Source of the DNA: Fistulifera solaris
Lineage: Eukaryota > Bacillariophyta > Bacillariophyceae > Naviculales > Stauroneidaceae
Reading direction: 5' to 3'
NCBI GenBank assembly: GCA_030295235.1
Contig: AP026145.1
Span: forward strand, 2,501 to 66,500
Length of the DNA: 64,000 nucleotides
Shown here: positions 1 to 64,000 of the stretch, piece after piece
Layout of the letters: the number at the start of each line of letters is the position of its first letter
How positions within the stretch are numbered: position 1 is the first letter of the stretch
Program-made: the position numbers and the translations under genes
Notes under the pieces: generated by a model
What the model saw: only the letters and a program-made list of their open reading frames with translations
Told to the model about the DNA's origin: nothing
The model's database searches: none

Positions 1-1173
1 AAAGTAGTCGTCGACATCGGAGCTATTGGCTACGAGGCGAGCATTAAGACGCTCGTAGGCTCCATTGACACCGAAATACAGGAACGAATGCGCGTAAACA
101 TTCCAGTGTCTCGCAGCGCCAATCTGTAACTTGAACAAGTTTGCCATGACATCGCCGTGCGGTTCGTAGAATGCGATTTGCGCCGAAGCACCCCCATCTC
201 CAACATGCCGTACGTTTTGTTTGGTGGAACGGCTTCTCCCGAACCAGTGGATTGTTCCAGCAAAACTCCCTTTGCAAAATTAACAGCTGCCCATCCGTAA
301 ATAGCCTCCTCTTCGCCACTAATAACACGGGCGCTGACAAGTTGTAAAATTGGTGTGAGTAGCGGCCGAAAATCAATCGACTGCAACAAAATCACCGAAA
401 AAGACGAGATAAAGTACTCACTGTTCCGTTTCGAAAAAGAAAGGATTAAAATCGGTATCCTGAAAAGCGCTCGAACGATTTCCATCAATTGCAATCTATA
501 TTCAGCCGGCAGTGTTCGTAGGCCTCCAGTAGCTTTTAAATATATCGGATAATCATTCCAGTGTTCTTGCTTCTCTTGCAACGTTTCTTTCGCAAACTCT
601 AAAAGCGGTTCGAGATAATTGCGTACTTCGCGCTTCATGTCCTCCAAGTCGGCTACAAATGCGAAATAGTCCAATCCTGGCTTGAGTCGATGAGTCCAAC
701 GCGAGTCCGTTGTCGGAAAAGACAAGGTCTGTCCCTGTACTAGCCGTTCTACTTGCAATCTGTCGCGTAGAATGCGCGGTTCGAACTCATATAAATGCAA
801 GCGTGTTCCCTGGGATCCAGCGTCTATCATAATCCCATGCTGTGTGTGATATTGCGGAATTTTTGGGGTCGTTATCATTCTGATTGCTCTTTAGAGCGCG
901 ATGACGATGACTTTGTTGTTGTTGTCGCTCAACGTGAAAGTGCCACGAATCATCGGCTTCAATACGGTGTTTCAGTTTCATTTGTTCAAAAAATTGCTGG
1001 AAAAGAATGTAAGTGATTCCGAGGATGATCAAGCTTCTTATATCGAAAGATGATTGCAACAAGGAGGCGATGTGTTGCGATTGTTTGCCGACGATGGCGA
1101 CGACGACGATCGGCAAGAAAAAAATCCGCGGAGGCGGGGGCGGTGGCGGGTACGTGTGTCGAACGGTGTCCAT
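1..1173 (-). CDS. GDA1/CD39-family apyrase (nucleoside di/triphosphatase), 3' end outside window
   Basis: Hydrolyses nucleoside di- and triphosphates; a Golgi or surface membrane location is inferred. The start at 1173 gives a proline-rich N-terminus and a membrane anchor (SLIILGITYILFQQFF). The apyrase conserved regions follow in order: ACR1 (GIMIDAGSQGTR), ACR2 (YLKATGGLRTLP), ACR3 (ARVISGEEEAIYGW) and ACR4 (TYGMLEMG then GASAQIAF). An 88-nt intron (334-421, GTGAGT to CAG) separates ACR2 from ACR3. Three one-base shifts break the frame: TTTTT at 860-864 (between anchor and ACR1), AAAA at 463-466 (before the intron) and CCCCC at 191-195 (inside ACR4). Correct family motifs resume after each, so sequence errors are more likely than decay. 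If the shift at 860-864 were real, translation could start at 878 and give a form without the anchor. The gene is cut by the window edge, so the C-terminal regions are not seen. Confidence 0.82.
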
Positions 1174-1481
1174 TACAACCCGCCTCCACTGTTTATGAGA
1201 GCTTATTTCAACGGAAAATGTTTTCACTAAGTGGAAAACAAGTATGCGGTAGGAGCTTGTCCGTCGCTTCGCGATGTCGCACACCTACTGATAGCAAGTA
1301 CGGTAACGTTTCACACGCTCACTTCTCCGCCAAGCATTTCACAACCTGTGAAAATGGACGAAAGACGACACAACGCGAAACGCGAGACGAGAGAAGAGAC
1401 GACACTCTCGTCTCAGCTTTGTTTACTCCGTATCTCTCATAGACACTGCCATTCAATAACTCGTACTCCGTATCATCGAGA

Positions 1482-3458
1482 ATGCCCGATTTTCCTGAGA
1501 ACGTGACTTGCTCTGTCGCGCTGGAAAAAGAGCAGGAATTTACGTATTTGCACAGCGTCGCTTGGGGAGCTTCACGAGATGATCCAGGCTACGATACGGA
1601 TCAGACGCTAGCACCACGTCCCCGCAAATCACTCGATGTATGCGATTGTTCTCCGGGGAGTACTTGCCTTGACAATTCATGCATTCTGTTTGCCTGTTTC
1701 GAGGAATGCACGCGATGCAATAATCCGGCGTGTCAAAACAAACGACTGCAACAAAAACAATTCATACCCACAGAAATCTTTGATGCCGGGCCAAAAGGAA
1801 AAGGACTCAAAGTCACAGAAGCTGTTACTCGTGGTACTTTGATAACCGAATACACGGGGTTGCAGTACGAGCAAAGCATCTTAGTCGATTGTTTCGTCGC
1901 TATCAATTCGATCGTCGATTATACATTCTTGCGCTCGACAACGATACATACTTGGATGCGAGACATCAAGGAGGCGCGGCTCGATTTATCAACCATTCCT
2001 GTGAGCCGAACTGTCAAATGGAACGATGGAAGGTCAAGGGCGTTTTAAGAGCCGCTGTAGTAGCTCTCAAGGATATTCCGGCGGGCACCGAATTGACCTT
2101 TGATTATCAGTGGGAGCGACAGAGGGACGTGCATCCACCGTATGCCACTGTCAAACTCCGTCGTGTCGAGGAACACTTGAGGTTCAAAAGTCACAAACCG
2201 ACCAGCTCATGGACGAAATTTCGCAAGGGCATTGGTTGGACTGGAAGGTTAAACCAGATCAAACATTAATCAATCGAATCATTCGAGTGTATTCAAAGAG
2301 CACGACGATTTCTTCATCGGAGAAATCACGGATTACGATGGATCTGAGAAGCATCGCGTTTTATATAGACATACCATGAACGAGGTGTGGGAAGACCTGG
2401 CAGCCGAGACGTGGCAGGTCTTGGACGATCCATCGAGTTTAGATCCATCACATGTTATGATTGCCAAGAAGTTGCGAGCGACAGAGAACGGTAGTAGCAA
2501 CAGTTTATCCGATGAAACCACAGGTTTGTTTCCGGCTGGAGAGTTTGTAATTCAGCACTGCTTGCTGGTGCAGACGAACATCAAAGAGTTACTCTGGAGC
2601 AAGCACTACATCGAACGCTGCCACAGAAACTGTAGAGGCGTACAAGTTACGGCGCATCGAGTTACAAACGCTGACCATCAGATCGACGATGCGCATAGGG
2701 AGGATTATCAAAGGCTGTTGCAACAGTCGACGGATGGCGCCGTGTGGAAATTGTTTCTCCAAGGCGGCGACATTCCTCGAGCCCATGAATTTTTGACGAA
2801 AGCCGTGGCGCAACTGGAATTTCAGGTCAACCAGCAGCAACAGCAACAACAAAATCTACAGCAACAATCTACCATAAATGACGCACACTCGTTGATTGTT
2901 CCGAGAGTCGTCGCCGACGCTTTGAATCAACGATTGCCGTTGTTGCAAGACATTTTTCGCTCAATATCGTTCCAGTGGGCGCCGTCAGAGAGCAAGTCCA
3001 AGCAATTCAGTCGTCTATGGATGGATGGCAGTGGCGAAATGGAACATGCTAAGGCGCAGCTGTGGAGTATAGTACAAGAATTAGTAAAGGCGTATGATAT
3101 CTCGGATGCTTTGAGTCAGCGATCACCGCTAGGTTGGCTAGCAGGGAGTTTGACACAAGTGCAGCTCGACCTTCTGTTCCCAGACAATCGGAAGAATGGA
3201 TTTACGAAGCCTACATCACTTGTTAAATCTTTCGAGCGCATGTATCAATGTACGATGTGGGTCCAAGATGAAACAGACCGTGGTCGAATTGACTCCAAGA
3301 ACCAACTCGTCATTTCGGACGCGAATAGGTGCCACGTGTTTATTTACTGTGAGCCGGCCCATGTCGATCGTTTATGGAAGCTATTGTACAGTAGAGTAGA
3401 AGAGCTGGAACGTGGTATTGAATTTTGGCCCATTCACCTATTCTTTTTCAGCTGTTGA
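1482..3458 (+). CDS. AWS-SET-postSET histone lysine methyltransferase (Set2/NSD/ASH1 class), probably the N-terminal part of a longer protein
   Basis: Predicted nuclear SAM-dependent histone methyltransferase; H3K36 is the usual target of this AWS-SET class, which is inference here. In order: an AWS zinc-binding cysteine cluster (CDCSPGSTCLDNSC, then EECTRCNNPACQN), SET-N (KGKGLKVTEAVTRGTLITEY), the SET core ARFINHSCEPNCQMERW, GTELTFDYQWERQR, and post-SET cysteines (CHCQTPSCRGTLE). One-base shifts sit at AAA 1874-1876, GGG 2124-2126 and AAA 2295-2297; after the last, the frame continues as EHDDFFIGEITDYDG. A glutamine-rich linker lies at about 2830-2870. The frame closes at 3458 but overlaps the next cyclin-like frame from 3425. 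A 37-nt GT-AG stretch at about 3414-3450 could be a short intron, or there may be another shift. No promoter-sized gap separates it from the cyclin part. Confidence 0.85.
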
Positions 3459-4777
3459 ATGGCAGTTTCTTCGATTGGGTATACCGCAATTTTCAAACTC
3501 GCCTTTCCCATGATCCAATCTTGCGAGACCACATTCGTGTTGAAGGCTCGAACAATGCGCTAACAAAGGAAGTGGTCCAGTTGCAATGGGCATGCTTCGA
3601 AGATTGCTGTAGAAGGGAAAACGACTGGATTTTTGGAAGAGACTGGACAACAGTTTCCATATCGAAATCCCCTCCGAACAAGGGATTGCCCGGCGCTTTG
3701 GATGTATCATCGGCGAGCGCTAGCGCTCTGGAAGTGGCGGAGATTGTTAATCGTTTAAATCTACAACCGCAGGTCGCTCTCCATGCCGTTCTGGTTCTTT
3801 ATCGCTTTGTCGCGACGGCAAAAGAACCAACAAAAGCCCGTGACGTGCAGCTAGCAAGCGTTTTCTTGGCAATCAAGTCACAAAAGTTAAAGAAGTGTCT
3901 TAAGCTTGAGGCTGTAATTGAAGCAGGATATGCGACGTTTTACGGGTCTGGCGTGGTCGAAGCACGTGAGAAACAAGGTATCGCAGAGAAAGTACTACAA
4001 GCTGAGCAACTCATTATAGATACGCTTGCATATGATGTATTTTGGAAAGGAACATGTACGATAGGACGCCTCTGTGCTTCGGTACTCGCGCCAGAACAAG
4101 TTGAATCTATTTGGAAGTTGGTTTGCTCTGGTCAGGTTCTCAGCGCTGGTCCTGAAGTGTGGCTCAAGTACGGAATTGAATACGTATTTGCTGCATGTGG
4201 GGTTTTACTTCAAATGAACCTAAGCCTCCTGTTACCGGCTTTGTATCTTGTTCCTCTCAAGGTTTCTCAGGCTGCCGTATTACTCGTGCAGTCTTCGAAA
4301 TGGGGCAAACTGGAATCGAAACTGGTTCCATCGCATCCCATAGCTGAGCTTTCAGTCGAGGAATTGGAGCGAAGAACCATAATTGATAAGGTCGTGTTGG
4401 GTACTCCACCTAGACGATTGTTGTCAACTGCGCGAGAACGCTGTCTTTTGCAAGGTATACCTATGAGCGACGTAGCGGAGAGAATTTTGCCGGTTTTGAA
4501 GGAGTTGACACAGCAATCATCGGTTACGGTATATTTGTCGGGAGATGCAACAACGAAGAACGCTCAAATTACTTTAGAAGGATCCTGGAAAGCTGTTGCG
4601 ATCGCTGAGCATCTTATGCGAGATACTTTACAATCGGAGTCGCTTGAACTGAAACCCGACGTTTTCGACCCTATTCGCTTTCGCCTTCCTATGAAAAAAA
4701 GCCCCGCTTTTACTGACATCAGATGGTTTCCGTGCTGCTCAGGCATCCTGCTCAAAATCAACTATACCAGCTTTTAG
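3425..4777 (+). CDS. cyclin-box region, probably the middle of a SET-cyclin-pseudokinase protein
   Basis: About 450 residues. The central part has the helical pattern of transcriptional cyclins (T/K/L type): EVAEIVNRLNLQPQVALHAV, LVLYRF, then DVQLASVFLAIKSQKLKK, and EQLIIDTLAYDVFWKG ending the first fold. The second half is alpha-helical and could be a second cyclin fold. The C-terminal part (AQITLEGSWKAVAIAEHLMR) vaguely resembles a KH domain; this is weak. There is no ATG at the 5' edge (it opens on TTG), which supports continuity with the SET region. At A7 4694-4700 the frame shifts into APLLLTSDGFRAAQASCSK and onward toward the kinase region, so the stop at 4777 is probably not real. Cyclin partners are normally CDKs, which fits the kinase-like module just downstream. 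Confidence 0.7.
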   Translation: MAHSPILFQLLNGSFFDWVYRNFQTRLSHDPILRDHIRVEGSNNALTKEVVQLQWACFEDCCRRENDWIFGRDWTTVSISKSPPNKGLPGALDVSSASASALEVAEIVNRLNLQPQVALHAVLVLYRFVATAKEPTKARDVQLASVFLAIKSQKLKKCLKLEAVIEAGYATFYGSGVVEAREKQGIAEKVLQAEQLIIDTLAYDVFWKGTCTIGRLCASVLAPEQVESIWKLVCSGQVLSAGPEVWLKYGIEYVFAACGVLLQMNLSLLLPALYLVPLKVSQAAVLLVQSSKWGKLESKLVPSHPIAELSVEELERRTIIDKVVLGTPPRRLLSTARERCLLQGIPMSDVAERILPVLKELTQQSSVTVYLSGDATTKNAQITLEGSWKAVAIAEHLMRDTLQSESLELKPDVFDPIRFRLPMKKSPAFTDIRWFPCCSGILLKINYTSF

Positions 4778-4795
4778 CAACGACTCTCGATTGAA

Positions 4796-6151
4796 ATGGT
4801 TACAAACTGTAAGGGCTTCAGTCACACTGGGTTGATCGAAGATGCGCACAGTGTTGCCTTTGCCGCTTTGGGATCTGAAAATCTTTCTGTGGCTTTGGAA
4901 GATCTTGCTTCTATCGTTGCCGACCCAAAGGATTATCCATCTCTTTGCCGATCATCGAAAACCTCCGAGAACAGCACCGGGATTAGCGTATCAATGCGGC
5001 AGTGGCCGCCCGAAAAAATACAGCGAAAAGAAACATCGCTGGGATTTTCTCCGATGGCCTTGCAGGAACTTCAGCTTTTGATGCAACTTCACTCATTGTC
5101 GATGACCGGTCACCCAAATATATTACTGCCCATCGCCATTTGTCAGCCGACACCCGAAAATGCAGTGGCACCCCCTCACCATAGTGACGACTCAAACCTG
5201 TTTTCACTATTTCGGTCAACGGAAGTGAACAACGAAGTGGCAGACCGCCAACGCCGATTGAAAGCCCACTTACATGTCGTCGGTCCGCCTATTATGTTCA
5301 ACCTGCCCATCAAAGCTGATTTTCCTCCTAGCTTGCTACAGAGCTGGTGTCTTGATATCGTTGCCGCTGTGAAGCATTGCCACGATCATGATGTTATCAT
5401 TCGGGTCTGGCAACCAGAATTGTTCGTTGTTCTCGAAGACGGAACGTTGGCGTTGAGTTCATTCTATCGAGCTACCATGCAAAGAGAAAAGTCGGATCCT
5501 TATGAAGCGGCAAAAAAAGCGGCATGGAAAAGCAAAAACAACAAAACTAAAGAAGACAACAGAGAGCAAATTTCGTCATTCACCGCCCCTGAAGTTTTGC
5601 TTGGGTGTCCTCAGCATAGCAAACAAACAGATGTCTGGTCGTGTGCCTGTTTGCTCGCACAACTATTACTTGGGAAACCGCTTTTTGTAGGGAAAGATCC
5701 AGAATCACTGTTACAATTCCAGTACAAAATTGTTGGTGCGCCGTCATCGAGTAACTATCGTAAGGCTGTGAAGTATCCCAACTATGTGAAGCCTTGCAAG
5801 CAGTATAGCCGTGGCGTCAAACACGCATTAGAGAGAATGTTCAAAAGGCCTCATCCTTTGACTGAAGTCTTAGATCAAATGCTTTGTTTAGATCCTGCAG
5901 AACGCATCCCGCTTGAGAAAGTGTTGGATCATCCGTACTTTCAGACGAGCAATATCCACCGTCTCGACTATGCGAACGATTGGTTACAATTTTCGAAACT
6001 TTACAAGGATCGCGAGGTAAACGAGGAACGCAATAAGAAGCGGAAAGCTATGATCGAGGCTGCCGTTAATACTTTTACCAATGGCGGGCGAGAGCTGGAC
6101 GAATTGTACGACATTGATGAACCCCTATTCAGTAAGAAGGCAAAAGACTGA
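4796..6151 (+). CDS. CDK-like pseudokinase region, probable C-terminal module of the same protein
   Basis: The fold is CDK-like: an alpha-C helix (SPMALQELQLLMQLHSL), HPNILLPI, a long N-lobe insertion, FTAPEVLLG, DVWSCACLLAQLLLGKPLFV, GKDPESLLQFQYKIVGAP and MLCLDPAERIPLEKVLDHPYF. The catalytic residues are gone. The loop that should read HRDLKPQN is IRVWQPEL, so the catalytic Asp, Lys and Asn are absent. The DFG site reads SSFYRA. The VAIK lysine appears as VAARK in the frame around 5002, placing Arg at the usual Lys position. This is therefore a pseudokinase by sequence. One-base shifts around 4829-4831, about 4992 and 5041-5043 scramble the glycine loop. A basic KKRKAMIE stretch near the C-terminus could be nuclear targeting. 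The ATG at 4796 is probably internal, because coding-like sequence continues upstream to the cyclin region. Confidence 0.75.
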   Translation: MVTNCKGFSHTGLIEDAHSVAFAALGSENLSVALEDLASIVADPKDYPSLCRSSKTSENSTGISVSMRQWPPEKIQRKETSLGFSPMALQELQLLMQLHSLSMTGHPNILLPIAICQPTPENAVAPPHHSDDSNLFSLFRSTEVNNEVADRQRRLKAHLHVVGPPIMFNLPIKADFPPSLLQSWCLDIVAAVKHCHDHDVIIRVWQPELFVVLEDGTLALSSFYRATMQREKSDPYEAAKKAAWKSKNNKTKEDNREQISSFTAPEVLLGCPQHSKQTDVWSCACLLAQLLLGKPLFVGKDPESLLQFQYKIVGAPSSSNYRKAVKYPNYVKPCKQYSRGVKHALERMFKRPHPLTEVLDQMLCLDPAERIPLEKVLDHPYFQTSNIHRLDYANDWLQFSKLYKDREVNEERNKKRKAMIEAAVNTFTNGGRELDELYDIDEPLFSKKAKD

Positions 6152-6357
6152 AACCTGGCTTCGTTCATAAATTTATCCATTGAAAGACGCGAAGCATTAT
6201 CTCTGTCAATGAACACTAAGGGGGTTGAACGTATAACGTCGTCAATGTTACAGCTTTTAAAATTGCTAGGAAAGAATTGTTTTGCCGATGGGAGATGGGA
6301 GTAGTGAATTCGTGACCCCATGACTCGTGACTGATATCTCGTCGGAAACGTGAAGGG

Positions 6358-6424
6358 ACGTTAAAATTCTGCCTCTCAGTACAAATTTCTACGTAGCGCC
6401 TACGGCGAGGCAGAATTTTAACGT
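6358..6424. repeat. perfect 18-bp inverted repeat with 31-nt loop
   Basis: The arm ACGTTAAAATTCTGCCTC (6358-6375) is exactly complementary to 6407-6424. The loop contains a small second stem (GTAG-CGC-CTAC). It starts about 200 bp beyond the stop of the pseudokinase frame, so a 3' UTR hairpin or a small transposon remnant are both possible. Confidence 0.8.
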
Positions 6425-7086
6425 CGTTTCAATGGGCACACTTACGGCCTACAGTGGTAGTTGGAAAACCTTAAAAACTAAAAGTAAGGCAAAATCACCA
6501 TCTAAGATAGCATACCGACAAAGACATAGGAGTAATGTTTAGCTTTGTTTGTTTTTCCTTTCGAATCTTACTCTTACGCCCTACTGGTAAGTTGCTAATG
6601 TTGATCGAACTAGGGCGGCCGTCGCGAACTCGGGACTCCCTTCTGTCGGAGATTACTCGTCTAGTCTACAGCGCCGAAGTTTGTTTTCATCTTTATCTAT
6701 GAGACTCTTGCTATATTCCATACGTCTTTAAATAGTTGTTGTTGATGAATATATCTATTTTCAAAATTTCTTTTCTATCGAGTCCCTCGAGGAGCTGAAG
6801 CGGTGGGCTCTATCCCCTGACACTGACAGTATCACGTTGATTACCGCGCTTATAGAGTGATAGCAAGCTGCTTAGAGTATGGAAAATAGGAATTAAGAAA
6901 TTAGAAGAGGAGGTACTGGTAGTGAAACACGAGTCGATGGGAAGAAGACGAACCGCTACAAAGCGCAACTTCTCTCCGATGAATTACCGGGTAGTGGTAG
7001 CGAGTAGCGAGCATTAGAAGAACGAATTGTACAGTACGGAGTTGGTTTCAAGATTAGAACATCATCCAAGATCCAAGAGCCAATAG

Positions 7087-7104
7087 CTCTCTCTCTCTCT
7101 CTCT
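7087..7104. repeat. (CT)9 microsatellite
   Basis: Nine CT dinucleotides in a row, followed by AGCTAGCTAG. It lies 860 bp upstream of the guanylate cyclase start; no function is evident. Confidence 0.9.
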
Positions 7105-7964
7105 AGCTAGCTAGTCTCTAGAATTTAGTTTGCAAAGTGAACGGCAACCGGCAACTGGCCGACGCAGAAGTGGAAAGTTTTTAGCTTCTCTGACCGAAGA
7201 CTACTGCAGAGAGTAGTGCTTTATTGCAAGTACCGTGTACCGTTTCCAGTGTAATGATTTACGCCATGTTAAAGCAAAACCGTAGGGCCGATGAATAATT
7301 ATTGATTGGTGATTGGCCATTGGCCAATGGCTGCGGTTGCGGGTTGCGGATGGAGTTCAAGGAGTTCAAGGCAATTGGAATGTCACATGAGTCAGCCAGT
7401 AAGTCAGTCAGTCAAGAGCAGCTTAGCGTTCAGCGTACAGTACTTGTAAAGCGTTCGGCGTTCGGCGTTCCCGGATCTGGGATCTGGGATCGTAAATTCG
7501 TAAAACGAGGAAGGATAAGAAGTTCCGCAAACCAGGAATCTATTGTCTTCTGTTCCACGATGTACTTAACAGTTCATGGTTTATGCCTCATCTCAAGATG
7601 TCGTCAAATAACAACAGTTGACTAGAACAGTAGCCCTAAAGCATTTGTATTCCGTCCAGAGTACATCTTGTAAATTGCGGAATTATAGTAGTGAGTACAT
7701 TTTGTTTTATACTGAATAAGGGTTTTGATGGAACGCGGACAAAATAGCCCTTGTTCTTGGGCCTTTCCCGGACGAAACTTCCACACTTCACCGCCTTCTC
7801 TACTAAAAATACCATGTGAAAGGCTTCTAAAGTCGGATGTGGGGGCAACTCTGCGTCATTTTGAACAAAAGCTATCAAATATCGAATGAATCGTCTTGGC
7901 CGTAATTCATCATCATAAAATAATCATTCGACCAGTTTGTGAAAGCTGTTTCAAAGAGACAAAT

Positions 7965-10505
7965 ATGTTAGGCTGGATCAATGATTGCGCTGAAAAGCTG
8001 GTCATTCACAAGTTTGGACTTGAAGCTTGGCATACTGTCAAGTCAAAGGCGAAATGCTACGTCGAGGATGGAGGATTCTTGAAACTCGAAAGCTATTCAG
8101 ATCAAAGCACTATCGACCTTGTTGTTGCAGCAAGTGAAGTCTCCGGACTCACCGTCGATCAAGTCCTTGAAGCGTTGGGTGAATACTGGGCACCGTACGT
8201 TGCTGGCGAAGGCTACGAAAATCTCCTTTGGTGTCAAGGATCGACATTTAAAGACTGGTTGACGAACATTAACGCCATACATTCGCATTTACAGACGACG
8301 TTTCCCAACAAAATGACAATGCCGGAGTTTTGGGTAGAGATGGACGATCACGACGAATCAATTATCTTGTACTACTTGTCGTCAAGAGGAAATCTTCTCG
8401 CTCCCATCGCCAAAGGAATTGTTAACTCTGTGGCCAAGACTGAATTCGAACTCGATATCGTCTTTGAAAAGCTGACAACTCAAGGAGTTGAAGGTGCAAA
8501 GGTCACCAGGTACGTAACGAGTTGAAGGTAACGAAGAACAGCATCAACTTTAGCTCGATCTTACAACGCTTCATCTCCGTCTCACACAATCAGTTGGAGA
8601 ATCACCACCGAGGACCCACTCGACATGTACAAGCTCACGCAAAAGAAAAGTTGCTACGGAGATATTCATCCGGTCTCCGAAATCAAGTGTCCTTTTACCG
8701 GAGTCGTCTACACAACTCCTTCCGAACTCAATGTTGAAGGCAATGAGGAGAGTCATCTCAAGACAGCCAACTCGTGCCCTGTCACTGGAGTAACATTTTC
8801 AAAAGAAGCCCGCTGCCCGATGCAGAGCCGCGAAATGAATACATCTGCGGACTTGATGGCTGAAAAAGATTCCATGACTCAAATTGAAGAGGAAGGCGAC
8901 GAGCCCAAGTTTTCTCGAAGAACCTCATTCAGTGACCAATCATTAGGCACGTCCGTCACGAAAAGCTATTCTTCAACATCTTCAGACCCGAATGGTGGAT
9001 TGTCGGCAAGGGTTACAAAGAAATTGTTTCCCTATCACATTACGTTGGGTCCTGATTTGTGCATTCTTCAAGTCGGTAAAGCGCTTCCCAAATTGTTGAA
9101 CGTGTACGAAGACGACCTTCTTGGAATGCCTGCATCGCAAATATTTGACATTCAAAAGCCCGCGGCTGCCGTCTGGAGTTCTAGCTGGCTTCGGAAGCTG
9201 GAAGATCAGTCTATGACAGTTAAGCCGACTTTGCCATCCGCTCAAAAGCTCGTCTTCAAAGGCAGTGCAGTTCGTCTCAACGATCGAAAAGCAGCAGACT
9301 GGATCGTTATCCTGTGCCCAGATGCCAATAACTTGGACGAGCTACGCGACATGGAGCTGACTCTGAGCGATCTTCCCGTACATGGATCACACCGTGATGC
9401 TGTCTTCCTCCGAGAGCACCTCAGTAGTCAAATGAACGACGCGTTGAAAATGGAAAAGCTCAGCAAGTCACTGCAAAAGGAAAAGAAACTACTCGAGTCG
9501 CTTCTTCCCGAGCATGCTGCCGAAGGATTGCGAATGGGTCGAAGTGTCGAGCCGCGTCTTCACAACAATGTCACCGTCTTCTTTTCAGACATCGTGGGCT
9601 TTACCAGCATTTGCGACCAGATCTTTCCGTGGGAGGTCATCAACATGCTCAATCAGCTTTACTGCATCATGGACTGCTTGGCGCTGAAATTCAATCTGTT
9701 TAAAGTGGAAACGATCGGAGACGCCTACGTCTGCTGCAGTGGCCTTCCCGATAGTGACGAAAACCATGCTCGCAACGTCGCCAATTTCGCTCTTGCTGTC
9801 AGTCATTGTTGCGGTCTCGTTAAATCTCCTGTGGACGGCAAGCCGATTCAGTTGCGTATCGGGATTCATTCCGGATCTTGTGCCAGTGGTGTAGTTGGTG
9901 TGACGAACCCACGTTATTGTGTTTTCGGTGACACTATCAACACTACTGCGCGTCACGAAAGCACTGGCGAGGCAGGAAAGGTTCATTGTTCCGATGTCAC
10001 TCGAAAAGAATTAGAAAGGAAAGCCCCCGAGTTGTTTGCGTTTGAAGATCGCGGTTTGATTGAAATGAAGGGCAAAGGTCAACAGAACACCCACTGGTTA
10101 TACGCTTCCAAAATAAACGAGTTCGCCAACCAAACTGGCTTGAAAGCTATTGTGGATCTCGTGAAGAAGGACTTAACCAAGATGGAATCGTTTAAAGCCG
10201 AAGATACGGTTCGCAGCGACACGCAGGACTTTCTTCATGGAAGTGAATCTCCCCTCTACAGTCCCAAGAAGCATGTTGTTCGACGAGTGTCCGCTACTCT
10301 CACCGAAACGTCAACGAACAGTGAGTACTCCGATGGGAACGACGATTTGCATTCTCTTCGGGTCGCACCAGACTTGCTTGAAAAGAGTCCCTCGACGAAA
10401 CACATTCACAGCGTTTCTTTAGTGCAGGACCTTTCGGAGAGGGAGGTCATTTCTCTACTGTCTCCATCTCTCGAGCTGACGCGAAAGAACTTTTATTTCA
10501 TGTGA
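7965..10505 (+). CDS. soluble guanylate cyclase with H-NOX, HNOBA and catalytic domains in one chain
   Basis: Makes cGMP from GTP; the haem domain suggests regulation by NO (or O2). H-NOX starts MLGWINDCAEKLV at 7965. Its proximal haem ligand is the His in NAIHSHL and the haem-propionate YxSxR motif is YLSSR. An 84-nt intron (8510-8593, GTACGT to CAG) joins VTS to WRITTEDPLD. An HNOBA/PAS-like domain (FPYHITLGPDLCILQVG) and a signalling helix (SKSLQKEKKLLESLLP) lead into the class III catalytic domain: metal Asp in FFSDIVGFTS, Glu in KVETIGDAYVC and Cys in PRYCVFGDTINTTAR. Glu plus Cys is the guanine-specifying pair, and the Asn and Arg of NTTAR are present, so a homodimer could be active. 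The tail after about residue 670 is low complexity. No frameshift is present. Earlier in-frame sequence lacks ATG, so 7965 is the start. Confidence 0.93.
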
Positions 10506-11303
10506 ACTTCGCTCCCGTGTCGTAGATATAATCGATATAGCATAAATTAGAGAATTAAATATAATAGTGCGATTGATCATTACTCCGCGTTGTTATTACT
10601 GCTGCACGAAGGGATTATGCGTCTCGTTACCAGGTATGGCGTTGGGGTGTGGTTGTCAAGTGCGAGAGGCAAGCCTTGATCTGTGCTTGATCTGTGCATG
10701 TGCAGTGTCTTAGATCTCACAGAAATTCTGTGTGATGTGGTTACTTCACGTCCACAGAAAATCTGGGAAAGCGATGCCTTCACGTCCACAGAAAATCTGG
10801 GAGTATCAGTGCAACTGGTACAGTAACATCACAGCAATCTATGTACGTGGCATCGTCACGCCCACAGAAAATCTGGCTATTTGTGTCTTCTAACCCAGAA
10901 ATTCTGTGTATGCGTCCACATCGCGTAAAATCTTCCCTCATCACGAAGTGCACGTGTCGGTCGATGGATAAAGCAAAGAAGGTTCAGAACAGTTGTCGAG
11001 TTTGTGCATATAGCAAGGTTCACGCAGCAAATGAGACACGTTTCCTCTGTCTTTTCGGAGCAAAAAAGATTTATTTTATAACTCTCTTACGGAGTGGGAA
11101 GGTCAGCCGAGCAGGACTGCATTTGAATCGAGGAGTCGTCCTCACTCCTCACATCACGTGAAAGTCATTGTGGTCTGTCCGCTGGTCGATAGCGCTTGCG
11201 CATCGATTGCAAAACAATAAAAACAAACATTGCGTTTCATTTTAGTTCTTGTAGTCTATCCTTACATTCTTCGAGCGTTTCAGCAAGCAACGAATGATAA
11301 AAC
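10506..11303. other. intergenic region upstream of NAD kinase, carrying short palindromic repeats
   Basis: No gene is seen. A cluster of CACAGAAA(A/T)TCTG-type elements occupies 10718-10908. The rest shows no clear structure. Confidence 0.6.
10718..10908. repeat. cluster of five short CAGAAAWTCTG elements
   Basis: A perfect 15-nt palindrome CACAGAAATTCTGTG lies at 10718-10732. Two copies of CACGTCCACAGAAAATCTGG follow (10747 and 10781), then a variant with CACGCCC (10857) and CCCAGAAATTCTGTG (10894-10908). The cluster lies about 400-590 bp upstream of the NAD kinase ATG. The core resembles clusters at 34.5 kb and 49.4 kb. Confidence 0.8.
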
Positions 11304-12983
11304 ATGCATTCCATACGAGCTTTCAGTCATTTGTTCGCCTTTTTACTTGTTGCTTATGGCTGGAAAGAAAGCTGGAGTTTTGCGCTATTACCTTTTTCAG
11401 TCACGTCTAGTGCCCTCAACGGACGTCAATTTAAGTCTTTAGCACGCAGCAACACTGTTTGTTGGGCAACGCCCAAGAATGTTTCTTCCTCATCTTCGTC
11501 GTCATCTTCCTTGCCGGAAACTCCCCTGGCTCAGCCGCAGCAATCGCTAAAAGATGAAGTAGAAGCATCAACTGTATCACAGCAAAGAAACTCACGAGTT
11601 GCTAAACGAATGAAATTGCAATGGTGCAATAATGGCTTTTGTCAAGATGTTCTTCGAGAAAAAGTTGTAGGAACGAGAAATCAAATTGTTCTTCGAGGTC
11701 CAGCGACAGGTCAGGTTGTTTATCACTGGCAATCGGTGACACAGGAGACTCGAAACAATAATAAGAAAAGCGATTTGTATCAAGAGCAGACAGATACGGC
11801 CACTGTGATAAAAGACCCTTTTGTTTTAATACTCATTCGACCAGGAGATGATACTCTTATTCAAGCAGCTGCCAAGGCGATTCAAGAACTGAGCGAGTTT
11901 GGTGTGCAAGTCTTACTAGACCCGAGTACGGCCGCTCGTGTGAAATATTACTTTGGTGTCGATAGTGACAATGTTCATCTCTTTGAAGCAATGCCAACAC
12001 CCGGGTTCGGTGATGATATTCGGGACGAGTCAGATACGGACACCCTTCGTGATCACGATTCATACTTGTACGGTCAGTCACATCCTACTGGAAACCCTGT
12101 GGCTGCTCACGCGCCGGATCTTATCTGCACTCTCGGTGGCGATGGCTTGTTGATGCATGCTGGGATGATGTTTCAAGGGGCGGTACCGCCCATTTTGTGT
12201 GTTGCGGGTGGTAGTTTGGGATTCTTGACGCCGTTCCGACAAGATGAAATGGTGGAGGCTCTTTTGATTGCACTGGGACTGCAAACAAGTAGCAGTATTG
12301 CCGATCAAGACAGTACCCCACTCATACTGCCCGATATCGATGTATTTCCGCCGAATATGCCCACATATGCATATACTCCGAAAGAAGTCAACGGTGATCG
12401 CACTCGACCCAAGTTAAAGTTTGGACTCGGTAATCGCATCTACCTTTCGATTCGAATGCGATTGGAATGTGCGGTAGTGAGCAAGGATGGGTCCATCCGG
12501 TCGCGGTACAACGTCCTTAATGAGGTGGTTGTAGATAGGGGAAGTAGTCCTTACCTTGCGGCGTTGGAGTGTTTTTGCGACGACTCTCATTTGACAACAG
12601 TCCAAGCCGATGGAGTAATTTTCGCGACACCGACGGGCAGTACGGCGTATTCGCTCGCAGCCGGATCATCTGTGGTTCATCCGGCCGTGCCATGTATTCT
12701 ACTAACTCCAATATGCCCCCATGTATTGTCGTTTCGCTCTATGATATTTCCAGATCATGTGCTCCTGAGATGCTACGTACCGGAAGACGCGCGCGCTGGT
12801 GCGTCCGTCGCCTTTGACGGGAAACATCGACAAGAATTGCGCCGAGGCGAATCGCTCGAAGTCAAAATGAGCCCTTACCCCGTCCCTACGATAAACAGGG
12901 TTGATCAAACCGCTGACTGGCTGGGTAACTTGAAAAGTAATTTCAATTTTAACGCCCGTCCACGTCAACGTCCTCTCAGTTGA
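11304..12983 (+). CDS. NAD kinase with N-terminal presequence (probably plastid)
   Basis: Phosphorylates NAD to NADP using ATP. The 559-residue protein starts with a hydrophobic signal (AFSHLFAFLLVAYGW) followed by SFALLPFSV, a plausible diatom plastid-type presequence; that location is inferred. The kinase core has the nucleotide-binding motif TLGGDGLLMHAG (about residue 277), GGSLGFLTPF, NEVVVDRG and the conserved TPTGSTAYSLAAGSSVVHP (about residue 443). It resembles the plant chloroplast NADK2 type more than cytosolic forms. A serine run and a variable region precede the core. The frame is intact from ATG to stop with no intron. NADP supply for photosynthesis and fatty-acid synthesis is the expected role. 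Confidence 0.92.
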   Translation: MHSIRAFSHLFAFLLVAYGWKESWSFALLPFSVTSSALNGRQFKSLARSNTVCWATPKNVSSSSSSSSSLPETPLAQPQQSLKDEVEASTVSQQRNSRVAKRMKLQWCNNGFCQDVLREKVVGTRNQIVLRGPATGQVVYHWQSVTQETRNNNKKSDLYQEQTDTATVIKDPFVLILIRPGDDTLIQAAAKAIQELSEFGVQVLLDPSTAARVKYYFGVDSDNVHLFEAMPTPGFGDDIRDESDTDTLRDHDSYLYGQSHPTGNPVAAHAPDLICTLGGDGLLMHAGMMFQGAVPPILCVAGGSLGFLTPFRQDEMVEALLIALGLQTSSSIADQDSTPLILPDIDVFPPNMPTYAYTPKEVNGDRTRPKLKFGLGNRIYLSIRMRLECAVVSKDGSIRSRYNVLNEVVVDRGSSPYLAALECFCDDSHLTTVQADGVIFATPTGSTAYSLAAGSSVVHPAVPCILLTPICPHVLSFRSMIFPDHVLLRCYVPEDARAGASVAFDGKHRQELRRGESLEVKMSPYPVPTINRVDQTADWLGNLKSNFNFNARPRQRPLS

Positions 12984-13372
12984 TGAATTTGAATGAAAAA
13001 GGAACGAAATTACATAGAAGAAATGGTACGTGTCTCATAAGTGCGCTTTTATCGATCAGTTCCTATGATTCAAGTTTTTATCGAGAGACCCTTTGCCGCT
13101 GCAGTTTGTCTAGCATGTCTAGATGAACTGATAGTGTCGAGGAACCGGTCCAGAAACTGTTGCTTCGCTCTGTGGACAGAGCCTATTCTGTTGCACAACG
13201 GAAGGACTGGATCGACTTGTGATTACACGAGTCGGTTGATGTATCGTAATGGATTATGAGATATGAGGGATGCTTGTTACCTTTATGTTCGTCCATGTCT
13301 TTTTGAGGCACTTGATCTCACAATTTATAAGTGACTTGTCTCTTTGCAATCCACGCAAGTGCACTTGTGAGC
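12984..13372. other. 389-bp gap between convergent genes
   Basis: This is the shared 3' region of the NAD kinase and the F-box gene. I see no gene or repeat in it. Confidence 0.6.
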
Positions 13373-15575
13373 TCACAAGGAGTTATCGCATGAAATGGAG
13401 CGCTTATGATAATCATCCAAATCGATTACTAGTAGGCCTTCATGGAACGGAATGGCGCCTTCCGACAACAGATTTCCCGTTTTTGTGTTGACTACAATAT
13501 GTCGTTCATTACACGTCATTTTCAAGCTTTCATAGTCTTCAATACCTCCCAAAGCGGCATGTCGAATGCGATTGACAAACCGGACACGGGGACTTGTCCC
13601 TGGTGCACGTATATCAAATACACCCCCATCGACCTGTTTTCCTGTGAAGCATTCCTGATGAACCGGATGATCGATTAACGTAATGATTTCATACACGAGT
13701 ATAATCAGTGAAATATGATCCTGACCAAACACAATCAAACGTTTTCCATCGTAGTGAATTTGGGGAGTGCGTTGCGTGGAGAGGGGAAGGTGAATCATGG
13801 TGTGAATTTGGAATTGCCGATTTTGCGTCTCAGTTTGCATCCCATAATGCCACACGAGAAGCGTACTACCGTGAATTTGGCTTTTATGGACCGTGCAAAA
13901 ACCGCGTTCTTCGATAGATACACTCTTGGGTGGATGAATCGACTGAATCGGTGATTCGGTAGCAAACGGCACGACGTCATTGAGCCCTATTTCTTGGACG
14001 AGGACAGGAGTTGCTGGCGTTGTGCACATACTCCACAGCATGAGTCGAGCTGGAAGAGTTGCTACAATCAGGTAATTCCCCGTGGCACAGATGCCCAGTG
14101 CCGAAACCCGACGTTGACATTCGATGATAAGCTTGGCAGCTGGAAAATACCGACTGGGATCGACAATGCCATCAGAGTCACTCTGGGACGAGGCAGAATA
14201 TTCCACCATAGGATATACCAGCACCTGCGAATTTCCCAGAGGTTGATTCCAGTGTCGAATGAGGTGATCGCCATTCGGCATGGACGGATTGAGATACACC
14301 AGCTTATTAATGGCGCACAATTCGACCCACTGAAAATCTCCTCGCACACGACAAATCCATTGCGAGAGCGTCTGATTTCCTTTCCGGAACCATGACATGA
14401 TTTCAAAACATTCTAAAATCGATTCATCATGATTAAAACGCTCAGTATAAAGAGCCCGTCCAACCGACAGCATAATAGTACTACCCGTCGCTTCATTCTT
14501 GTCGTCTACATTCAGCATGACGGGTTTCGCATCTAAACCAATGTGTGCGATTTCGACCTGTACTTCACCGGACTCGTCTTGCTCATCCATGGGAAAGAAA
14601 CTTCGATGTGTACTTTGCTGGAGTCGCGAAGCATGTTTCCAAAAGTAATGCACCCAATCCACGTCCAACATAGGATCGTCGTGAGAGATGAGGACATGAT
14701 GCGGATCTTTGTGATACTTGCTGTTGTAAAGGGAATGATTGCGTCGTACTCGATCTTCAAAGGCGACTGCTGCCAATTCGATGCGTTCATCTTCTTCTTG
14801 CTCTGGTGTCCATATGTTACGGCTGGTCGTCGCAGTGAAAGAATGAAACAAAGTCGAAAATGGAGGCGAATGCAGAGGCGTTGAGTGCGTGCTCGTCATC
14901 GATGATGACAACGATGACGACAAGAAAGAAGGCTGGTCGCTGCTATACGGTAAGCAATCACTTGGTGAGGTGATGCAAGCGGCTGCTTGTTGCATAGCTT
15001 GTTCCATCATTCCTTCGTCGGAATGAACGGCATTGTCGAGTACCGATGCATAGAGGGAAAGACTGTGCGTGAAGGGATTGAGTAATAAAAATTCACTCCC
15101 CTGCCGCCGTAGAAGTAAGTACAAATGAATCACAAGCAAAATTGACCGGCGGGGGATCGTTCCACCAGATAGTTTCAGGCTCGCCGGCAGTATCATCGGG
15201 TAAAATAGGAAGAAAACTAAAGAGGCGATTGGGTAGCGACAAACTGCTGCTACTGTTACGAAGACGACGATGACGACCCCACAGTGTCTTTTGTAGCATA
15301 ATACGATATTGTAACTCCTGCAAAATCGTCTCAACGGAACCGTCGTGAGGAAAGTCTTGACGAGAGAAACCTTGTTGACAAAAGAAATTTTTCCAGACGT
15401 GTTTGAGGGACGGCAATGTCAATCGCGATTTCCAAGATGAATTAATCAGATTTTTCCATCGCATTGCAGAAGAGAGATCCAAGTAGGAAAGAACAATGGC
15501 TAACAAGTCTTCTCCCAAGTCTTGGAGAGAGCAAAGAGTCATTGCCGCTGCTAATGCAGGGAGAAGAAGAATCAT
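13373..15575 (-). CDS. F-box protein with long C-terminal region
   Basis: Likely a substrate-receptor type F-box protein of an SCF ubiquitin ligase. The start at 15575 gives an F-box-like N-terminus: LQDLGEDLLAIVLSYLDLSS, then MRWKNLINSSWKSRL and LKHVWKNFF. The frame breaks at CCCC 15098-15101; removing one base joins LTSTAAG to SEFLLLNPFTHSLSL. The following roughly 550 residues contain beta-rich segments (SALGICATGNYLIVATLPAR, LVWHYGM, KRLIVFGQDH) that could form a WD40-like propeller, but no clear WD repeat consensus is visible. I do not recognise an orthologue. The small frame at 15572-15886 overlapping its 5' end is not supported. Confidence 0.68.
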
Positions 15576-16179
15576 CTTCTGTCATTCTCTATTATCGTAA
15601 TAATCTTTGCAGTGGCCCCAGTATAATATAAAGTCGGTCTGCTTTGCGAAGAGGATTTCAATAAGGTTACAGTGAAAGCGAAAAGCAACAATACTTGAAG
15701 AGGAAACAGTTCAGCTTTTCGAATGAATAAGAATGATTTTGACGTTGGCGAATTTTTTGTGTGTTCTTTTGTTCTTTTCTCGAACGAGACATCGCCCTCA
15801 AGAATCTTCAATGTCGCTGCGGCAACCAGCGACCATAGTATTTCAATATCAGCATAGCCGAAAGTGAAGACTACTTTTTTCACCACGACTGCATTTCAGT
15901 CATGAATGGACTTCGTTTTCGTCGCGCCTCTCTTCGCAAAGGATACAAGTAGAAACCGCATCATCGCATCGTCCCATCATGCATTCTGTTGTATCTATTC
16001 TATTGCCTAGTCTAGTGCGCTTTACAATGCTCTTTTTCTTGTAGTCTAAATGGGACACAAAGTCGAAATCCGATCTCTTATTTGCGGTTTTAATAATTGT
16101 ATTTGTTAGCGCGAAACTGACAACAACGCTCGAACCGCTCTCATCTTACGTACGATACTCGCAATCTGCTAACAATAAC
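15576..16179. other. divergent promoter region
   Basis: About 600 bp between the F-box gene (minus) and the GUCD1-like gene (plus). I see no repeat or RNA gene. Confidence 0.5.
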
Positions 16180-16947
16180 ATGCTAGAAGGAGAGGAAGGT
16201 AGCGACCTCATACCAGTACAATCATTTTTGCAAGATCAGGCTGTTTCATTCGATTCACCAGACGGCATCACGGTCCTTCGAACGCACGTGAAACAAAGAG
16301 AAACATGGGATTGCGGTATTGCTTGTCTGGTAATGATTCTTTCGCATGATGGCGGCGGCAATCAAGAGCTTTATAGTATTTTACTTAATCGAATAGGAAA
16401 GAGCACACAATCAATATGGACGGCAGATCTGGTTTGGTGTTTCTATCATCATTACAGCGAAACTGATGAAGAACGACATTGCTGCTGTTTGTTTGTGACA
16501 AAATCATTGTGGCCGAATCAGGAATGGGAACAATTAGAATACTATCAACAAGGCTATGCGAGCGATTCACAGCGTGTGACATATCGGGTTCACGAAATAA
16601 TGCAGCAGCAACATTCACAAAGTCATGTGCTATTGTGTCCTCGGACGGAGTCCCTTTCTATTCGAGCTGTCAAAGACTTGGTGAAACGAGAAGATTGTGT
16701 CGCCATGGCGTTGGTAGATCATAGTTTGTTGTTAAACCAACCACCGCTCGCCCCCACGGGACACTACGTTGGTCATTACATTGTGCTGACAGGAGTGCTA
16801 CCTAACAATATGCTGGTAGTCCACAATCCAGCCTTGGATGAGGGACCGACTTACGTTTCGCTTGAGATCTTTGAACAAGCTTGGAGAGCACAAGGGACAG
16901 ACGAAGATATTGCCTTTTTCTTCACTCAACAACAGCGTGCACATTGA
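16180..16947 (+). CDS. GUCD1-like protein (guanylyl cyclase domain-containing 1 family)
   Basis: A 255-residue protein matching the GUCD1 family, which despite its name has a cysteine-protease-like (C39/papain-like) fold and no nucleotidyl-cyclase catalytic domain. Visible marks are the QRETWDCGIACLVMILSH box with the candidate catalytic Cys, the GHYVGHYIVLTGVLP box with candidate His, VVHNPALDEGPTYVSL supplying a candidate third residue, and the C-terminal FEQAWRAQGTDEDIAFF. The order and spacing fit the family. The frame is intact and intronless. It ends 9 bp before the stop of the convergent glycosyltransferase-like gene. The catalytic role is inference. Confidence 0.85.
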   Translation: MLEGEEGSDLIPVQSFLQDQAVSFDSPDGITVLRTHVKQRETWDCGIACLVMILSHDGGGNQELYSILLNRIGKSTQSIWTADLVWCFYHHYSETDEERHCCCLFVTKSLWPNQEWEQLEYYQQGYASDSQRVTYRVHEIMQQQHSQSHVLLCPRTESLSIRAVKDLVKREDCVAMALVDHSLLLNQPPLAPTGHYVGHYIVLTGVLPNNMLVVHNPALDEGPTYVSLEIFEQAWRAQGTDEDIAFFFTQQQRAH

Positions 16948-16956
16948 GCACGCTTT

Positions 16957-19374
16957 TTAATATTCACAAAGGAGCACGTCGGGTACTGACGGTGGAATTC
17001 GTCCTAGCTTCCAAAGTACTTCGCGGCGTTGATACACGAGACTTTGTCGCATTAAGGAGCTCACCGACGTCTTTAAATCCTCGCGGGGTCCGACAAAGGC
17101 TGCCCATGTAGGATCGCGTGACAATTGCAACAGATTGGGTAACGTTATTGTTTGAACTTGAATGATCGTGCAAGTCGGAAAATAATTCAAAATAGCGTTC
17201 ACCTGATCCGAGTCGCCTTGTGCTTGTACGAAAGTTATTTGACACGCGTCAGTTGAATTCGACAGGACCGGCTCCAAACATCGTCTAGTCTCCTGCAAAA
17301 TGAACGTCATTTGTCCATTCAAGTCCCCAGCGTCGTACCACAACACTCTCATCGCTTGCGGATCCGCAGGTACGCTGGACTCAAAAGCGTCTGTTGATGA
17401 TTGCAAGTGAATACTTTCATGCAACAATGCACCGTACAAGTAGTCTGCTCCTTGTGCGAATAGCATGTCGAGAACGTTGGTAGGGGCTTTTGTGACCGAA
17501 AAATTCCCGTTTGCGATGAATGAATTTAGTTCATGTTTAGCAAGAGAAGTAAGTAGCGTTCGGTTGGAGCTGAAAGGATTGTTATTCAGCCCACCCACAG
17601 GCAAAATTTCCCTCCATGCTTCGTAGGATGGAAGCCACTCTTTACAGCAATTGCAGGCCGAGTGCAAATTGTCGTTTCGTTGGTGTACTTCACTAATAAC
17701 GTTTGGTTTGTTGCGATGGCAAGAAGAAATTCTGAAAGTTTAAACAGAGCGCAAATTAGCACGCAATCTTTTTCAAAAAGAAGGATAATAGGATCGAGCG
17801 AGCATCGATTACGCACCGTGAAGGAATGACCGCAATTTCTTTTCAATTGTGTCGTCCGCGGAATCACAGGGCAAATACCCTATAAGATAGGACCGATTCA
17901 AAGGATATTCCAATTTTCGCAAAGCGTCGACGGAATGTTCCGACTTGTATTGTTGTAAAACTTGTGCTGGTTCCAGCGGCTGATTGTGCCAATGGGCAAT
18001 GAAATGGGGTGTCCCAGGACCATAATTGTAGCCTTTGCCGTAACGGCCCGGTAGTTGACAGAAGGGAATCCTTTCCGCACTATCCCGGCCCAATCTCCAG
18101 TCATCAATCCTACGTTCGTATTCCACAATTTCTTGAAGCAGCATATACGAACTTCTACCAGGATCGCCAACGAGTGCCGACCTCGCCTGACTGACCATAG
18201 CCAAATCTCGAATGAAGCCAACTCCTGGATTGGGCCCGTGTTCATCGCGAAACAGCAAGGGCGAAGACGCCATAGACGCATAATCTTCGTTACTGACGCC
18301 GGTGCAGTTGCGGTCCGCCAACCACTCTTTTAGTAAATGCACAGTCGACGGTCTGTCAGACATGAGATAAACGACACACTTCGCCGACTGCGTCCGATTA
18401 AGAAGCAAAGTCTCAAGACACCTGGTTTCATCGGTGATAAACGACCCATCATCTCCGACCACAGTATGACGGCTATGCAAGGCCACCGTGAAATCATCTG
18501 CTTTCGTCTGAAATGAAACTGAGGTTTGTATTGTAAAGAACTCATGAAACAGCATACCTTGATTACACGCGCAAGGAGACATCATTATGAGAGAAAGAGA
18601 CTATTGTCTCGAGCGCCTAACTGACACATTCCTATCCAACACCTTACCTAGCAAGTAATCAATTCCGTAGCGATAAAGCCTACCCGTCCTTCGAATCGCT
18701 GCATCATCCATAGCCATAATGTATTGTCGATGGTTTCGTTTGTGCATAGGATCATCTCGCCAATCGACTCGAAAGAATTGCTTGTGTCGTGACATTTGAT
18801 CGGGAATCATGGGAAACACCACGGTTTGATATTGCTGATATTCGTGTATTCGCAATGGATCCATTTCAATCGGAACTGGTTCGGTCAAATTCAATCGCGG
18901 CGCCCATCCGTCCCAACTTGGTAACCAGCTAGCTCGTTGTAGAATCTTCTGACATTCATGTACAGAATTGGGGTCCGAAAAATCCGTATCGTACTTCCAT
19001 AACATGGTACGATTGTGTATTATGGCCCAGATAGCCGTATTGAACATGCTGTGTAATATATTTCCAGCTCGATTGGGGCAGTAATAATAAATGAGAGCGT
19101 ATTGTCGATGATTGTTGTTGCTGTTGGTTAGTGTCGTCTCAGAATGCCATTGAATGTATTGCTCGAGTACTTGATCGGGTAAGAAGGGCGGTCTGGTTCT
19201 TTCTTGCGTAAGGACTGTTTCTGTTTCGTTGACAACTTTCGTGTCGCTCTTGATGCTTTTCTGAGTATTCGTATCGATCATGATTTGTTTCGTTAATTCC
19301 CGATGGTCTACCACAACAAGAAAAATAGTCAACGCAACGATACATTGTGAAAAGAGAAGACTCGCTCGTCCCAT
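16957..19374 (-). CDS. type II membrane protein with two tandem fucosyltransferase-like repeats
   Basis: Starts at 19374 with a signal anchor (LLFSQCIVALTIFLVVV), so a Golgi-lumen location is likely. Two homologous halves are seen. Half one has YALIYYYCPNRAGN, MFNTAIWAIIHNRTMLWKYD, ASWLPSWDGW and YGIDYLLG joined to MLFHEFF across a 90-nt intron (18558-18647). Half two has FLLAIATNQTLLVKYTNE, KEWLPSYEAWREILP and ADYLYGALLHESIH. They are joined by an 85-nt intron (17732-17816, GTGCGT to CAG), which puts both halves in one protein. A one-base loss at AAA 17666-17668 breaks half two. SYMLLQEIVEYERR near the end of half one recalls the sugar-nucleotide region of O-fucosyltransferase-like proteins, but no donor-site motif is certain. 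I call it glycosyltransferase-like only. Confidence 0.65.
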
Positions 19375-19910
19375 TGTGTCGCTTTTGTTTTCGGAAGTAA
19401 ATAGTCTAAGCGCTTTCGTTTCCCCTGCTACTTTTTCAGGCCGAAATAGTTGTGATCGGTGATCGGTGATCGAAACAAATGAATGGAGGAACAATCTCGT
19501 CGATGAATTGTAGTAAAAGGTTTTCGCTGTTGTAAACTTTCCTTTCAATTACCCGCTTTTTCGCAAATTGCTCTGTATTACTGCTGAAGAAAGAATCACG
19601 AGATTGTATTGATTTGAATGCAATCGATTGAAATAGACTATGATGATGATGAGCATCAAGCATGCGGTCCTTGTCATGAACATGAACCGGTCGCATCAAT
19701 ATTTTCAAACTGAGCCGTTGACGGCCGGCTGGCGATTGTTGTCCGAGTCAAACTCTCAACGGAAAAATTTATTTTTGGTACCGCTAAGATTACTTTGACG
19801 ATTTACAAGTAACGTCTTTTCAGTTCATCGTTCGCTCCTCTTTTCATCGCAACATCTTAACACGGAACATTATTCGAAGAACTGGCTCATAAATAATACT
19901 ATTGCTGCGA
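19375..19910. other. divergent promoter region
   Basis: About 535 bp between two genes for type II membrane proteins. No repeats or RNA genes are seen. Confidence 0.5.
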
Positions 19911-20700
19911 ATGAGCGTTCCGCAAACACAACGAAAACAGAGAAAAGGATTCCCAGCTTACTATTATTACATTGCTTTCGCTTTTGTTGGGTGTTGTGTG
20001 TTGCTGCGGACGGTCCAGAGAGGCAACCGTATGAATGCAAACAATCAAACGAGTGGCTTCCGTGATTTTAATGATGGTTCATTATCAATAAACGCAATGA
20101 AATACGCACAAATAGAACAGGGACAGCTTGATGGGAGAAACGAATCGTTTCTCAAATATAAAGTGATTCAATCGTCGACAGGAAATGATTTGTCGATGAA
20201 AGAATGGGCTGAAGCACTTCACAACGACTACGAATCCTTCAATACACTTCTGTCTTCCTGTCCCTTTGATGCTTTTTTTCTGGGAATGTGCTCCCACAAC
20301 CGATGGCTCGAATCGAATGGAATTTGTACTCGTCGATGCTCCATCACTAGCACAATTTGCACGGACTGCGCCCGATCGACACGCTTTTCGAGCACATTTT
20401 CCTTCCGAACATATCGAGGTTGCTATGTTTCCCAGTTTGGGGCAAGATGCTCACTTGTTGGCTCCAAATACACAATCAGCGCAACCTTTTACGGACCTTG
20501 CCTATTTTACTCGACATGCGAGTAATTTACAACAAAAGGCATTGTATCAGCGTCTCTCGCAATTGTTGCAAGAACAAATTTCCAAACCGGGGAGAAAGCC
20601 TCTCTGGTTGTCGACCTCCGGAATGGGAATTGCGTGGTTACATATTCGGATGGATTCCCGACCGAAGTACTACACTTACAAGCCCTATAAAGTATTGTAA
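19911..20700 (+). CDS. type II membrane protein, unrecognised conserved-looking family
   Basis: ATG at 19911 gives a basic N-terminus (TQRKQRKGF) and one membrane segment (YYYYIAFAFVGCCVLLRTV). The lumenal part reads MKEWAEALHNDYESFNTLLS, then CPFDAFFWECAPTT, EFVLVDAPSLAQFA and VAMFPSLGQDAHLLAP. The FWECxP, VLVDAPSL and FPxLGxDA motifs suggest a conserved uncharacterised family (possibly DUF6940; I am not sure). One extra T in the run 20273-20279 shifts the frame exactly at DAFFW; the second half continues to the stop at 20700 with no other break. No catalytic motif is recognised. Confidence 0.68.
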
Positions 20701-20770
20701 TATGTATTATACAAGAATTTAAAAATCGTTGTAATTCATACGTGTAATTAACAGCACACCAGATTATGCT

Positions 20771-21847
20771 TCAGTAACTCCGAGCGAGTTGCATGGAGCA
20801 AAAACGACACTGCCCTCTTCCCCCGCAGACTCGGAGTTTCTCAGCATCATCTCCACTGGTACATAGCGCTAAGCGATTGTTGTGTTCCATTCGGGCCCAC
20901 AGTTCGACTTCTTCGGGTGATTGGCCCAAAGGCATCGACGTTCCTCCGTATTCAGGCGGCAAGTGCTCCAGAGCGATTCGTTGTTGCATCGTTTGTCGAA
21001 TCTCCTCGGCTCCCCGAAGAATGTGAATCTTCTCCAGGGTGACTGGGTCCACCCAGGGCTTGACAACACTCCAGATCATTTTAAACCAGCTTGGAACGTT
21101 GATAATGTACACCGTCCCCGCTCGTTCGGGATAATGTTGATTGCAAAAGGCACTCGCGCGTTTGACGAAATCCATAACATCGCCCATGAAATCACCAAAA
21201 CGAATCCCTTGCAGATCGATAATATACAACGACTTGGCAGAGTCACTTCGTTCAACAATCTGCCATTGATATTCAACAATCATGGCATAATGCTGCAACA
21301 AGTCTTCTACCGAAACGCCGCCTTCGCGCAAGGCTTTCAAGTTTGTCTTGGCCGGTATCTCGTAAAAACAGGGTTCGTTGTTTTTACCCCGCATGTGAAA
21401 GTAATGCAAGTAATGTTGCTTAATCAAAGCGAAACGAGGATTCGGTCGGCGTAAAATGGTATCGATTCCCATTTCTTTTCGCCATTGCAGAGTAGCGCGA
21501 TATCGGCGCCAACCTTCGTCGACATTGCCTTTGCCGGCTCGCAAAAAGCGTTCGGGTAATTCCGAAGGAGGAGTTGGCGGTGGTAAGGGTGCTTGCCAGA
21601 TGGCCTGACATGACATCGGACGTTGACGAGGTGATAACGACGCCGATGATGTTGATGCAGTAGGCGCAAGCGACACTGTTTCCGTATGACCCCCACGTGG
21701 AATCATTTCGGTCGATCCTTCTTCGGAGCACGAATCGAATTCATCCACTGTTTTACCATTGCCGTATTCGTGAGCATCGTAAAAGTGGTCTCTACGCCAT
21801 TTCCTTCCGGATCCAATGTTCCTAGTACAATTCTTCCCTGATAGCAA
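20771..21847 (-). CDS. Sec14-like CRAL-TRIO lipid-binding protein
   Basis: Predicted phospholipid-binding or transfer protein of the Sec14 class. It has a CRAL-TRIO N region (LPERFLRAGKGNVDEGWRRY, ATLQWRKEMGID) and the lipid-binding core: FHMRGKNNEPCFYEIP, VEYQWQIVERSD, LYIIDLQGIRFGDF, NQHYPERAGTVYIINVPSWF, MIWSVVKPWVDPVTLEKIHI and LPPEYGGTSMPLG. The 21847 boundary is not an ATG. An upstream ATG at 21962 would join this frame if one base in the A-run near 21932 were wrong, so the true start is probably 21962. A different frame at about 21730-21900 reads MVKQWMNSI, like the last helix of a PH domain; this is too short to call. Confidence 0.87.
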   Translation of the reverse strand: MLSGKNCTRNIGSGRKWRRDHFYDAHEYGNGKTVDEFDSCSEEGSTEMIPRGGHTETVSLAPTASTSSASLSPRQRPMSCQAIWQAPLPPPTPPSELPERFLRAGKGNVDEGWRRYRATLQWRKEMGIDTILRRPNPRFALIKQHYLHYFHMRGKNNEPCFYEIPAKTNLKALREGGVSVEDLLQHYAMIVEYQWQIVERSDSAKSLYIIDLQGIRFGDFMGDVMDFVKRASAFCNQHYPERAGTVYIINVPSWFKMIWSVVKPWVDPVTLEKIHILRGAEEIRQTMQQRIALEHLPPEYGGTSMPLGQSPEEVELWARMEHNNRLALCTSGDDAEKLRVCGGRGQCRFCSMQLARSY

Positions 21848-21962
21848 TGCCCCTTTTTCGGTTTTCGGAGAGCACGTGAGTTCTCGGACTGTAAAGATGA
21901 TGGGGGTACTAAAGGCTTGTTCTTGTTTGTCTTTTTGTTCTATCGTTGTTGTTTTGATTCAT

Positions 21963-22902
21963 CGATTTGGGTGACTTGAGAAAGTGAATCGGTTCAAAGG
22001 AAAGAGCTGCGAGTAAATTATCGAGGCGATGTTTGTGTTTGCCTTTCTCGTTCGCAGTAAGAGATTCTGAATGATTTAGAAAGAGAAACATGTTGCTTTC
22101 TGCTCGAATAGATTGTTGTTTTATGAGAAATGGCAAAATCAACCAGAAAAAGAACCTTGTTGAGAGCATGCAAAAGTGCGTTTAACGATTCCCTCTGGAC
22201 AGAAACTAAGTCGTGGTTCGTTCACTTCAAATGCAAACTGGGTCGTAGACAATCATCGGGTGTATGAAAGCTTTATTCGCCCGGTTTAAAAGGTAGTGTG
22301 CAAGAAGGATGACAAAATGTTGTGATCGAATTCGACACTAAGTTCCAGTCGTCGTTCGTCGTCGCGAAAAAAATCATCGCAAAAAAAAAATACAGTAAAC
22401 AACCTTGCGCAAAACCGCTCCAACAATGCCGGCGTTCAAATTTCGGCAACCAGATTCAGTATAGTTAAAAAGTAGTCTGGGCACTTATGTCGTTTAAATC
22501 CAAAAAGCGTTCCTTTTCGTTGCGACACGTATGTACTGATGACACATGAGTCATGACTCATGACTGAAAAGCAGTCTATAAATTGTAGGGGTTCACATTG
22601 GGTATTTTTTTTTACTTCAGCCAAGAGCTAACAAACTAAACTCAAATTTAACAGTCCGAGAATCACCCATTACTTTGAGCTCCAAACCGTAAATTATGAA
22701 GAGGAAACAAGAAGAGGAGGCAGTCAAGCGAATGATTAAGAATAGATAAGAACTTTTGTTGACAATCACAATGACTTATCATACTAGTTTACGATGGCTA
22801 CCGTACGTGTGAGATTGTATAAAAATACTGAGACCATTTTTAGCGAAACGATGAGAAAGAACACAATAAAAGCAATCGACCATTCGTTGCGTCATCAGTC
22901 GA
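21963..22902. other. 0.94-kb intergenic region
   Basis: No gene is seen. It contains an A10 run near 22381 and an 18-nt palindrome at 22545-22562. Confidence 0.55.
22545..22562. promoter_or_regulatory. 18-nt palindrome with two overlapping bZIP-type sites
   Basis: CATGAGTCATGACTCATG is its own reverse complement and contains TGAGTCA and TGACTCA, the AP-1/Gcn4-type half-site pair. It lies between the 3' end of the BPI-PqiA gene and the 5' end of the Sec14-like gene, about 580 bp upstream of the latter. A regulatory role is inference. Confidence 0.45.
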
Positions 22903-25900
22903 TCAATCAGTTGAAGATTGACCACTATTTTCGGCTTCCTTCCACTCTTTAAACGTAGGATCATGATCGGCGGGAGTTTTCCACGCTTCTTCAAAAACTT
23001 CTCGTGGAAAAGATATTGCACTTTCTTCGACAGCCGTGGCGAACTCTGTCGCTACTTCACTTTCAATCGGAAAAACCACAGCATAATCAGTTTCGAAATT
23101 CACGATCCAACTAGTCCAGTGATTGGCAGCGAGTCGCTCTGCAAAGGTTCTTCCACTTTGTCCCATTTCAGGTGGAGCATTATCATCATTGTCAGTGACT
23201 TGCTCCAAACGCTCGTCGATAGCCAAATGTGCAAGGCGCAAAACGACCGCAACACACGCGGAATTCAGACACACCGCTACAAGTAGGAAAGTACTATCCC
23301 ACGAAACGGATGCATTGACTGAAAAGCAAGAATCGATCTGCGATTCACTTTGGTCTTCCAAAATCTTATGAAGAAAATCGCATCGGTCGCCAATTATGAA
23401 AGACGAAAATGTCGATATTTGCAGCAAAGCCGCCACAATGCTTAGCGCAAACACTTCGACAGCGCTCCATGCATTGGCGATCTCAGCCAGTGTAATCAAT
23501 GCGAGCTGGCCACGCGTAGTCATCGGGACCACAACAAAGGTAGCCAGGAATAAAAGAGTCGCGAAGGGTGTAAAAACAGCATAGAAGTAGTAAGCACACA
23601 ATAGAAGAAAAATGCCATTGCTGTCTGAGTTCTCCACACTGTTCGATAAGGATGAACCCAAGCTCAAAAGCGAGTACGATGTTCTGCGCTTTTCACCGAG
23701 AATCATCCCGCCAAGCCCCCCAAAAATCAAAATGGAAACATTTTCTTGCCATACCTAATCCCAATAAAAATAGCGTGAGCGTGATAGTTGACGCGACGCA
23801 AATGAAGAAATTCTGAGAGAGCCTGAGTTTGCGACCTTCAATAAAATATCGATGATTGATCAATGTCTCAGTCTCACTATTCGATGCTCCCTTACGAGAC
23901 AGCCGTACACGCCGGTGATAGTAGACCAGCAAGTGACCAGCAATTAGTGACAAAGCAGTTGCCAGCAAAAAACCGTAGAATCCAAAGAGCGGGGTAACGT
24001 AGACATCTAGAGCCAAGGATTCGTTCTGCTCGGGCGATAGATCCAAGTGGTAACGGAATGCGACGACGAAAAGGACCAGGACGTAAGTGTCGACCAAGGA
24101 GAATTTGCTTAGGGCGTCCAAAGCCAAAAGGAGCCGCTCGCGTCGTCTGACCGACAAAAAGCTTGTTTCCGCCACCCAAGATATGAGCATCAAAATCAAC
24201 TTGCAGTAAGGCCAAATGCCGCTAAACGCGATCACAAGAAAGAAAAGGGGATAGATTTTAGCGTGCAGCATTTCTTTAGCCGTATTGACCAAAGAGAATT
24301 CAAAGAGTGGCGGGATACGTATCGCTTCGTCACCAGATCTTATAACCAGATTCACTGCAGCTCCAACGTTCAAGTTGCTCAATACTAGCAAGACAGTTGT
24401 TGACAAAATAAGGACAGGCACAAAAACTCGGAAGAAATATGGAACATTCGCTGAATGCATTAAGCAAGTTCTGGGTAACGTTTCTAAAACAGGCAGCGCA
24501 TCCTCGCTTTGATCAAACATTATGGATGGGTCGTTGAGCAAAGGCTCCTCCAAAGCGGGTACGGTTTGTCGATGCAATGACCCTTCATATCTTGTTACTG
24601 GGGATGTCTTCAAAAGCAGCAGAACGGATTGTGCAAAAATCAAGACGGCGCCGATAACCAAAAATATTGAAGAATAGCTGATTGGTTCAACTTCATTGTC
24701 GTCGGAGTGATTCGGTGGTGGCGTTACACCTTCGCAAGAATAAGTGGCATGTGTGAGAAGCGATCTCGACGTACTTGCCAGCAAATCATTTGCAGATATA
24801 ACTGCCCAGTTGGAAAATTGAAAGATACTTTTCTGTACTTCCGGATAATCGTTCGAGTCGAGAGATAATATAAATGTTTGATTCCAGTTGGGACTTTGCA
24901 GAATGCCGCGCAGTTTAGTCTGGAATCGCCGAAAGGTACTATTCGTAGGGTCGAATGACATGGAGAGAGGCGTCAGTAAGCATTGATCGTGTTTCAAGAC
25001 GTGTGACAAACTGAGCCGTCGTAATTCGGAAAAATCGTACGACAGTGCGGACTTGAACAAAAGAAAGATGCCATCCAAACTGGTCTCCCAAACAATTGCA
25101 GCTGTAATGTTGAGCGGCGCAAAATGAAATTTCCAGCGGCGGTGACTAGCGGTTTGAAATCGGAATCGAAGGCTGAATCATACATTGTAGACGTGTTGAA
25201 ACGATGACCACCATCAGGGTCGAAAACCTGCATCTCTTGAAAGCGACCAAGATTATCAATCAGGAACGATTCCAGTTCAAACAACTTGAACTTCAAGGCT
25301 AATGGTGAACTACCCCAATGCAGCTCAACCACACGACTTATAAAGGTGCCGATGCAATCCACATACTGGTTCAAATCGCCAATAGTACGCGGTTGATTGA
25401 GAAAGTCATTGAGGTAAATCAAGTATTCGGTAATGTTGATGTCATCCCCAGCAATAAATGGTTCTGAATGTTTCGACGCATGCTGGCTTGACAAAATTTC
25501 ATCTACCGACGAAATTGTGTTATTCAAGAACTCGTTTAAAGCTTGTCTGGCAAAACCATTTATACTCGCCTTGACGATCGCTTGTACGAGTGGCTGGTAT
25601 TCGCTCAGGATGAGCTGAAATAGGTTGTTCAGTGCGCCATCCAGATCTTCTTCCAGCGTTCGTACCGACACCGATGAGTTGACATGAGGAATTATTAACA
25701 AGGATGATAGAATCATGTCAACATTCAGTTTCGAAGCCTCGAGACGATCCGCTCCATGAAGAAGGTCAACGAGAGATTGCCGTGTCCTTGTTTCGTTCTT
25801 CGCGAGAATTCCATGAATGAGGCCGATGATTGTGTCCATCGTCAACGCCTGAAAAACTAACGCTTGATAATCGAGTTCCAGATCCAATAGTACTTTCAAC

Positions 25901-27153
25901 GACTCCGCATGTAATTGCACAGAAAAAGACTCAATCAAATCATCTCCTTGAAATATTCCATCGGGTATCGTTTGAATGATTATTTTCATATCACACCGTA
26001 AAGTTGAATTCCGATTTTCCAGCGAAGAACTAATTGCGTTCCAGCTCTGGATTCTCAACAAATCCACAAGCTCCCAGTGCTCCAGTCCTGAAACAATGGA
26101 TAAGTTGTGCATTTGCAATTCGAGCTGTGCATAATGCGGCACGAGTATGGAGATATTTTGAAAGGGCAACGGGATCGTCACCCCGTTCGGTCGATGATTC
26201 ACAATGAGGGATTGCATGACCCCATTCCAACCTTCGAAACAGAAACCACAGGAAGACTCTTCCGTCTGATTATTCGGTAACCAGTGATGCGGTAACAGTC
26301 CTTCGTTTAAATGAGGTTGAATGAGTACATCATTGAGCCAATCCATCGAGTTCTTAAAGAATGGAACGTCCGTTTGTAAATTCATAAAGTTCGATTCCGT
26401 TGTTTGTATCGTTTCGTCCAATATTTGTCGGTTTGGTGCTACAAGTAGCGGTGAATTGACTGTGTCTTTGGATGTTAATGGCGACGACGGCGTCAAGATA
26501 CGATCGATCCACTCATTGACTTTCGATAGTTGCTGTGTCATCCACGGATCGACTTGTGTAGGAAACAAGGGACAAATTTGTTGCTGTATCGCGCCTGTCA
26601 CATAGTTGGATATTTGTTTCGCGAATAAGTTTACAATTTTGGCCGAAATACTTCCCGTAAATTGCAGATCGTCGAGTTGAATGTTGGTTTGACAATTTGT
26701 TGTATGTACTGCTCGAGGTCGCAGAATGGTAGAAATAGGTGTTGCTGTATCCGCCGATGACAAAATCTGCAACGCAATATCAATTGCATGATCCGAACTG
26801 TTGATTTGTGCATATATTTCTCCTGCAATGATACCTCCGGTCACTTGATACGATCCTTGACAAATCGTAGATACATTTTGTGCATTCCATTGAAGCGTAG
26901 AAGGCGCTGAATAAGAAGAAGGCAAGGACCCGACTGTAAAGTTAGTACAGTGCAAATGACTGATTTCGATTGAAACAAGACCGGAATGGAAAGATTGATC
27001 GGGAATGTTAACTTGCAAATGCCACAACCAACAAGCGAGAGGATCATAACGGCCGTTCGAAGAATGCCAGCATTCAGAGGGAAACTGCCATATTGTTTGC
27101 CCAACAGCGATGCGGTAGAATACAAAGAAGAGAACTACAAGAGAGGGCCGCAT
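22903..27153 (-). CDS. BPI/LBP (TULIP) domain fused to PqiA-like membrane domain
   Basis: A single long protein. ATG at 27153 gives a signal peptide (SLVVLFFVFYRIAVGQ). The lumenal or external part is a BPI/LBP-type lipid-binding module, e.g. LDDLQFTGSISAKIVNLFAK, QQICPLFPTQVDPWMTQQL, with many N-glycosylation sites. A membrane segment (YSSIFLVIGAVLIFAQSVLL) follows, then a polytopic PqiA-like domain: FSGIWPYCKLILMLISW, LLLALDALSKFSLVDTYVLV, LLATALSLIAGHLLVYYHRR, and a further three to four membrane helices to 22903. Shifts occur at TTT 25130-25132 (reading PLNITAAIVWETSLDGIFLL after it) and CCCCCC 23716-23721 (joining FDFWG to LGGMILGEKRR). PqiA/LetA proteins in bacteria work with MCE proteins in lipid transport between membranes. 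A lipid-transfer role here is inference. Confidence 0.8.
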
Positions 27154-27244
27154 TTTTGATAAAAAGTTAATGATGTTTATAGAGTCTTCTTTCCATTGCA
27201 TTGTATAGAGAGTGTTGAGATCTCTTTCGACTGCGATGTAAACT

Positions 27245-27742
27245 CAATATCCGGGTACCCCCTCTGTCGATAAATTTCCCTACGAGAGCTACGTGAAATT
27301 ACGTAGACATTCGAAGCGTGGCATCATTCGTTCCATCGACGTTCTGTTTTCAAATCGACGGCGAATATTGCTTAGTTATACGAAGCAAATACGGTGGGCA
27401 AGGAAACGTTGACATTTGCGCACTGTAGATCGAAGAAATGGATGACGGCGTAAAAATGCAATCTCCGGGTACCCCTGCAGAGATAAATTTCCTACGGCGG
27501 CTACGTAAAATACGCGTAGACACTAGACGCGTTGTATCATTGTACTGTTTCATGTTTCACTGTCAAATCAAAGTCGATTATTGTTTCATGGCTCGCATTA
27601 GCGATGTTGGTCAAAGCATTGTTGACATTAATGTCCAAAAGACGCGTTTAACGGTGTGATCGAATTAACACAATATCCGGGTACCCCCTCTGTCGATAAA
27701 TTTCCCTACGAGAGCTACGTGAAATCACGTAGACATTCGAAG
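27245..27742. repeat. solitary copy of the 437-bp repeat family with 70-bp terminal direct repeats
   Basis: Begins AATATCCGGGTACCCCCTCT at 27245 and the same roughly 70-bp segment recurs at 27673-27742. Between them lies one full unit homologous to the array at 42.9-44.8 kb, including the half-unit starting CCGGGTACCCCTGCAGAG at 27467. The sequence is more diverged than the array copies. It may be an array reduced to one unit, or an element with short terminal repeats. Confidence 0.85.
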
Positions 27743-28125
27743 CCAAAATAATGCATCGTCATCGTCTTTCCTCTTTGCTCCGTTTTATTCAATTTAATGG
27801 CGATTGCTGTTTATGGGTACGAAGAGGAAGAGTTCGTGTCGTTATATATGATATTGGGACCAGGGAATGCAAAATTTGCACAACGATTCTCAAAAAGAGC
27901 AAAGCTTGTAGCTATTACCCGCGACAGGTGTAAACGCCGGACGCCCCGAGCCAAACATTGTCGGCGTAGATGTCTAAAGAGTGACAGCACTATATTCCTA
28001 TGCTAATGATGTAACAGATAAAAGTACGTTCAAAGGTGATGCGCTTATCCGCGGGCGTCATTAATAGGGAATGTAAATGTATCGGAAGACGCGCAAATGT
28101 CATGAGAATCGTTCATGGATCTGTA
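27743..28125. other. intergenic
   Basis: No supported gene; it lies between the repeat copy and the 3' end of the next minus-strand gene. Confidence 0.5.
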
Positions 28126-29734
28126 TTACTTGTTGTTCCAGCTGGTAAGAGGGGAACCGAAGGATAAACTCATGGGAGAGAATACTGGAGACATCGCGTC
28201 GAGTTTACGCGGCATAGGCGTATCGTTCATCGAACTGACTGACGCCATGGATGAAACGGCAATCGTTGGAATTTTGACGTTTACATTTTCAATGATGTCG
28301 GAGACCTCGGAAAGCCAGGAAAGAACGTCTTTCGTGTTGCACTCGAACGGATCGGGACGATTCAAGAATAGCTGAACCCAATAATCAGGAATATCTACTG
28401 ATGGCGAATCGCAACCGTAAGGCGTCGTCGGGTAGTATGCCTTGTCGACAAATGGAGTACCGGGGAAATAACCGCGTGCATTAGGATTCAATGGAACTGT
28501 CTTGCGAGGCGTTGGTTGGCCTGCTTTCCAGTGAGGCGTCTTGCGGTAGGAAGTGGCAGCCTTATTTTTGGTTGTCGGCGATAAAGAGTCTCTGAACGAA
28601 ACCACCTTATCGATATTCTCAGAGTTTGGAGAGTCTTTGCCTTCCTTAGCCATTGATGCCATCGCGTCCAAAGCACTCGAATCCTTTTCCTTTTCGTACG
28701 AGTCGGTAACCATGATGTTGCTCGGTTCGTGGCCGCTCTTCTCTTTCGAAGACATGATTTCATTGCCGTCCGCCTCCACCTTCGTCTTGCTTTTTTAAGG
28801 ATATAGGTGACGATTCATCTTCATCCAACAAAGTGCCAAGGAAGGAAGCCAAATCGGCGTCGTCGACGACAACATCCGTCGGCAAAATGCTCATATCACC
28901 GGTCGAATTGATGTTTGAAGCTTTGGTCCAACTGTCGAGACGGCTCTTTTCATGTTTGACTACCGAGGGCGGGTAACGAAACGCCGTCTCCCGAACCGCG
29001 TCTAACCATTTCCAGACCGAGAACTGCGATCCCATCTGTGGACGAGAGAGGTACAAATGATTCCATTCCTCCAGTCCAGGGATGATTTGAGTCGAAACGA
29101 GAGACTGCGAAGAGCGGGTTTCAGAAGGAGTAGGAATGATCGGCAACGACATGAGAGAAAAGGGCGGTTTCTTTTCGAAGCTTCGTTTCGTAGAGAGCGA
29201 GTTTGACATGGCACTTTGAGCCATCACGTCGAATTCGGGGCTTAGAAACTGCGTAATGTCGTTGCTTGTCATCTTGGGAGTCGCCATCGACGCGGCTCGT
29301 AGCTTAAGGCGTTCCTCCGTTGCTCGCGTTTTCTTTTGCGTAGAGGTGCGCTGGCTTCGACGCAATGACGATGTGGGAGACTTGTCGTTCGGCGTCAATT
29401 TTGGAGTCAAAGATTGTTCGAATTCAACGGTGACGACTTGAGACTTTGTCGAGCTGGGCGGGAAAGACAGACTCTTTTTTAATTTTCGAGAGACGCTACA
29501 CTTTTCGCTGAACAAGGGGGACAATTGATCAGCGCTTGTACTTGAAGCGGACTCATCCAAGAGATTGGGCATCTTGTCAATCTCACGAAAGAGTGCAGCG
29601 TCTTTCTTGTCGTTGTCATTGATGTCGGTGCTCGACTTGAAAAGAGGATCATTCTCCAGGTCTTCCGTGGTGATCCACATATCCCAATCCTGGGCCACAC
29701 GCTGGTTCTTGCTATAGTCGTATACGTCGCTCAT
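28126..29734 (-). CDS. unrecognised low-complexity protein with a duplicated W..L.L.RP motif
   Basis: ATG at 29734 (MSDVYDYSKNQRVAQDWDMW). It is a largely disordered Ser/Lys/Pro-rich protein of about 535 residues with basic patches (KKTRATEERLKLR), suggesting a nuclear or nucleic-acid role (inference). Two similar segments stand out: GLEEWNHLYLSRPQMGSQFS followed by VWKWLDAVRET, and DYWVQLFLNRPDPFECNTKD followed by VLSWLSEVSDII. The frame breaks at TTTTTT 28791-28796; removing one base joins SSPISLK to SKTKVEADGNEIMSS. I do not recognise the family. A repeated PxTPYG/PGTPF proline-threonine section could be phosphorylated. Confidence 0.6.
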
Positions 29735-30189
29735 GTTGAAAGTGTTAATATGATTAATTCAATGCTTGATTGTTTGTGCTTGTTGTAATGATTGCTTGTC
29801 GATGAAGAACAAGAAGAAGTCGGGATCCTTTTGATTTTGGCCGTTTTCTTTCAAAGAATTTCGCAACGTCACTTTGCGCGCGTGACGGTCAAGTTGTTTA
29901 GGTGACATGCCGCGCCGTCAAGACCACAAGACTACACTTCGATTCATATTAATACTCTTACTGTACGAAGAATGGTAAAGTTTCAGTCACACGAAGCGTC
30001 CAATCAAAATCATCGATAACAAGTCTCGTCCGTGCGTCGCTCGATAGCTGTGTTGCGCTCCTTCCATCTCCACCCATGCCACAAGAAGTTTTCTAACTCA
30101 ATCACTGAAAACATCCTTTTTCGTCTATTCTAGCAGTCCATCTCTTTTATACTCTATCTGATCTATTCTATACTCTTAGTGAAGTCAAA
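29735..30189. other. divergent promoter region
   Basis: 455 bp between the unknown gene (minus) and UTP6 (plus). No repeats are seen. Confidence 0.5.
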
Positions 30190-32059
30190 ATGGCGGAACA
30201 AGTGCAAGCGACGCTCGACCAGATGGTCGAACCATTGCAAGATTTGCAGCAAAGAAACGTCTTCACTCCGGCGGAAATTCATGCGATTGTCGAGAGACGA
30301 CGCGATTACGAGTACATGTTGCGTCGACGTAATGTGCGTAAAGTCGATTGCTTGAAGTACGTTGATGATGAGGTTAAATTAGAGCAGTTACGGGAGTTGC
30401 GTATACGAAAAATTCAACGGGAAGCGCGTGAAGCTCTACAGAAACTGCCTCGCGAGGAACGTGAAAAGCAAGCCCAGAAAATGATCAAGAAACATATTGG
30501 CGATCGACATGTCTTGCAACACATCCATTCATTATGGACAAGGATCTTTCGGAAATTTCGTGCCGATCAAGATCTTTATTTGCAGTATGCAGATTTTTTG
30601 AAACAACAGGGTGCACACGGCAAGCTATCTCAACTTTACGCAAGTGTGTTGGCGATTTTCCCACGAGAGTCCGCCTGGTGGATCCGAGCAGCCTCGCATG
30701 AGTTTTTTACAAACAACAATGTACAAGCGGCTCGAGTCATGCTACAAAGAGGTATCCGTGTTAACCCGAAATCAAATGATTTGTGGGTACAATCGTTCGT
30801 CCTCGAACTACACTTTGTTCAGAAAATTCATGGGCGTCGTCAATTGCTAGAGCTGCCAAAAGCTTCGAAAGAAGATGACGACATTTATAAATTAGCGCGA
30901 TTAGTGCATGATAACGCGATTCTTTCAGCGGAGGACGATGGAGCGGTGGGTCTCTTGATGTGGCAGCATTGTGAGTATTTTCCGCACACGAACGAATTGC
31001 AACAGCACATTTTGCAAGCTCTGCGAAAACGGTGCAGTGATAAACCACAAGCATGGATCGCCATGGCGCGATGCAGTCTGCAGTCGCCAAGTCAGAGCTT
31101 AGAACAGAACGAAACGAACGATGACGACAATGAGGAAGACGGAAATTCGAGTGAAAGTGATCATGACGAGGAAAATGTTGAGATACCATTACCGCCGCCG
31201 AAGAAAAAGCAGAAGCTAGAAGCAAAGAAAGAATCTGTTCTTGTGATTTTGAATGAAGCTATTCAAAGCATTCCCACCAGTGAGATGTATGTAGAATCTG
31301 TTCGCTTCTTACGAGGTATTCCTATGACGGAAAGTCGGCGAAAACTTATTGAAAAGATTTTCGCAAACGCTAGTGCACAAGATAAAGTCACAGTCGAGTT
31401 ACTGCTGGAGCATGTTGACTTTTTTAGAAGGAAGCGATCAAACAAAGCAGGCGCTGAAAAAGTTGCGCAAGTATACCGCGAACAATAAAGTTTCGGACGC
31501 GCGAGTTTGGACCCGATGGGCGAAAATTGTGTTTCCAAACCCGGAAGCCGCGACAGTTTTATCCAAAGCATTAAAAGTAATTCCCATGGCCTCGTCGGAT
31601 CACTACATGACCGTATTGTTACAACTGTTGGGGACAATGATGGCGTTAAAGCGTCACAATGACTACTGGGCGCTGTGGGAACAAGTCCTCTTGTTGGCGC
31701 CGGGATGCCAAGGCCTGGTTGATGACGCGACTTTATTTGGCATCAAAAGCATTGCTGATGGATGTTTGCAGTTCTTGACACATATTTCATCTTTGAAGTT
31801 GCTGTCAGATGTTCGGAAAATATACGAGGCCGTGTTATTTCAATCTTCCATGATGGATAGAATGGACGAGTCTAACGCCCATTTGTTCAAGTCTTTCGTC
31901 GAAACGGCCATCGAACACGAACGTTTGGGCTCCGACGACAATTCCAGTAAGAAACAACGTATCTCTCGCATCTTGGACGTTGCGTTGAGAAAGTTTCAGA
32001 ACTTTGTCGACCTTGCCGATGACCTTCGACAAAAGCGAGAAGATGCACTTTATGGGTAA
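30190..32059 (+). CDS. UTP6: UTP6-like U3 snoRNP / small-subunit processome protein
   Basis: A scaffold protein of the SSU processome for 18S rRNA maturation in the nucleolus. The N-terminus has the diagnostic Utp6 region: MAEQVQATLDQMVEPLQDLQ, IVERRRDYEYMLRRRNVRKV and LRELRIRKIQREAREALQKL. HAT repeats follow: HSLWTRIFRKFRADQDLYLQ, VLAIFPRESAWWIRAASHEF, AARVMLQRGIRVNPKSNDLW, and later VWTRWAKIVFPNPEAATVLS and DYWALWEQVLLLAPGC. An acidic stretch with a basic PKKKQKLE follows the middle repeats. One extra T in the run 31420-31425 shifts the frame; the second part continues as FLEGSDQTKQALKKLRKYT. The stop is at 32059. A GT-AG pair at 32057-32141 could splice out that stop and extend the C-terminus by about 25 residues; this is uncertain. 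Confidence 0.85.
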
Positions 32060-32234
32060 ATAAGCTATCGTTGCCATTATCATCTGGTAATTTTAGAACG
32101 CGATCTCGAATACTCATTCATTCTGTTGCTGCGGATAATACAGGGACTTCTGTAGATATCGCGATCGACCGAGTTTCCCCTGTTTCGATTATGAAACCTC
32201 ATCTGCCGACCTAATTCTAGATGCTTACAAGCAG

Positions 32235-33158
32235 ATGTACGTTGTCGTACTACGCAATGTTGCGCCGAAGGCAGCGAATTGCTTCCAATGGAGAGATGTT
32301 GGTCGTTTGTTTGAATCTCTGAATGCTGAAGACCAAGTATCATGGTGCATCGAGCAGAACAAATCAAATAGTCCCGATCCGCGGCCCTCTGCGTTTCTTT
32401 CCCCTCTAGTGACCCAAGATCGCGCTTATTGCAGTTTCTTGGTACAGAAGGATGCGGTGCACTACGAAGCCGTTTTACAGCAACTTCCGTTTACGAAAGT
32501 CAAGGGAGCTGAATGCTATTACGAAAAAGCCCTGTGGATCTTTTTTGGAAGAAATCCATTGGGTCATGCAGCACTGACAGGCCGTCCCGAGCACACCGAT
32601 TCGGTATCACATGATGGCACGTGGCACTATCAACTTTCTGGTAGCAAAGAGTGGTACATTCGTCCATCTTCTCAGTTACTGGAACTCTGGCGGGAAGAAG
32701 GAAAGGAAAGTAGGTTTTCTTTTGGTAATGACACTGAGTTTCACATTGTTTGTGAAGAAGGAGATGTCATTTTGATCAATACTCGTCTGTGGTTCCATCG
32801 TACCGAGCTTCCTGCTAGTATCGTACCTTCCGTTTCCTACGCGCGTGATTTCCGTTGGCACGGTTCTTCTCATCAAGATGGTGGAATGACCAATGTCGAT
32901 GGCTTGTATGCAACCGAAGACATTGAAGCAGGGACGATAGTATTTACCGAAAAGGACATGCCGTATTGCGAGCTCCATCGATCCTCGACGAATCCGAATT
33001 GTGAAGTGGTTGAGCTGGAGGACGGAACGGGTGCGATTGCCGCATTACGCAACATTCAGGCGGGTGAATTCTTTTGCATTGCCGAATCAGATGACGATGG
33101 CGACGACGACGACAATGAGGAGGAGGAAGAAGAGGACGATGATGAAGAGTGTGAATAA
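32235..33158 (+). CDS. JmjC/cupin-8-like 2-oxoglutarate oxygenase with SET-like C-terminal segment
   Basis: A double-stranded beta-helix (cupin/JmjC-like) is visible: EHTDSVSHDGTWHYQLSGSK supplies the metal His-x-Asp and the substrate strand, and EEGDVILINTRLWFHRTELP the distal His. The C-terminal 80 residues look like a shortened SET domain: GLYATEDIEAGTIVFTEKD, SSTNPNCEVVELEDG and AALRNIQAGEFFCIAESDDD, then an acidic tail. The ATG at 32235 is the first in frame, but open sequence upstream from about 32142 (FDYETSSADLILDAYKQM) reads as coding and lacks ATG. The true start is therefore probably in an upstream exon or hidden by a frame error. Substrate unknown; protein or RNA hydroxylase or demethylase activity is inference. 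Confidence 0.75.
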   Translation: MYVVVLRNVAPKAANCFQWRDVGRLFESLNAEDQVSWCIEQNKSNSPDPRPSAFLSPLVTQDRAYCSFLVQKDAVHYEAVLQQLPFTKVKGAECYYEKALWIFFGRNPLGHAALTGRPEHTDSVSHDGTWHYQLSGSKEWYIRPSSQLLELWREEGKESRFSFGNDTEFHIVCEEGDVILINTRLWFHRTELPASIVPSVSYARDFRWHGSSHQDGGMTNVDGLYATEDIEAGTIVFTEKDMPYCELHRSSTNPNCEVVELEDGTGAIAALRNIQAGEFFCIAESDDDGDDDDNEEEEEEDDDEECE

Positions 33159-33196
33159 CCATGGGACGTAATAAATACAGTTTACTACTGGTATTG

Positions 33197-34030
33197 CTAG
33201 GACGCGTCATCAATCATAGATTCCAAATTCAGTGCCTTGGCTAGTCGTTTCGAAGATTCCTTACCAATGTCGTTGTTGTCGGCGTATAGGTGTTGCAGTA
33301 TGATACTAGAGCGGTCGCGTTCCAGAGCATTAATGAAATGCTCGGCCCCTTCAATTCCGATGCGATTCCCTTCCAAATAGAGCTTTGTAATTTGTGAATG
33401 CGGCAAAATGTGTGCCAAAGCTTGTGCTCCAGCTGGACCAATCCGATTGGCTCCCAGAAAGACTTGTTCGACGTTCGAAGATTCAAGCAATGTTGCGAGT
33501 GTCGTGGCACCCGCATCCTGTAGATTGTTTCCCTCTAAATAGAGAAATCGCAAGGTATTTGGTAAGGAAGGCCATCCTTGCAAACCTGCTGCGCCGATAT
33601 CATTGTAACGGAGATCGATCTTAATGAGTTGCGTCGCCGACGACAGAAACTGTGTGACAGCAATTGCACCTTCATCCCGTAAACCGAGTCCTCCGAGAAA
33701 CAGGTGCTGAATGGAAGGAGCGACTTTGGCAAGAATATTCATTACCTCAGCGACCGGCAAATCCGTTCCTCCTAAATTCAGCGTTTGCAAGTATGGGAAA
33801 TGATCAAAAGCTGTGATATCGATATTGCGGATTCGTTTGGTTCCCAAATTTAGAGACACTACATTGTGCTGATTGTTGTCAAATTGTATGACAGGTTCTT
33901 GAAACGAAGGCTCACAAGCGGAAACATAAACTGCATCTAATGACACAATGCCGTCCTTTTCTAGTTTCTTTAAGCCTTGAAGAGACTCATCGCTTATAGT
34001 GCTGATATTTCCTGTTGCTGCTGTTGTCAT
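33197..34030 (-). CDS. ribonuclease-inhibitor-type leucine-rich-repeat protein
   Basis: 277 residues with at least six RI-type LRRs of about 28 residues: LQTLNLGGTDL, IQHLFLGGLGLRDEGAIAV, LIKIDLRYNDIGAAGLQGW, LRFLYLEGNNLQDAGATTL, VEQVFLGANRIGPAGAQAL, ITKLYLEGNRIGIEGAEHF and LQHLYADNNDIGKESSKRL. There is no signal peptide or membrane segment, so it is probably a cytosolic or nuclear protein-interaction scaffold. The frame is intact. Its stop is 39 bp from that of the convergent JmjC-like gene. No specific partner can be named. Confidence 0.85.
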   Translation of the reverse strand: MTTAATGNISTISDESLQGLKKLEKDGIVSLDAVYVSACEPSFQEPVIQFDNNQHNVVSLNLGTKRIRNIDITAFDHFPYLQTLNLGGTDLPVAEVMNILAKVAPSIQHLFLGGLGLRDEGAIAVTQFLSSATQLIKIDLRYNDIGAAGLQGWPSLPNTLRFLYLEGNNLQDAGATTLATLLESSNVEQVFLGANRIGPAGAQALAHILPHSQITKLYLEGNRIGIEGAEHFINALERDRSSIILQHLYADNNDIGKESSKRLAKALNLESMIDDAS

Positions 34031-34810
34031 TTTGACCGATTATAATAATCGTTCACATTCTACACATTTAAAAAAATAAATAAATAAAACAATGACAACA
34101 CCGTGTTGCTTCGTCGAAGGAAAAGAGCGTGGTTGCGGTCGCGCAAAAACATCTCAATCAGAACTTCCGTAGTGTTAACCTTATGGTGAAAAGCAAAAAC
34201 GTATTTACTATGGACGCAAATGTAGATCAACGTATCCAAGACTGCAATTCAGTCATGAATTCATTTTTTTCGAGCGGCAATGTTGCCTAGTCTCTAGTCT
34301 AGAGTCTACTGTACATTTCAGTCGTTCAGAATAATTTCTTAAGCTCCAATTGTCGTTGTTGCAGTGAAGTAGGCTTGTGCAGCATTTACATTACACGTCC
34401 TTGTATTATTGGTCGAAGACGCCTTGTCGTCCGTATCTAATGAAGTGTTGTTCGATATTTCGCCACAACTGCAGTCCAGTTTATGAATAATGTTACTTGT
34501 ACTGGGTTCTCCAGTCTCCAGACTCCAGAAAATGTGGGCCCGTAATATTTTCAAGTGTCCAGAAAATGTGGGTGAGTAATATTTTCACGTGTTTTGAAAA
34601 TGTGGGCGCGTAATATTTTCACATATCCAGAAAATGTGGGAGAGTGATATTTTCACGAAATATTTTCACGTCTCCAGAAAATGTGGGGGCGTGATATTTT
34701 CACGGTGTAATGCTTTCACGTCTCCAGAAAATGTGGGAGAGTATAGTGGGAATGATGTTTTTGAACCGCGCATCAAAGTGTCATAGACATTTGACAAAAC
34801 AAACGATACA
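34031..34810. other. divergent promoter region with a six-copy motif
   Basis: 780 bp between the LRR gene and the hydroxylase gene. The only evident structure is the six-copy repeat at 34524-34737. Confidence 0.6.
34524..34737. repeat. six spaced copies of a CCAGAAAATGTGGG / TATTTTCACG element
   Basis: TCCAGAAAATGTGGG begins at 34524, 34558, 34626, 34673 and 34723, with a degenerate copy at 34592. Most copies are followed by a short GC-rich spacer and ATATTTTCACG. The last copy ends 74 bp before the hydroxylase ATG. The core CCAGAAAATSTGG is shared with the 10.7-kb cluster. Confidence 0.85.
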
Positions 34811-35857
34811 ATGATGATGAAGTTTACTACATCCATCTTACTCTTTACCTTCTACTTTATTGTTGTTTTGCGTGTTGAAAGCTTCTCGACAAAATTGCGC
34901 TTTCACCTGTCGACAAAAGCTTCAACAGTTCAAAGATTTTCCGCAACAGCATCGACGACATCTTTCACCGTCGGAGCTCCTTTGCCGTTTAACACTGCTT
35001 TTAACGGCTTAGAAAAAGTTCATTCTGATCCTGATATCTATATTCTGCATAATTTTTTACCCGATGACGCCTGTAATGATATGATCGAACAGGCAAAAGC
35101 GAAAGGAGACATGACACAATCTCCTACCGCGTACGCTGGCTGGACCCAGGATAGTCGCGATTTAATCGAATTGGCGGCAAAAGGACCCGTAGTGTGGCTT
35201 GCGCTCTTGACGGCATGGTATCCGACGACACAACAACCCGAACAACAGCAAATGATGACGTTAATAGTTCATGCTTTGCAGAATTATCTCGTCTTTTTTG
35301 CTCTGGCTTTGGCGGCCGTGACGGCGTTTACTCAATCGAGAGCCAAAGGACTGCAAGCGCTACGGACGAGTACTTCTACTACTTTGGATGATCTAACATA
35401 TCCGAACTCGGGTGCTAAACTGTTTGTACAACAGGCGGCTCGACTCTTTTCTTCGTCTTCTTCGTCACTCAAACAACAAGCACGTTACTTTGAAGCGCCG
35501 ACTATCATCCGCTATGAAGCGGGTCAATTACTGGCTCCACACTACGATGCTAATCGATCCGCAGCCATCGAAGATGCGAATCGGGGCGGACAGACTTTGG
35601 CGACTTTACTGGTGTATTTGAATAATGTTCCGCAGGGAGGTGCGACCCGGTTTGGAAAACTGGATTTGATGGTACAACCGACTCGAGGCGATGCCTTGCT
35701 GTTCTTTCCTGCTGATGCTAATGGATGCTTTGACGAACGAACGGAACATGAAGGATGTCCGGCGGTTGATGAAAAGTGGATCGCTCGAATTTGGAGACAC
35801 GAAGCGAGAGCTCCGCCGCCGTTTGGCTTGTCGGAGAAAATGCTAGCTCTCTTGTGA
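34811..35857 (+). CDS. prolyl-4-hydroxylase-like 2OG-Fe(II) oxygenase with a hydrophobic insertion
   Basis: 348 residues. The N-terminus is a signal peptide (ILLFTFYFIVVLRVESF) followed by a Ser/Thr-rich basic stretch, so secretory or plastid targeting is possible. The P4H domain starts IYILHNFLPDDACNDMIEQA. The metal site is HYDAN (His, Asp) and EHEGCPAV (distal His), and the 2OG-binding Lys is in DEKWIARIWRHE. LATLLVYLNNVPQGGATRF is typical of the P4Hc fold. Between the N-terminal strand and the core lies an insertion of about 130 residues with two hydrophobic segments (VVWLALLTAWYPT; ALQNYLVFFALALAAVTAF), which could anchor the enzyme in a membrane. The frame is intact. The protein substrate is unknown. 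Confidence 0.85.
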   Translation: MMMKFTTSILLFTFYFIVVLRVESFSTKLRFHLSTKASTVQRFSATASTTSFTVGAPLPFNTAFNGLEKVHSDPDIYILHNFLPDDACNDMIEQAKAKGDMTQSPTAYAGWTQDSRDLIELAAKGPVVWLALLTAWYPTTQQPEQQQMMTLIVHALQNYLVFFALALAAVTAFTQSRAKGLQALRTSTSTTLDDLTYPNSGAKLFVQQAARLFSSSSSSLKQQARYFEAPTIIRYEAGQLLAPHYDANRSAAIEDANRGGQTLATLLVYLNNVPQGGATRFGKLDLMVQPTRGDALLFFPADANGCFDERTEHEGCPAVDEKWIARIWRHEARAPPPFGLSEKMLALL

Positions 35858-35912
35858 ATGCAATTGTAAAGGGAATATTCGGAAAGACAGTAAAATCACT
35901 TTCTAACCATAT

Positions 35913-38900
35913 TTATGACCAGTTGGAAGGCAGCTGTTCCTTTGAAAATCCTTTGCTGCTGTTGCCCTCAAAGCTTGCCAAGCTGCCTTCATCGTGTTTC
36001 AAAATAATGCACTTCGTAGCCCTCTGAGATGAAAAGGTACAGTTTCGGATTGTGGCAGAACCTTTAGCCATTACCTCAAAACATGCTGTTTTAATTTGTG
36101 TCATCCGGCATTTCGTGAGATTGATTTTCCCAGCATCTGTGCAAAAAATACCCTTTTGCAGCTCTGAATGTAACACTGTGAATTCGTAACAGACACGCGG
36201 GGGTTTAGTGACTATGCTAAAGATTTCAGATACAGGAGAGCGCCTTCAGCATCATTGCACTTACTCCTTCCAAATGAAGAGCCCCCGCATTTGATAGTAC
36301 GACACCGCCATCACCGTTTCTCAACAAAGTATTTTTCCATGTACCCTTACAATTGCTGGCTACTACGACATGATCGTTTCCGCCGTCATTGTCAAGAACA
36401 CATTCAAATATGTCCAGTCTGCTTCCAGTCTCAAGTCGTAATAGTGTTTTCTTCGTAGAATTACTAGTACCAAGTTTTGGCCTTCGGAACGTAATGCCCT
36501 CACAAAAACCACCCCTAGCTTTCCAAACAAGAGTCCCACCCATTTCAATCGTGACGTTTGCAGGATTGTGTTCGTCGCCTATTAAGCGGATAGGATGTTG
36601 CAGCTCTAAGTTGTCGTTCACCCAGTAATGGCCATCGCCAAGTTCTAAAATATCAAAAATGAACTCTGAGAATATTATCTGGTTCGATGTAAACAAGTTC
36701 ACGTGATCACTCACCTATTGTGTCACCAGGAAGTGAAGCGGCTACTGCATCTGCAATGTTCCGGTAATGGTTTCGTTCAATCTTACTGTCTTCTCTAGTG
36801 TAAGCGCCCATCTCCACAGGGTAAACATGTCTGACAAACGAGAGATCACATGATGCTTTTTTTCCAATGACGGCACATCAGCGAAGCGTGCTGCCGGTCG
36901 GGGTATGGAACGAGATAGGTCATAATGTGAACAAGCGTTTGATGAGGAAGGGCGCTCCATCGTTCGAGAATAGCGCGGTCAAGAGCTTCCAACTCAATGA
37001 GTGCCTTCGGCTTATCCCAGGTGGCTTCACCCGAATCCACGTTGTACCAAAACGGAGCTTGAGTCAACGCATCACGACGAGGCTCCCAATCTTGACCGGT
37101 AATCTTTCGTAGCTTTTTATTCGCTCTTAAACGTGCTCTTTCTCGAAGAAACATAGATCGCTGGCGTACTAAATCGTCGGGCTCTGGAAACGTTGCCAGC
37201 AAATCCCCATCCTCCATGGCTCGTTGCTCATCCAACATTTTCTCTTGCTGAATGTCATCCACGTTCACCTCTTCCGCTTGTTCTTGCGAAGCAACCTGTA
37301 ATCTTTGCTGTTCCATGACAGCATAAATTGAATAGAACGGATCCACATTCCTACGAAAATTCAAACCATATCTTTCCATCGGTGACAGCGAAGCTTCCAC
37401 TGACGCAGGGTCAGCGCCTACTTGATCTTGCCATGCTGCAAACTCCTTTTCCAACTCAAAGTCGTCGTCTGGTCTACTATCTTTAGCAAGCTCCTTTTGT
37501 CCTTTTTCTTTATTGCTTTCCGGAGGCTTATTTGCAGGGTCATCATCGGGATCTGAATCGTTAGTATATTCGATCGATTCATCAAACTCTTTCAATTCAT
37601 CTTCAGCTTCCTTTTGCGCTCCTTTCAAGGCGTTCACGTCATCTGCATCTTCCAAACAAGCCATGGCTGACTCCATTTCTTCCTTGGCTTTTTCGTCAAC
37701 AAGTTCCTTTTCAATGCCGTCCTCCGCGACATCTTCCATCTCCGATTTAATCCCCAGAATCGCTCTCAGTCCGCCCTTCGAATAAATGCCACTTGATTCA
37801 GCGTTTTTCGTTCGTTCCTCTCTATTGTTGAGTGAAGAGGCGTCGAAACATCCTTCATCCATGACAAGCCTGTCCAAATTCTTCTTCTGCTTCGCTTTAA
37901 GTAAAATGTTCTCTTCGATAGTGTGCTCCGTAATTAGCCGATAGATATGAACTTCGCGTGTTTGGCCGATTCTGTGGGCGCGATCCTGTTTGCAAAACAT
38001 GTTAGATAGGGATATCGCGAATACTCGGACAGAAAAGTTAACTTACTGTAGCTTGGGCGTCCATCGCCGCTAGAAAATCAGAGTGAACCTGTGAGTGAAT
38101 CTTAATCATGCACAAGCTGATACTTTTACATTAGCGATCAAATTACTTACGATTCCTATTGATCACGTTCAAAAAAGTATGCAGTCGATGAGGTAAAGCA
38201 ATCTAAAAGCAATGAAATCGGCATTGGGCAAAAGATCACTTACCAGTCGTTGTCATAGAATATCACTGTGTCAGCTCCCGTGAGATTTATCCCCATCCCA
38301 CCACTTCTGGTGCTTAAAATGAAACAAAATACTCTGGGATCATTGTTGAAGCGGTCCATCAACCGCTGCCGCCGGTCTACGCCCGTAGCTCCGTCTAGGC
38401 GGAGATACGAGTGACCATTCAAATTCAAAAACGCCTCCAAAATGTCAAGCATCTTACTCATTTGAGTAAAAATGAGAGCTCTGTGACCGCCCCGTTTAAG
38501 CTCACGAAGAAGCTCTGCTAGTGTTTGAAGCTTCCCAGAGTCGAACTGCACCAATTTTTTGTCAGGAAAAACGAGGTTAAAGCCGTATGCGCCCGTTGAA
38601 AAGAAGAAAGGTTCTGCTCTAAGACATGAGCAAGCTCTTCTTTTGCATCCTTTACCGGCTGAACATTGGGTGAAGCGCAGAGTATTCTTGCAGGCTGCCC
38701 GCCTGCTTTGGGTACACAGAAAACGAACTTTCGAATAAGTATATCTAAATCATCCGCCCTTTCTTGTTGTGTGCGTCGCAACGCGAGAAGCTGCGATGGT
38801 GAAGACATCTCATCGAGCTGCCAAATTTTCATTGGTTCGCGATGATTCGTAACCAGGCGGAGAAGTCTCTCCGTGTAAGGAAATTCGAAAGCCGAGCATC

Positions 38901-41900
38901 TCCGGTTGTTGATATTTCTTAGAAATTTCCTATGTTCTGCTTTGTCAAGAAGTTCAGCTTCTCTCAACTTCTTTGCAAGTTGTATTAAACAAAGAGGACT
39001 GTTTTTATCATACTCTTCAACGGTATCAGTTGTCAGTTCAAAAGCCGATTCAAGCTTCAAAAGCATGTTTGATTCTATGCGATTATGCTGAGTTGCTGCT
39101 GCGAGGGAAGGAAGCCCATAGCTGCCACACCATAGTGGTTTCGTCAACGAAACCGTCACTGAATCAAACCCATCACAAGTGGCGATCGCATTAATTGCAA
39201 GAGCTGGCACTTCCATCAAAATCGGATCAAGTACAAATGGAGTAATAACAGATCGCGGCTCAAAAAGATCAGGGTGATTACACACCTTGCAAGTGAAGCT
39301 CAGCGATAAGAAAAGAAGATGCACAAAACACAGGTAGACAAGAGTGTGACGATACTTACCTTTCGAAGTTGCATCAAAACATTCATCATACCCATGTAAT
39401 TTCCACCCTTTTTCAGCGCCTGTCTGGTTGACGATCGTGCCATAAACTCCTCATAGATAAACATCTTTGGAAAATGTAAGGAAGACCTTTCGACCAAAGA
39501 GTTTGATAACACCATAGCAACTTACCTGTCGCCGTGAAAGCTGACATTTTATTATATGCTCGAATTTACCGGGCATTTGGGTTTCTACATCCTTCTTCAG
39601 ACGTCTCAAAACAAAGGGACGGATAATTCCGTGCAAGCGATTCATCATGTCGTCATTTTGATTAGATTTTCCTTCGATCAGATTGTTCGTAGGGTTCGCG
39701 AACCAGAATGAAAATTCTTTTCGCGAACGGAAAATGTGCGGCATGAGGAAATGCAGGAGAGACCACAGCTCCATTAAATTATTTTGAAGAGGCGTTCCAG
39801 TCAAGAGAAGCCGTCTCTGCGTGTTAAACGTTATAAGCGTTTGCCATCGCTGCGACTGAAAATTTTTGATGTTTTGTGCTTCATCCAGGACAAGGTAATA
39901 CCACCGTTTACGTTTGAAAGCAAATGCATCTTGCACCGCAAGCTGATACGAAGTTATGACAACATGGTACCAATTGCTTTTTGTCCAACCTGTTCTAAGC
40001 TCCTTTCTTCTCTTTACCGACCCGTAGTAACAAAGAACCTTAAAACCGGGCGCAAATCGCTTAAGCTCCGTTTCCCAGTTTAAGATTACCGAGGTGGGAA
40101 CAACAATTAAGTGTGGACCCCAGATTCCTTTGTAAGAAGCGAGATACGCCAATAGAGATATCGTTTGTAGTGTTTTCCCGAGACCCATCTCTGCGCAACC
40201 AAAGAAGTAAGAAGTATTATGTGGAAGCAAATACAAATGACTCGTGACACGTACCATCGGCAAGGATTCCGTTCAACATCCTTGCTTGAAGAGATACCAG
40301 CCAACCAAGGCCCGCATGTTGATATTCGCGAAGCTTGACTGACGGCGACAAGAGAAAGGGTCGGCTTACGCTAGCAATAGTAGTAGCCGCTTCTGACCTG
40401 ATACAATTCACCTCCTCCGTGGCTGATTTGACTTCCCCCAAGCGGCTTTTCTTATTCGATTCATGTTGAATTGATTGGGGTCGTTTTTCTCCCGCCCGCT
40501 GTTTTGTTTCATCTCCGGAAAGTCCATATAGTTCTCTAAGTTCTGCCAGTGACATGTTGTTCTCGTCATTGAGCCTGGATATTTCTTCTTCGACCGTCAT
40601 CTCTCGTCCTAAGAGCTCCTCTGCAGCAATGGTCGTTTCATCGTCTACCTCCATCGCATCCGGTTCATATTCACCATCCGATTCCGATTTTTCACTCAGC
40701 TCGTCGTCATCTTGCTGAGATGCTTCACCGTCACTGGAGCTATCATTTACGCCAACATACATCGCCCGCAATTCCTCAATTGACATTTGGCTTTCTCGCT
40801 TCAGAATGTCAAGTTCTTCTTCGTACGTCATTTCCCGACCTAGCTTTTCCTCCGCCTCCATCGTCGCTTCATCATCTACGTCGTGCTCCTCTGGTTCATA
40901 ATCATCGTCTTGATTATCACCTTCCCGAACAGGGCCCACCAACGCATGAAGTGTCAATTTGAGGTTCATATCGACGTCACTACTGCTCTCGTCGTCCTCA
41001 TCGCTTTCGTCACCAGCATCGTCAACTTCATCTTGTTCACTTTCAATCCCAGCATTGTTGTTACTTTGATACATTTGCCTTAGTTGCTCAATAGGAATTT
41101 CACTTTCGTTACGAAGAAGGGCAAGTTCCTCCTCGTAAGTGATGTCCCGGCCCATCTTTTCTTCGGCTATTAAAGTGGTTTCATCATCTAAAGCCTCCCC
41201 ATCTGGAACGAAGTCGCCATCGTCATCCACGTTGTCTCCTTCCATTTCTTCCGGGTCAAACGACGATTCTGCTTCGTCAGTCTCTTGTTGCGCAAATGCT
41301 TCTGCATACCGTCGTCGCAACTCTTCTACTGGCAGCTCACTTTCACTTTGCAACATTGCGAGTTCTTGTTCCGCCGTCATCTCCTGTGGTAGTCGCTCTT
41401 CTTCCATCATGGTCGTTTCGTCATCGACGGGCTCTTCGGTCATTTCATAATCGTCTTGGTCATCTTGATCGTCGTCATTGTAATCCTCCACATCACTGGC
41501 ATCCTGATCATCGTCAGCATCTTCTCCTGGATCGAGCTTCACGGGTGGAGACCCCGTTTCAGAAGATGACCTGCTAGGAATGCTTTGAATGTCGGGTTCA
41601 GCCGCAAAACGTACTTTCCTCGAGGGTCGATCGCTTTCCTCATCGCTACTGCTGCTAACGCTATTGGTGTTCAATTCTAGATGACCAGAATCCCTCGCTT
41701 CTTGTTGAAATCGTTGCAATACTTGCTCAATCGGCATTTCCATTTCTTGTCGTAATTTGTGAATTTCCTCAGGATCAGGAACAAAGGCCCCAGTTCCCAA
41801 TTGTCGTTCTTGTGCTTCTTCTGTTTCCGCTTGCAGCAATGTCGTTTCATCATCCGACGAATCGGTCTCCAGAGTAAACGTCGCATCCGATCCCGAGTCA

Positions 41901-42581
41901 TCGGTCGATTCTCCGTATAAGACATCCGGTTGCATGCGAAATTGCGCATAATCTTTGATTCGTTGTTTCGATCGTCGTGATCCTTTTGCAACGCTTGTTC
42001 CATGACTCCATCAACAACACACACATTTCCCAACTTTTGCGTATAGCGTTCCGTTAGTTGTACTAATTTGACCAATTGCTGATTCATTTCACGTTGCCGT
42101 TGTTGATCTGCCTTTATTTTTTTGTTGATAGGCAATGACTTTTTCCAATTGCGTCCACCACTGCTGAACTCGTGACGCATGTCGATTGGCGACTTTTCGT
42201 TGTTTTTGCCGTGCCGCTTGACATTGCCGCTGTCGCCGTTGTTCTCGATTTGCCAAGTCTTGTACAACCGCATTCGCAATCTTCTTTCGACCGGCTTTGT
42301 GTCGTTTTCGCTCCGCCGTGAAATCGGCCGCGAGCCATTGCATTTCTTTAATTAAATAATCCCAGTGTGTGTCGGTCTTTTCGACTGTCATTACAACATC
42401 TGAAGATGACTCGGTTTGACTAGCTGTTGCAGTGGTAGTTGTCGTTTTGTTGTTGCTGTTGGTTTCGCTTCGCGAGAGGCTCTACAGTGACAGCTGGAAG
42501 ACGTTCCTGGATCACAGAGTGACGATACAAAAGTTCATCGTACGTCCAATCGCTCCAGTCCATCGCGTTAGGATCGCTCAT
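35913..42581 (-). CDS. SWR1/SRCAP-type chromatin-remodelling ATPase extended by WW, F-box and beta-helix modules
   Basis: Start 42581 (MSDPNAMDWSDWTYDELLYR). Domains in order: HSA (HWDYLIKEMQWLAADFTAER); an acidic region with five copies of a DDETT...EELR..Y motif; SNF2 ATPase (DEMGLGKTLQTISLLAYLAS, LVLDEAQNIKN, LLTGTPLQNNLMELWSLLHF); the long insertion typical of split-ATPase INO80/SWR1 enzymes (39286 to about 38590); helicase-C (IFTQMSKMLDILEAFL, STRSGGMGINLTGADTVIF, DRAHRIGQTREV); a WW-like stretch (QAPFWYNVDSGEATWDKP); an F-box (SALPHQTLVHIMTYLVPYPD); and right-handed beta-helix repeats to 35913. Introns: 40191-40254, 39465-39525, 39286-39359, 38156-38243, 38070-38150, 37986-38046, 36645-36714, 36176-36233. 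Frame breaks: near 42445, TTTTTTT 42117-42123, near 41960, CCC 38592-38594 and TTTTTTT 36857-36863. SWR1 enzymes exchange H2A for H2A.Z; that role is inferred. Confidence 0.85.
38151..38155 (-). other. 5-nt microexon of the SWR1-type gene
   Basis: On the minus strand CAATAG|GAATC|GTAAGT: an acceptor, five bases, then a consensus donor. The upstream exon ends GACTG|GTAAGT (38244) and the downstream exon starts TCTAG|CGGCGATGGAC (38069). Joining through GAATC gives TGG AAT CCG GCG ATG GAC, i.e. the universal SNF2 helicase DNDWNPAMDAQA. Skipping it breaks the frame. The next exon is also short (23 nt, 38047-38069). Confidence 0.85.
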
Positions 42582-42806
42582 TGTTGCAAATTATTGTGTA
42601 TTTAGAAGGATGATATCAGTGTATGTATTACGCAATAAAGGAATATTCAAACTATACCTGGTAACAATGTTTCCTATACCAGTATCGGAGGGATGCGAGA
42701 GCAGGCGAGAGCGCTTTTATTCGTCGTTTCGTCGTCGCCCCAACTTTTCGACTGTCCGTCGTAAGTCATGAAATCCACTGAAGTCTTTTTTACATTAAGG
42801 TTAACG

Positions 42807-44790
42807 TTTGGGGATCACGAAGACATTCGAAGCGTTGCATCATTCGTTCCTTTAGCGTTTTTCTTGCTTTCACAGTCGATTATTGTTTCATAGTCCCCAT
42901 AAGCGATGTTGGACAAAGCATTGCTGACATTGGTGTCCAAAAGACGCGGAAAGTGGTGTGATCGAAATTACACAATATCCGGGTTTCCCCTCTGTCGATA
43001 AATTTCCCTACGAGAGCTACGTAAAAATACGTAGACATTCGAAGCCTTGCATGATTCGTTCCGTCAGCGTTTTGTTTTCATATCGATGCCGAATATAGCC
43101 TAGCGATACGAAAACAATACGGTGCGCAACCCAACGTTGACATCTGTGCACTGGAAAAGCCCAGAATATTTGATGTTGGTAAAGGTGTAATATCCGGGTA
43201 CCCCGGCAGAGATAAATTTCCCACGGCGGCTACGTACAATGCGCGTAGACATTGGGAGCGTTGTATTTTCCTACTGTTTCGCGTTTTTCTGTCAAAGCAA
43301 AGACGATTACTGTTCCTTACTGTTCCTTGTCTCGCGTTTGTGACGTTGGGCAAAGCATTGCTGACATTGGTGTCCAAAAGACGCGGAAAGTGGTGTGATC
43401 GAAATTACACAATATCCGGGTTTCCCCTCTGTCGATAAATTTCCCTACGAGAGCTACGTAAAAATACGTAGACATTCGAAGCCTTGCATGATTCGTTCCG
43501 TCAGCGTTTTGTTTTCATATCGATGCCGAATATAGCCTAGCGATACGAAAACAATACGGTGCGCAACCCAACGTTGACATCTGTGCACTGGAAAAGCCCA
43601 GAATATTTGATGTTGGTAAAGGTGTAATATCCGGGTACCCCGGCAGAGATAAATTTCCCACGGCGGCTACGTACAATGCGCGTAGACATTGGGAGCGTTG
43701 TATTTTCCTACTGTTTCGCGTTTTTCTGTCAAAGCAAAGACGATTACTGTTCCTTACTGTTCCTTGTCTCGCGTTTGTGACGTTGGGCAAAGCATTGCTG
43801 ACATTGGTGTCCAAAAGACGCGGAAAGTGGTGTGATCGAAATTACACAATATCCGGGTTTCCCCTCTGTCGATAAATTTCCCTACGAGAGCTACGTAAAA
43901 ATACGTAGACATTCGAAGCCTTGCATGATTCGTTCCGTCAGCGTTTTGTTTTCATATCGATGCCGAATATAGCCTAGCGATACGAAAACAATACGGTGCG
44001 CAACCCAACGTTGACATCTGTGCACTGGAAAAGCCCAGAATATTTGATGTTGGTAAAGGTGTAATATCCGGGTACCCCGGCAGAGATAAATTTCCCACGG
44101 CGGCTACGTACAATGCGCGTAGACATTGGGAGCGTTGTATTTTCCTACTGTTTCGCGTTTTTCTGTCAAAGCAAAGACGATTACTGTTCCTTACTGTTCC
44201 TTGTCTCGCGTTTGTGACGTTGGGCAAAGCATTGCTGACATTGGTGTCCAAAAGACGCGGAAAGTGGTGTGATCGAAATTACACAATATCCGGGTTTCCC
44301 CTCTGTCGATAAATTTCCCTACGAGAGCTACGTAAAAATACGTAGACATTCGAAGCCTTGCATGATTCGTTCCGTCAGCGTTTTGTTTTCATATCGATGC
44401 CGAATATAGCCTAGCGATACGAAAACAATACGGTGCGCAACCCAACGTTGACATCTGTGCACTGGAAAAGCCCAGAATATTTGATGTTGGTAAAGGTGTA
44501 ATATCCGGGTACCCCGGCAGAGATAAATTTCCCACGGCGGCTACGTACAATGCGCGTAGACATTGGGAGCGTTGTATTTTCCTACTGTTTCGCGTTTTTC
44601 TGTCAAAGCAAAGACGATTACTGTTCCTTACTGTTCCTTGTCTCGCGTTTGTGACGTTGGGCAAAGCATTGCTGACATTGATTGGTGTCCAAAAGACGCG
44701 GAAAGTGGTGTGATCGGAATTACACAATATCCGGGTTTCCCCTCTGTCTATAAATTTCCCCACGAGAGCTACGTGAGTGAGTTTACGTTA
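42807..44790. repeat. tandem array of a 437-bp unit, four full copies plus partial ends
   Basis: ACATTGGTGTCCAAAAGACG starts at 42927, 43364, 43801 and 44238, exactly 437 bp apart, with a fifth partial copy from about 44675 (four extra bases) and a diverged partial copy at 42807-42926. Full copies look identical wherever compared. Each unit is itself two related halves: one with CCGGGTTTCCCCTCTGTCGA and one with CCGGGTACCCCGGCAGAG, each followed by ATAAATTTCCC and a TACGTA...TACGTAG or CGCGTAG hairpin. 437 is not a multiple of 3, so the repeated 99-codon frame is not a continuous gene. It lies upstream of both the SWR1 gene and the TatB-like gene. Confidence 0.92.
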
Positions 44791-45095
44791 GACATGTGAC
44801 TCCCTCTAAAATTCTGTGGCAGTGAAGTGACTTCCAAGGCAAGCTCTCGGCAGTGAAGTGGAAGTGAAATCACTCCCGTGTCGCACTGAGTCTAGTATGT
44901 GCTAAACTGTACTCTTGTCAGTCACTTACTCTAGGGACTGCCTCAAGTGCACTAGGGTTTTGACTTCCCACGTAGCTTTACGTAGGTGTAGTACCTGGCA
45001 GTGAACCCTTTTGGCTTGGAAGTGAAGTGAAGTGGAAGTGAAATTTCCTCACGGCAGTGAAGTGGACGTCAGCAGTGCAGAAGTCACATGTCTAG
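44791..45095. repeat. degenerate GGCAGTGAAGTG / GGAAGTGAA repeats
   Basis: At least six copies of GGCAGTGAA or GGAAGTGAA occur between 44817 and 45065, separating the tandem array from the diverged half-unit. This is a different sequence from the array. No coding potential is evident. Confidence 0.6.
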
Positions 45096-45099
45096 TTTA

Positions 45100-45325
45100 C
45101 GTAGACGCAATATCCGGGTACCGCTACTGAGATAAATTCCCACGGTGGCTACGTCAAATACGCGTAGACACTTGAAGCGCTTTATCTTCTACTGTTTCAT
45201 GTTTCATCGTTAAAAATAAAATTCGGTTATTGTTTTATGGCTTACGTCAGTGATGTTGGGCAAAGTATCTGTGACATTTGGTTTCCAAAAGACGCGACAA
45301 ACGGTGTGATCCTGACTGAAATCTG
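45100..45325. repeat. diverged half-unit of the 437-bp repeat
   Basis: AATATCCGGGTACCGCTACT, then AGATAAATTCCCACGGTGGC, CGCGTAGACACTTGAAGCG, TGTTGGGCAAAGTAT and CCAAAAGACGCG, matching the second half of the array unit with many substitutions. Confidence 0.8.
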
Positions 45326-45544
45326 ACATCGCAGTCACGAAAAAAGTCGTCTACACTTGAGGGTACAGTGCAGTCAAATGCGTCTGTCTTCGTACGTACT
45401 AGTCACAACAACATAACAACAAACAACAAACGCAACAAGAACCACAGTCTATACTTGTCAGAGACCTATTTATTCCTTTCTTCTCTCTTGTATTCTTTCA
45501 TCTTTCTTATCAATTTACAAACAGAAAGAAAGAGACAAACGAAT

Positions 45545-46267
45545 ATGTTTGATATATCGTGGGGAGAGATGGGTGTAATCATCGGCGTTACGACATTCTT
45601 CATCGGCAAACATGATTTGCCCAAGGCCGCACGATACGCGGGAACGTATGTCGGACGCTTTGTTGGATTTGTACAAGGAGCTCGAGCGCGAGCGGATCGT
45701 TTTGCAGCGAATCATGAATTGAAACAATTACAGAATGAATTGCGCTCGGGATTGCGAGAATTGGATGTTGTCAAATCGGAATTAGCGACATCTTTGTCTT
45801 CGCGAGGGATGATGGGGCGTACATTGGGGAGTACTGTCAGTGGAGTCAATCGTACAGATAACAATACGAACAGCAATGCACTTCCGCAAGTTCCATTGTC
45901 GCTGCCTTCAGCACCGTCACCGTTACTAAGTACACAATTTACTCCGTCAACGACACCACAAATTGCTTCTTCACTATCACTTCCACCGCAAAGACAAACC
46001 ATGGGGGCCGTTGCCGAAGAAGAATGGAAGCGACAAGGGATTGATTTTGTTTCCAGAGCAGAACGCGGTACGAATAGTCGATTGAATGTCGAAAAATCAG
46101 GATCGGCAACTCTGGCGTTCTTGTTAAAAGAAAGCTTATTATTTTCGCAATACGATCGCATGGTACAAGAGCAAGAGCAAGCTTTGCAAAAGCGAATGAC
46201 AGCTATGGAAGAGCAGTTACAAGCACATCCGGATTCAACCAAGGACGAGAAAGACAAAGAATGGTGA
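45545..46267 (+). CDS. TatB-like protein (candidate mitochondrial Tat component)
   Basis: 240 residues from ATG 45545. The N-terminus has the TatA/B layout: MFDISWGEMGVIIGVTTFFI (short membrane helix), GKHDLPKAARYAG (the hinge position, usually G-P-x-x-LP), then an amphipathic and coiled-coil helix (GRFVGFVQGARARADRF, HELKQLQNELRSGLRELDVV). A Ser/Pro-rich linker and a second coiled coil (YDRMVQEQEQALQKRMTAME) follow. MFDI at the very N-terminus is characteristic of TatB. Plants have a nuclear-encoded TatB-like subunit working with mitochondrial TatC, and diatom mitochondrial genomes encode TatC, so a mitochondrial role is plausible; thylakoid cpTat is the alternative. No presequence is visible downstream of ATG 45545. 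An in-frame ATG at 45368 would add a hydrophobic leader. Confidence 0.75.
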   Translation: MFDISWGEMGVIIGVTTFFIGKHDLPKAARYAGTYVGRFVGFVQGARARADRFAANHELKQLQNELRSGLRELDVVKSELATSLSSRGMMGRTLGSTVSGVNRTDNNTNSNALPQVPLSLPSAPSPLLSTQFTPSTTPQIASSLSLPPQRQTMGAVAEEEWKRQGIDFVSRAERGTNSRLNVEKSGSATLAFLLKESLLFSQYDRMVQEQEQALQKRMTAMEEQLQAHPDSTKDEKDKEW

Positions 46268-46581
46268 AGATTGGCGTATTAACGTAGAGGAATGCAGTGA
46301 GTCACGAATCAGACTGGAATTCCTCATTCACGATTCACGACTGAATGCCGAAGTTCTGAATTTCTGATGCCGTTGTTCGAAAAAGAGAACGCCAAACAAA
46401 ACATCGCATCATACGGAGTAGAAAACAGAAAAGATACCATTTTGTGTTCCCAAGGTGACAGCAACGCAATTCAAAGCAAGAGCGAACACTGTTCAAAAGG
46501 CGGTTCTCATTTCTTCGACGGTTTTCGTTTTCGGCGTGTCTCGTCGTGTTATTGTTTGCATTGAAAAGAAGAGAAGAAAGA
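46268..46581. other. short intergenic region
   Basis: About 314 bp between two same-strand genes. Short ATTCACGA repeats occur near 46330; nothing else is seen. Confidence 0.5.
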
Positions 46582-47310
46582 ATGTTGGCAACCAAGATGT
46601 TACCATGGCTTCTTCCCTACGCTTGGGATGAAGAATGGAAGAGAGGCATCTATGGAGGATTGGAAGCGTCCATTATGACAGTTCTGCTAACGTTCATTCT
46701 TGAAATGTGTTCACTGCCGACGGTACGACAGGTTCTAAAACAACCGGGCGGACTGCATCTTTACCAAACGGCTCTCTTCTACAATATACGCAATCATTTT
46801 GGTTGGGGTATTCCGACGTATGCGATTGCCGTCGTTTACTTGTGTCCTACTCTAGAACGGCCGCTTTGGTCGATGGCGTTGCACGTGCTGGCGCTGATTG
46901 TGTTGCACGACCTCATGTACTATTATGCGCATAAAACCTTTCATACCGCACCTGGGTGGTATCAATACCACAAATTCCATCACCAATTTCATCATCACAC
47001 ACCTCCCGTGACGGCCAATGCTGTCACGAGCGTCGAATACCTACTCGCCTATGTATTGCCGTTTGCCTTGGCAGCGGGTTTGGTTCGACCGACGGAATGG
47101 GAATTGCGTGTCGCGGTATCGATTATTAGTGTATTCAACCTGTTGGAGCATACACCGCGGTTGGATGGGTTATCGTGGCCGCATTGGTTGGTGAGTCCGA
47201 AGCAGCACTTGGAGCATCATCGTAAAGGAACGCTGCACTACGCGGCACCAGTGTTCAACATGGATTGGTTTCATGAATGTTGGAACTCGAACATGTGGAA
47301 AGGTCTGTAA
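46582..47310 (+). CDS. fatty acid hydroxylase / sterol desaturase superfamily protein (paralogue A)
   Basis: A di-iron membrane enzyme of the FA-hydroxylase superfamily. ATG 46582. Membrane helices: ASIMTVLLTFILEMCSL, IPTYAIAVVYLC and LHVLALIVLHDLMYYYAHK. The histidine boxes are HKTFH, KFHHQFHHH and HLEHHR, in the order and spacing expected for iron binding. Length is 242 residues. The next gene ends 94 bp downstream on the opposite strand. Clearly paralogous to the gene at 50228-50995: both share LTF-LEMCSLPTV, F-YN-RNHF--GIPTYA and the histidine boxes. The substrate (sterol, fatty acid or other lipid) cannot be told from sequence. Confidence 0.87.
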   Translation: MLATKMLPWLLPYAWDEEWKRGIYGGLEASIMTVLLTFILEMCSLPTVRQVLKQPGGLHLYQTALFYNIRNHFGWGIPTYAIAVVYLCPTLERPLWSMALHVLALIVLHDLMYYYAHKTFHTAPGWYQYHKFHHQFHHHTPPVTANAVTSVEYLLAYVLPFALAAGLVRPTEWELRVAVSIISVFNLLEHTPRLDGLSWPHWLVSPKQHLEHHRKGTLHYAAPVFNMDWFHECWNSNMWKGL

Positions 47311-47403
47311 GATTTATGTCAATTGTGAAAATAAAGTAAAGTAACATGTAGTACGGATTTGGGAATACAGTATGATAGTTTAGTGAATTATTTTGTCCCT
47401 CCA

Positions 47404-49257
47404 CTAGGTGTCAGATACCAAGGATCGATACTCGTCCTCTGACAGAGCATCTAAGCGGATATCTTTGATGGCAATCAAATGTTGCTGTGTCATTCTGTGA
47501 AGAACAAGAATGCGAGAAAATGATACCTTCCATTCCAAGGCGCAAGGCCGAGTCCATTGCCAGTCACCGCACGTATCGGGTATATTAATCTGGCGTTGCT
47601 CTTGTCCCTTCCAACCAATCTGCAATGGATCGACATTGCGTTTGATGACGCAAATGCGCAATGAAACTTTGTAATAAATATTGATGTTCTCCTGACTCGA
47701 GGGAATTTCGTATTCCACGGTTAGTGGACCATTTAACAAGAGTTGCATGCCACCCAAGCAGCTTTTCGGAAACCACGCCTTGTCGTTAGGACGCTGTAAT
47801 GGAGAGGCCGCCGGTATGATAATGGCACCCGATTTCTTGTCCACGTGAACGCTTTCATTGATTACTGGAGCATCCACCAGCAATTGAATTTTGTTGTGGG
47901 GAATGGAGGACGAACGAGGATACGACACACCTATGGAGGTGCTGGTCGACGATGCTTGTTGGACAAGCTTTTGACACTTCATCAACGCCAACGACAGCCA
48001 TATATTTTGTCCAGACGGCTGAAAGTCCATTTGAACAGTCGAATCACGATCCCCTTGACTTGCTTTGGAGCGAATAGCGTACCACGTCATGGGCATTATT
48101 TGTCGAAAGAATTTCACCTCGCCCAATAAGTTACGCACTTGCGTCTCCAATTGGAAATGTAATCCACAACGACCTTCCCAAAAGTTGGCCCGAAAACCTC
48201 CTCCCAAATTGGTTTCCCATCCGTGTTCGGTCCAGCGTGCCATAGCGGCATGCCCCTGTTGCTTCGCGCCCCAAGTAGGAATCCCGAACGCTTTACAAAT
48301 AAATCTTCCGTACCAGGCCCGAGGACCGCATTTCCCTCCACCTTGCAAGATTTGATCGTAACTTTGGTATCCCTTGTACCAATCCGGTGCTTTGTACGGA
48401 ACATCCGTCTTGACCATTTCCGAGTAGCGCCATTGCGGTGCTGATTCGTACAACAGTTGCGGTCGAAAGTTTCGTAACGCCTCTCGCCCCCAACTGAGTG
48501 ACGCGGAATCTGCATCACAGTTGATGACATGCCGCAATTCGAATACTGTAAAATGCTCAAAATACGGATCAAGATCGCCTTGTAAGTATGCAATTTCGTA
48601 ATGACGATAACGTTCGATGGGATCGACGAACTGGTTCGCTGTTCCAAATATGGGTAAAGGTACGCACAATTCGAGTGCCACCGCCAAAGCTAATTTGTCC
48701 CACAAAGCGGCATGTGCCGGAGGCGATTCGTCTTGTATGATTTCTTGCAATTGCATGTAGACAGCGAGTGCCTGACTCGTCGCGTGTTGCACAGCACCTC
48801 CCGCGAGAAGAATTTGTTCTTGCAATTCGAAATCGTGTTGTAAAAAGTCGAGACACTGCTCTTGTAAAGCTGCTTTCGCCCAGTTCGCGGGAGTATGCGT
48901 TTTCAGTAAGATATAAGTCATCCATTCGTTTTTTAGAGAAGCGGGTAGAGGCGTTTGAGAATCGATTTCATCCGCGACAGCTTCATATTCGTACTGCACC
49001 TCTTTCAGGGCTTTCTCGACTAACACGGTTTGTTCTTCAACTCGCGCTTGTGCGGCTTCAATATCATGTGTCGTTATAGCGCTGTTCTGTCGGGCTTTGA
49101 TCTGCAAGACACCCTTTTCTTTGTCGAGTCTTTGTTTCGCAATTTGGGCTTCTTCGAGTCGCTGGAAAGCTTCCTGTAACGATGAAGGAATGATAGGAAC
49201 CGCAAGTTTAGCTTCCAAATCCTTCATCCATTCATTGTAGAAATCTAGTTCCGGCAT
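47404..49257 (-). CDS. transglutaminase-like protein
   Basis: 617 residues, intact frame. The N-terminal 110 residues form a coiled coil (QEAFQRLEEAQIAKQRLDKE; VEEQTVLVEKALKEVQYEYE). A helical middle domain precedes a transglutaminase-like core: QILQGGGKCGPRAWYGRFIC holds the candidate nucleophile Cys, GIPTWGAKQQGHAAMARWTE the candidate His, and WETNLGGGF the acidic or polar third position. The C-terminal part is beta-rich (TVEYEIPSSQENINIYYKVS; CGDWQWTRPCALEW). There is no signal peptide. Activity could be protease- or amidase-like rather than true cross-linking. The 5' flank carries the palindromic cluster at 49.4-49.9 kb, and the gene is bracketed by two FA-hydroxylase paralogues. Confidence 0.75.
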   Translation of the reverse strand: MPELDFYNEWMKDLEAKLAVPIIPSSLQEAFQRLEEAQIAKQRLDKEKGVLQIKARQNSAITTHDIEAAQARVEEQTVLVEKALKEVQYEYEAVADEIDSQTPLPASLKNEWMTYILLKTHTPANWAKAALQEQCLDFLQHDFELQEQILLAGGAVQHATSQALAVYMQLQEIIQDESPPAHAALWDKLALAVALELCVPLPIFGTANQFVDPIERYRHYEIAYLQGDLDPYFEHFTVFELRHVINCDADSASLSWGREALRNFRPQLLYESAPQWRYSEMVKTDVPYKAPDWYKGYQSYDQILQGGGKCGPRAWYGRFICKAFGIPTWGAKQQGHAAMARWTEHGWETNLGGGFRANFWEGRCGLHFQLETQVRNLLGEVKFFRQIMPMTWYAIRSKASQGDRDSTVQMDFQPSGQNIWLSLALMKCQKLVQQASSTSTSIGVSYPRSSSIPHNKIQLLVDAPVINESVHVDKKSGAIIIPAASPLQRPNDKAWFPKSCLGGMQLLLNGPLTVEYEIPSSQENINIYYKVSLRICVIKRNVDPLQIGWKGQEQRQINIPDTCGDWQWTRPCALEWKVSFSRILVLHRMTQQHLIAIKDIRLDALSEDEYRSLVSDT

Positions 49258-50227
49258 TATGAATAAATATAGTGATGAAAAGTAACATAAAAGGCAATGT
49301 AAACGTTAGGTTACGTCGTAACAGGGTTGAATGAAAAGGAATACAGAGTAATAATTTATTTTTTCTTTTCATCACGATCGTGGTCAAACCTAGGATCCAA
49401 AAACAACACCTCCAGATAATCTGGAACATGCACAGCATTTCGGTAGGATCGAAAAAGAGTGGTCCAGAATTTCTGGACCACTACAGAATTTCTGTATGAT
49501 CGGGAATAGCGACTCCAGAATTTCTGGAAAACGCGCTTTCTTTCGTTATGACCACAAACAAGGTGTCGAGAATTTCTATAACGTGCACAACATTTCGCTA
49601 GCATCCAACAACACCGCGTCCAGATATTCTGCAACGTGCACAACATTTCGCTAGCATCCAACAAAAACACCGCGTCCAGATATTCTGGAACGTGCACAGC
49701 ATTTTGTAGGATCGAAAAGAGTGGTCCAGAATTTCTGGAACACTACAGAATTTCTGTATGATCGGGAATAGCGATTCCAGAATTTCTGGAATACGCGCTT
49801 CCTTTCGTTATGACCACAAACAACGTGTCGAGAATTTCTATAACGTGCTCAAGATAACTTGAATTTCTGGCTCGTTTACAGTTTTGTACCAGATAGGATC
49901 CCAAACCACCGAATCAAGAATTTCTGGAGCTTCCAGAGGCAAAAAAAACACCGATTCCATTTTTCCTGGAATTTACACAGACTTTTCGTAAGACCAAAAA
50001 CATTACCCAAAATTGTTGATCATTCGAAGTCAACCTTTTCAAACCCTGAAGGTGCGAGTGCTTCTCGTTAGAAGCAGCAGGAACAAGCAAATTGGCTTCG
50101 GCTTAATGGATTAAATCTACGATAATTGGTATTAGTTGACTGGCACAAGCAGTACCTGGTAGAGGTCGGGGATTTGCTGCATTCGTCACGCAAAGCATGC
50201 TTCATAGTTCTCTGTAATATCCAATTT
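49258..50227. other. intergenic region with palindromic elements, no gene
   Basis: 970 bp upstream of the transglutaminase-like gene and downstream of the second FA-hydroxylase gene. The first two thirds are filled by the palindromic repeats described separately. I looked for tRNA genes at 50040-50220 and found none. Confidence 0.65.
49424..49860. repeat. palindromic cluster (CCAGAA-T-TTCTGG), with a larger direct duplication
   Basis: The longest element is a 25-nt perfect palindrome at 49458-49482 (AGTGGTCCAGAA, T, TTCTGGACCACT). It abuts TACAGAATTTCTGTA (49482-49496), followed by TCCAGAATTTCTGGA near 49514. Variants TCCAGATATTCTGGA and CGAGAATTTCTAT also occur. The block from about 49430 recurs about 262 bp later (second GGTCCAGAAT at 49723), with small substitutions. 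A lone CAAGAATTTCTGGA follows near 49914. Confidence 0.88.
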
Positions 50228-50995
50228 TCAACTCTTGGAACCAGAGACTAAGATCGGACGCAATAATGCTGCACCTTGTTCAATAAACCAATCGACGTTG
50301 CAAAATGGAGACGCGTAATGCACCGTGACTTTACGATGATGATCCAAATGTTGATGGGGACTCACCAAGCAGGCCGGCCAATACGGTAGAAAATCGAGAC
50401 GGGGCGTATGCACCAGTAAATTCAACACACTCAGTACGATCACAGCAATGTTCATCTCCCCTTCCGTTGCCCCTACCAGTGCCGCAATGCCTCCGAAGGG
50501 TAAGACGTAAGCCACCAGATATTCAACGACGCTGACTGCATTCGCTGCCGACGGAGGCGTATGCACGTTAAAACGGTGATGAAATCTATGATATTGGTAG
50601 AGCTCAGGTGACGAGTGAAACGTTTTGTGAACCTGATAGTAAACGAGGTTCTGCAAGAGAATGACGGATAGTATATTGGCGGTTGTTTGTAGAATGTTCT
50701 TGTTGCTTTGTACCGTAACAGGAGCGCACAAGAAAGCGACGGCCACAGCATACGTCGGAATACCGAGTAAGAAGTGATTTCGAAAGTTATACCATATGGC
50801 CGTAAGATACAAAGAAGGACCGTCCGTTTGCTTCAAAACACTCTTGACGGTAGGCAAAGAACACATCTCAAGCACGAACGTCAAGACAATCGTTCCTACG
50901 GCCACTTTGAATCCGCCGTACGCTCCATCAATCAGCTCTTCCATCCATTCATAATGTGAAGACGATAACAGCGTATTGTAAAGTGATTGCAGCAT
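50228..50995 (-). CDS. fatty acid hydroxylase / sterol desaturase superfamily protein (paralogue B)
   Basis: 255 residues from ATG 50995. It has the same architecture as the gene at 46582: GTIVLTFVLEMCSLPTV, FRNHFLLGIPTYAVAVAFLC and ANILSVILLQNLVYYQVHKT, with histidine boxes HKTFH, RFHHRFNVH and HLDHHR. The second box has one His fewer than in paralogue A (NVH for HHH) but keeps the HH pair and the terminal His. The C-terminus (VDWFIEQGAALLRPILVSG) is longer. The opposite orientation to paralogue A, with a transglutaminase-like gene between, suggests an inverted local duplication. Confidence 0.86.
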   Translation of the reverse strand: MLQSLYNTLLSSSHYEWMEELIDGAYGGFKVAVGTIVLTFVLEMCSLPTVKSVLKQTDGPSLYLTAIWYNFRNHFLLGIPTYAVAVAFLCAPVTVQSNKNILQTTANILSVILLQNLVYYQVHKTFHSSPELYQYHRFHHRFNVHTPPSAANAVSVVEYLVAYVLPFGGIAALVGATEGEMNIAVIVLSVLNLLVHTPRLDFLPYWPACLVSPHQHLDHHRKVTVHYASPFCNVDWFIEQGAALLRPILVSGSKS

Positions 50996-51314
50996 GATGA
51001 AGAGTATTATTCGAAAACTTTTCTGTGCTCGTTAACGAAAAAGAACATGCAAGGAAATAGGATCTCCATTTTGTGCGTGTACGTCTGGTTGACACTCATG
51101 AATCAAAAAGTTCATTCGTGGTCTCGGAGTTGGACTATAATACAAAATGTAGGTCGGGTAAGACTCATTTAAGTCCCGGTACGTTTTTGTGCTCTTTTTG
51201 TGTTTTCTTGCTCGCGATCGCGATGTTGACGATGCAAACTGTAAATGACCATTTTGTGCAATTCTTTTCATTAACGAATGTGAAATTTACTCATCATTAC
51301 TTCAAAAATGGAAG
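50996..51314. other. short intergenic region
   Basis: 319 bp between two minus-strand genes. No structure is seen. Confidence 0.5.
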
Positions 51315-52010
51315 CTATTTGGCACCAGTAACGTTCACGACACTGGGCACCCAATTCTCTTTGTGAATGTCTTCCACAATCCATTTTGCCAAGTCGGCAC
51401 GGTCCGTGTGAATGCTGGGTGTCTTTTGCATATCCCCATACGTCACTAGCTTTCCAGTGGCACGATTGTCGGTCAATGCCGTAGCACGTACAATGGTCGT
51501 GCGAGGACAGAGTTCAGGGCTCCCAAAGATTGCTTCCTGTTCCGAATGATCGACCAAAATGTGACGAAGATAGAAGGTAATCAATTGACCGATACCCATA
51601 CCGACAATGATTTTGGACGGACCAGCACCCGTACTAGATACCACCACCACCCGAACGTGCTGAAAGGCCGGCTGCAACAAGACTTTGTGAATCACCTTGG
51701 CCGAGACAGCTCGAATATCATCCTTGGCGACACTTTCACCATTGCCAATGGAAATAATGATCCAGTTAGCATTGCTGCTAATCAAAGCAGACTCAATATC
51801 CTTCTCTTCACGCGCGTTTCCCGCAATGACGGAGGTGCAGAGAGCTCGTACGCTCGGATCCAACTTGGTCGGATTGCGACAAAAGCCGTGAACCTTGGTG
51901 CCTTCTTTCTGACTCAAGGCACGGATACAAGCCAAACCCGTGAGACCCGATGCACCTACGACCAAGACAGAGCAAGGTTTGAGTTGCTGTTTTGAAGGCG
52001 TTGTGCTCAT
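51315..52010 (-). CDS. atypical SDR / NmrA-like NAD(P)-binding protein
   Basis: 231 residues. The N-terminal Rossmann motif is SVLVVGASGLTGLACIRALS (GASGLTG), followed by HGFCRNPTK as the second strand and an NADP-type Arg. WIIISIGNG and VRVVVVSSTGAG mark strands 4 and 5. DHSEQEAIF replaces the YxxxK region, as in atypical SDRs of the BVR-B/NmrA type, and TTIVRATALTDN fits that group. C-terminal TDRADLAKWIVEDIHKE is typical of the NAD(P)H-binding family. No targeting signal is seen. The substrate is unknown. Confidence 0.82.
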   Translation of the reverse strand: MSTTPSKQQLKPCSVLVVGASGLTGLACIRALSQKEGTKVHGFCRNPTKLDPSVRALCTSVIAGNAREEKDIESALISSNANWIIISIGNGESVAKDDIRAVSAKVIHKVLLQPAFQHVRVVVVSSTGAGPSKIIVGMGIGQLITFYLRHILVDHSEQEAIFGSPELCPRTTIVRATALTDNRATGKLVTYGDMQKTPSIHTDRADLAKWIVEDIHKENWVPSVVNVTGAK

Positions 52011-52496
52011 TTTTCTTTTGTTCTGTTTGCGGATTTATGAGCAGAGACACACATGATAGGCGGAAACATCCGATCGAAGATTCGACGCACGGTGTCAAGT
52101 GGATCCAAGTAAGTCGTGATGTTCCAGAACTTTCTTGCGACTACTTTTCGTTTCACTGTGTGGTCTTTTTTACGAGTAAGGTTAATACTGGTAACGTAAA
52201 TTCCATTAAGGATATAGCTTAAATATTGCCTTGCAACTGACGACTGACTGACAGTCCAGCTGAAAAGCGGCGCGATGCGACGCGAGGTATCCACAAGCGC
52301 CGATGCTCATCGCGATGTTGTTGTTGTTATTCTTCTAATCAAAGTAGAAACATTCAATAACTGAATCACTCCGTTTCCCATTTTGTAAATTCATATCACT
52401 TGTGTTTCTATAGAAACGGGCTGGAATTATCGTCCTTTCTTCCTAATAACAGAAACCGGAAGCACTTCCGACGCAACAACAAACTCTTACAACACG
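52011..52496. other. divergent promoter region
   Basis: 486 bp between the SDR (minus) and RPB7 (plus) genes; no repeats or RNA genes are seen. Confidence 0.5.
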
Positions 52497-53045
52497 ATGT
52501 TTTATGTCAAAACTCTTTCACACGAAATCGTCTTGGAACCAGTTCATTTCGGACAGAAATTACGCGCAACACTCGTGCGATTGCTAAAAGAGCAGGTGGA
52601 AGGACTGGCTTTGGCAAATTATGGCTACGTCGTCAATGTCATCGAAGTACCCGAAGATCAAATCAAATCGGGTGTCATCGAATACGATACCGGTAGTGTC
52701 ATATTTACCGTCCAATACACCGCACTCTTGTTGCGACCCTTCATTCATGAAGTGCTCGATGCGGTAGTCAGTCAATGCAATCCGTTGGGCTTCTTTGCCT
52801 TTGTGGGGCCTCTCCGAATCTTTGTCAGTAAACACTCCATGCCCGAAGACATGTTCAATGGTTTTGATGGAGAAAAGGATGCTTGGATCTCCGACGACAA
52901 GGAAGTAGTCATTGCATCGGGATCCGGAGTACGACTGAAAATCAAAGGAAGGACTGTAGAGCAGGGAAACATCACAGCCATTGGGACTATTAAAGATAAC
53001 TATTTGGGATTGATTGATGATGGGGAAGCGCAAGGCACTGTTTAA
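52497..53045 (+). CDS. RPB7: RNA polymerase II subunit RPB7
   Basis: 182 residues, close to the usual 170-180. With RPB4 it forms the stalk of RNA polymerase II. N-terminal RNP-like domain: MFYVKTLSHEIVLEPVHFG, VEGLALANYGYVVNVIEV and VIFTVQYTALLLRPF. The C-terminal OB fold starts VDAVVSQCN-like (LDAVVSQCNPLGFFAFVGPL), with the family signature GPLRIFVSKHSMPEDM and VRLKIKGRTVE, ending AIGTIKDNYLGLID. The frame is intact without intron. The MPxDM signature separates it from RPC25 and RPA43. Confidence 0.92.
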   Translation: MFYVKTLSHEIVLEPVHFGQKLRATLVRLLKEQVEGLALANYGYVVNVIEVPEDQIKSGVIEYDTGSVIFTVQYTALLLRPFIHEVLDAVVSQCNPLGFFAFVGPLRIFVSKHSMPEDMFNGFDGEKDAWISDDKEVVIASGSGVRLKIKGRTVEQGNITAIGTIKDNYLGLIDDGEAQGTV

Positions 53046-53159
53046 CGCAAGTCGATAAATCAGTGAAAGATTAGTTCGAATATAATCTTTACCACAGTCA
53101 ATGTTAACGAAAGATAATCCGTTTAGTCTATTTGTTCTTTAACGAACACACTTTTGCAT

Positions 53160-54106
53160 TTAATTGACTTTGAAGAGCTCGACTTCAAACTTGAGTGTAG
53201 CACCGGGAGGAATCACATCTCCCGATCCAGCGTCACCATAGGCTAGCTCCGAAGGAATCACTAAAGTGGCTTTTCCACCCTCTTTCATCAATTGCAGACC
53301 CTCTTGCCATCCCTTGATGACACCACCGAGAGGAAAGCTAATCGTCTGTCCACGCTCTACCGATGAATCGAACACCGTACCGTCAATCAATGTCTGTAAA
53401 TTTTAGAAAAAGGAGAAAGAGAGAGCGAAACATGCATGAGAGTTAATCGTCGCACTATCCGACATTTCTTTAAAAGCTTCCAATGAGACTTACTCCGTGA
53501 TAATGCACTTCAACATTCGATTGAATGGTGGGTTGCTTGCCATCTCCCTTTTCATTTCACAAAAGACCATACCAGATGCTGTTTTGATCGCATCTTCGTT
53601 GCAATCCAAGAAGTTAGCAATAAAGTCTTCTCCTTCCTGCTTGATGCGATCGGTGATACTTTGTGTTCGCTCGCCGAGGAGTTTGTTGAGCGCCGGTCCG
53701 TACGTTGTGAGCACTTCGCGCGGATCTACCGTCATTTCTTCCTTGATGGTGTCAACGAAAGCTTCTAAAACAATATCAATCTCTTCTTTGTTGAGCAAAG
53801 TCTTCATATTGACACTTCCACCAACTTGAATGGCCAAGTTGGTGCCCAAGGCATAAAATCGCATCTTGTCGTCATCTAATGTGATGCGTAAAAAGAGTTA
53901 GGTTAATATTTAAAGCTTCATTCTCCTTCCATTACATGTTTTGTGTCTTACCGTACGGCATCGGCGGTCGGCCTGTCGCCATGGCACGAGCCGTCGTCGA
54001 TTGAAGTGCCTGTTTCGCACCGAAAAGGTTTTTTCGCCGTGGCGGGCACGAACGCGCGTGCCGAAGAAAGGACAGCCGTGAGGAGCGTCATGGCAGGGAT
54101 TCTCAT
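53160..54106 (-). CDS. FKBP-type peptidyl-prolyl isomerase with plastid-type presequence
   Basis: ATG 54106 opens a signal peptide ([15 protein letters not shown]) followed by ARAFVPATA, a diatom plastid bipartite-signal context. Two introns: 53876-53951 (76 nt) and 53394-53493 (100 nt). The first part of the mature protein is an Mip/FkpA-like dimerisation region ([35 protein letters not shown]). The FKBP domain follows: VEVHYHG spliced to [48 protein letters not shown] and [17 protein letters not shown]. Two frame breaks: TTTTTT 54029-54034 (needed for the exon 1 phase to fit exon 2) and TTTT 53549-53552 (before NVEVHYHG). Active-site aromatic and Asp residues (YHG, FDSS) are present. Proline isomerisation in plastid stroma or lumen is the expected role. 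Confidence 0.87.
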
Positions 54107-54713
54107 CTTTTGATTAATAAGGAGAAGGAGTGAAAGAGAAGAAGAGACAAAGAATCGAAACGAAAAGAAAGATCGAACCGAGTTAATAGTAATTGTGTGA
54201 ACAAAATGCAACATCCATCGGATTCTTCACTCTTTGGCGCACAGAGTATCTTTGTACGGTGGACGATGAACGTTTGGCATCGCGTCAGCAACAACGCGCA
54301 CCGAACTCTCTGGCGATCTTCATTGAGTGTGAAAAATGTACAGTCAATAAAATTGATAGCATTAAACACGTTTTGGCGGAGGTTAAACCCACAAAGAGTG
54401 TGTATACTGAGCTCAAACTTTGGAAAGGTACAGCATTTAATGTATTATGAAAGCACCGTTGGAATTAACTGCCACCTAATATGTAGTGTCTTCCTCTATC
54501 TAATTGATTGCCGTTCGACAAACACGCGCGTTTTTGATTTTTTGCATTCGATCCTCTTTGATGGAAAAATGGGAGACAAGGAGGAAAGCCCATGTTGTTG
54601 ACGAATCTTTGGAGATAAAGAGCTTGGATCATCAAAGACGTCAATGAGATATCAGTTCGACTAATTAGCAGAGCCGCGAAGACTATTGTAACATCAGATA
54701 AGAGACTACGACG
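54107..54713. other. divergent promoter region
   Basis: 607 bp between the FKBP (minus) and armadillo (plus) genes. Two overlapping open frames (54193-54450 and 54197-54601) exist but have no recognisable features. Confidence 0.5.
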
Positions 54714-57700
54714 ATGACCACGCAAACACTTTTGGTCGACACATCGGAGACGCAACCAACCAGGGAAGACAAATCAAAGCGATCCAAAATGATTCCAAGT
54801 CCTCAACACAGCTTATTATCACCCTTTTCAGATGACATGAACGAGATATTGGCACCTTCTATGGATGATGATGAATACGCGACGCTGATCGATCATCCGA
54901 GTACCTTTTTCAATCATCATACCCACTCGTTCCCCATCAACAACACCTTCTCGGTAGATGAATCCATTCTTCGACGAGTCGAACAGGAAATATCGGCAGC
55001 AAGAGGAGGATCCGGCAAAGATAGCTTGAAACACATCATTTTGAATAGTACTATCAGTAATGATGACATGGCGCAAATCTTACAAACTCTCTCGTCAACG
55101 GACAAGGAAGAATCGGAGGATCGAAATCCACAGGCAGCTCTGGACCGTGATGATGTGTGTCTTAATGACCAAATACAACGCATGGAGGTAGAAAGTCAAT
55201 CGTCCTTTGATCGTGTCATGGATATGATTGGTAGTGAATTCAAAGATGATTCTGTCAGTGCCGTTGAGGAAACGCTTTTAGGAAAAAATAAACTCGTTCG
55301 AGAAGAAAAAGAAGAATTACAAGAGGTTGAACAACCAGATTTGTGTCCTCCTTCCAAAGAAGACGAAAATTTACCCTCGGGGCGTGGTCTTATGGACGGG
55401 TTTGTCGAATTGTTGAGTCAGGGTTTGATGGGAGTTCAAATGGGAGAGGAGCAAGAGGATAGCCATAGAAAAGTAAATGAACTCGAGCAAACAGGTGTGG
55501 GCAATCAAAGTTATGATGATGCACAAGATTCAGCCACCGCTGATGCTGGTCTTTGTCAAAGGCATCACGTGAAAATGAAGTTGTCGAACAAGTCTTTCGA
55601 AGTGATGTGTCCAGTGTAATGACAGCCAATTCGTATCATGAAAGTATCGCCAGCGATCACAGTGACGAAGAGCAAGCCGTTGCCAAGTGGGCGCAACTTT
55701 TGGCGGAGTCTTCACCCGAAGGCGACGATGTTGTGTCATTAACAATTGCTGGAGAAGATGACGAGGCGTCCACACAATTTACTGCTGGAGAGCCCGAGGA
55801 TGTGTCAGCGACAGAGGGTGGCGATGAGTCGACAACCTTTACAGCCATGGAGGAAGTTGAAACAGAGAGGGCCACAGAGAATATAGTGCAGTCCGAGAGT
55901 ACCGCGACATCCCCACGTTCCGTCGAGGCTTCAACGAACACAATCGAGGAAGAAGCCGACTGCACAGCAACAACAAAGACACAATCAGTGGAGGTCACAG
56001 TTACGACAAGCGACATGATTATTCCGACACGGCTATCAGATAATGTGCAGGAAGCTGACGAAGCTATTCCAGCGCCGGAAGCACCTCCAGTAAAAAATGA
56101 AAATGACGACAACGAAGAATGCAATGCTGCTACAAAGACCGCGTTATCAGTAGAACAAGCACCTGGAAGTGGCGATAATGCTGCGGCAACAACAATAAAA
56201 TTTAAGGAATCAAGTCCAGCAAAGCCAGCCGCGCCGGAAAGTACTCAAGAAGATAGAAAGCCTGCTCCGCAGGGAAAGATTCCGGAAGAAAAATGTGTGA
56301 ATGTAGTCTCGACCAAGCCACCACTAGCCCCCTCTCCTCGCCTGTATAGTGGGCTGGGTTCGCCGTCGTCGATATCAAGAAGTCTTCGAGAAGCTCGGAT
56401 GCTTTTTACTCAGCAGGAAGTGAAACAAGTAGAGAAAGACAAGGATGAACAGCTCGTTGAAGGCAATGAAGGCAACGACGAGCAATCTTTATTGAAATCT
56501 TCTCGGAAACTGCGATTTCGCAAAAGCTTTCCTGTTTTAAAGCCCGCTCGGGGTCCACGTGCGAGTGAAAAAATCATTCAATCTCATTCTCATGGAATAC
56601 CTTCTCGCCCAACAATGTGGGTCAAGCCCCAAGCAGAGTTGAAGCAGTTGATTGTTGCTGCTATGGGTACATCGCTACAACGGCGCTCAAACGCATGCGG
56701 AGCACTCAAAGTTCTTTCATTAATTAAAAAGAATCAATTGTCCTTGGCCAGAACGGATACATTTTTGACAGCCCTGGTATTCGCCATACGCCAAGAAATC
56801 ACTGATACTGACCGTGACATTGCCATCACTGCTCGAGTTCGTGCCTTGACCTGTTTAAGGAATGTTTGTCGTCCGAAGAGAACCGAGTCCACGCTTTTAC
56901 TCAACCTGGACTGATGGAATGCCTAATCAATGTGATTAACGAAGATAAAGGGGAGAGCCGAGTTCTAGCGTGCTCTACTTTGGCACTCATTGCGAAGTCT
57001 ACAGAGTGCCGTGAAGGTCTTGGAATTGTGAATGGCTTGGTCGACTGCTTGTCGCGCGTTGTTGGACAAATTGCCTCAACATTAGAACACGATGAAGAGG
57101 GTGAAGTTGTCGACAATGTGGATGATAGCTCCTCGGAGAGCGACACCGATACATCCAGTGATAGCGATTCCGAATTGTCTGCTGAATCATCTGCCGACTC
57201 TTCTGCTCGCTCGTCGGAGTCTTCCGAGGAATCCGATGGCGATGAGAGCAGCTCAGAGTCAAATGACAATGACGACAGTGATACTAAGATGGTAGCCATG
57301 GATACTGACATTGAAAAACTGCACCAAGAAGCGCGACTGAACGCTTGCGCTGTTTTGGTTCATCTATCTCGATCATGCGCTATTTCGGTAAGTGAACTGT
57401 TTGCATTCACACACGCGTGATCCTCCAGTATTGCACTAACGAAACCTCGTCCCGTTTTACCAGCACATTCTGGCGAAAAATAAATTGCTGGTGCGGACAT
57501 GTGTCAAAGTAATGATGGAAATAATGAATCAAGTTCATAGCAAATGTTTGGAGATCATGAGGAACCTGACGCTACTCCCCAGCAACTGCTCAATACTATC
57601 GCATGCGGATGGAGTAATCACTAGCTTTACCGCGAGCGCCAACTCCCAATATCCGGAGAATCGAATCGCGGCTCTTCGGGGACTTCAGAATCTTTCGGGT

Positions 57701-58054
57701 GACGCTTCCAGTAAATCTGTACTGGCCAGTGCTCACGTCCTCCACTTGCTTACTTCTTGTGCCATTCGTAGTGATCCTGACGAAAAAGAAGCCGCTGTGG
57801 CGACCTTGTACAACATTACTACCGAACCGAGCACAGTCGTAGCCATCACCAACACTCGCAACGTGATCGCAACGTTAGTTCACATTGCTCATCATGCCGA
57901 GACGGCTTCGCACGTGCGTTTGTTAGCATGCGAAGCGCTCGCGACTACCAGTTTGTGGTTGCAAACGCTCGCTGGAACTGGAACTTGTCCCGAAGATGTG
58001 CCAAACGTTCTTTTGCCCTCTCACAAGACGTACGGTTGGGAACGCTGGAATTAA
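54714..58054 (+). CDS. armadillo-repeat protein with long disordered acidic N-terminus
   Basis: About 1,080 residues. The first 620 are acidic and disordered (many E/D/T/S). The C-terminal part has ARM-type helical repeats: LQRRSNACGALKVLSLIKKN, VRALTCLRNV, GLMECLINVINEDKGESRVL, ACSTLALIAKSTECREGLG, then after a serine/aspartate-rich loop EARLNACAVLVHLSRSCAIS, ENRIAALRGLQNLSGDASSK, EKEAAVATLYNITTEPSTVV and VRLLACEALATTSLWLQTL. Frame breaks at TTT 55552-55554 and TTT 56865-56867. A 76-nt intron (57388-57463) joins SCAIS to HILAKNKLLVRT. No membrane segment. The family is not identified; ARM arrays usually bind peptides or scaffolds. Confidence 0.72.
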
Positions 58055-58319
58055 TTTTATTTTATAACGAAACGTGAATGTGTCGTGATAACATTATTTT
58101 AACTGTAACAGGTAAACCGGCGCCTATACTTTGCTTCGTGAAACCATAGCTGTGACGGAAGTCCCGAATTGTGACAGTGATGTATTGAGTCACGTCACAC
58201 CAAGTGCCGCCCTATCTAGAAGTGCCGCCAGCAAAATAAACGCATTGGAAGTAAAAATAATAATAAAAGCGCGAAAAGGCGATGATTAATAGAAATCTTA
58301 AGGTCGATCTCCGTCACTA

Positions 58320-59276
58320 ATGAATCTCGTGGCTTGTAATATCTACATAACAGCAGGGAGACTGCCGCAACACATCCCATTACTTTTGAACTTACTGCAA
58401 CAGGCACAAACGCAATGTCGTGACGATCCCAACGTTGTCGTTGTTCATGCCTTTGCGGATCGCACGTACAACCGCACATCCTTTCATTTTGCTGCCAAAT
58501 CAGCACAAAGTCTAGTTTCAGTTACATCCGAATTGGCAAAAACAGCTTTGCAGGAGTTTCAAAATGAGCAGCAGCGAATAACGAAAGTGTCATCAACAAC
58601 AAATTCCGAGTACTTTCATCCGCAAGTAGGTGTGGTAGATCACATCTCTGTCATGTCTCTTGCCGATTATCAAGAAACGAACACAGACATGACGTCTAGT
58701 GCTATTACGGATTTGACGCGAACGGCTCACGAGCTTGGAAAAAGGATGGAAGACATGGGTCAAATCGTTCATTACTACGGCCACGCTCATCCCAACAATC
58801 ATCCTCTAGCGCAAGTTCGTCGAGAAAAGACACCGTTCTTTGATCATGAAAAAGATGATTCGAGCAACTACTTGCAATCAAAGGAAACGCAGTCAGGGAT
58901 GTGTCTCGTCGGCGTCCCGAAACAGTTTGTCGAGAACTACAACGTGCGTGTATTATGCTCTAGCAAATCCCTTGTCAGCCGGACTTTGACACAACGTCTG
59001 AGAGAACGTGATGGAGGTATTGTTGGTGTAGAAGCCCTGACGCTGCCATACGGCGATGGTTCCTGGGAAGTGGCCATGAATTTATTGCTTCCGAATTTGG
59101 TTCCTTCAATTCAACAAATTGTAAGTCAATGGAAGAAGGGCACGGTACTGAAAGAATATAGAGTTGGAACCACTGTCGATCAGTGTAAAAGATGTTTGCA
59201 GATAGAGGACCGAGAAATTCACGATGCATTCGTGATGACGCAGCTTGAAATGTATTTAGAGCCCCAAAATTGCTGA
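58320..59276 (+). CDS. glutamate formiminotransferase-like protein (FTCD N-terminal domain type)
   Basis: 318 residues, matching the transferase part of FTCD without the cyclodeaminase. The N-terminal subdomain is diagnostic: MNLVACNIYITAGRLPQHIP and VVVVHAFADRTYNRTSFHFA. The conserved section around GVVDHISVMSL and the region of the catalytic His (MGQIVHYYGHAHPNN) follow, though the central part is more diverged than in animal enzymes. The second subdomain is short. Folate or histidine-degradation-type one-carbon transfer is the family role; the actual substrate in algae is unsettled. The frame is intact, and the start at 58320 is the first ATG in frame. Confidence 0.78.
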   Translation: MNLVACNIYITAGRLPQHIPLLLNLLQQAQTQCRDDPNVVVVHAFADRTYNRTSFHFAAKSAQSLVSVTSELAKTALQEFQNEQQRITKVSSTTNSEYFHPQVGVVDHISVMSLADYQETNTDMTSSAITDLTRTAHELGKRMEDMGQIVHYYGHAHPNNHPLAQVRREKTPFFDHEKDDSSNYLQSKETQSGMCLVGVPKQFVENYNVRVLCSSKSLVSRTLTQRLRERDGGIVGVEALTLPYGDGSWEVAMNLLLPNLVPSIQQIVSQWKKGTVLKEYRVGTTVDQCKRCLQIEDREIHDAFVMTQLEMYLEPQNC

Positions 59277-59839
59277 GACGAGAGCTAGATAAAATGACAT
59301 AAGTGGCTATAAGCGCAGAACAATGCATGCATTCGGCACAGAAAGAACCCAAAGAGGATAATGAGAGGTCGTCTAAATTGAAATTGTCTCGCATAACTAA
59401 CGACGAGCTATCTGGGAACGACATTCACTCGATGTGACGAGGGCTCTAGTTTCCAGTCACAATTTCTCTGAGTTCATTTGTAAATAGCGCAATAAGCTGT
59501 AATTATTTTTAAAAACAAAATAGATTGTTTGTCAAAGTAGTAGTTCATGCTCTCGCACTTGGCTATGACCTAAATGTAAGACCATAGGGACGGGGAATGT
59601 TGATACGACCAAGGAGGATACGACTGCCTATTATCCTGCTGAGTCATGAATACCACGTCATTTCTTCTTCCTCTCTTTCGTCGTCGTTTTCGCGCGCGGA
59701 TCTTTTTCGAGCACAAAAGATTCATTCGCATCATCAGCAAAGTTCGTTCGGATTCTCATTGCTGCTCATTGTGAAGCTTTTGTGCTTCAAACTTTCCTTT
59801 GTTAGCCCTTATAAGGGAAGAAACAGCACGAAAGTAACC
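59277..59839. other. upstream region of the D-LDH gene
   Basis: 563 bp. The reading frame of the next gene is open back to 59597 and could add an 81-residue serine/basic leader, but the context at 59840 (AACCATG) is better and the extension looks non-conserved. No repeats are seen. Confidence 0.5.
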
Positions 59840-61462
59840 ATGTCGTCACAGGAAGATGCTGAGAAGTTGCTGAAAGAAACGGCTTACTTCAAAGAGGCAC
59901 CCGAAGCTTTAGTTCAAGAGCTTGCTCGACAAATGCAATGCCTCAATGTTGAAGACGGCCACAATTTCTTTGAAGAAGGAGAGGAAATTCACAGTGTTCT
60001 TATTTTAGAAGAGGGAATGCTCGTTCGCACGAAAATGTCCGTCGATGAGAGCGATGTCGCCGAATTACGCAGCAGTCTACGTGAAATGCCTTCGGAGCAC
60101 AGCGAATCAGCGAGTAGTGACGATTCGTCTGTGTTGATTGACATGATCAGCGGACGCGCGCAAGTCACGGGATTGCTGCACAATTTCAAAGCAGGTGCCG
60201 TAGCGTACGCGACAGTGTCTGCAAAGGGGTCTGTCAAGGCTTGGTTGATTGAGGGCGAAAAGTTTCGTGAAGCTATCACCAAAGAACCCGCATATGCTTT
60301 GGAGATGATGTCGGCGTTATCTCGAGAACTTCGGGTCGGTACCAAGTCGTTGCAAGCGTTGGTGCGTCACAGCAAAGCAGGTCATCGCGAAGGAAACGCG
60401 ACAACCGAACAGAAAGTGTGCAAAGTCTTGTGTTATGATGCAACCAGCTGGACGATCGAAGGATTTGAACCGGCGATTAAAGAATTCAACGAACAGCACA
60501 AAGAAGAAGGCATCTCTATCGAGATGGAGTTTACGACAGAACGGTTGTCTGAGCACAGTGCTATATTTGCCGCCGGATACAGTGCCGTCTGCTTGTTCGT
60601 GAACGATACGGCGAATAGTAATGTCATTCAGACATTGAGCTTGTTGGGAGTTCGCATGATTGCCATGCGTTGTGCGGGCTTCGATCGTGTCGATACAAAA
60701 GCAGCTCGTGCATTTGGCTTGACTGTCGCACGTGTCCCGGCGTATTCTCCATATGCCGTGGCTGAGATGGGCATTGCCTTGTTGATGAGCGTAAATCGCA
60801 AGATTCATCGTGCGAATAACCGCGTCCGGATGGCGAATTTTACGCTAGATGGCGGTTTGATGGGTATTGATATTCACGGCAAAACAGTAGGTGTCATGGG
60901 GACTGGAAACATTGGCGCTATTTTGTGCAACATACTGTTCGGATTCGGCGCCAATGTCCTCTGTTACGACGTGCACGAAAATCCGGACGTACTTGACAAG
61001 GGTGGTAAATACGTAAGCAAAGAAGAGATATTGAGCCAGTCGGATATTCTTTTCTTGATGATGCCGTTATTGCCCCCAACGAAACACACCATCAACTTCG
61101 ATACGCTGAAGCTGCTCAAGAAGGGTATGATTTTGATTAATACGAGTCGCGGTGGCTTAATTGATACCAAGGCACTACTGAAGGGACTGCAGGACGGTAC
61201 GATTGCGGGAGCCGGGCTGGATGTGTACGAGAACGAGCAAGAGTATTTCTTTCAGGATTGGTCGGCTAAAACAGTCACAGACTCAGACCTTGTTGCCTTA
61301 CTCGGAAACAACAAGGTTGTATTAACCGCCCATCAAGCATTCTTCACACAAGAAGCAGTGGATAAGATTGTGAGTGATACAATTCAGAATCTGACAGATT
61401 ACTACCATTCCAACAAGTCAGGTATCCGTCATCCAAATAATTGTATTCCAGTTCATCACTAG
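59840..61462 (+). CDS. D-lactate dehydrogenase with N-terminal cyclic-nucleotide-binding-type domain
   Basis: 540 residues. Residues 1-190 form a CAP_ED-type domain: KEAPEALVQELARQMQCLNV, HNFFEEGEEIHSVLILEEG, FKAGAVAYATVSAKGSVKAW and FREAITKEPAYALEMMSALS. The usual phosphate cassette (GExA, then Arg) is not obvious, so nucleotide binding is uncertain. The rest is a bacterial LdhA-type D-2-hydroxyacid dehydrogenase that reduces pyruvate to D-lactate with NADH: GVMGTGNIGAILCNILFGFG (GxGxxG), LINTSRGGLIDTKAL (catalytic Arg), AGLDVYENE (catalytic Glu) and VVLTAHQAFFTQEAV (catalytic His). The HQAFFT box is typical of fermentative LdhA, suggesting a bacterial origin of that half. Cytosolic if started at 59840; an upstream in-frame ATG at 59597 adds a possible leader. 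Confidence 0.88.
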   Translation: MSSQEDAEKLLKETAYFKEAPEALVQELARQMQCLNVEDGHNFFEEGEEIHSVLILEEGMLVRTKMSVDESDVAELRSSLREMPSEHSESASSDDSSVLIDMISGRAQVTGLLHNFKAGAVAYATVSAKGSVKAWLIEGEKFREAITKEPAYALEMMSALSRELRVGTKSLQALVRHSKAGHREGNATTEQKVCKVLCYDATSWTIEGFEPAIKEFNEQHKEEGISIEMEFTTERLSEHSAIFAAGYSAVCLFVNDTANSNVIQTLSLLGVRMIAMRCAGFDRVDTKAARAFGLTVARVPAYSPYAVAEMGIALLMSVNRKIHRANNRVRMANFTLDGGLMGIDIHGKTVGVMGTGNIGAILCNILFGFGANVLCYDVHENPDVLDKGGKYVSKEEILSQSDILFLMMPLLPPTKHTINFDTLKLLKKGMILINTSRGGLIDTKALLKGLQDGTIAGAGLDVYENEQEYFFQDWSAKTVTDSDLVALLGNNKVVLTAHQAFFTQEAVDKIVSDTIQNLTDYYHSNKSGIRHPNNCIPVHH

Positions 61463-61552
61463 TAACGAGGAGTGATCAGTCTCAAGAGATTTGTGTTTTA
61501 CATGACATGAACTTACGTAGTTGATAAATTTACAATATTTTGCAGAAAATAC

Positions 61553-64000
61553 TTAATGCGATGTTGTTCTTGACAGCTCTTCATCTTTTTCCGGAGAGAT
61601 CGCAGTCGCTTTGACGTTCTCAGGACCAAACATTGACAGAACAACAGGCAACAAAATCAGCCCATGGGTAGCACCTAACAGAACCAATCCCAAGAAGGCG
61701 ACAAAGACGGTACCAAAAATTTCGCTTGTGCTGAACGCTAAGGGTAAGATGCCCAGAAAAGTCGACGCGGCCCCTATGAGAATCGAAGCACCCATAGTGC
61801 GAAGAGTCTCTGTTACCTTCTGGCTGCGGCTACCACTTGATTCGTAATAGCGAACAAGTACATGGACAATATAATCAACCGTCAGTCCGATGGACATCAC
61901 CAATGTTACATAGCTGACAGGATTGACAGCTTTGCCGAACCACTGCAGCCAGCCGAGAAGTTCCACGTAGAGGACGCACACCAGAGGCAAGATGAAAACG
62001 GCAGCAGACCAGTGCGGGATCAGCAATAGCGCAATGCCTGTTACAGCAACAACGCCGGTAATTGTTGTAAGAATGAGCTCATTCACAGAGACAGAATAAA
62101 ACTCCCAAATGTCATACACGCCATCGTATGTGAAGAAAAACCAGTCGTCCCTTCCCTCATTGATGGGCTGTGAGCTGGTCACGTCGCGCTGATTCTCCAA
62201 AGCATCAATCTGCTCCTTAACGTTTTCAATATCAACATTATCCATGTTAATCGAGCATCGAGATTCGCGAATATTTCCCGTCTCATCCAACACAATATGA
62301 TCTGCATACAATTCCCGGTACACTGGATCTTGGAGAAACAATTCCATTTGCTGGGAAAACGTCAGCCCTGTGACATTATCTTCAGCCGCAAAAAGTTTGA
62401 AATCGCGTAGCCAAAAGAAGTCGGGGCCCGTTTCGATAGCGTCGATCGATACAAGCTCTTCGATGTAACTCTCCATTTGGTCTTGAATCACAGGATCTGA
62501 CTGATCAACACCGCGGAAGTACACGGCAGGACTCACAGACGATCGAACGGAGTGCTCATTATAAGCATTGAAGAAATCGGCGACGTATGAATCATTCGGA
62601 ACAACTTCTGTGAACTTGAACTCCTGCTTCAGCTTAGAAGCACTGAATGCGCTGGCAACAGCCAATGCGGTAAAACCAGCTATCACGATGCCTTTCACCA
62701 CTTTTTTCATGAGGAACTCAGCATAGCGGCCCATCAGCTCGGTCGCAAAATCCTCTAAATCGTTATGTTCGCCGTCCGACTCGCATTGATCGTCGCGGGC
62801 TTTGAAACACACTAGGCAATCGCGACGCCGATCCGCAATCCTTTTCTCATCCACCACAATGCATCCAACAAAGAAGGTGAGCTGGAACATGAGAACGATG
62901 AAGATGGTGAAACAAGCGTAGAGACAGAGCCAGAAAACGGCCGGCACGCTCGAAAGGCAACCCAAGCCAAAGGCCAGCGTGGAAGTGAGCGTTGTCAGGA
63001 CTATGCTCATACCAATGTCATCCATGGTGTCGAGAATACGATCAACGGGCGTCTTTGACTTGTCGGATCGACTGAAGGCACCACTAATAATAAACGCATC
63101 ATCAAGGCCAATGCCGAAAATGACAAAGGGCAATATCTGCGTCATCGATGTGAAAGGAACTCCGCACACAAACATAAATCCGAATCCACAAAGTAGACTG
63201 AGCATGACAGAGACGACGGCTCCGAATCCGACAAGACTCTGAGAGTAAACCCAGTTGCGCTGCGCGAAAGCTACGCAACAAAAGATCGACATGATAATGA
63301 AGATAGCAGGAACCAAAGGGATGTCTGAAACAATAGCTCGACCAAACTCGTCATCAAAAGAACGCTCCGCTTGAACTTCCAGACGTAGTGCAGTAGAAGA
63401 ATCCCCTTCCCACTCACCACTCAGTTCAAGGATAACGTCTAATGCAACTTCCTCAAAATCTTCAGCCTCGGTGGTATCTGGAAGGTCAATTTGAATTGTA
63501 AATGACTCTGCTGAGACTAGTTGCCCCGAAGCATCGCGAACTGGTTTCCCCATAATATCATTTTCCGAAACGGGGCGGCCATCCGAGTATACGGATGCTG
63601 ACAATGCCGCCACAGCGTCGGCATCCGAAGAAACTTGTTCTTGAAAGACAGTTGCCGACTCGTTAAAGAAGTCAACAATCCCATGCACTTCACACTTTTT
63701 CGAACCGATGGTGTCTGCGCAGACCTCATTGTATTTCGGAAGCGACCGAACCGCATCCAAGGCCTGAAAGACACGGTTGACTTGGTCTTGACCGAGGACA
63801 TTGCCTCCATTTTGGTGAAAGAACATGACAAAGGGACGAGGTTCTCGAGGAAATCCCGAAACATTGTCAATCCACTTTGAGTGTTGAATGGGCTTGGAGC
63901 TTTGGGGCGTCCAAAGCGCTTCACCGTCGACTTCTACTTCAAAGTTGGTGAAGAGACCCAACACGAAGACGCCCAACGAGAGAACAATTACTGCCACAAT
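61553..64000 (-). CDS. Patched/NPC1-type RND protein with sterol-sensing-like domain, 5' end outside window
   Basis: At least 814 residues. Membrane helix (VIVLSLGVFVLGLFTNF), a first lumenal loop (PREPRPFVMFFHQNGGNVLG), then a five-helix block resembling a sterol-sensing domain: LVPAIFIIMSIFCCVAF, FGIGLDDAFIISGAFSR and LTTLTSTLAFGLGCLSSVPA. A cytosolic cysteine-bearing loop (DCLVCFKARDDQC), a second loop and a second helical block (VSYVTLVMSIGLTVDYIVHV, LIGAASTFLGILPLAFSTSE) follow. GxxxDD and GxxxDY occur at the RND proton-relay positions. The layout matches Patched, Dispatched and NPC1, which move sterols or lipids using ion gradients. The frame is open to 63997 and truncated by the window. 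The substrate is unknown. Confidence 0.88.
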   Translation of the reverse strand: MVAVIVLSLGVFVLGLFTNFEVEVDGEALWTPQSSKPIQHSKWIDNVSGFPREPRPFVMFFHQNGGNVLGQDQVNRVFQALDAVRSLPKYNEVCADTIGSKKCEVHGIVDFFNESATVFQEQVSSDADAVAALSASVYSDGRPVSENDIMGKPVRDASGQLVSAESFTIQIDLPDTTEAEDFEEVALDVILELSGEWEGDSSTALRLEVQAERSFDDEFGRAIVSDIPLVPAIFIIMSIFCCVAFAQRNWVYSQSLVGFGAVVSVMLSLLCGFGFMFVCGVPFTSMTQILPFVIFGIGLDDAFIISGAFSRSDKSKTPVDRILDTMDDIGMSIVLTTLTSTLAFGLGCLSSVPAVFWLCLYACFTIFIVLMFQLTFFVGCIVVDEKRIADRRRDCLVCFKARDDQCESDGEHNDLEDFATELMGRYAEFLMKKVVKGIVIAGFTALAVASAFSASKLKQEFKFTEVVPNDSYVADFFNAYNEHSVRSSVSPAVYFRGVDQSDPVIQDQMESYIEELVSIDAIETGPDFFWLRDFKLFAAEDNVTGLTFSQQMELFLQDPVYRELYADHIVLDETGNIRESRCSINMDNVDIENVKEQIDALENQRDVTSSQPINEGRDDWFFFTYDGVYDIWEFYSVSVNELILTTITGVVAVTGIALLLIPHWSAAVFILPLVCVLYVELLGWLQWFGKAVNPVSYVTLVMSIGLTVDYIVHVLVRYYESSGSRSQKVTETLRTMGASILIGAASTFLGILPLAFSTSEIFGTVFVAFLGLVLLGATHGLILLPVVLSMFGPENVKATAISPEKDEELSRTTSH

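Follow-up and report, generated by a model that had tools for sequence, protein, structure and literature searches.

A diatom gene that appears to join a SET-domain methyltransferase, a cyclin-like module and a CDK-like pseudokinase

Introduction

Does a single diatom gene encode a SET-domain methyltransferase, a cyclin and a CDK that has lost its catalytic residues? The locus that raises this question lies at 1482..6151 on the plus strand of the window, i.e. the whole stretch of 64,000 nucleotides of Fistulifera solaris DNA analysed here, and all features given below lie on that strand. The F. solaris genome is two-copy, and contig C22 carries the gene's diverged counterpart (DNA 90% identical), which allowed frames and codon substitutions to be compared between the copies. 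Read as one gene by this comparison, the coding region comprises about 1,550 codons and runs, in the window copy, from an ATG at 1482 to a TGA that ends at 6151.

Two copies support one gene

We found that the SET half up to a frame change at 3432..3448 (junction 1) is a single 732-residue open reading frame (ORF) in C22, that the cyclin box and the kinase N-lobe form a single 604-residue ORF in C22 (L009:5827-7641), and that the kinase N-lobe through the C-lobe is a single 457-residue ORF in the window copy. Apart from junction 1, every frame break is a single-base difference at a short run, and the other copy is open there. The initial annotation had placed the modules in one apparent gene whose frames are broken by one-base shifts; the window has such shifts at 1858, 2123, 2294, 4694 and 4803, C22 has one at 7579, and the single gene is supported by the C22 ORFs, the frame comparison and the codon substitutions. 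These data support one gene for the SET, cyclin-like and pseudo-CDK modules, save for about 17 bases at junction 1. The predicted chain carries the methyltransferase at its N-terminal end and the inactive CDK at its C-terminal end, a single unit that we infer across junction 1. With the 604-residue C22 ORF as query, viral and prokaryote contigs yielded 3 and 27 pattern-matching stretches, respectively, none of which encodes a relative.

The methyltransferase half

The SET domain spans 1797..2110, as mapped onto the window from the match of Pfam PF00856 to C22 residues 175-279, with E-values of 2.5e-17 for the window fragment and 2.3e-18 for the C22 copy. Its catalytic motifs NHSC.PNC and FDY were found by eye, and C22 stays open where the window copy has a one-base gap, at 1858. 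Against the PDB, the best matches of the SET half are ASH1L (2.2e-34), SETD2 (3.1e-32) and an NSD-type enzyme (1.3e-31). N-terminal to the SET domain, a cysteine-rich, AWS-like segment is seen by eye at 1641..1752; AWS is absent from the Pfam scan listing for the C22 SET-half ORF, and a genome search with the Pfam AWS model (PF17907) gave no match, a search that also gave none in its 14 controls. The post-SET cysteines (2111..2188, interrupted in the window by a one-base gap at 2123) were likewise assigned by eye and lie inside the PDB alignment to ASH1L. This AWS-SET-postSET unit is probably an active histone methyltransferase of the H3K36-type class (ASH1/SETD2/NSD group).

The catalytic unit is of the same AWS-SET-postSET build as in Set2/SETD2, including PtSETD2 of Phaeodactylum (PMC10421102). 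SETD2, however, bears a C-terminal SRI domain, whereas none of the three C22 ORFs matches SRI in Pfam at E-values up to 10, and by this measure the predicted protein differs from standard Set2. A genome search for SRI had no matches, and its controls also gave none. The available text of PMC10421102 describes additional conserved motifs IV-VII in some diatom SETD2 homologues and does not contain the words cyclin or kinase.

A possible Tudor-like segment at 2266..2426, read by eye only and with a one-base gap at 2294, has no PDB match and no Pfam match at E-values up to 10. Its dN/dS is 0.106 (over 2240-2430).

A kinase fold with its catalytic residues replaced

The N-lobe of the pseudo-CDK (4808..5317) was placed by alignment to a separate CDK12/9-like kinase gene of the same genome, which was itself named by eye and matches Pfam Pkinase; the alignment is loose N-terminal to the PSTAIRE-type helix, whose position is occupied by GFSPMALQEL. 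By eye, this helix resembles the CDK9/12 type. The region matched by Pfam PF00069 follows at 5318..5941 (E 1.9e-18 in the window and 1.7e-18 in C22), with PDB matches to MAPKs and CDKs from 4.4e-23. Beyond it lies a charged C-terminal tail with the stop (5942..6151; dN/dS 0.065 over 5946-6148).

In the alignment with the CDK12/9-like kinase, the VAIK Lys, the HRD Asp, the catalytic-loop Asn and the DFG Asp are replaced by R, V, L and S, and the residues at these positions are identical in the C22 copy. The substitutions listed by the initial annotation proved exact: HRDLKPQN reads IRVWQPEL (5399-5422), DFG reads SSF (5456-5464) and the VAIK Lys is an Arg (4997-4999). APE and DVWS are retained. 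The comparisons support a kinase-like part of the CDK/MAPK group that lacks the catalytic residues. The best 60 of 756 PDB matches are MAPKs and CDK-type kinases, led by the MAPK FUS3 and by PHO85, and CDK9 and CDK12 are not among these 60. Hence, descent from a transcriptional cyclin/CDK pair is compatible with the data and only weakly supported. Single-sequence structure predictions of the window cyclin module and pseudokinase had mean pLDDT values of 42 and 35, too low to use.

The cyclin-like module

A cyclin-like module lies at 3725..4411, with the match to Cyclin_N (Pfam PF00134) at 3740-4039, and is joined to the kinase by a linker (4412..4804) whose one-base differences at 4694 and 4803 are open in C22. 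On whole ORFs, Cyclin_N scored 21.2 bits (E 2.4e-4) in the window and 21.1 bits (E 2.7e-4) in C22, and on trimmed modules 22.8 bits (E 7.9e-5) and 23.2 bits (E 5.9e-5), so that the scores lie on either side of the curated cut-off of 23 bits. A Cyclin_N search of the whole genome listed 67 matches; the C22 copy ranked lowest (24.0 bits, E 8.4e-4), and the copy in the window was not among them. No cyclin was found among the PDB sequence matches, with either the 604-residue ORF or a two-sequence alignment of the cyclin region as query. A profile of 28 cyclins of the genome (30 loci fetched, 2 left out for a broken frame) gave the query 7.7 and 6.3 bits, not separated from shuffles (best of 1,000, 6.4).

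The module also matches, weakly but in order, both ORFs of a separate cyclin T/K-like gene (L068), which was named by eye on weak Pfam evidence (CycT2-like_C 25.7 bits, cut-off 27). This match is bounded by 22, 27, 84 and 45 of 1,000 shuffles; L035 alone matches the module equally well (20 of 1,000), and among five further cyclin loci L068 was the only one scored against the query. The cyclin box of the initial annotation is a probable module of both copies, with a match that is borderline, at the Pfam cut-off.

Relation to known proteins

A similar protein has been noted before: PITG_14137 of Phytophthora infestans joins a histone-lysine methyltransferase to a CDK-like kinase that is inactive, P. 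ramorum and P. sojae have its orthologues, and other species lack the fusion according to the available text of this 2010 report (PMC3019232). Both proteins have an N-terminal histone-lysine methyltransferase and a CDK-like kinase inactivated by substitutions in the catalytic region; unlike here, the available text mentions no cyclin module for the Phytophthora protein, and the two are compared by description only (PMC3019232). Fusion of a methyltransferase to a dead kinase in three Phytophthora species contradicts the initial statement that no described example was known. With a water-mould protein of this kind on record since 2010, the present gene is a more complete form of an architecture already known in part.

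The same report describes oomycete CDKs with integral cyclin domains, which resemble the present protein in carrying a cyclin and a CDK-like, probably inactive kinase in one chain. In those proteins, however, the cyclin follows the kinase on its C-terminal side, Asn replaces the catalytic Asp, and no methyltransferase is mentioned in the text available (PMC3019232). CDKs with an integral cyclin were not found in two diatoms, and a diatom example of the methyltransferase-inactive CDK fusion is not mentioned in the accessible part of that report. Among the open-licence papers listed by literature searches, no title or abstract opening names a protein with SET, cyclin and kinase domains together. 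The Phytophthora type of fusion is now extended to a diatom genome, and what is new relative to the earlier report is the probable cyclin module and the selection by which the dead kinase is kept.

A possible docking module

P-TEFb, CDK12-cyclin K and CTDK-1 are pairs of the cyclin-CDK type linked to transcription elongation. The present module would likewise be a cyclin-CDK type pair, but one with a dead kinase and joined in one chain to a methyltransferase. In the reading we prefer, to which we give a probability of roughly 45%, one protein of about 1,550 residues combines the methyltransferase with a cyclin-like module and a CDK-like pseudokinase that act as a docking or allosteric surface. 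The cyclin module would pack against the pseudo-CDK helix within one chain, as in a cyclin-CDK pair, and the pair, unable to phosphorylate, would serve as that surface. By binding RNA polymerase II or the polymerase's CTD kinase, for instance, such a surface may recruit the methyltransferase to chromatin under transcription, a job that falls to the SRI domain in yeast and animals. A docking module that would couple methylation to transcription is plausible. If it does tether the methyltransferase to the transcribing polymerase, H3K36-type methylation would be coupled to transcription in a different way, and an entire cyclin-CDK pair would have been reused in nature as a non-enzymatic scaffold.

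It is somewhat unlikely that the cyclin/pseudo-CDK part instead regulates the methyltransferase within the chain, by auto-inhibition or stability, with no relation to RNA polymerase II. Pseudokinases are generally thought to be scaffolds or regulatory partners (also in the available text of PMC3019232), and our data show no tie of the module to polymerase II; weakly against in-chain regulation stand the in-order match to both ORFs of the cyclin T/K-like gene and the CDK9/12-like look of the kinase helix, again by eye.

Still more tentative, and unlikely on balance, is an extension of the docking reading: an ancient stramenopile methyltransferase might carry its own dead elongation cyclin-CDK pair in place of SRI as the polymerase tether for H3K36-type methylation, from a fusion older than the split between diatoms and oomycetes.

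Coding-type changes flank junction 1

Junction 1 (3432..3448), defined by comparison of codon changes, is a frame change common to both copies and contains a run of five T. Upstream (3240-3431, frame 0), the window and C22 differ by 9 synonymous and 4 replacement codon changes, and downstream (3449-3640, frame 2) by 13 and 5; each of the exact limits is set by one synonymous change, at 3431 and at 3451 respectively.

One gene in which ribosomes shift by -1 at TTCTTTTTCA, so that both a short product with SET alone and a long fusion are made, would account for a shift that the two copies share and whose surroundings are almost the same in both, which is not so for the other shifts. We consider it improbable: TTCTTTTTCA does not fit the usual rule for a slippery heptamer, and single-base differences in run length are frequent in the assembly.

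Two genes, the first for a SET protein terminated by the stop codon at 3456-3458 and the second, after it, for the cyclin/pseudo-CDK part, are a shade less probable again. An upstream-frame stop and the frame change do fall at the same place in both copies, and the C22 downstream ORF offers a Met at residue 80, N-terminal to the cyclin box. In the window, however, the downstream ORF (3422-4777) has no Met until residue 265, C-terminal to the cyclin box, and the C22 stretch that precedes Met 80 is conserved as protein. Coding-type change extends to about 3431 in the upstream frame and resumes from about 3449 in the downstream frame. Since such substitutions flank the junction and leave only about 17 bases, both two genes and an intron are unlikely.

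A short intron within one gene is very improbable. In its favour, a pyrimidine run and a CAG ending at 3451 are seen in the window, and removal of a 56-base GT-AG interval (3396-3451) would restore the frame, but the acceptor AG (3450-3451) reads AA in C22. With donors at 3260-3456 and acceptors at 3421-3719, 50 frame-restoring GT-AG pairs are kept in both copies; all of their acceptors lie at 3527 or beyond, and their removal would take out sequence with coding-type changes. Hence, the acceptor that C22 does not share and the coding-type changes on both sides argue against an intron.

Purifying selection on every module

Over the 1,547 codons compared between the copies, in frames used without stops, dN/dS is 0.126, with 0.038 for AWS-SET-postSET, 0.117 for the cyclin module and 0.109 for the kinase C-lobe. 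These ratios show purifying selection on every module of the roughly 1,550 codons, the dead kinase included. A decaying pseudogene in the window, which the three frame breaks of its SET half might suggest, is therefore highly unlikely, given dN/dS of 0.022-0.133, in frames without stops, across four segments ending by 3446, and other genes in both copies change frame too.

Such changes were counted for ORFs of at least 250 residues with a match above 70% identity: 8 of the 32 window ORFs and 8 of the 31 C22 ORFs change frame in the other copy, where some splits elsewhere may be introns and the present gene contributes 3 ORFs and 1 split to each set. ORF breaks common to both copies number 11, and at least one of them (40220-40272) resembles an ordinary GT-AG intron by eye.

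The two copies

A diverged copy of the window, which spans C21 2501-66500, was found on contig C22 of the same genome (51.7 Mb, 61 contigs). We found 21 of 26 BLAST blocks to be collinear (C22 2319-63209, 77.5-93.0% identity), and the other five, short or repeated, fall elsewhere on C22. This two-copy structure and the GC content of 43-48% agree with passages in PMC5935921 and PMC13276009 describing Fistulifera solaris as an allodiploid diatom.

A chromosome end is close to the gene: the initial 333 bases of C22 are telomere-type CCCTAA repeat, and the ATG of the C22 gene copy is at 3872. On C21, a search of the opening 3 kb gave no tandem repeat. Tandem repeats with units of 14/21, 18 and 23 bases come after the CCCTAA repeat in the C22 start region (L009 1-1168), at a distance of under 4 kb from the gene.

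Reading frame

On the plus strand of the window (1482..6151), Pfam places the modules in the order SET, Cyclin_N and Pkinase. In C22, an ORF of 732 aa carries SET, one of 604 aa carries Cyclin_N and continues into the kinase N-lobe, and one of 348 aa carries the remainder of the kinase. Pairwise alignment of window 1473-6169 with C22 gave nine gaps, three being multiples of three and six being one base long and located within or next to short runs. Single-base gaps break the window frame at 1858, 2123, 2294, 4694 and 4803, where C22 is open each time, and another breaks the C22 frame at 7579, where the window is open. The assembly clearly has many frame changes between the two copies: of the ORFs of at least 250 aa that match the other copy at more than 70% identity, 8/32 (window) and 8/31 (C22) change frame, counts to each of which this gene supplies three ORFs and one split and in which the other splits may include introns.

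One break, at 3432-3448 (junction 1), is present in both copies. Upstream (3240-3431), codon changes are 9 synonymous to 4 replacement in the gene's own frame, vs 4:9 and 1:10 (the latter with 2 stops) for the other frames; downstream (3449-3640), they are 13:5, vs 2:15 (with 1 stop) and 1:12 (with 5 stops). Since these counts favor the own frames, both flanks of a stretch of about 17 bases are coding; the exact limits of this stretch depend on single synonymous changes. Outside this stretch, the modules form a single unit. The stretch ends in a five-T run, and the simplest reading is that a T is missing from both copies, in near-identical sequence context. A candidate acceptor AG in the window is AA in C22. 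The first Met of the downstream frame is at residue 265 in the window; in C22 a Met is at residue 80, preceded by 79 conserved residues. True frameshifting at this shared break is very improbable. The one-gene reading of the initial annotation gains from the one-base shifts that are open in the other copy and from the coding-type change flanking junction 1, for all but the roughly 17 bases; we put the probability of a real, single gene at about 80%.

Selection

Between window and C22, the whole gene has a dN/dS of 0.126 over 1,547 codons with zero stops. By segment, dN/dS is 0.038 for AWS-SET-postSET, 0.106 for a possible Tudor-like segment (by eye), 0.136 for the linker up to junction 1, 0.117 for the cyclin module, 0.259 for the stretch following it, 0.179 and 0.109 for the kinase N- and C-lobes, 0.065 for the tail, and 0.755 for a short linker (34 codons) between two shifts. 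The low values over the gene indicate that the dead kinase is maintained as a protein.

The three modules

The top PDB relatives of SET are ASH1L (2.2e-34), SETD2 (3.1e-32) and an NSD-type protein (1.3e-31), which supports membership in the H3K36-type class, a ranking that does not pick a member within it. A second SET gene pair on C15/C16 (38-39% identical), whose C15 copy also encodes NSD-like PHD fingers, is another candidate for this class. A further SET gene (C2:580500-586500), in which a long stretch makes up the N-terminal part, is perhaps of trithorax/Set1 type, judged by eye.

The catalytic substitutions reported initially (HRDLKPQN to IRVWQPEL, DFG to SSF, VAIK Lys to Arg) are exact in the window, and C22 has identical residues. 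Among the best 60 of 756 PDB matches are the MAPK FUS3, PHO85 and CDK-type kinases; CDK9 and CDK12 are absent from these 60. Against the genome's CDK12/9-like kinase (named by eye), identity is 26% over residues 91-429. An alignment with this kinase spans the cyclin-binding helix to the domain end and is loose upstream of the helix. GFSPMALQEL occupies the helix position, and the four catalytic places are R, V, L and S. At the CDK12/9-like kinase loci (C41 and C40), the kinase has a long tail of degenerate sequence with many Arg-Asp repeats.

Cyclin_N E values for the trimmed cyclin modules are at the cut-off (5.9e-5 and 7.9e-5). We compared the module with 29 cyclins taken from the genome's 67 Cyclin_N matches. 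Both ORFs of L068, a cyclin T/K-like locus by eye (CycT2-like_C 25.7 bits, below the cut-off of 27), match in order; per 1,000 shuffles, 22 and 27 reached these scores for the window and 84 and 45 for C22. For the remaining cyclins, scored against the window module alone, the counts were 20 for L035, 39 for L047 and at least 91 for the other 26. A T/K affinity is suggested, not strongly, and depends mainly on the two in-order L068 matches. A 28-cyclin profile of this genome gave no separation (7.7 and 6.3 bits vs 6.4 for the best shuffle), and PDB sequence-search matches for the module included no cyclins.

Known relatives and a possible mechanism

The initial annotation knew of no described example. 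PMC3019232 contradicts this: as reported there, P. infestans PITG_14137 is an apparent fusion of an N-terminal histone-lysine methyltransferase and an inactive CDK-like kinase, the same combination in one protein as here, and its orthologues are confined to P. ramorum and P. sojae. That source also describes CDKs that are probably inactive and carry a cyclin domain at the C-terminus. Hence, on these reported fusions, the present gene is a fuller variant of a kind already known in outline. A search of the open-licence literature for the PITG_14137 gene name found no second paper; in a passage of PMC10421102, some diatom SETD2 homologues have additional conserved motifs, left unnamed.

The cyclin module and pseudo-CDK may pair inside the same chain, and the pair could form a docking surface; single-sequence structure models were of too poor quality to read this pairing. 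Since separate genes of the genome encode the CDK12/9-like kinase, whose catalytic residues are intact, and the cyclin T/K-like protein, the fused pair would supplement that machinery. An SRI domain was detected neither by Pfam on the three C22 ORFs nor by a genome search that lacked a positive control, a negative result that would allow the pair to stand in for that domain.

Neighboring genes

Adjoining ORFs at window 7890-10505 match HNOB (Haem-NO-binding, Pfam 7.7e-34), then HNOBA (4.6e-22) and guanylate cyclase (3.4e-56), and look like a nitric-oxide-sensor type guanylate cyclase. On the minus strand, window 30-890 holds a GDA1/CD39 nucleoside phosphatase gene, whose C22 copy is divided among several frames.
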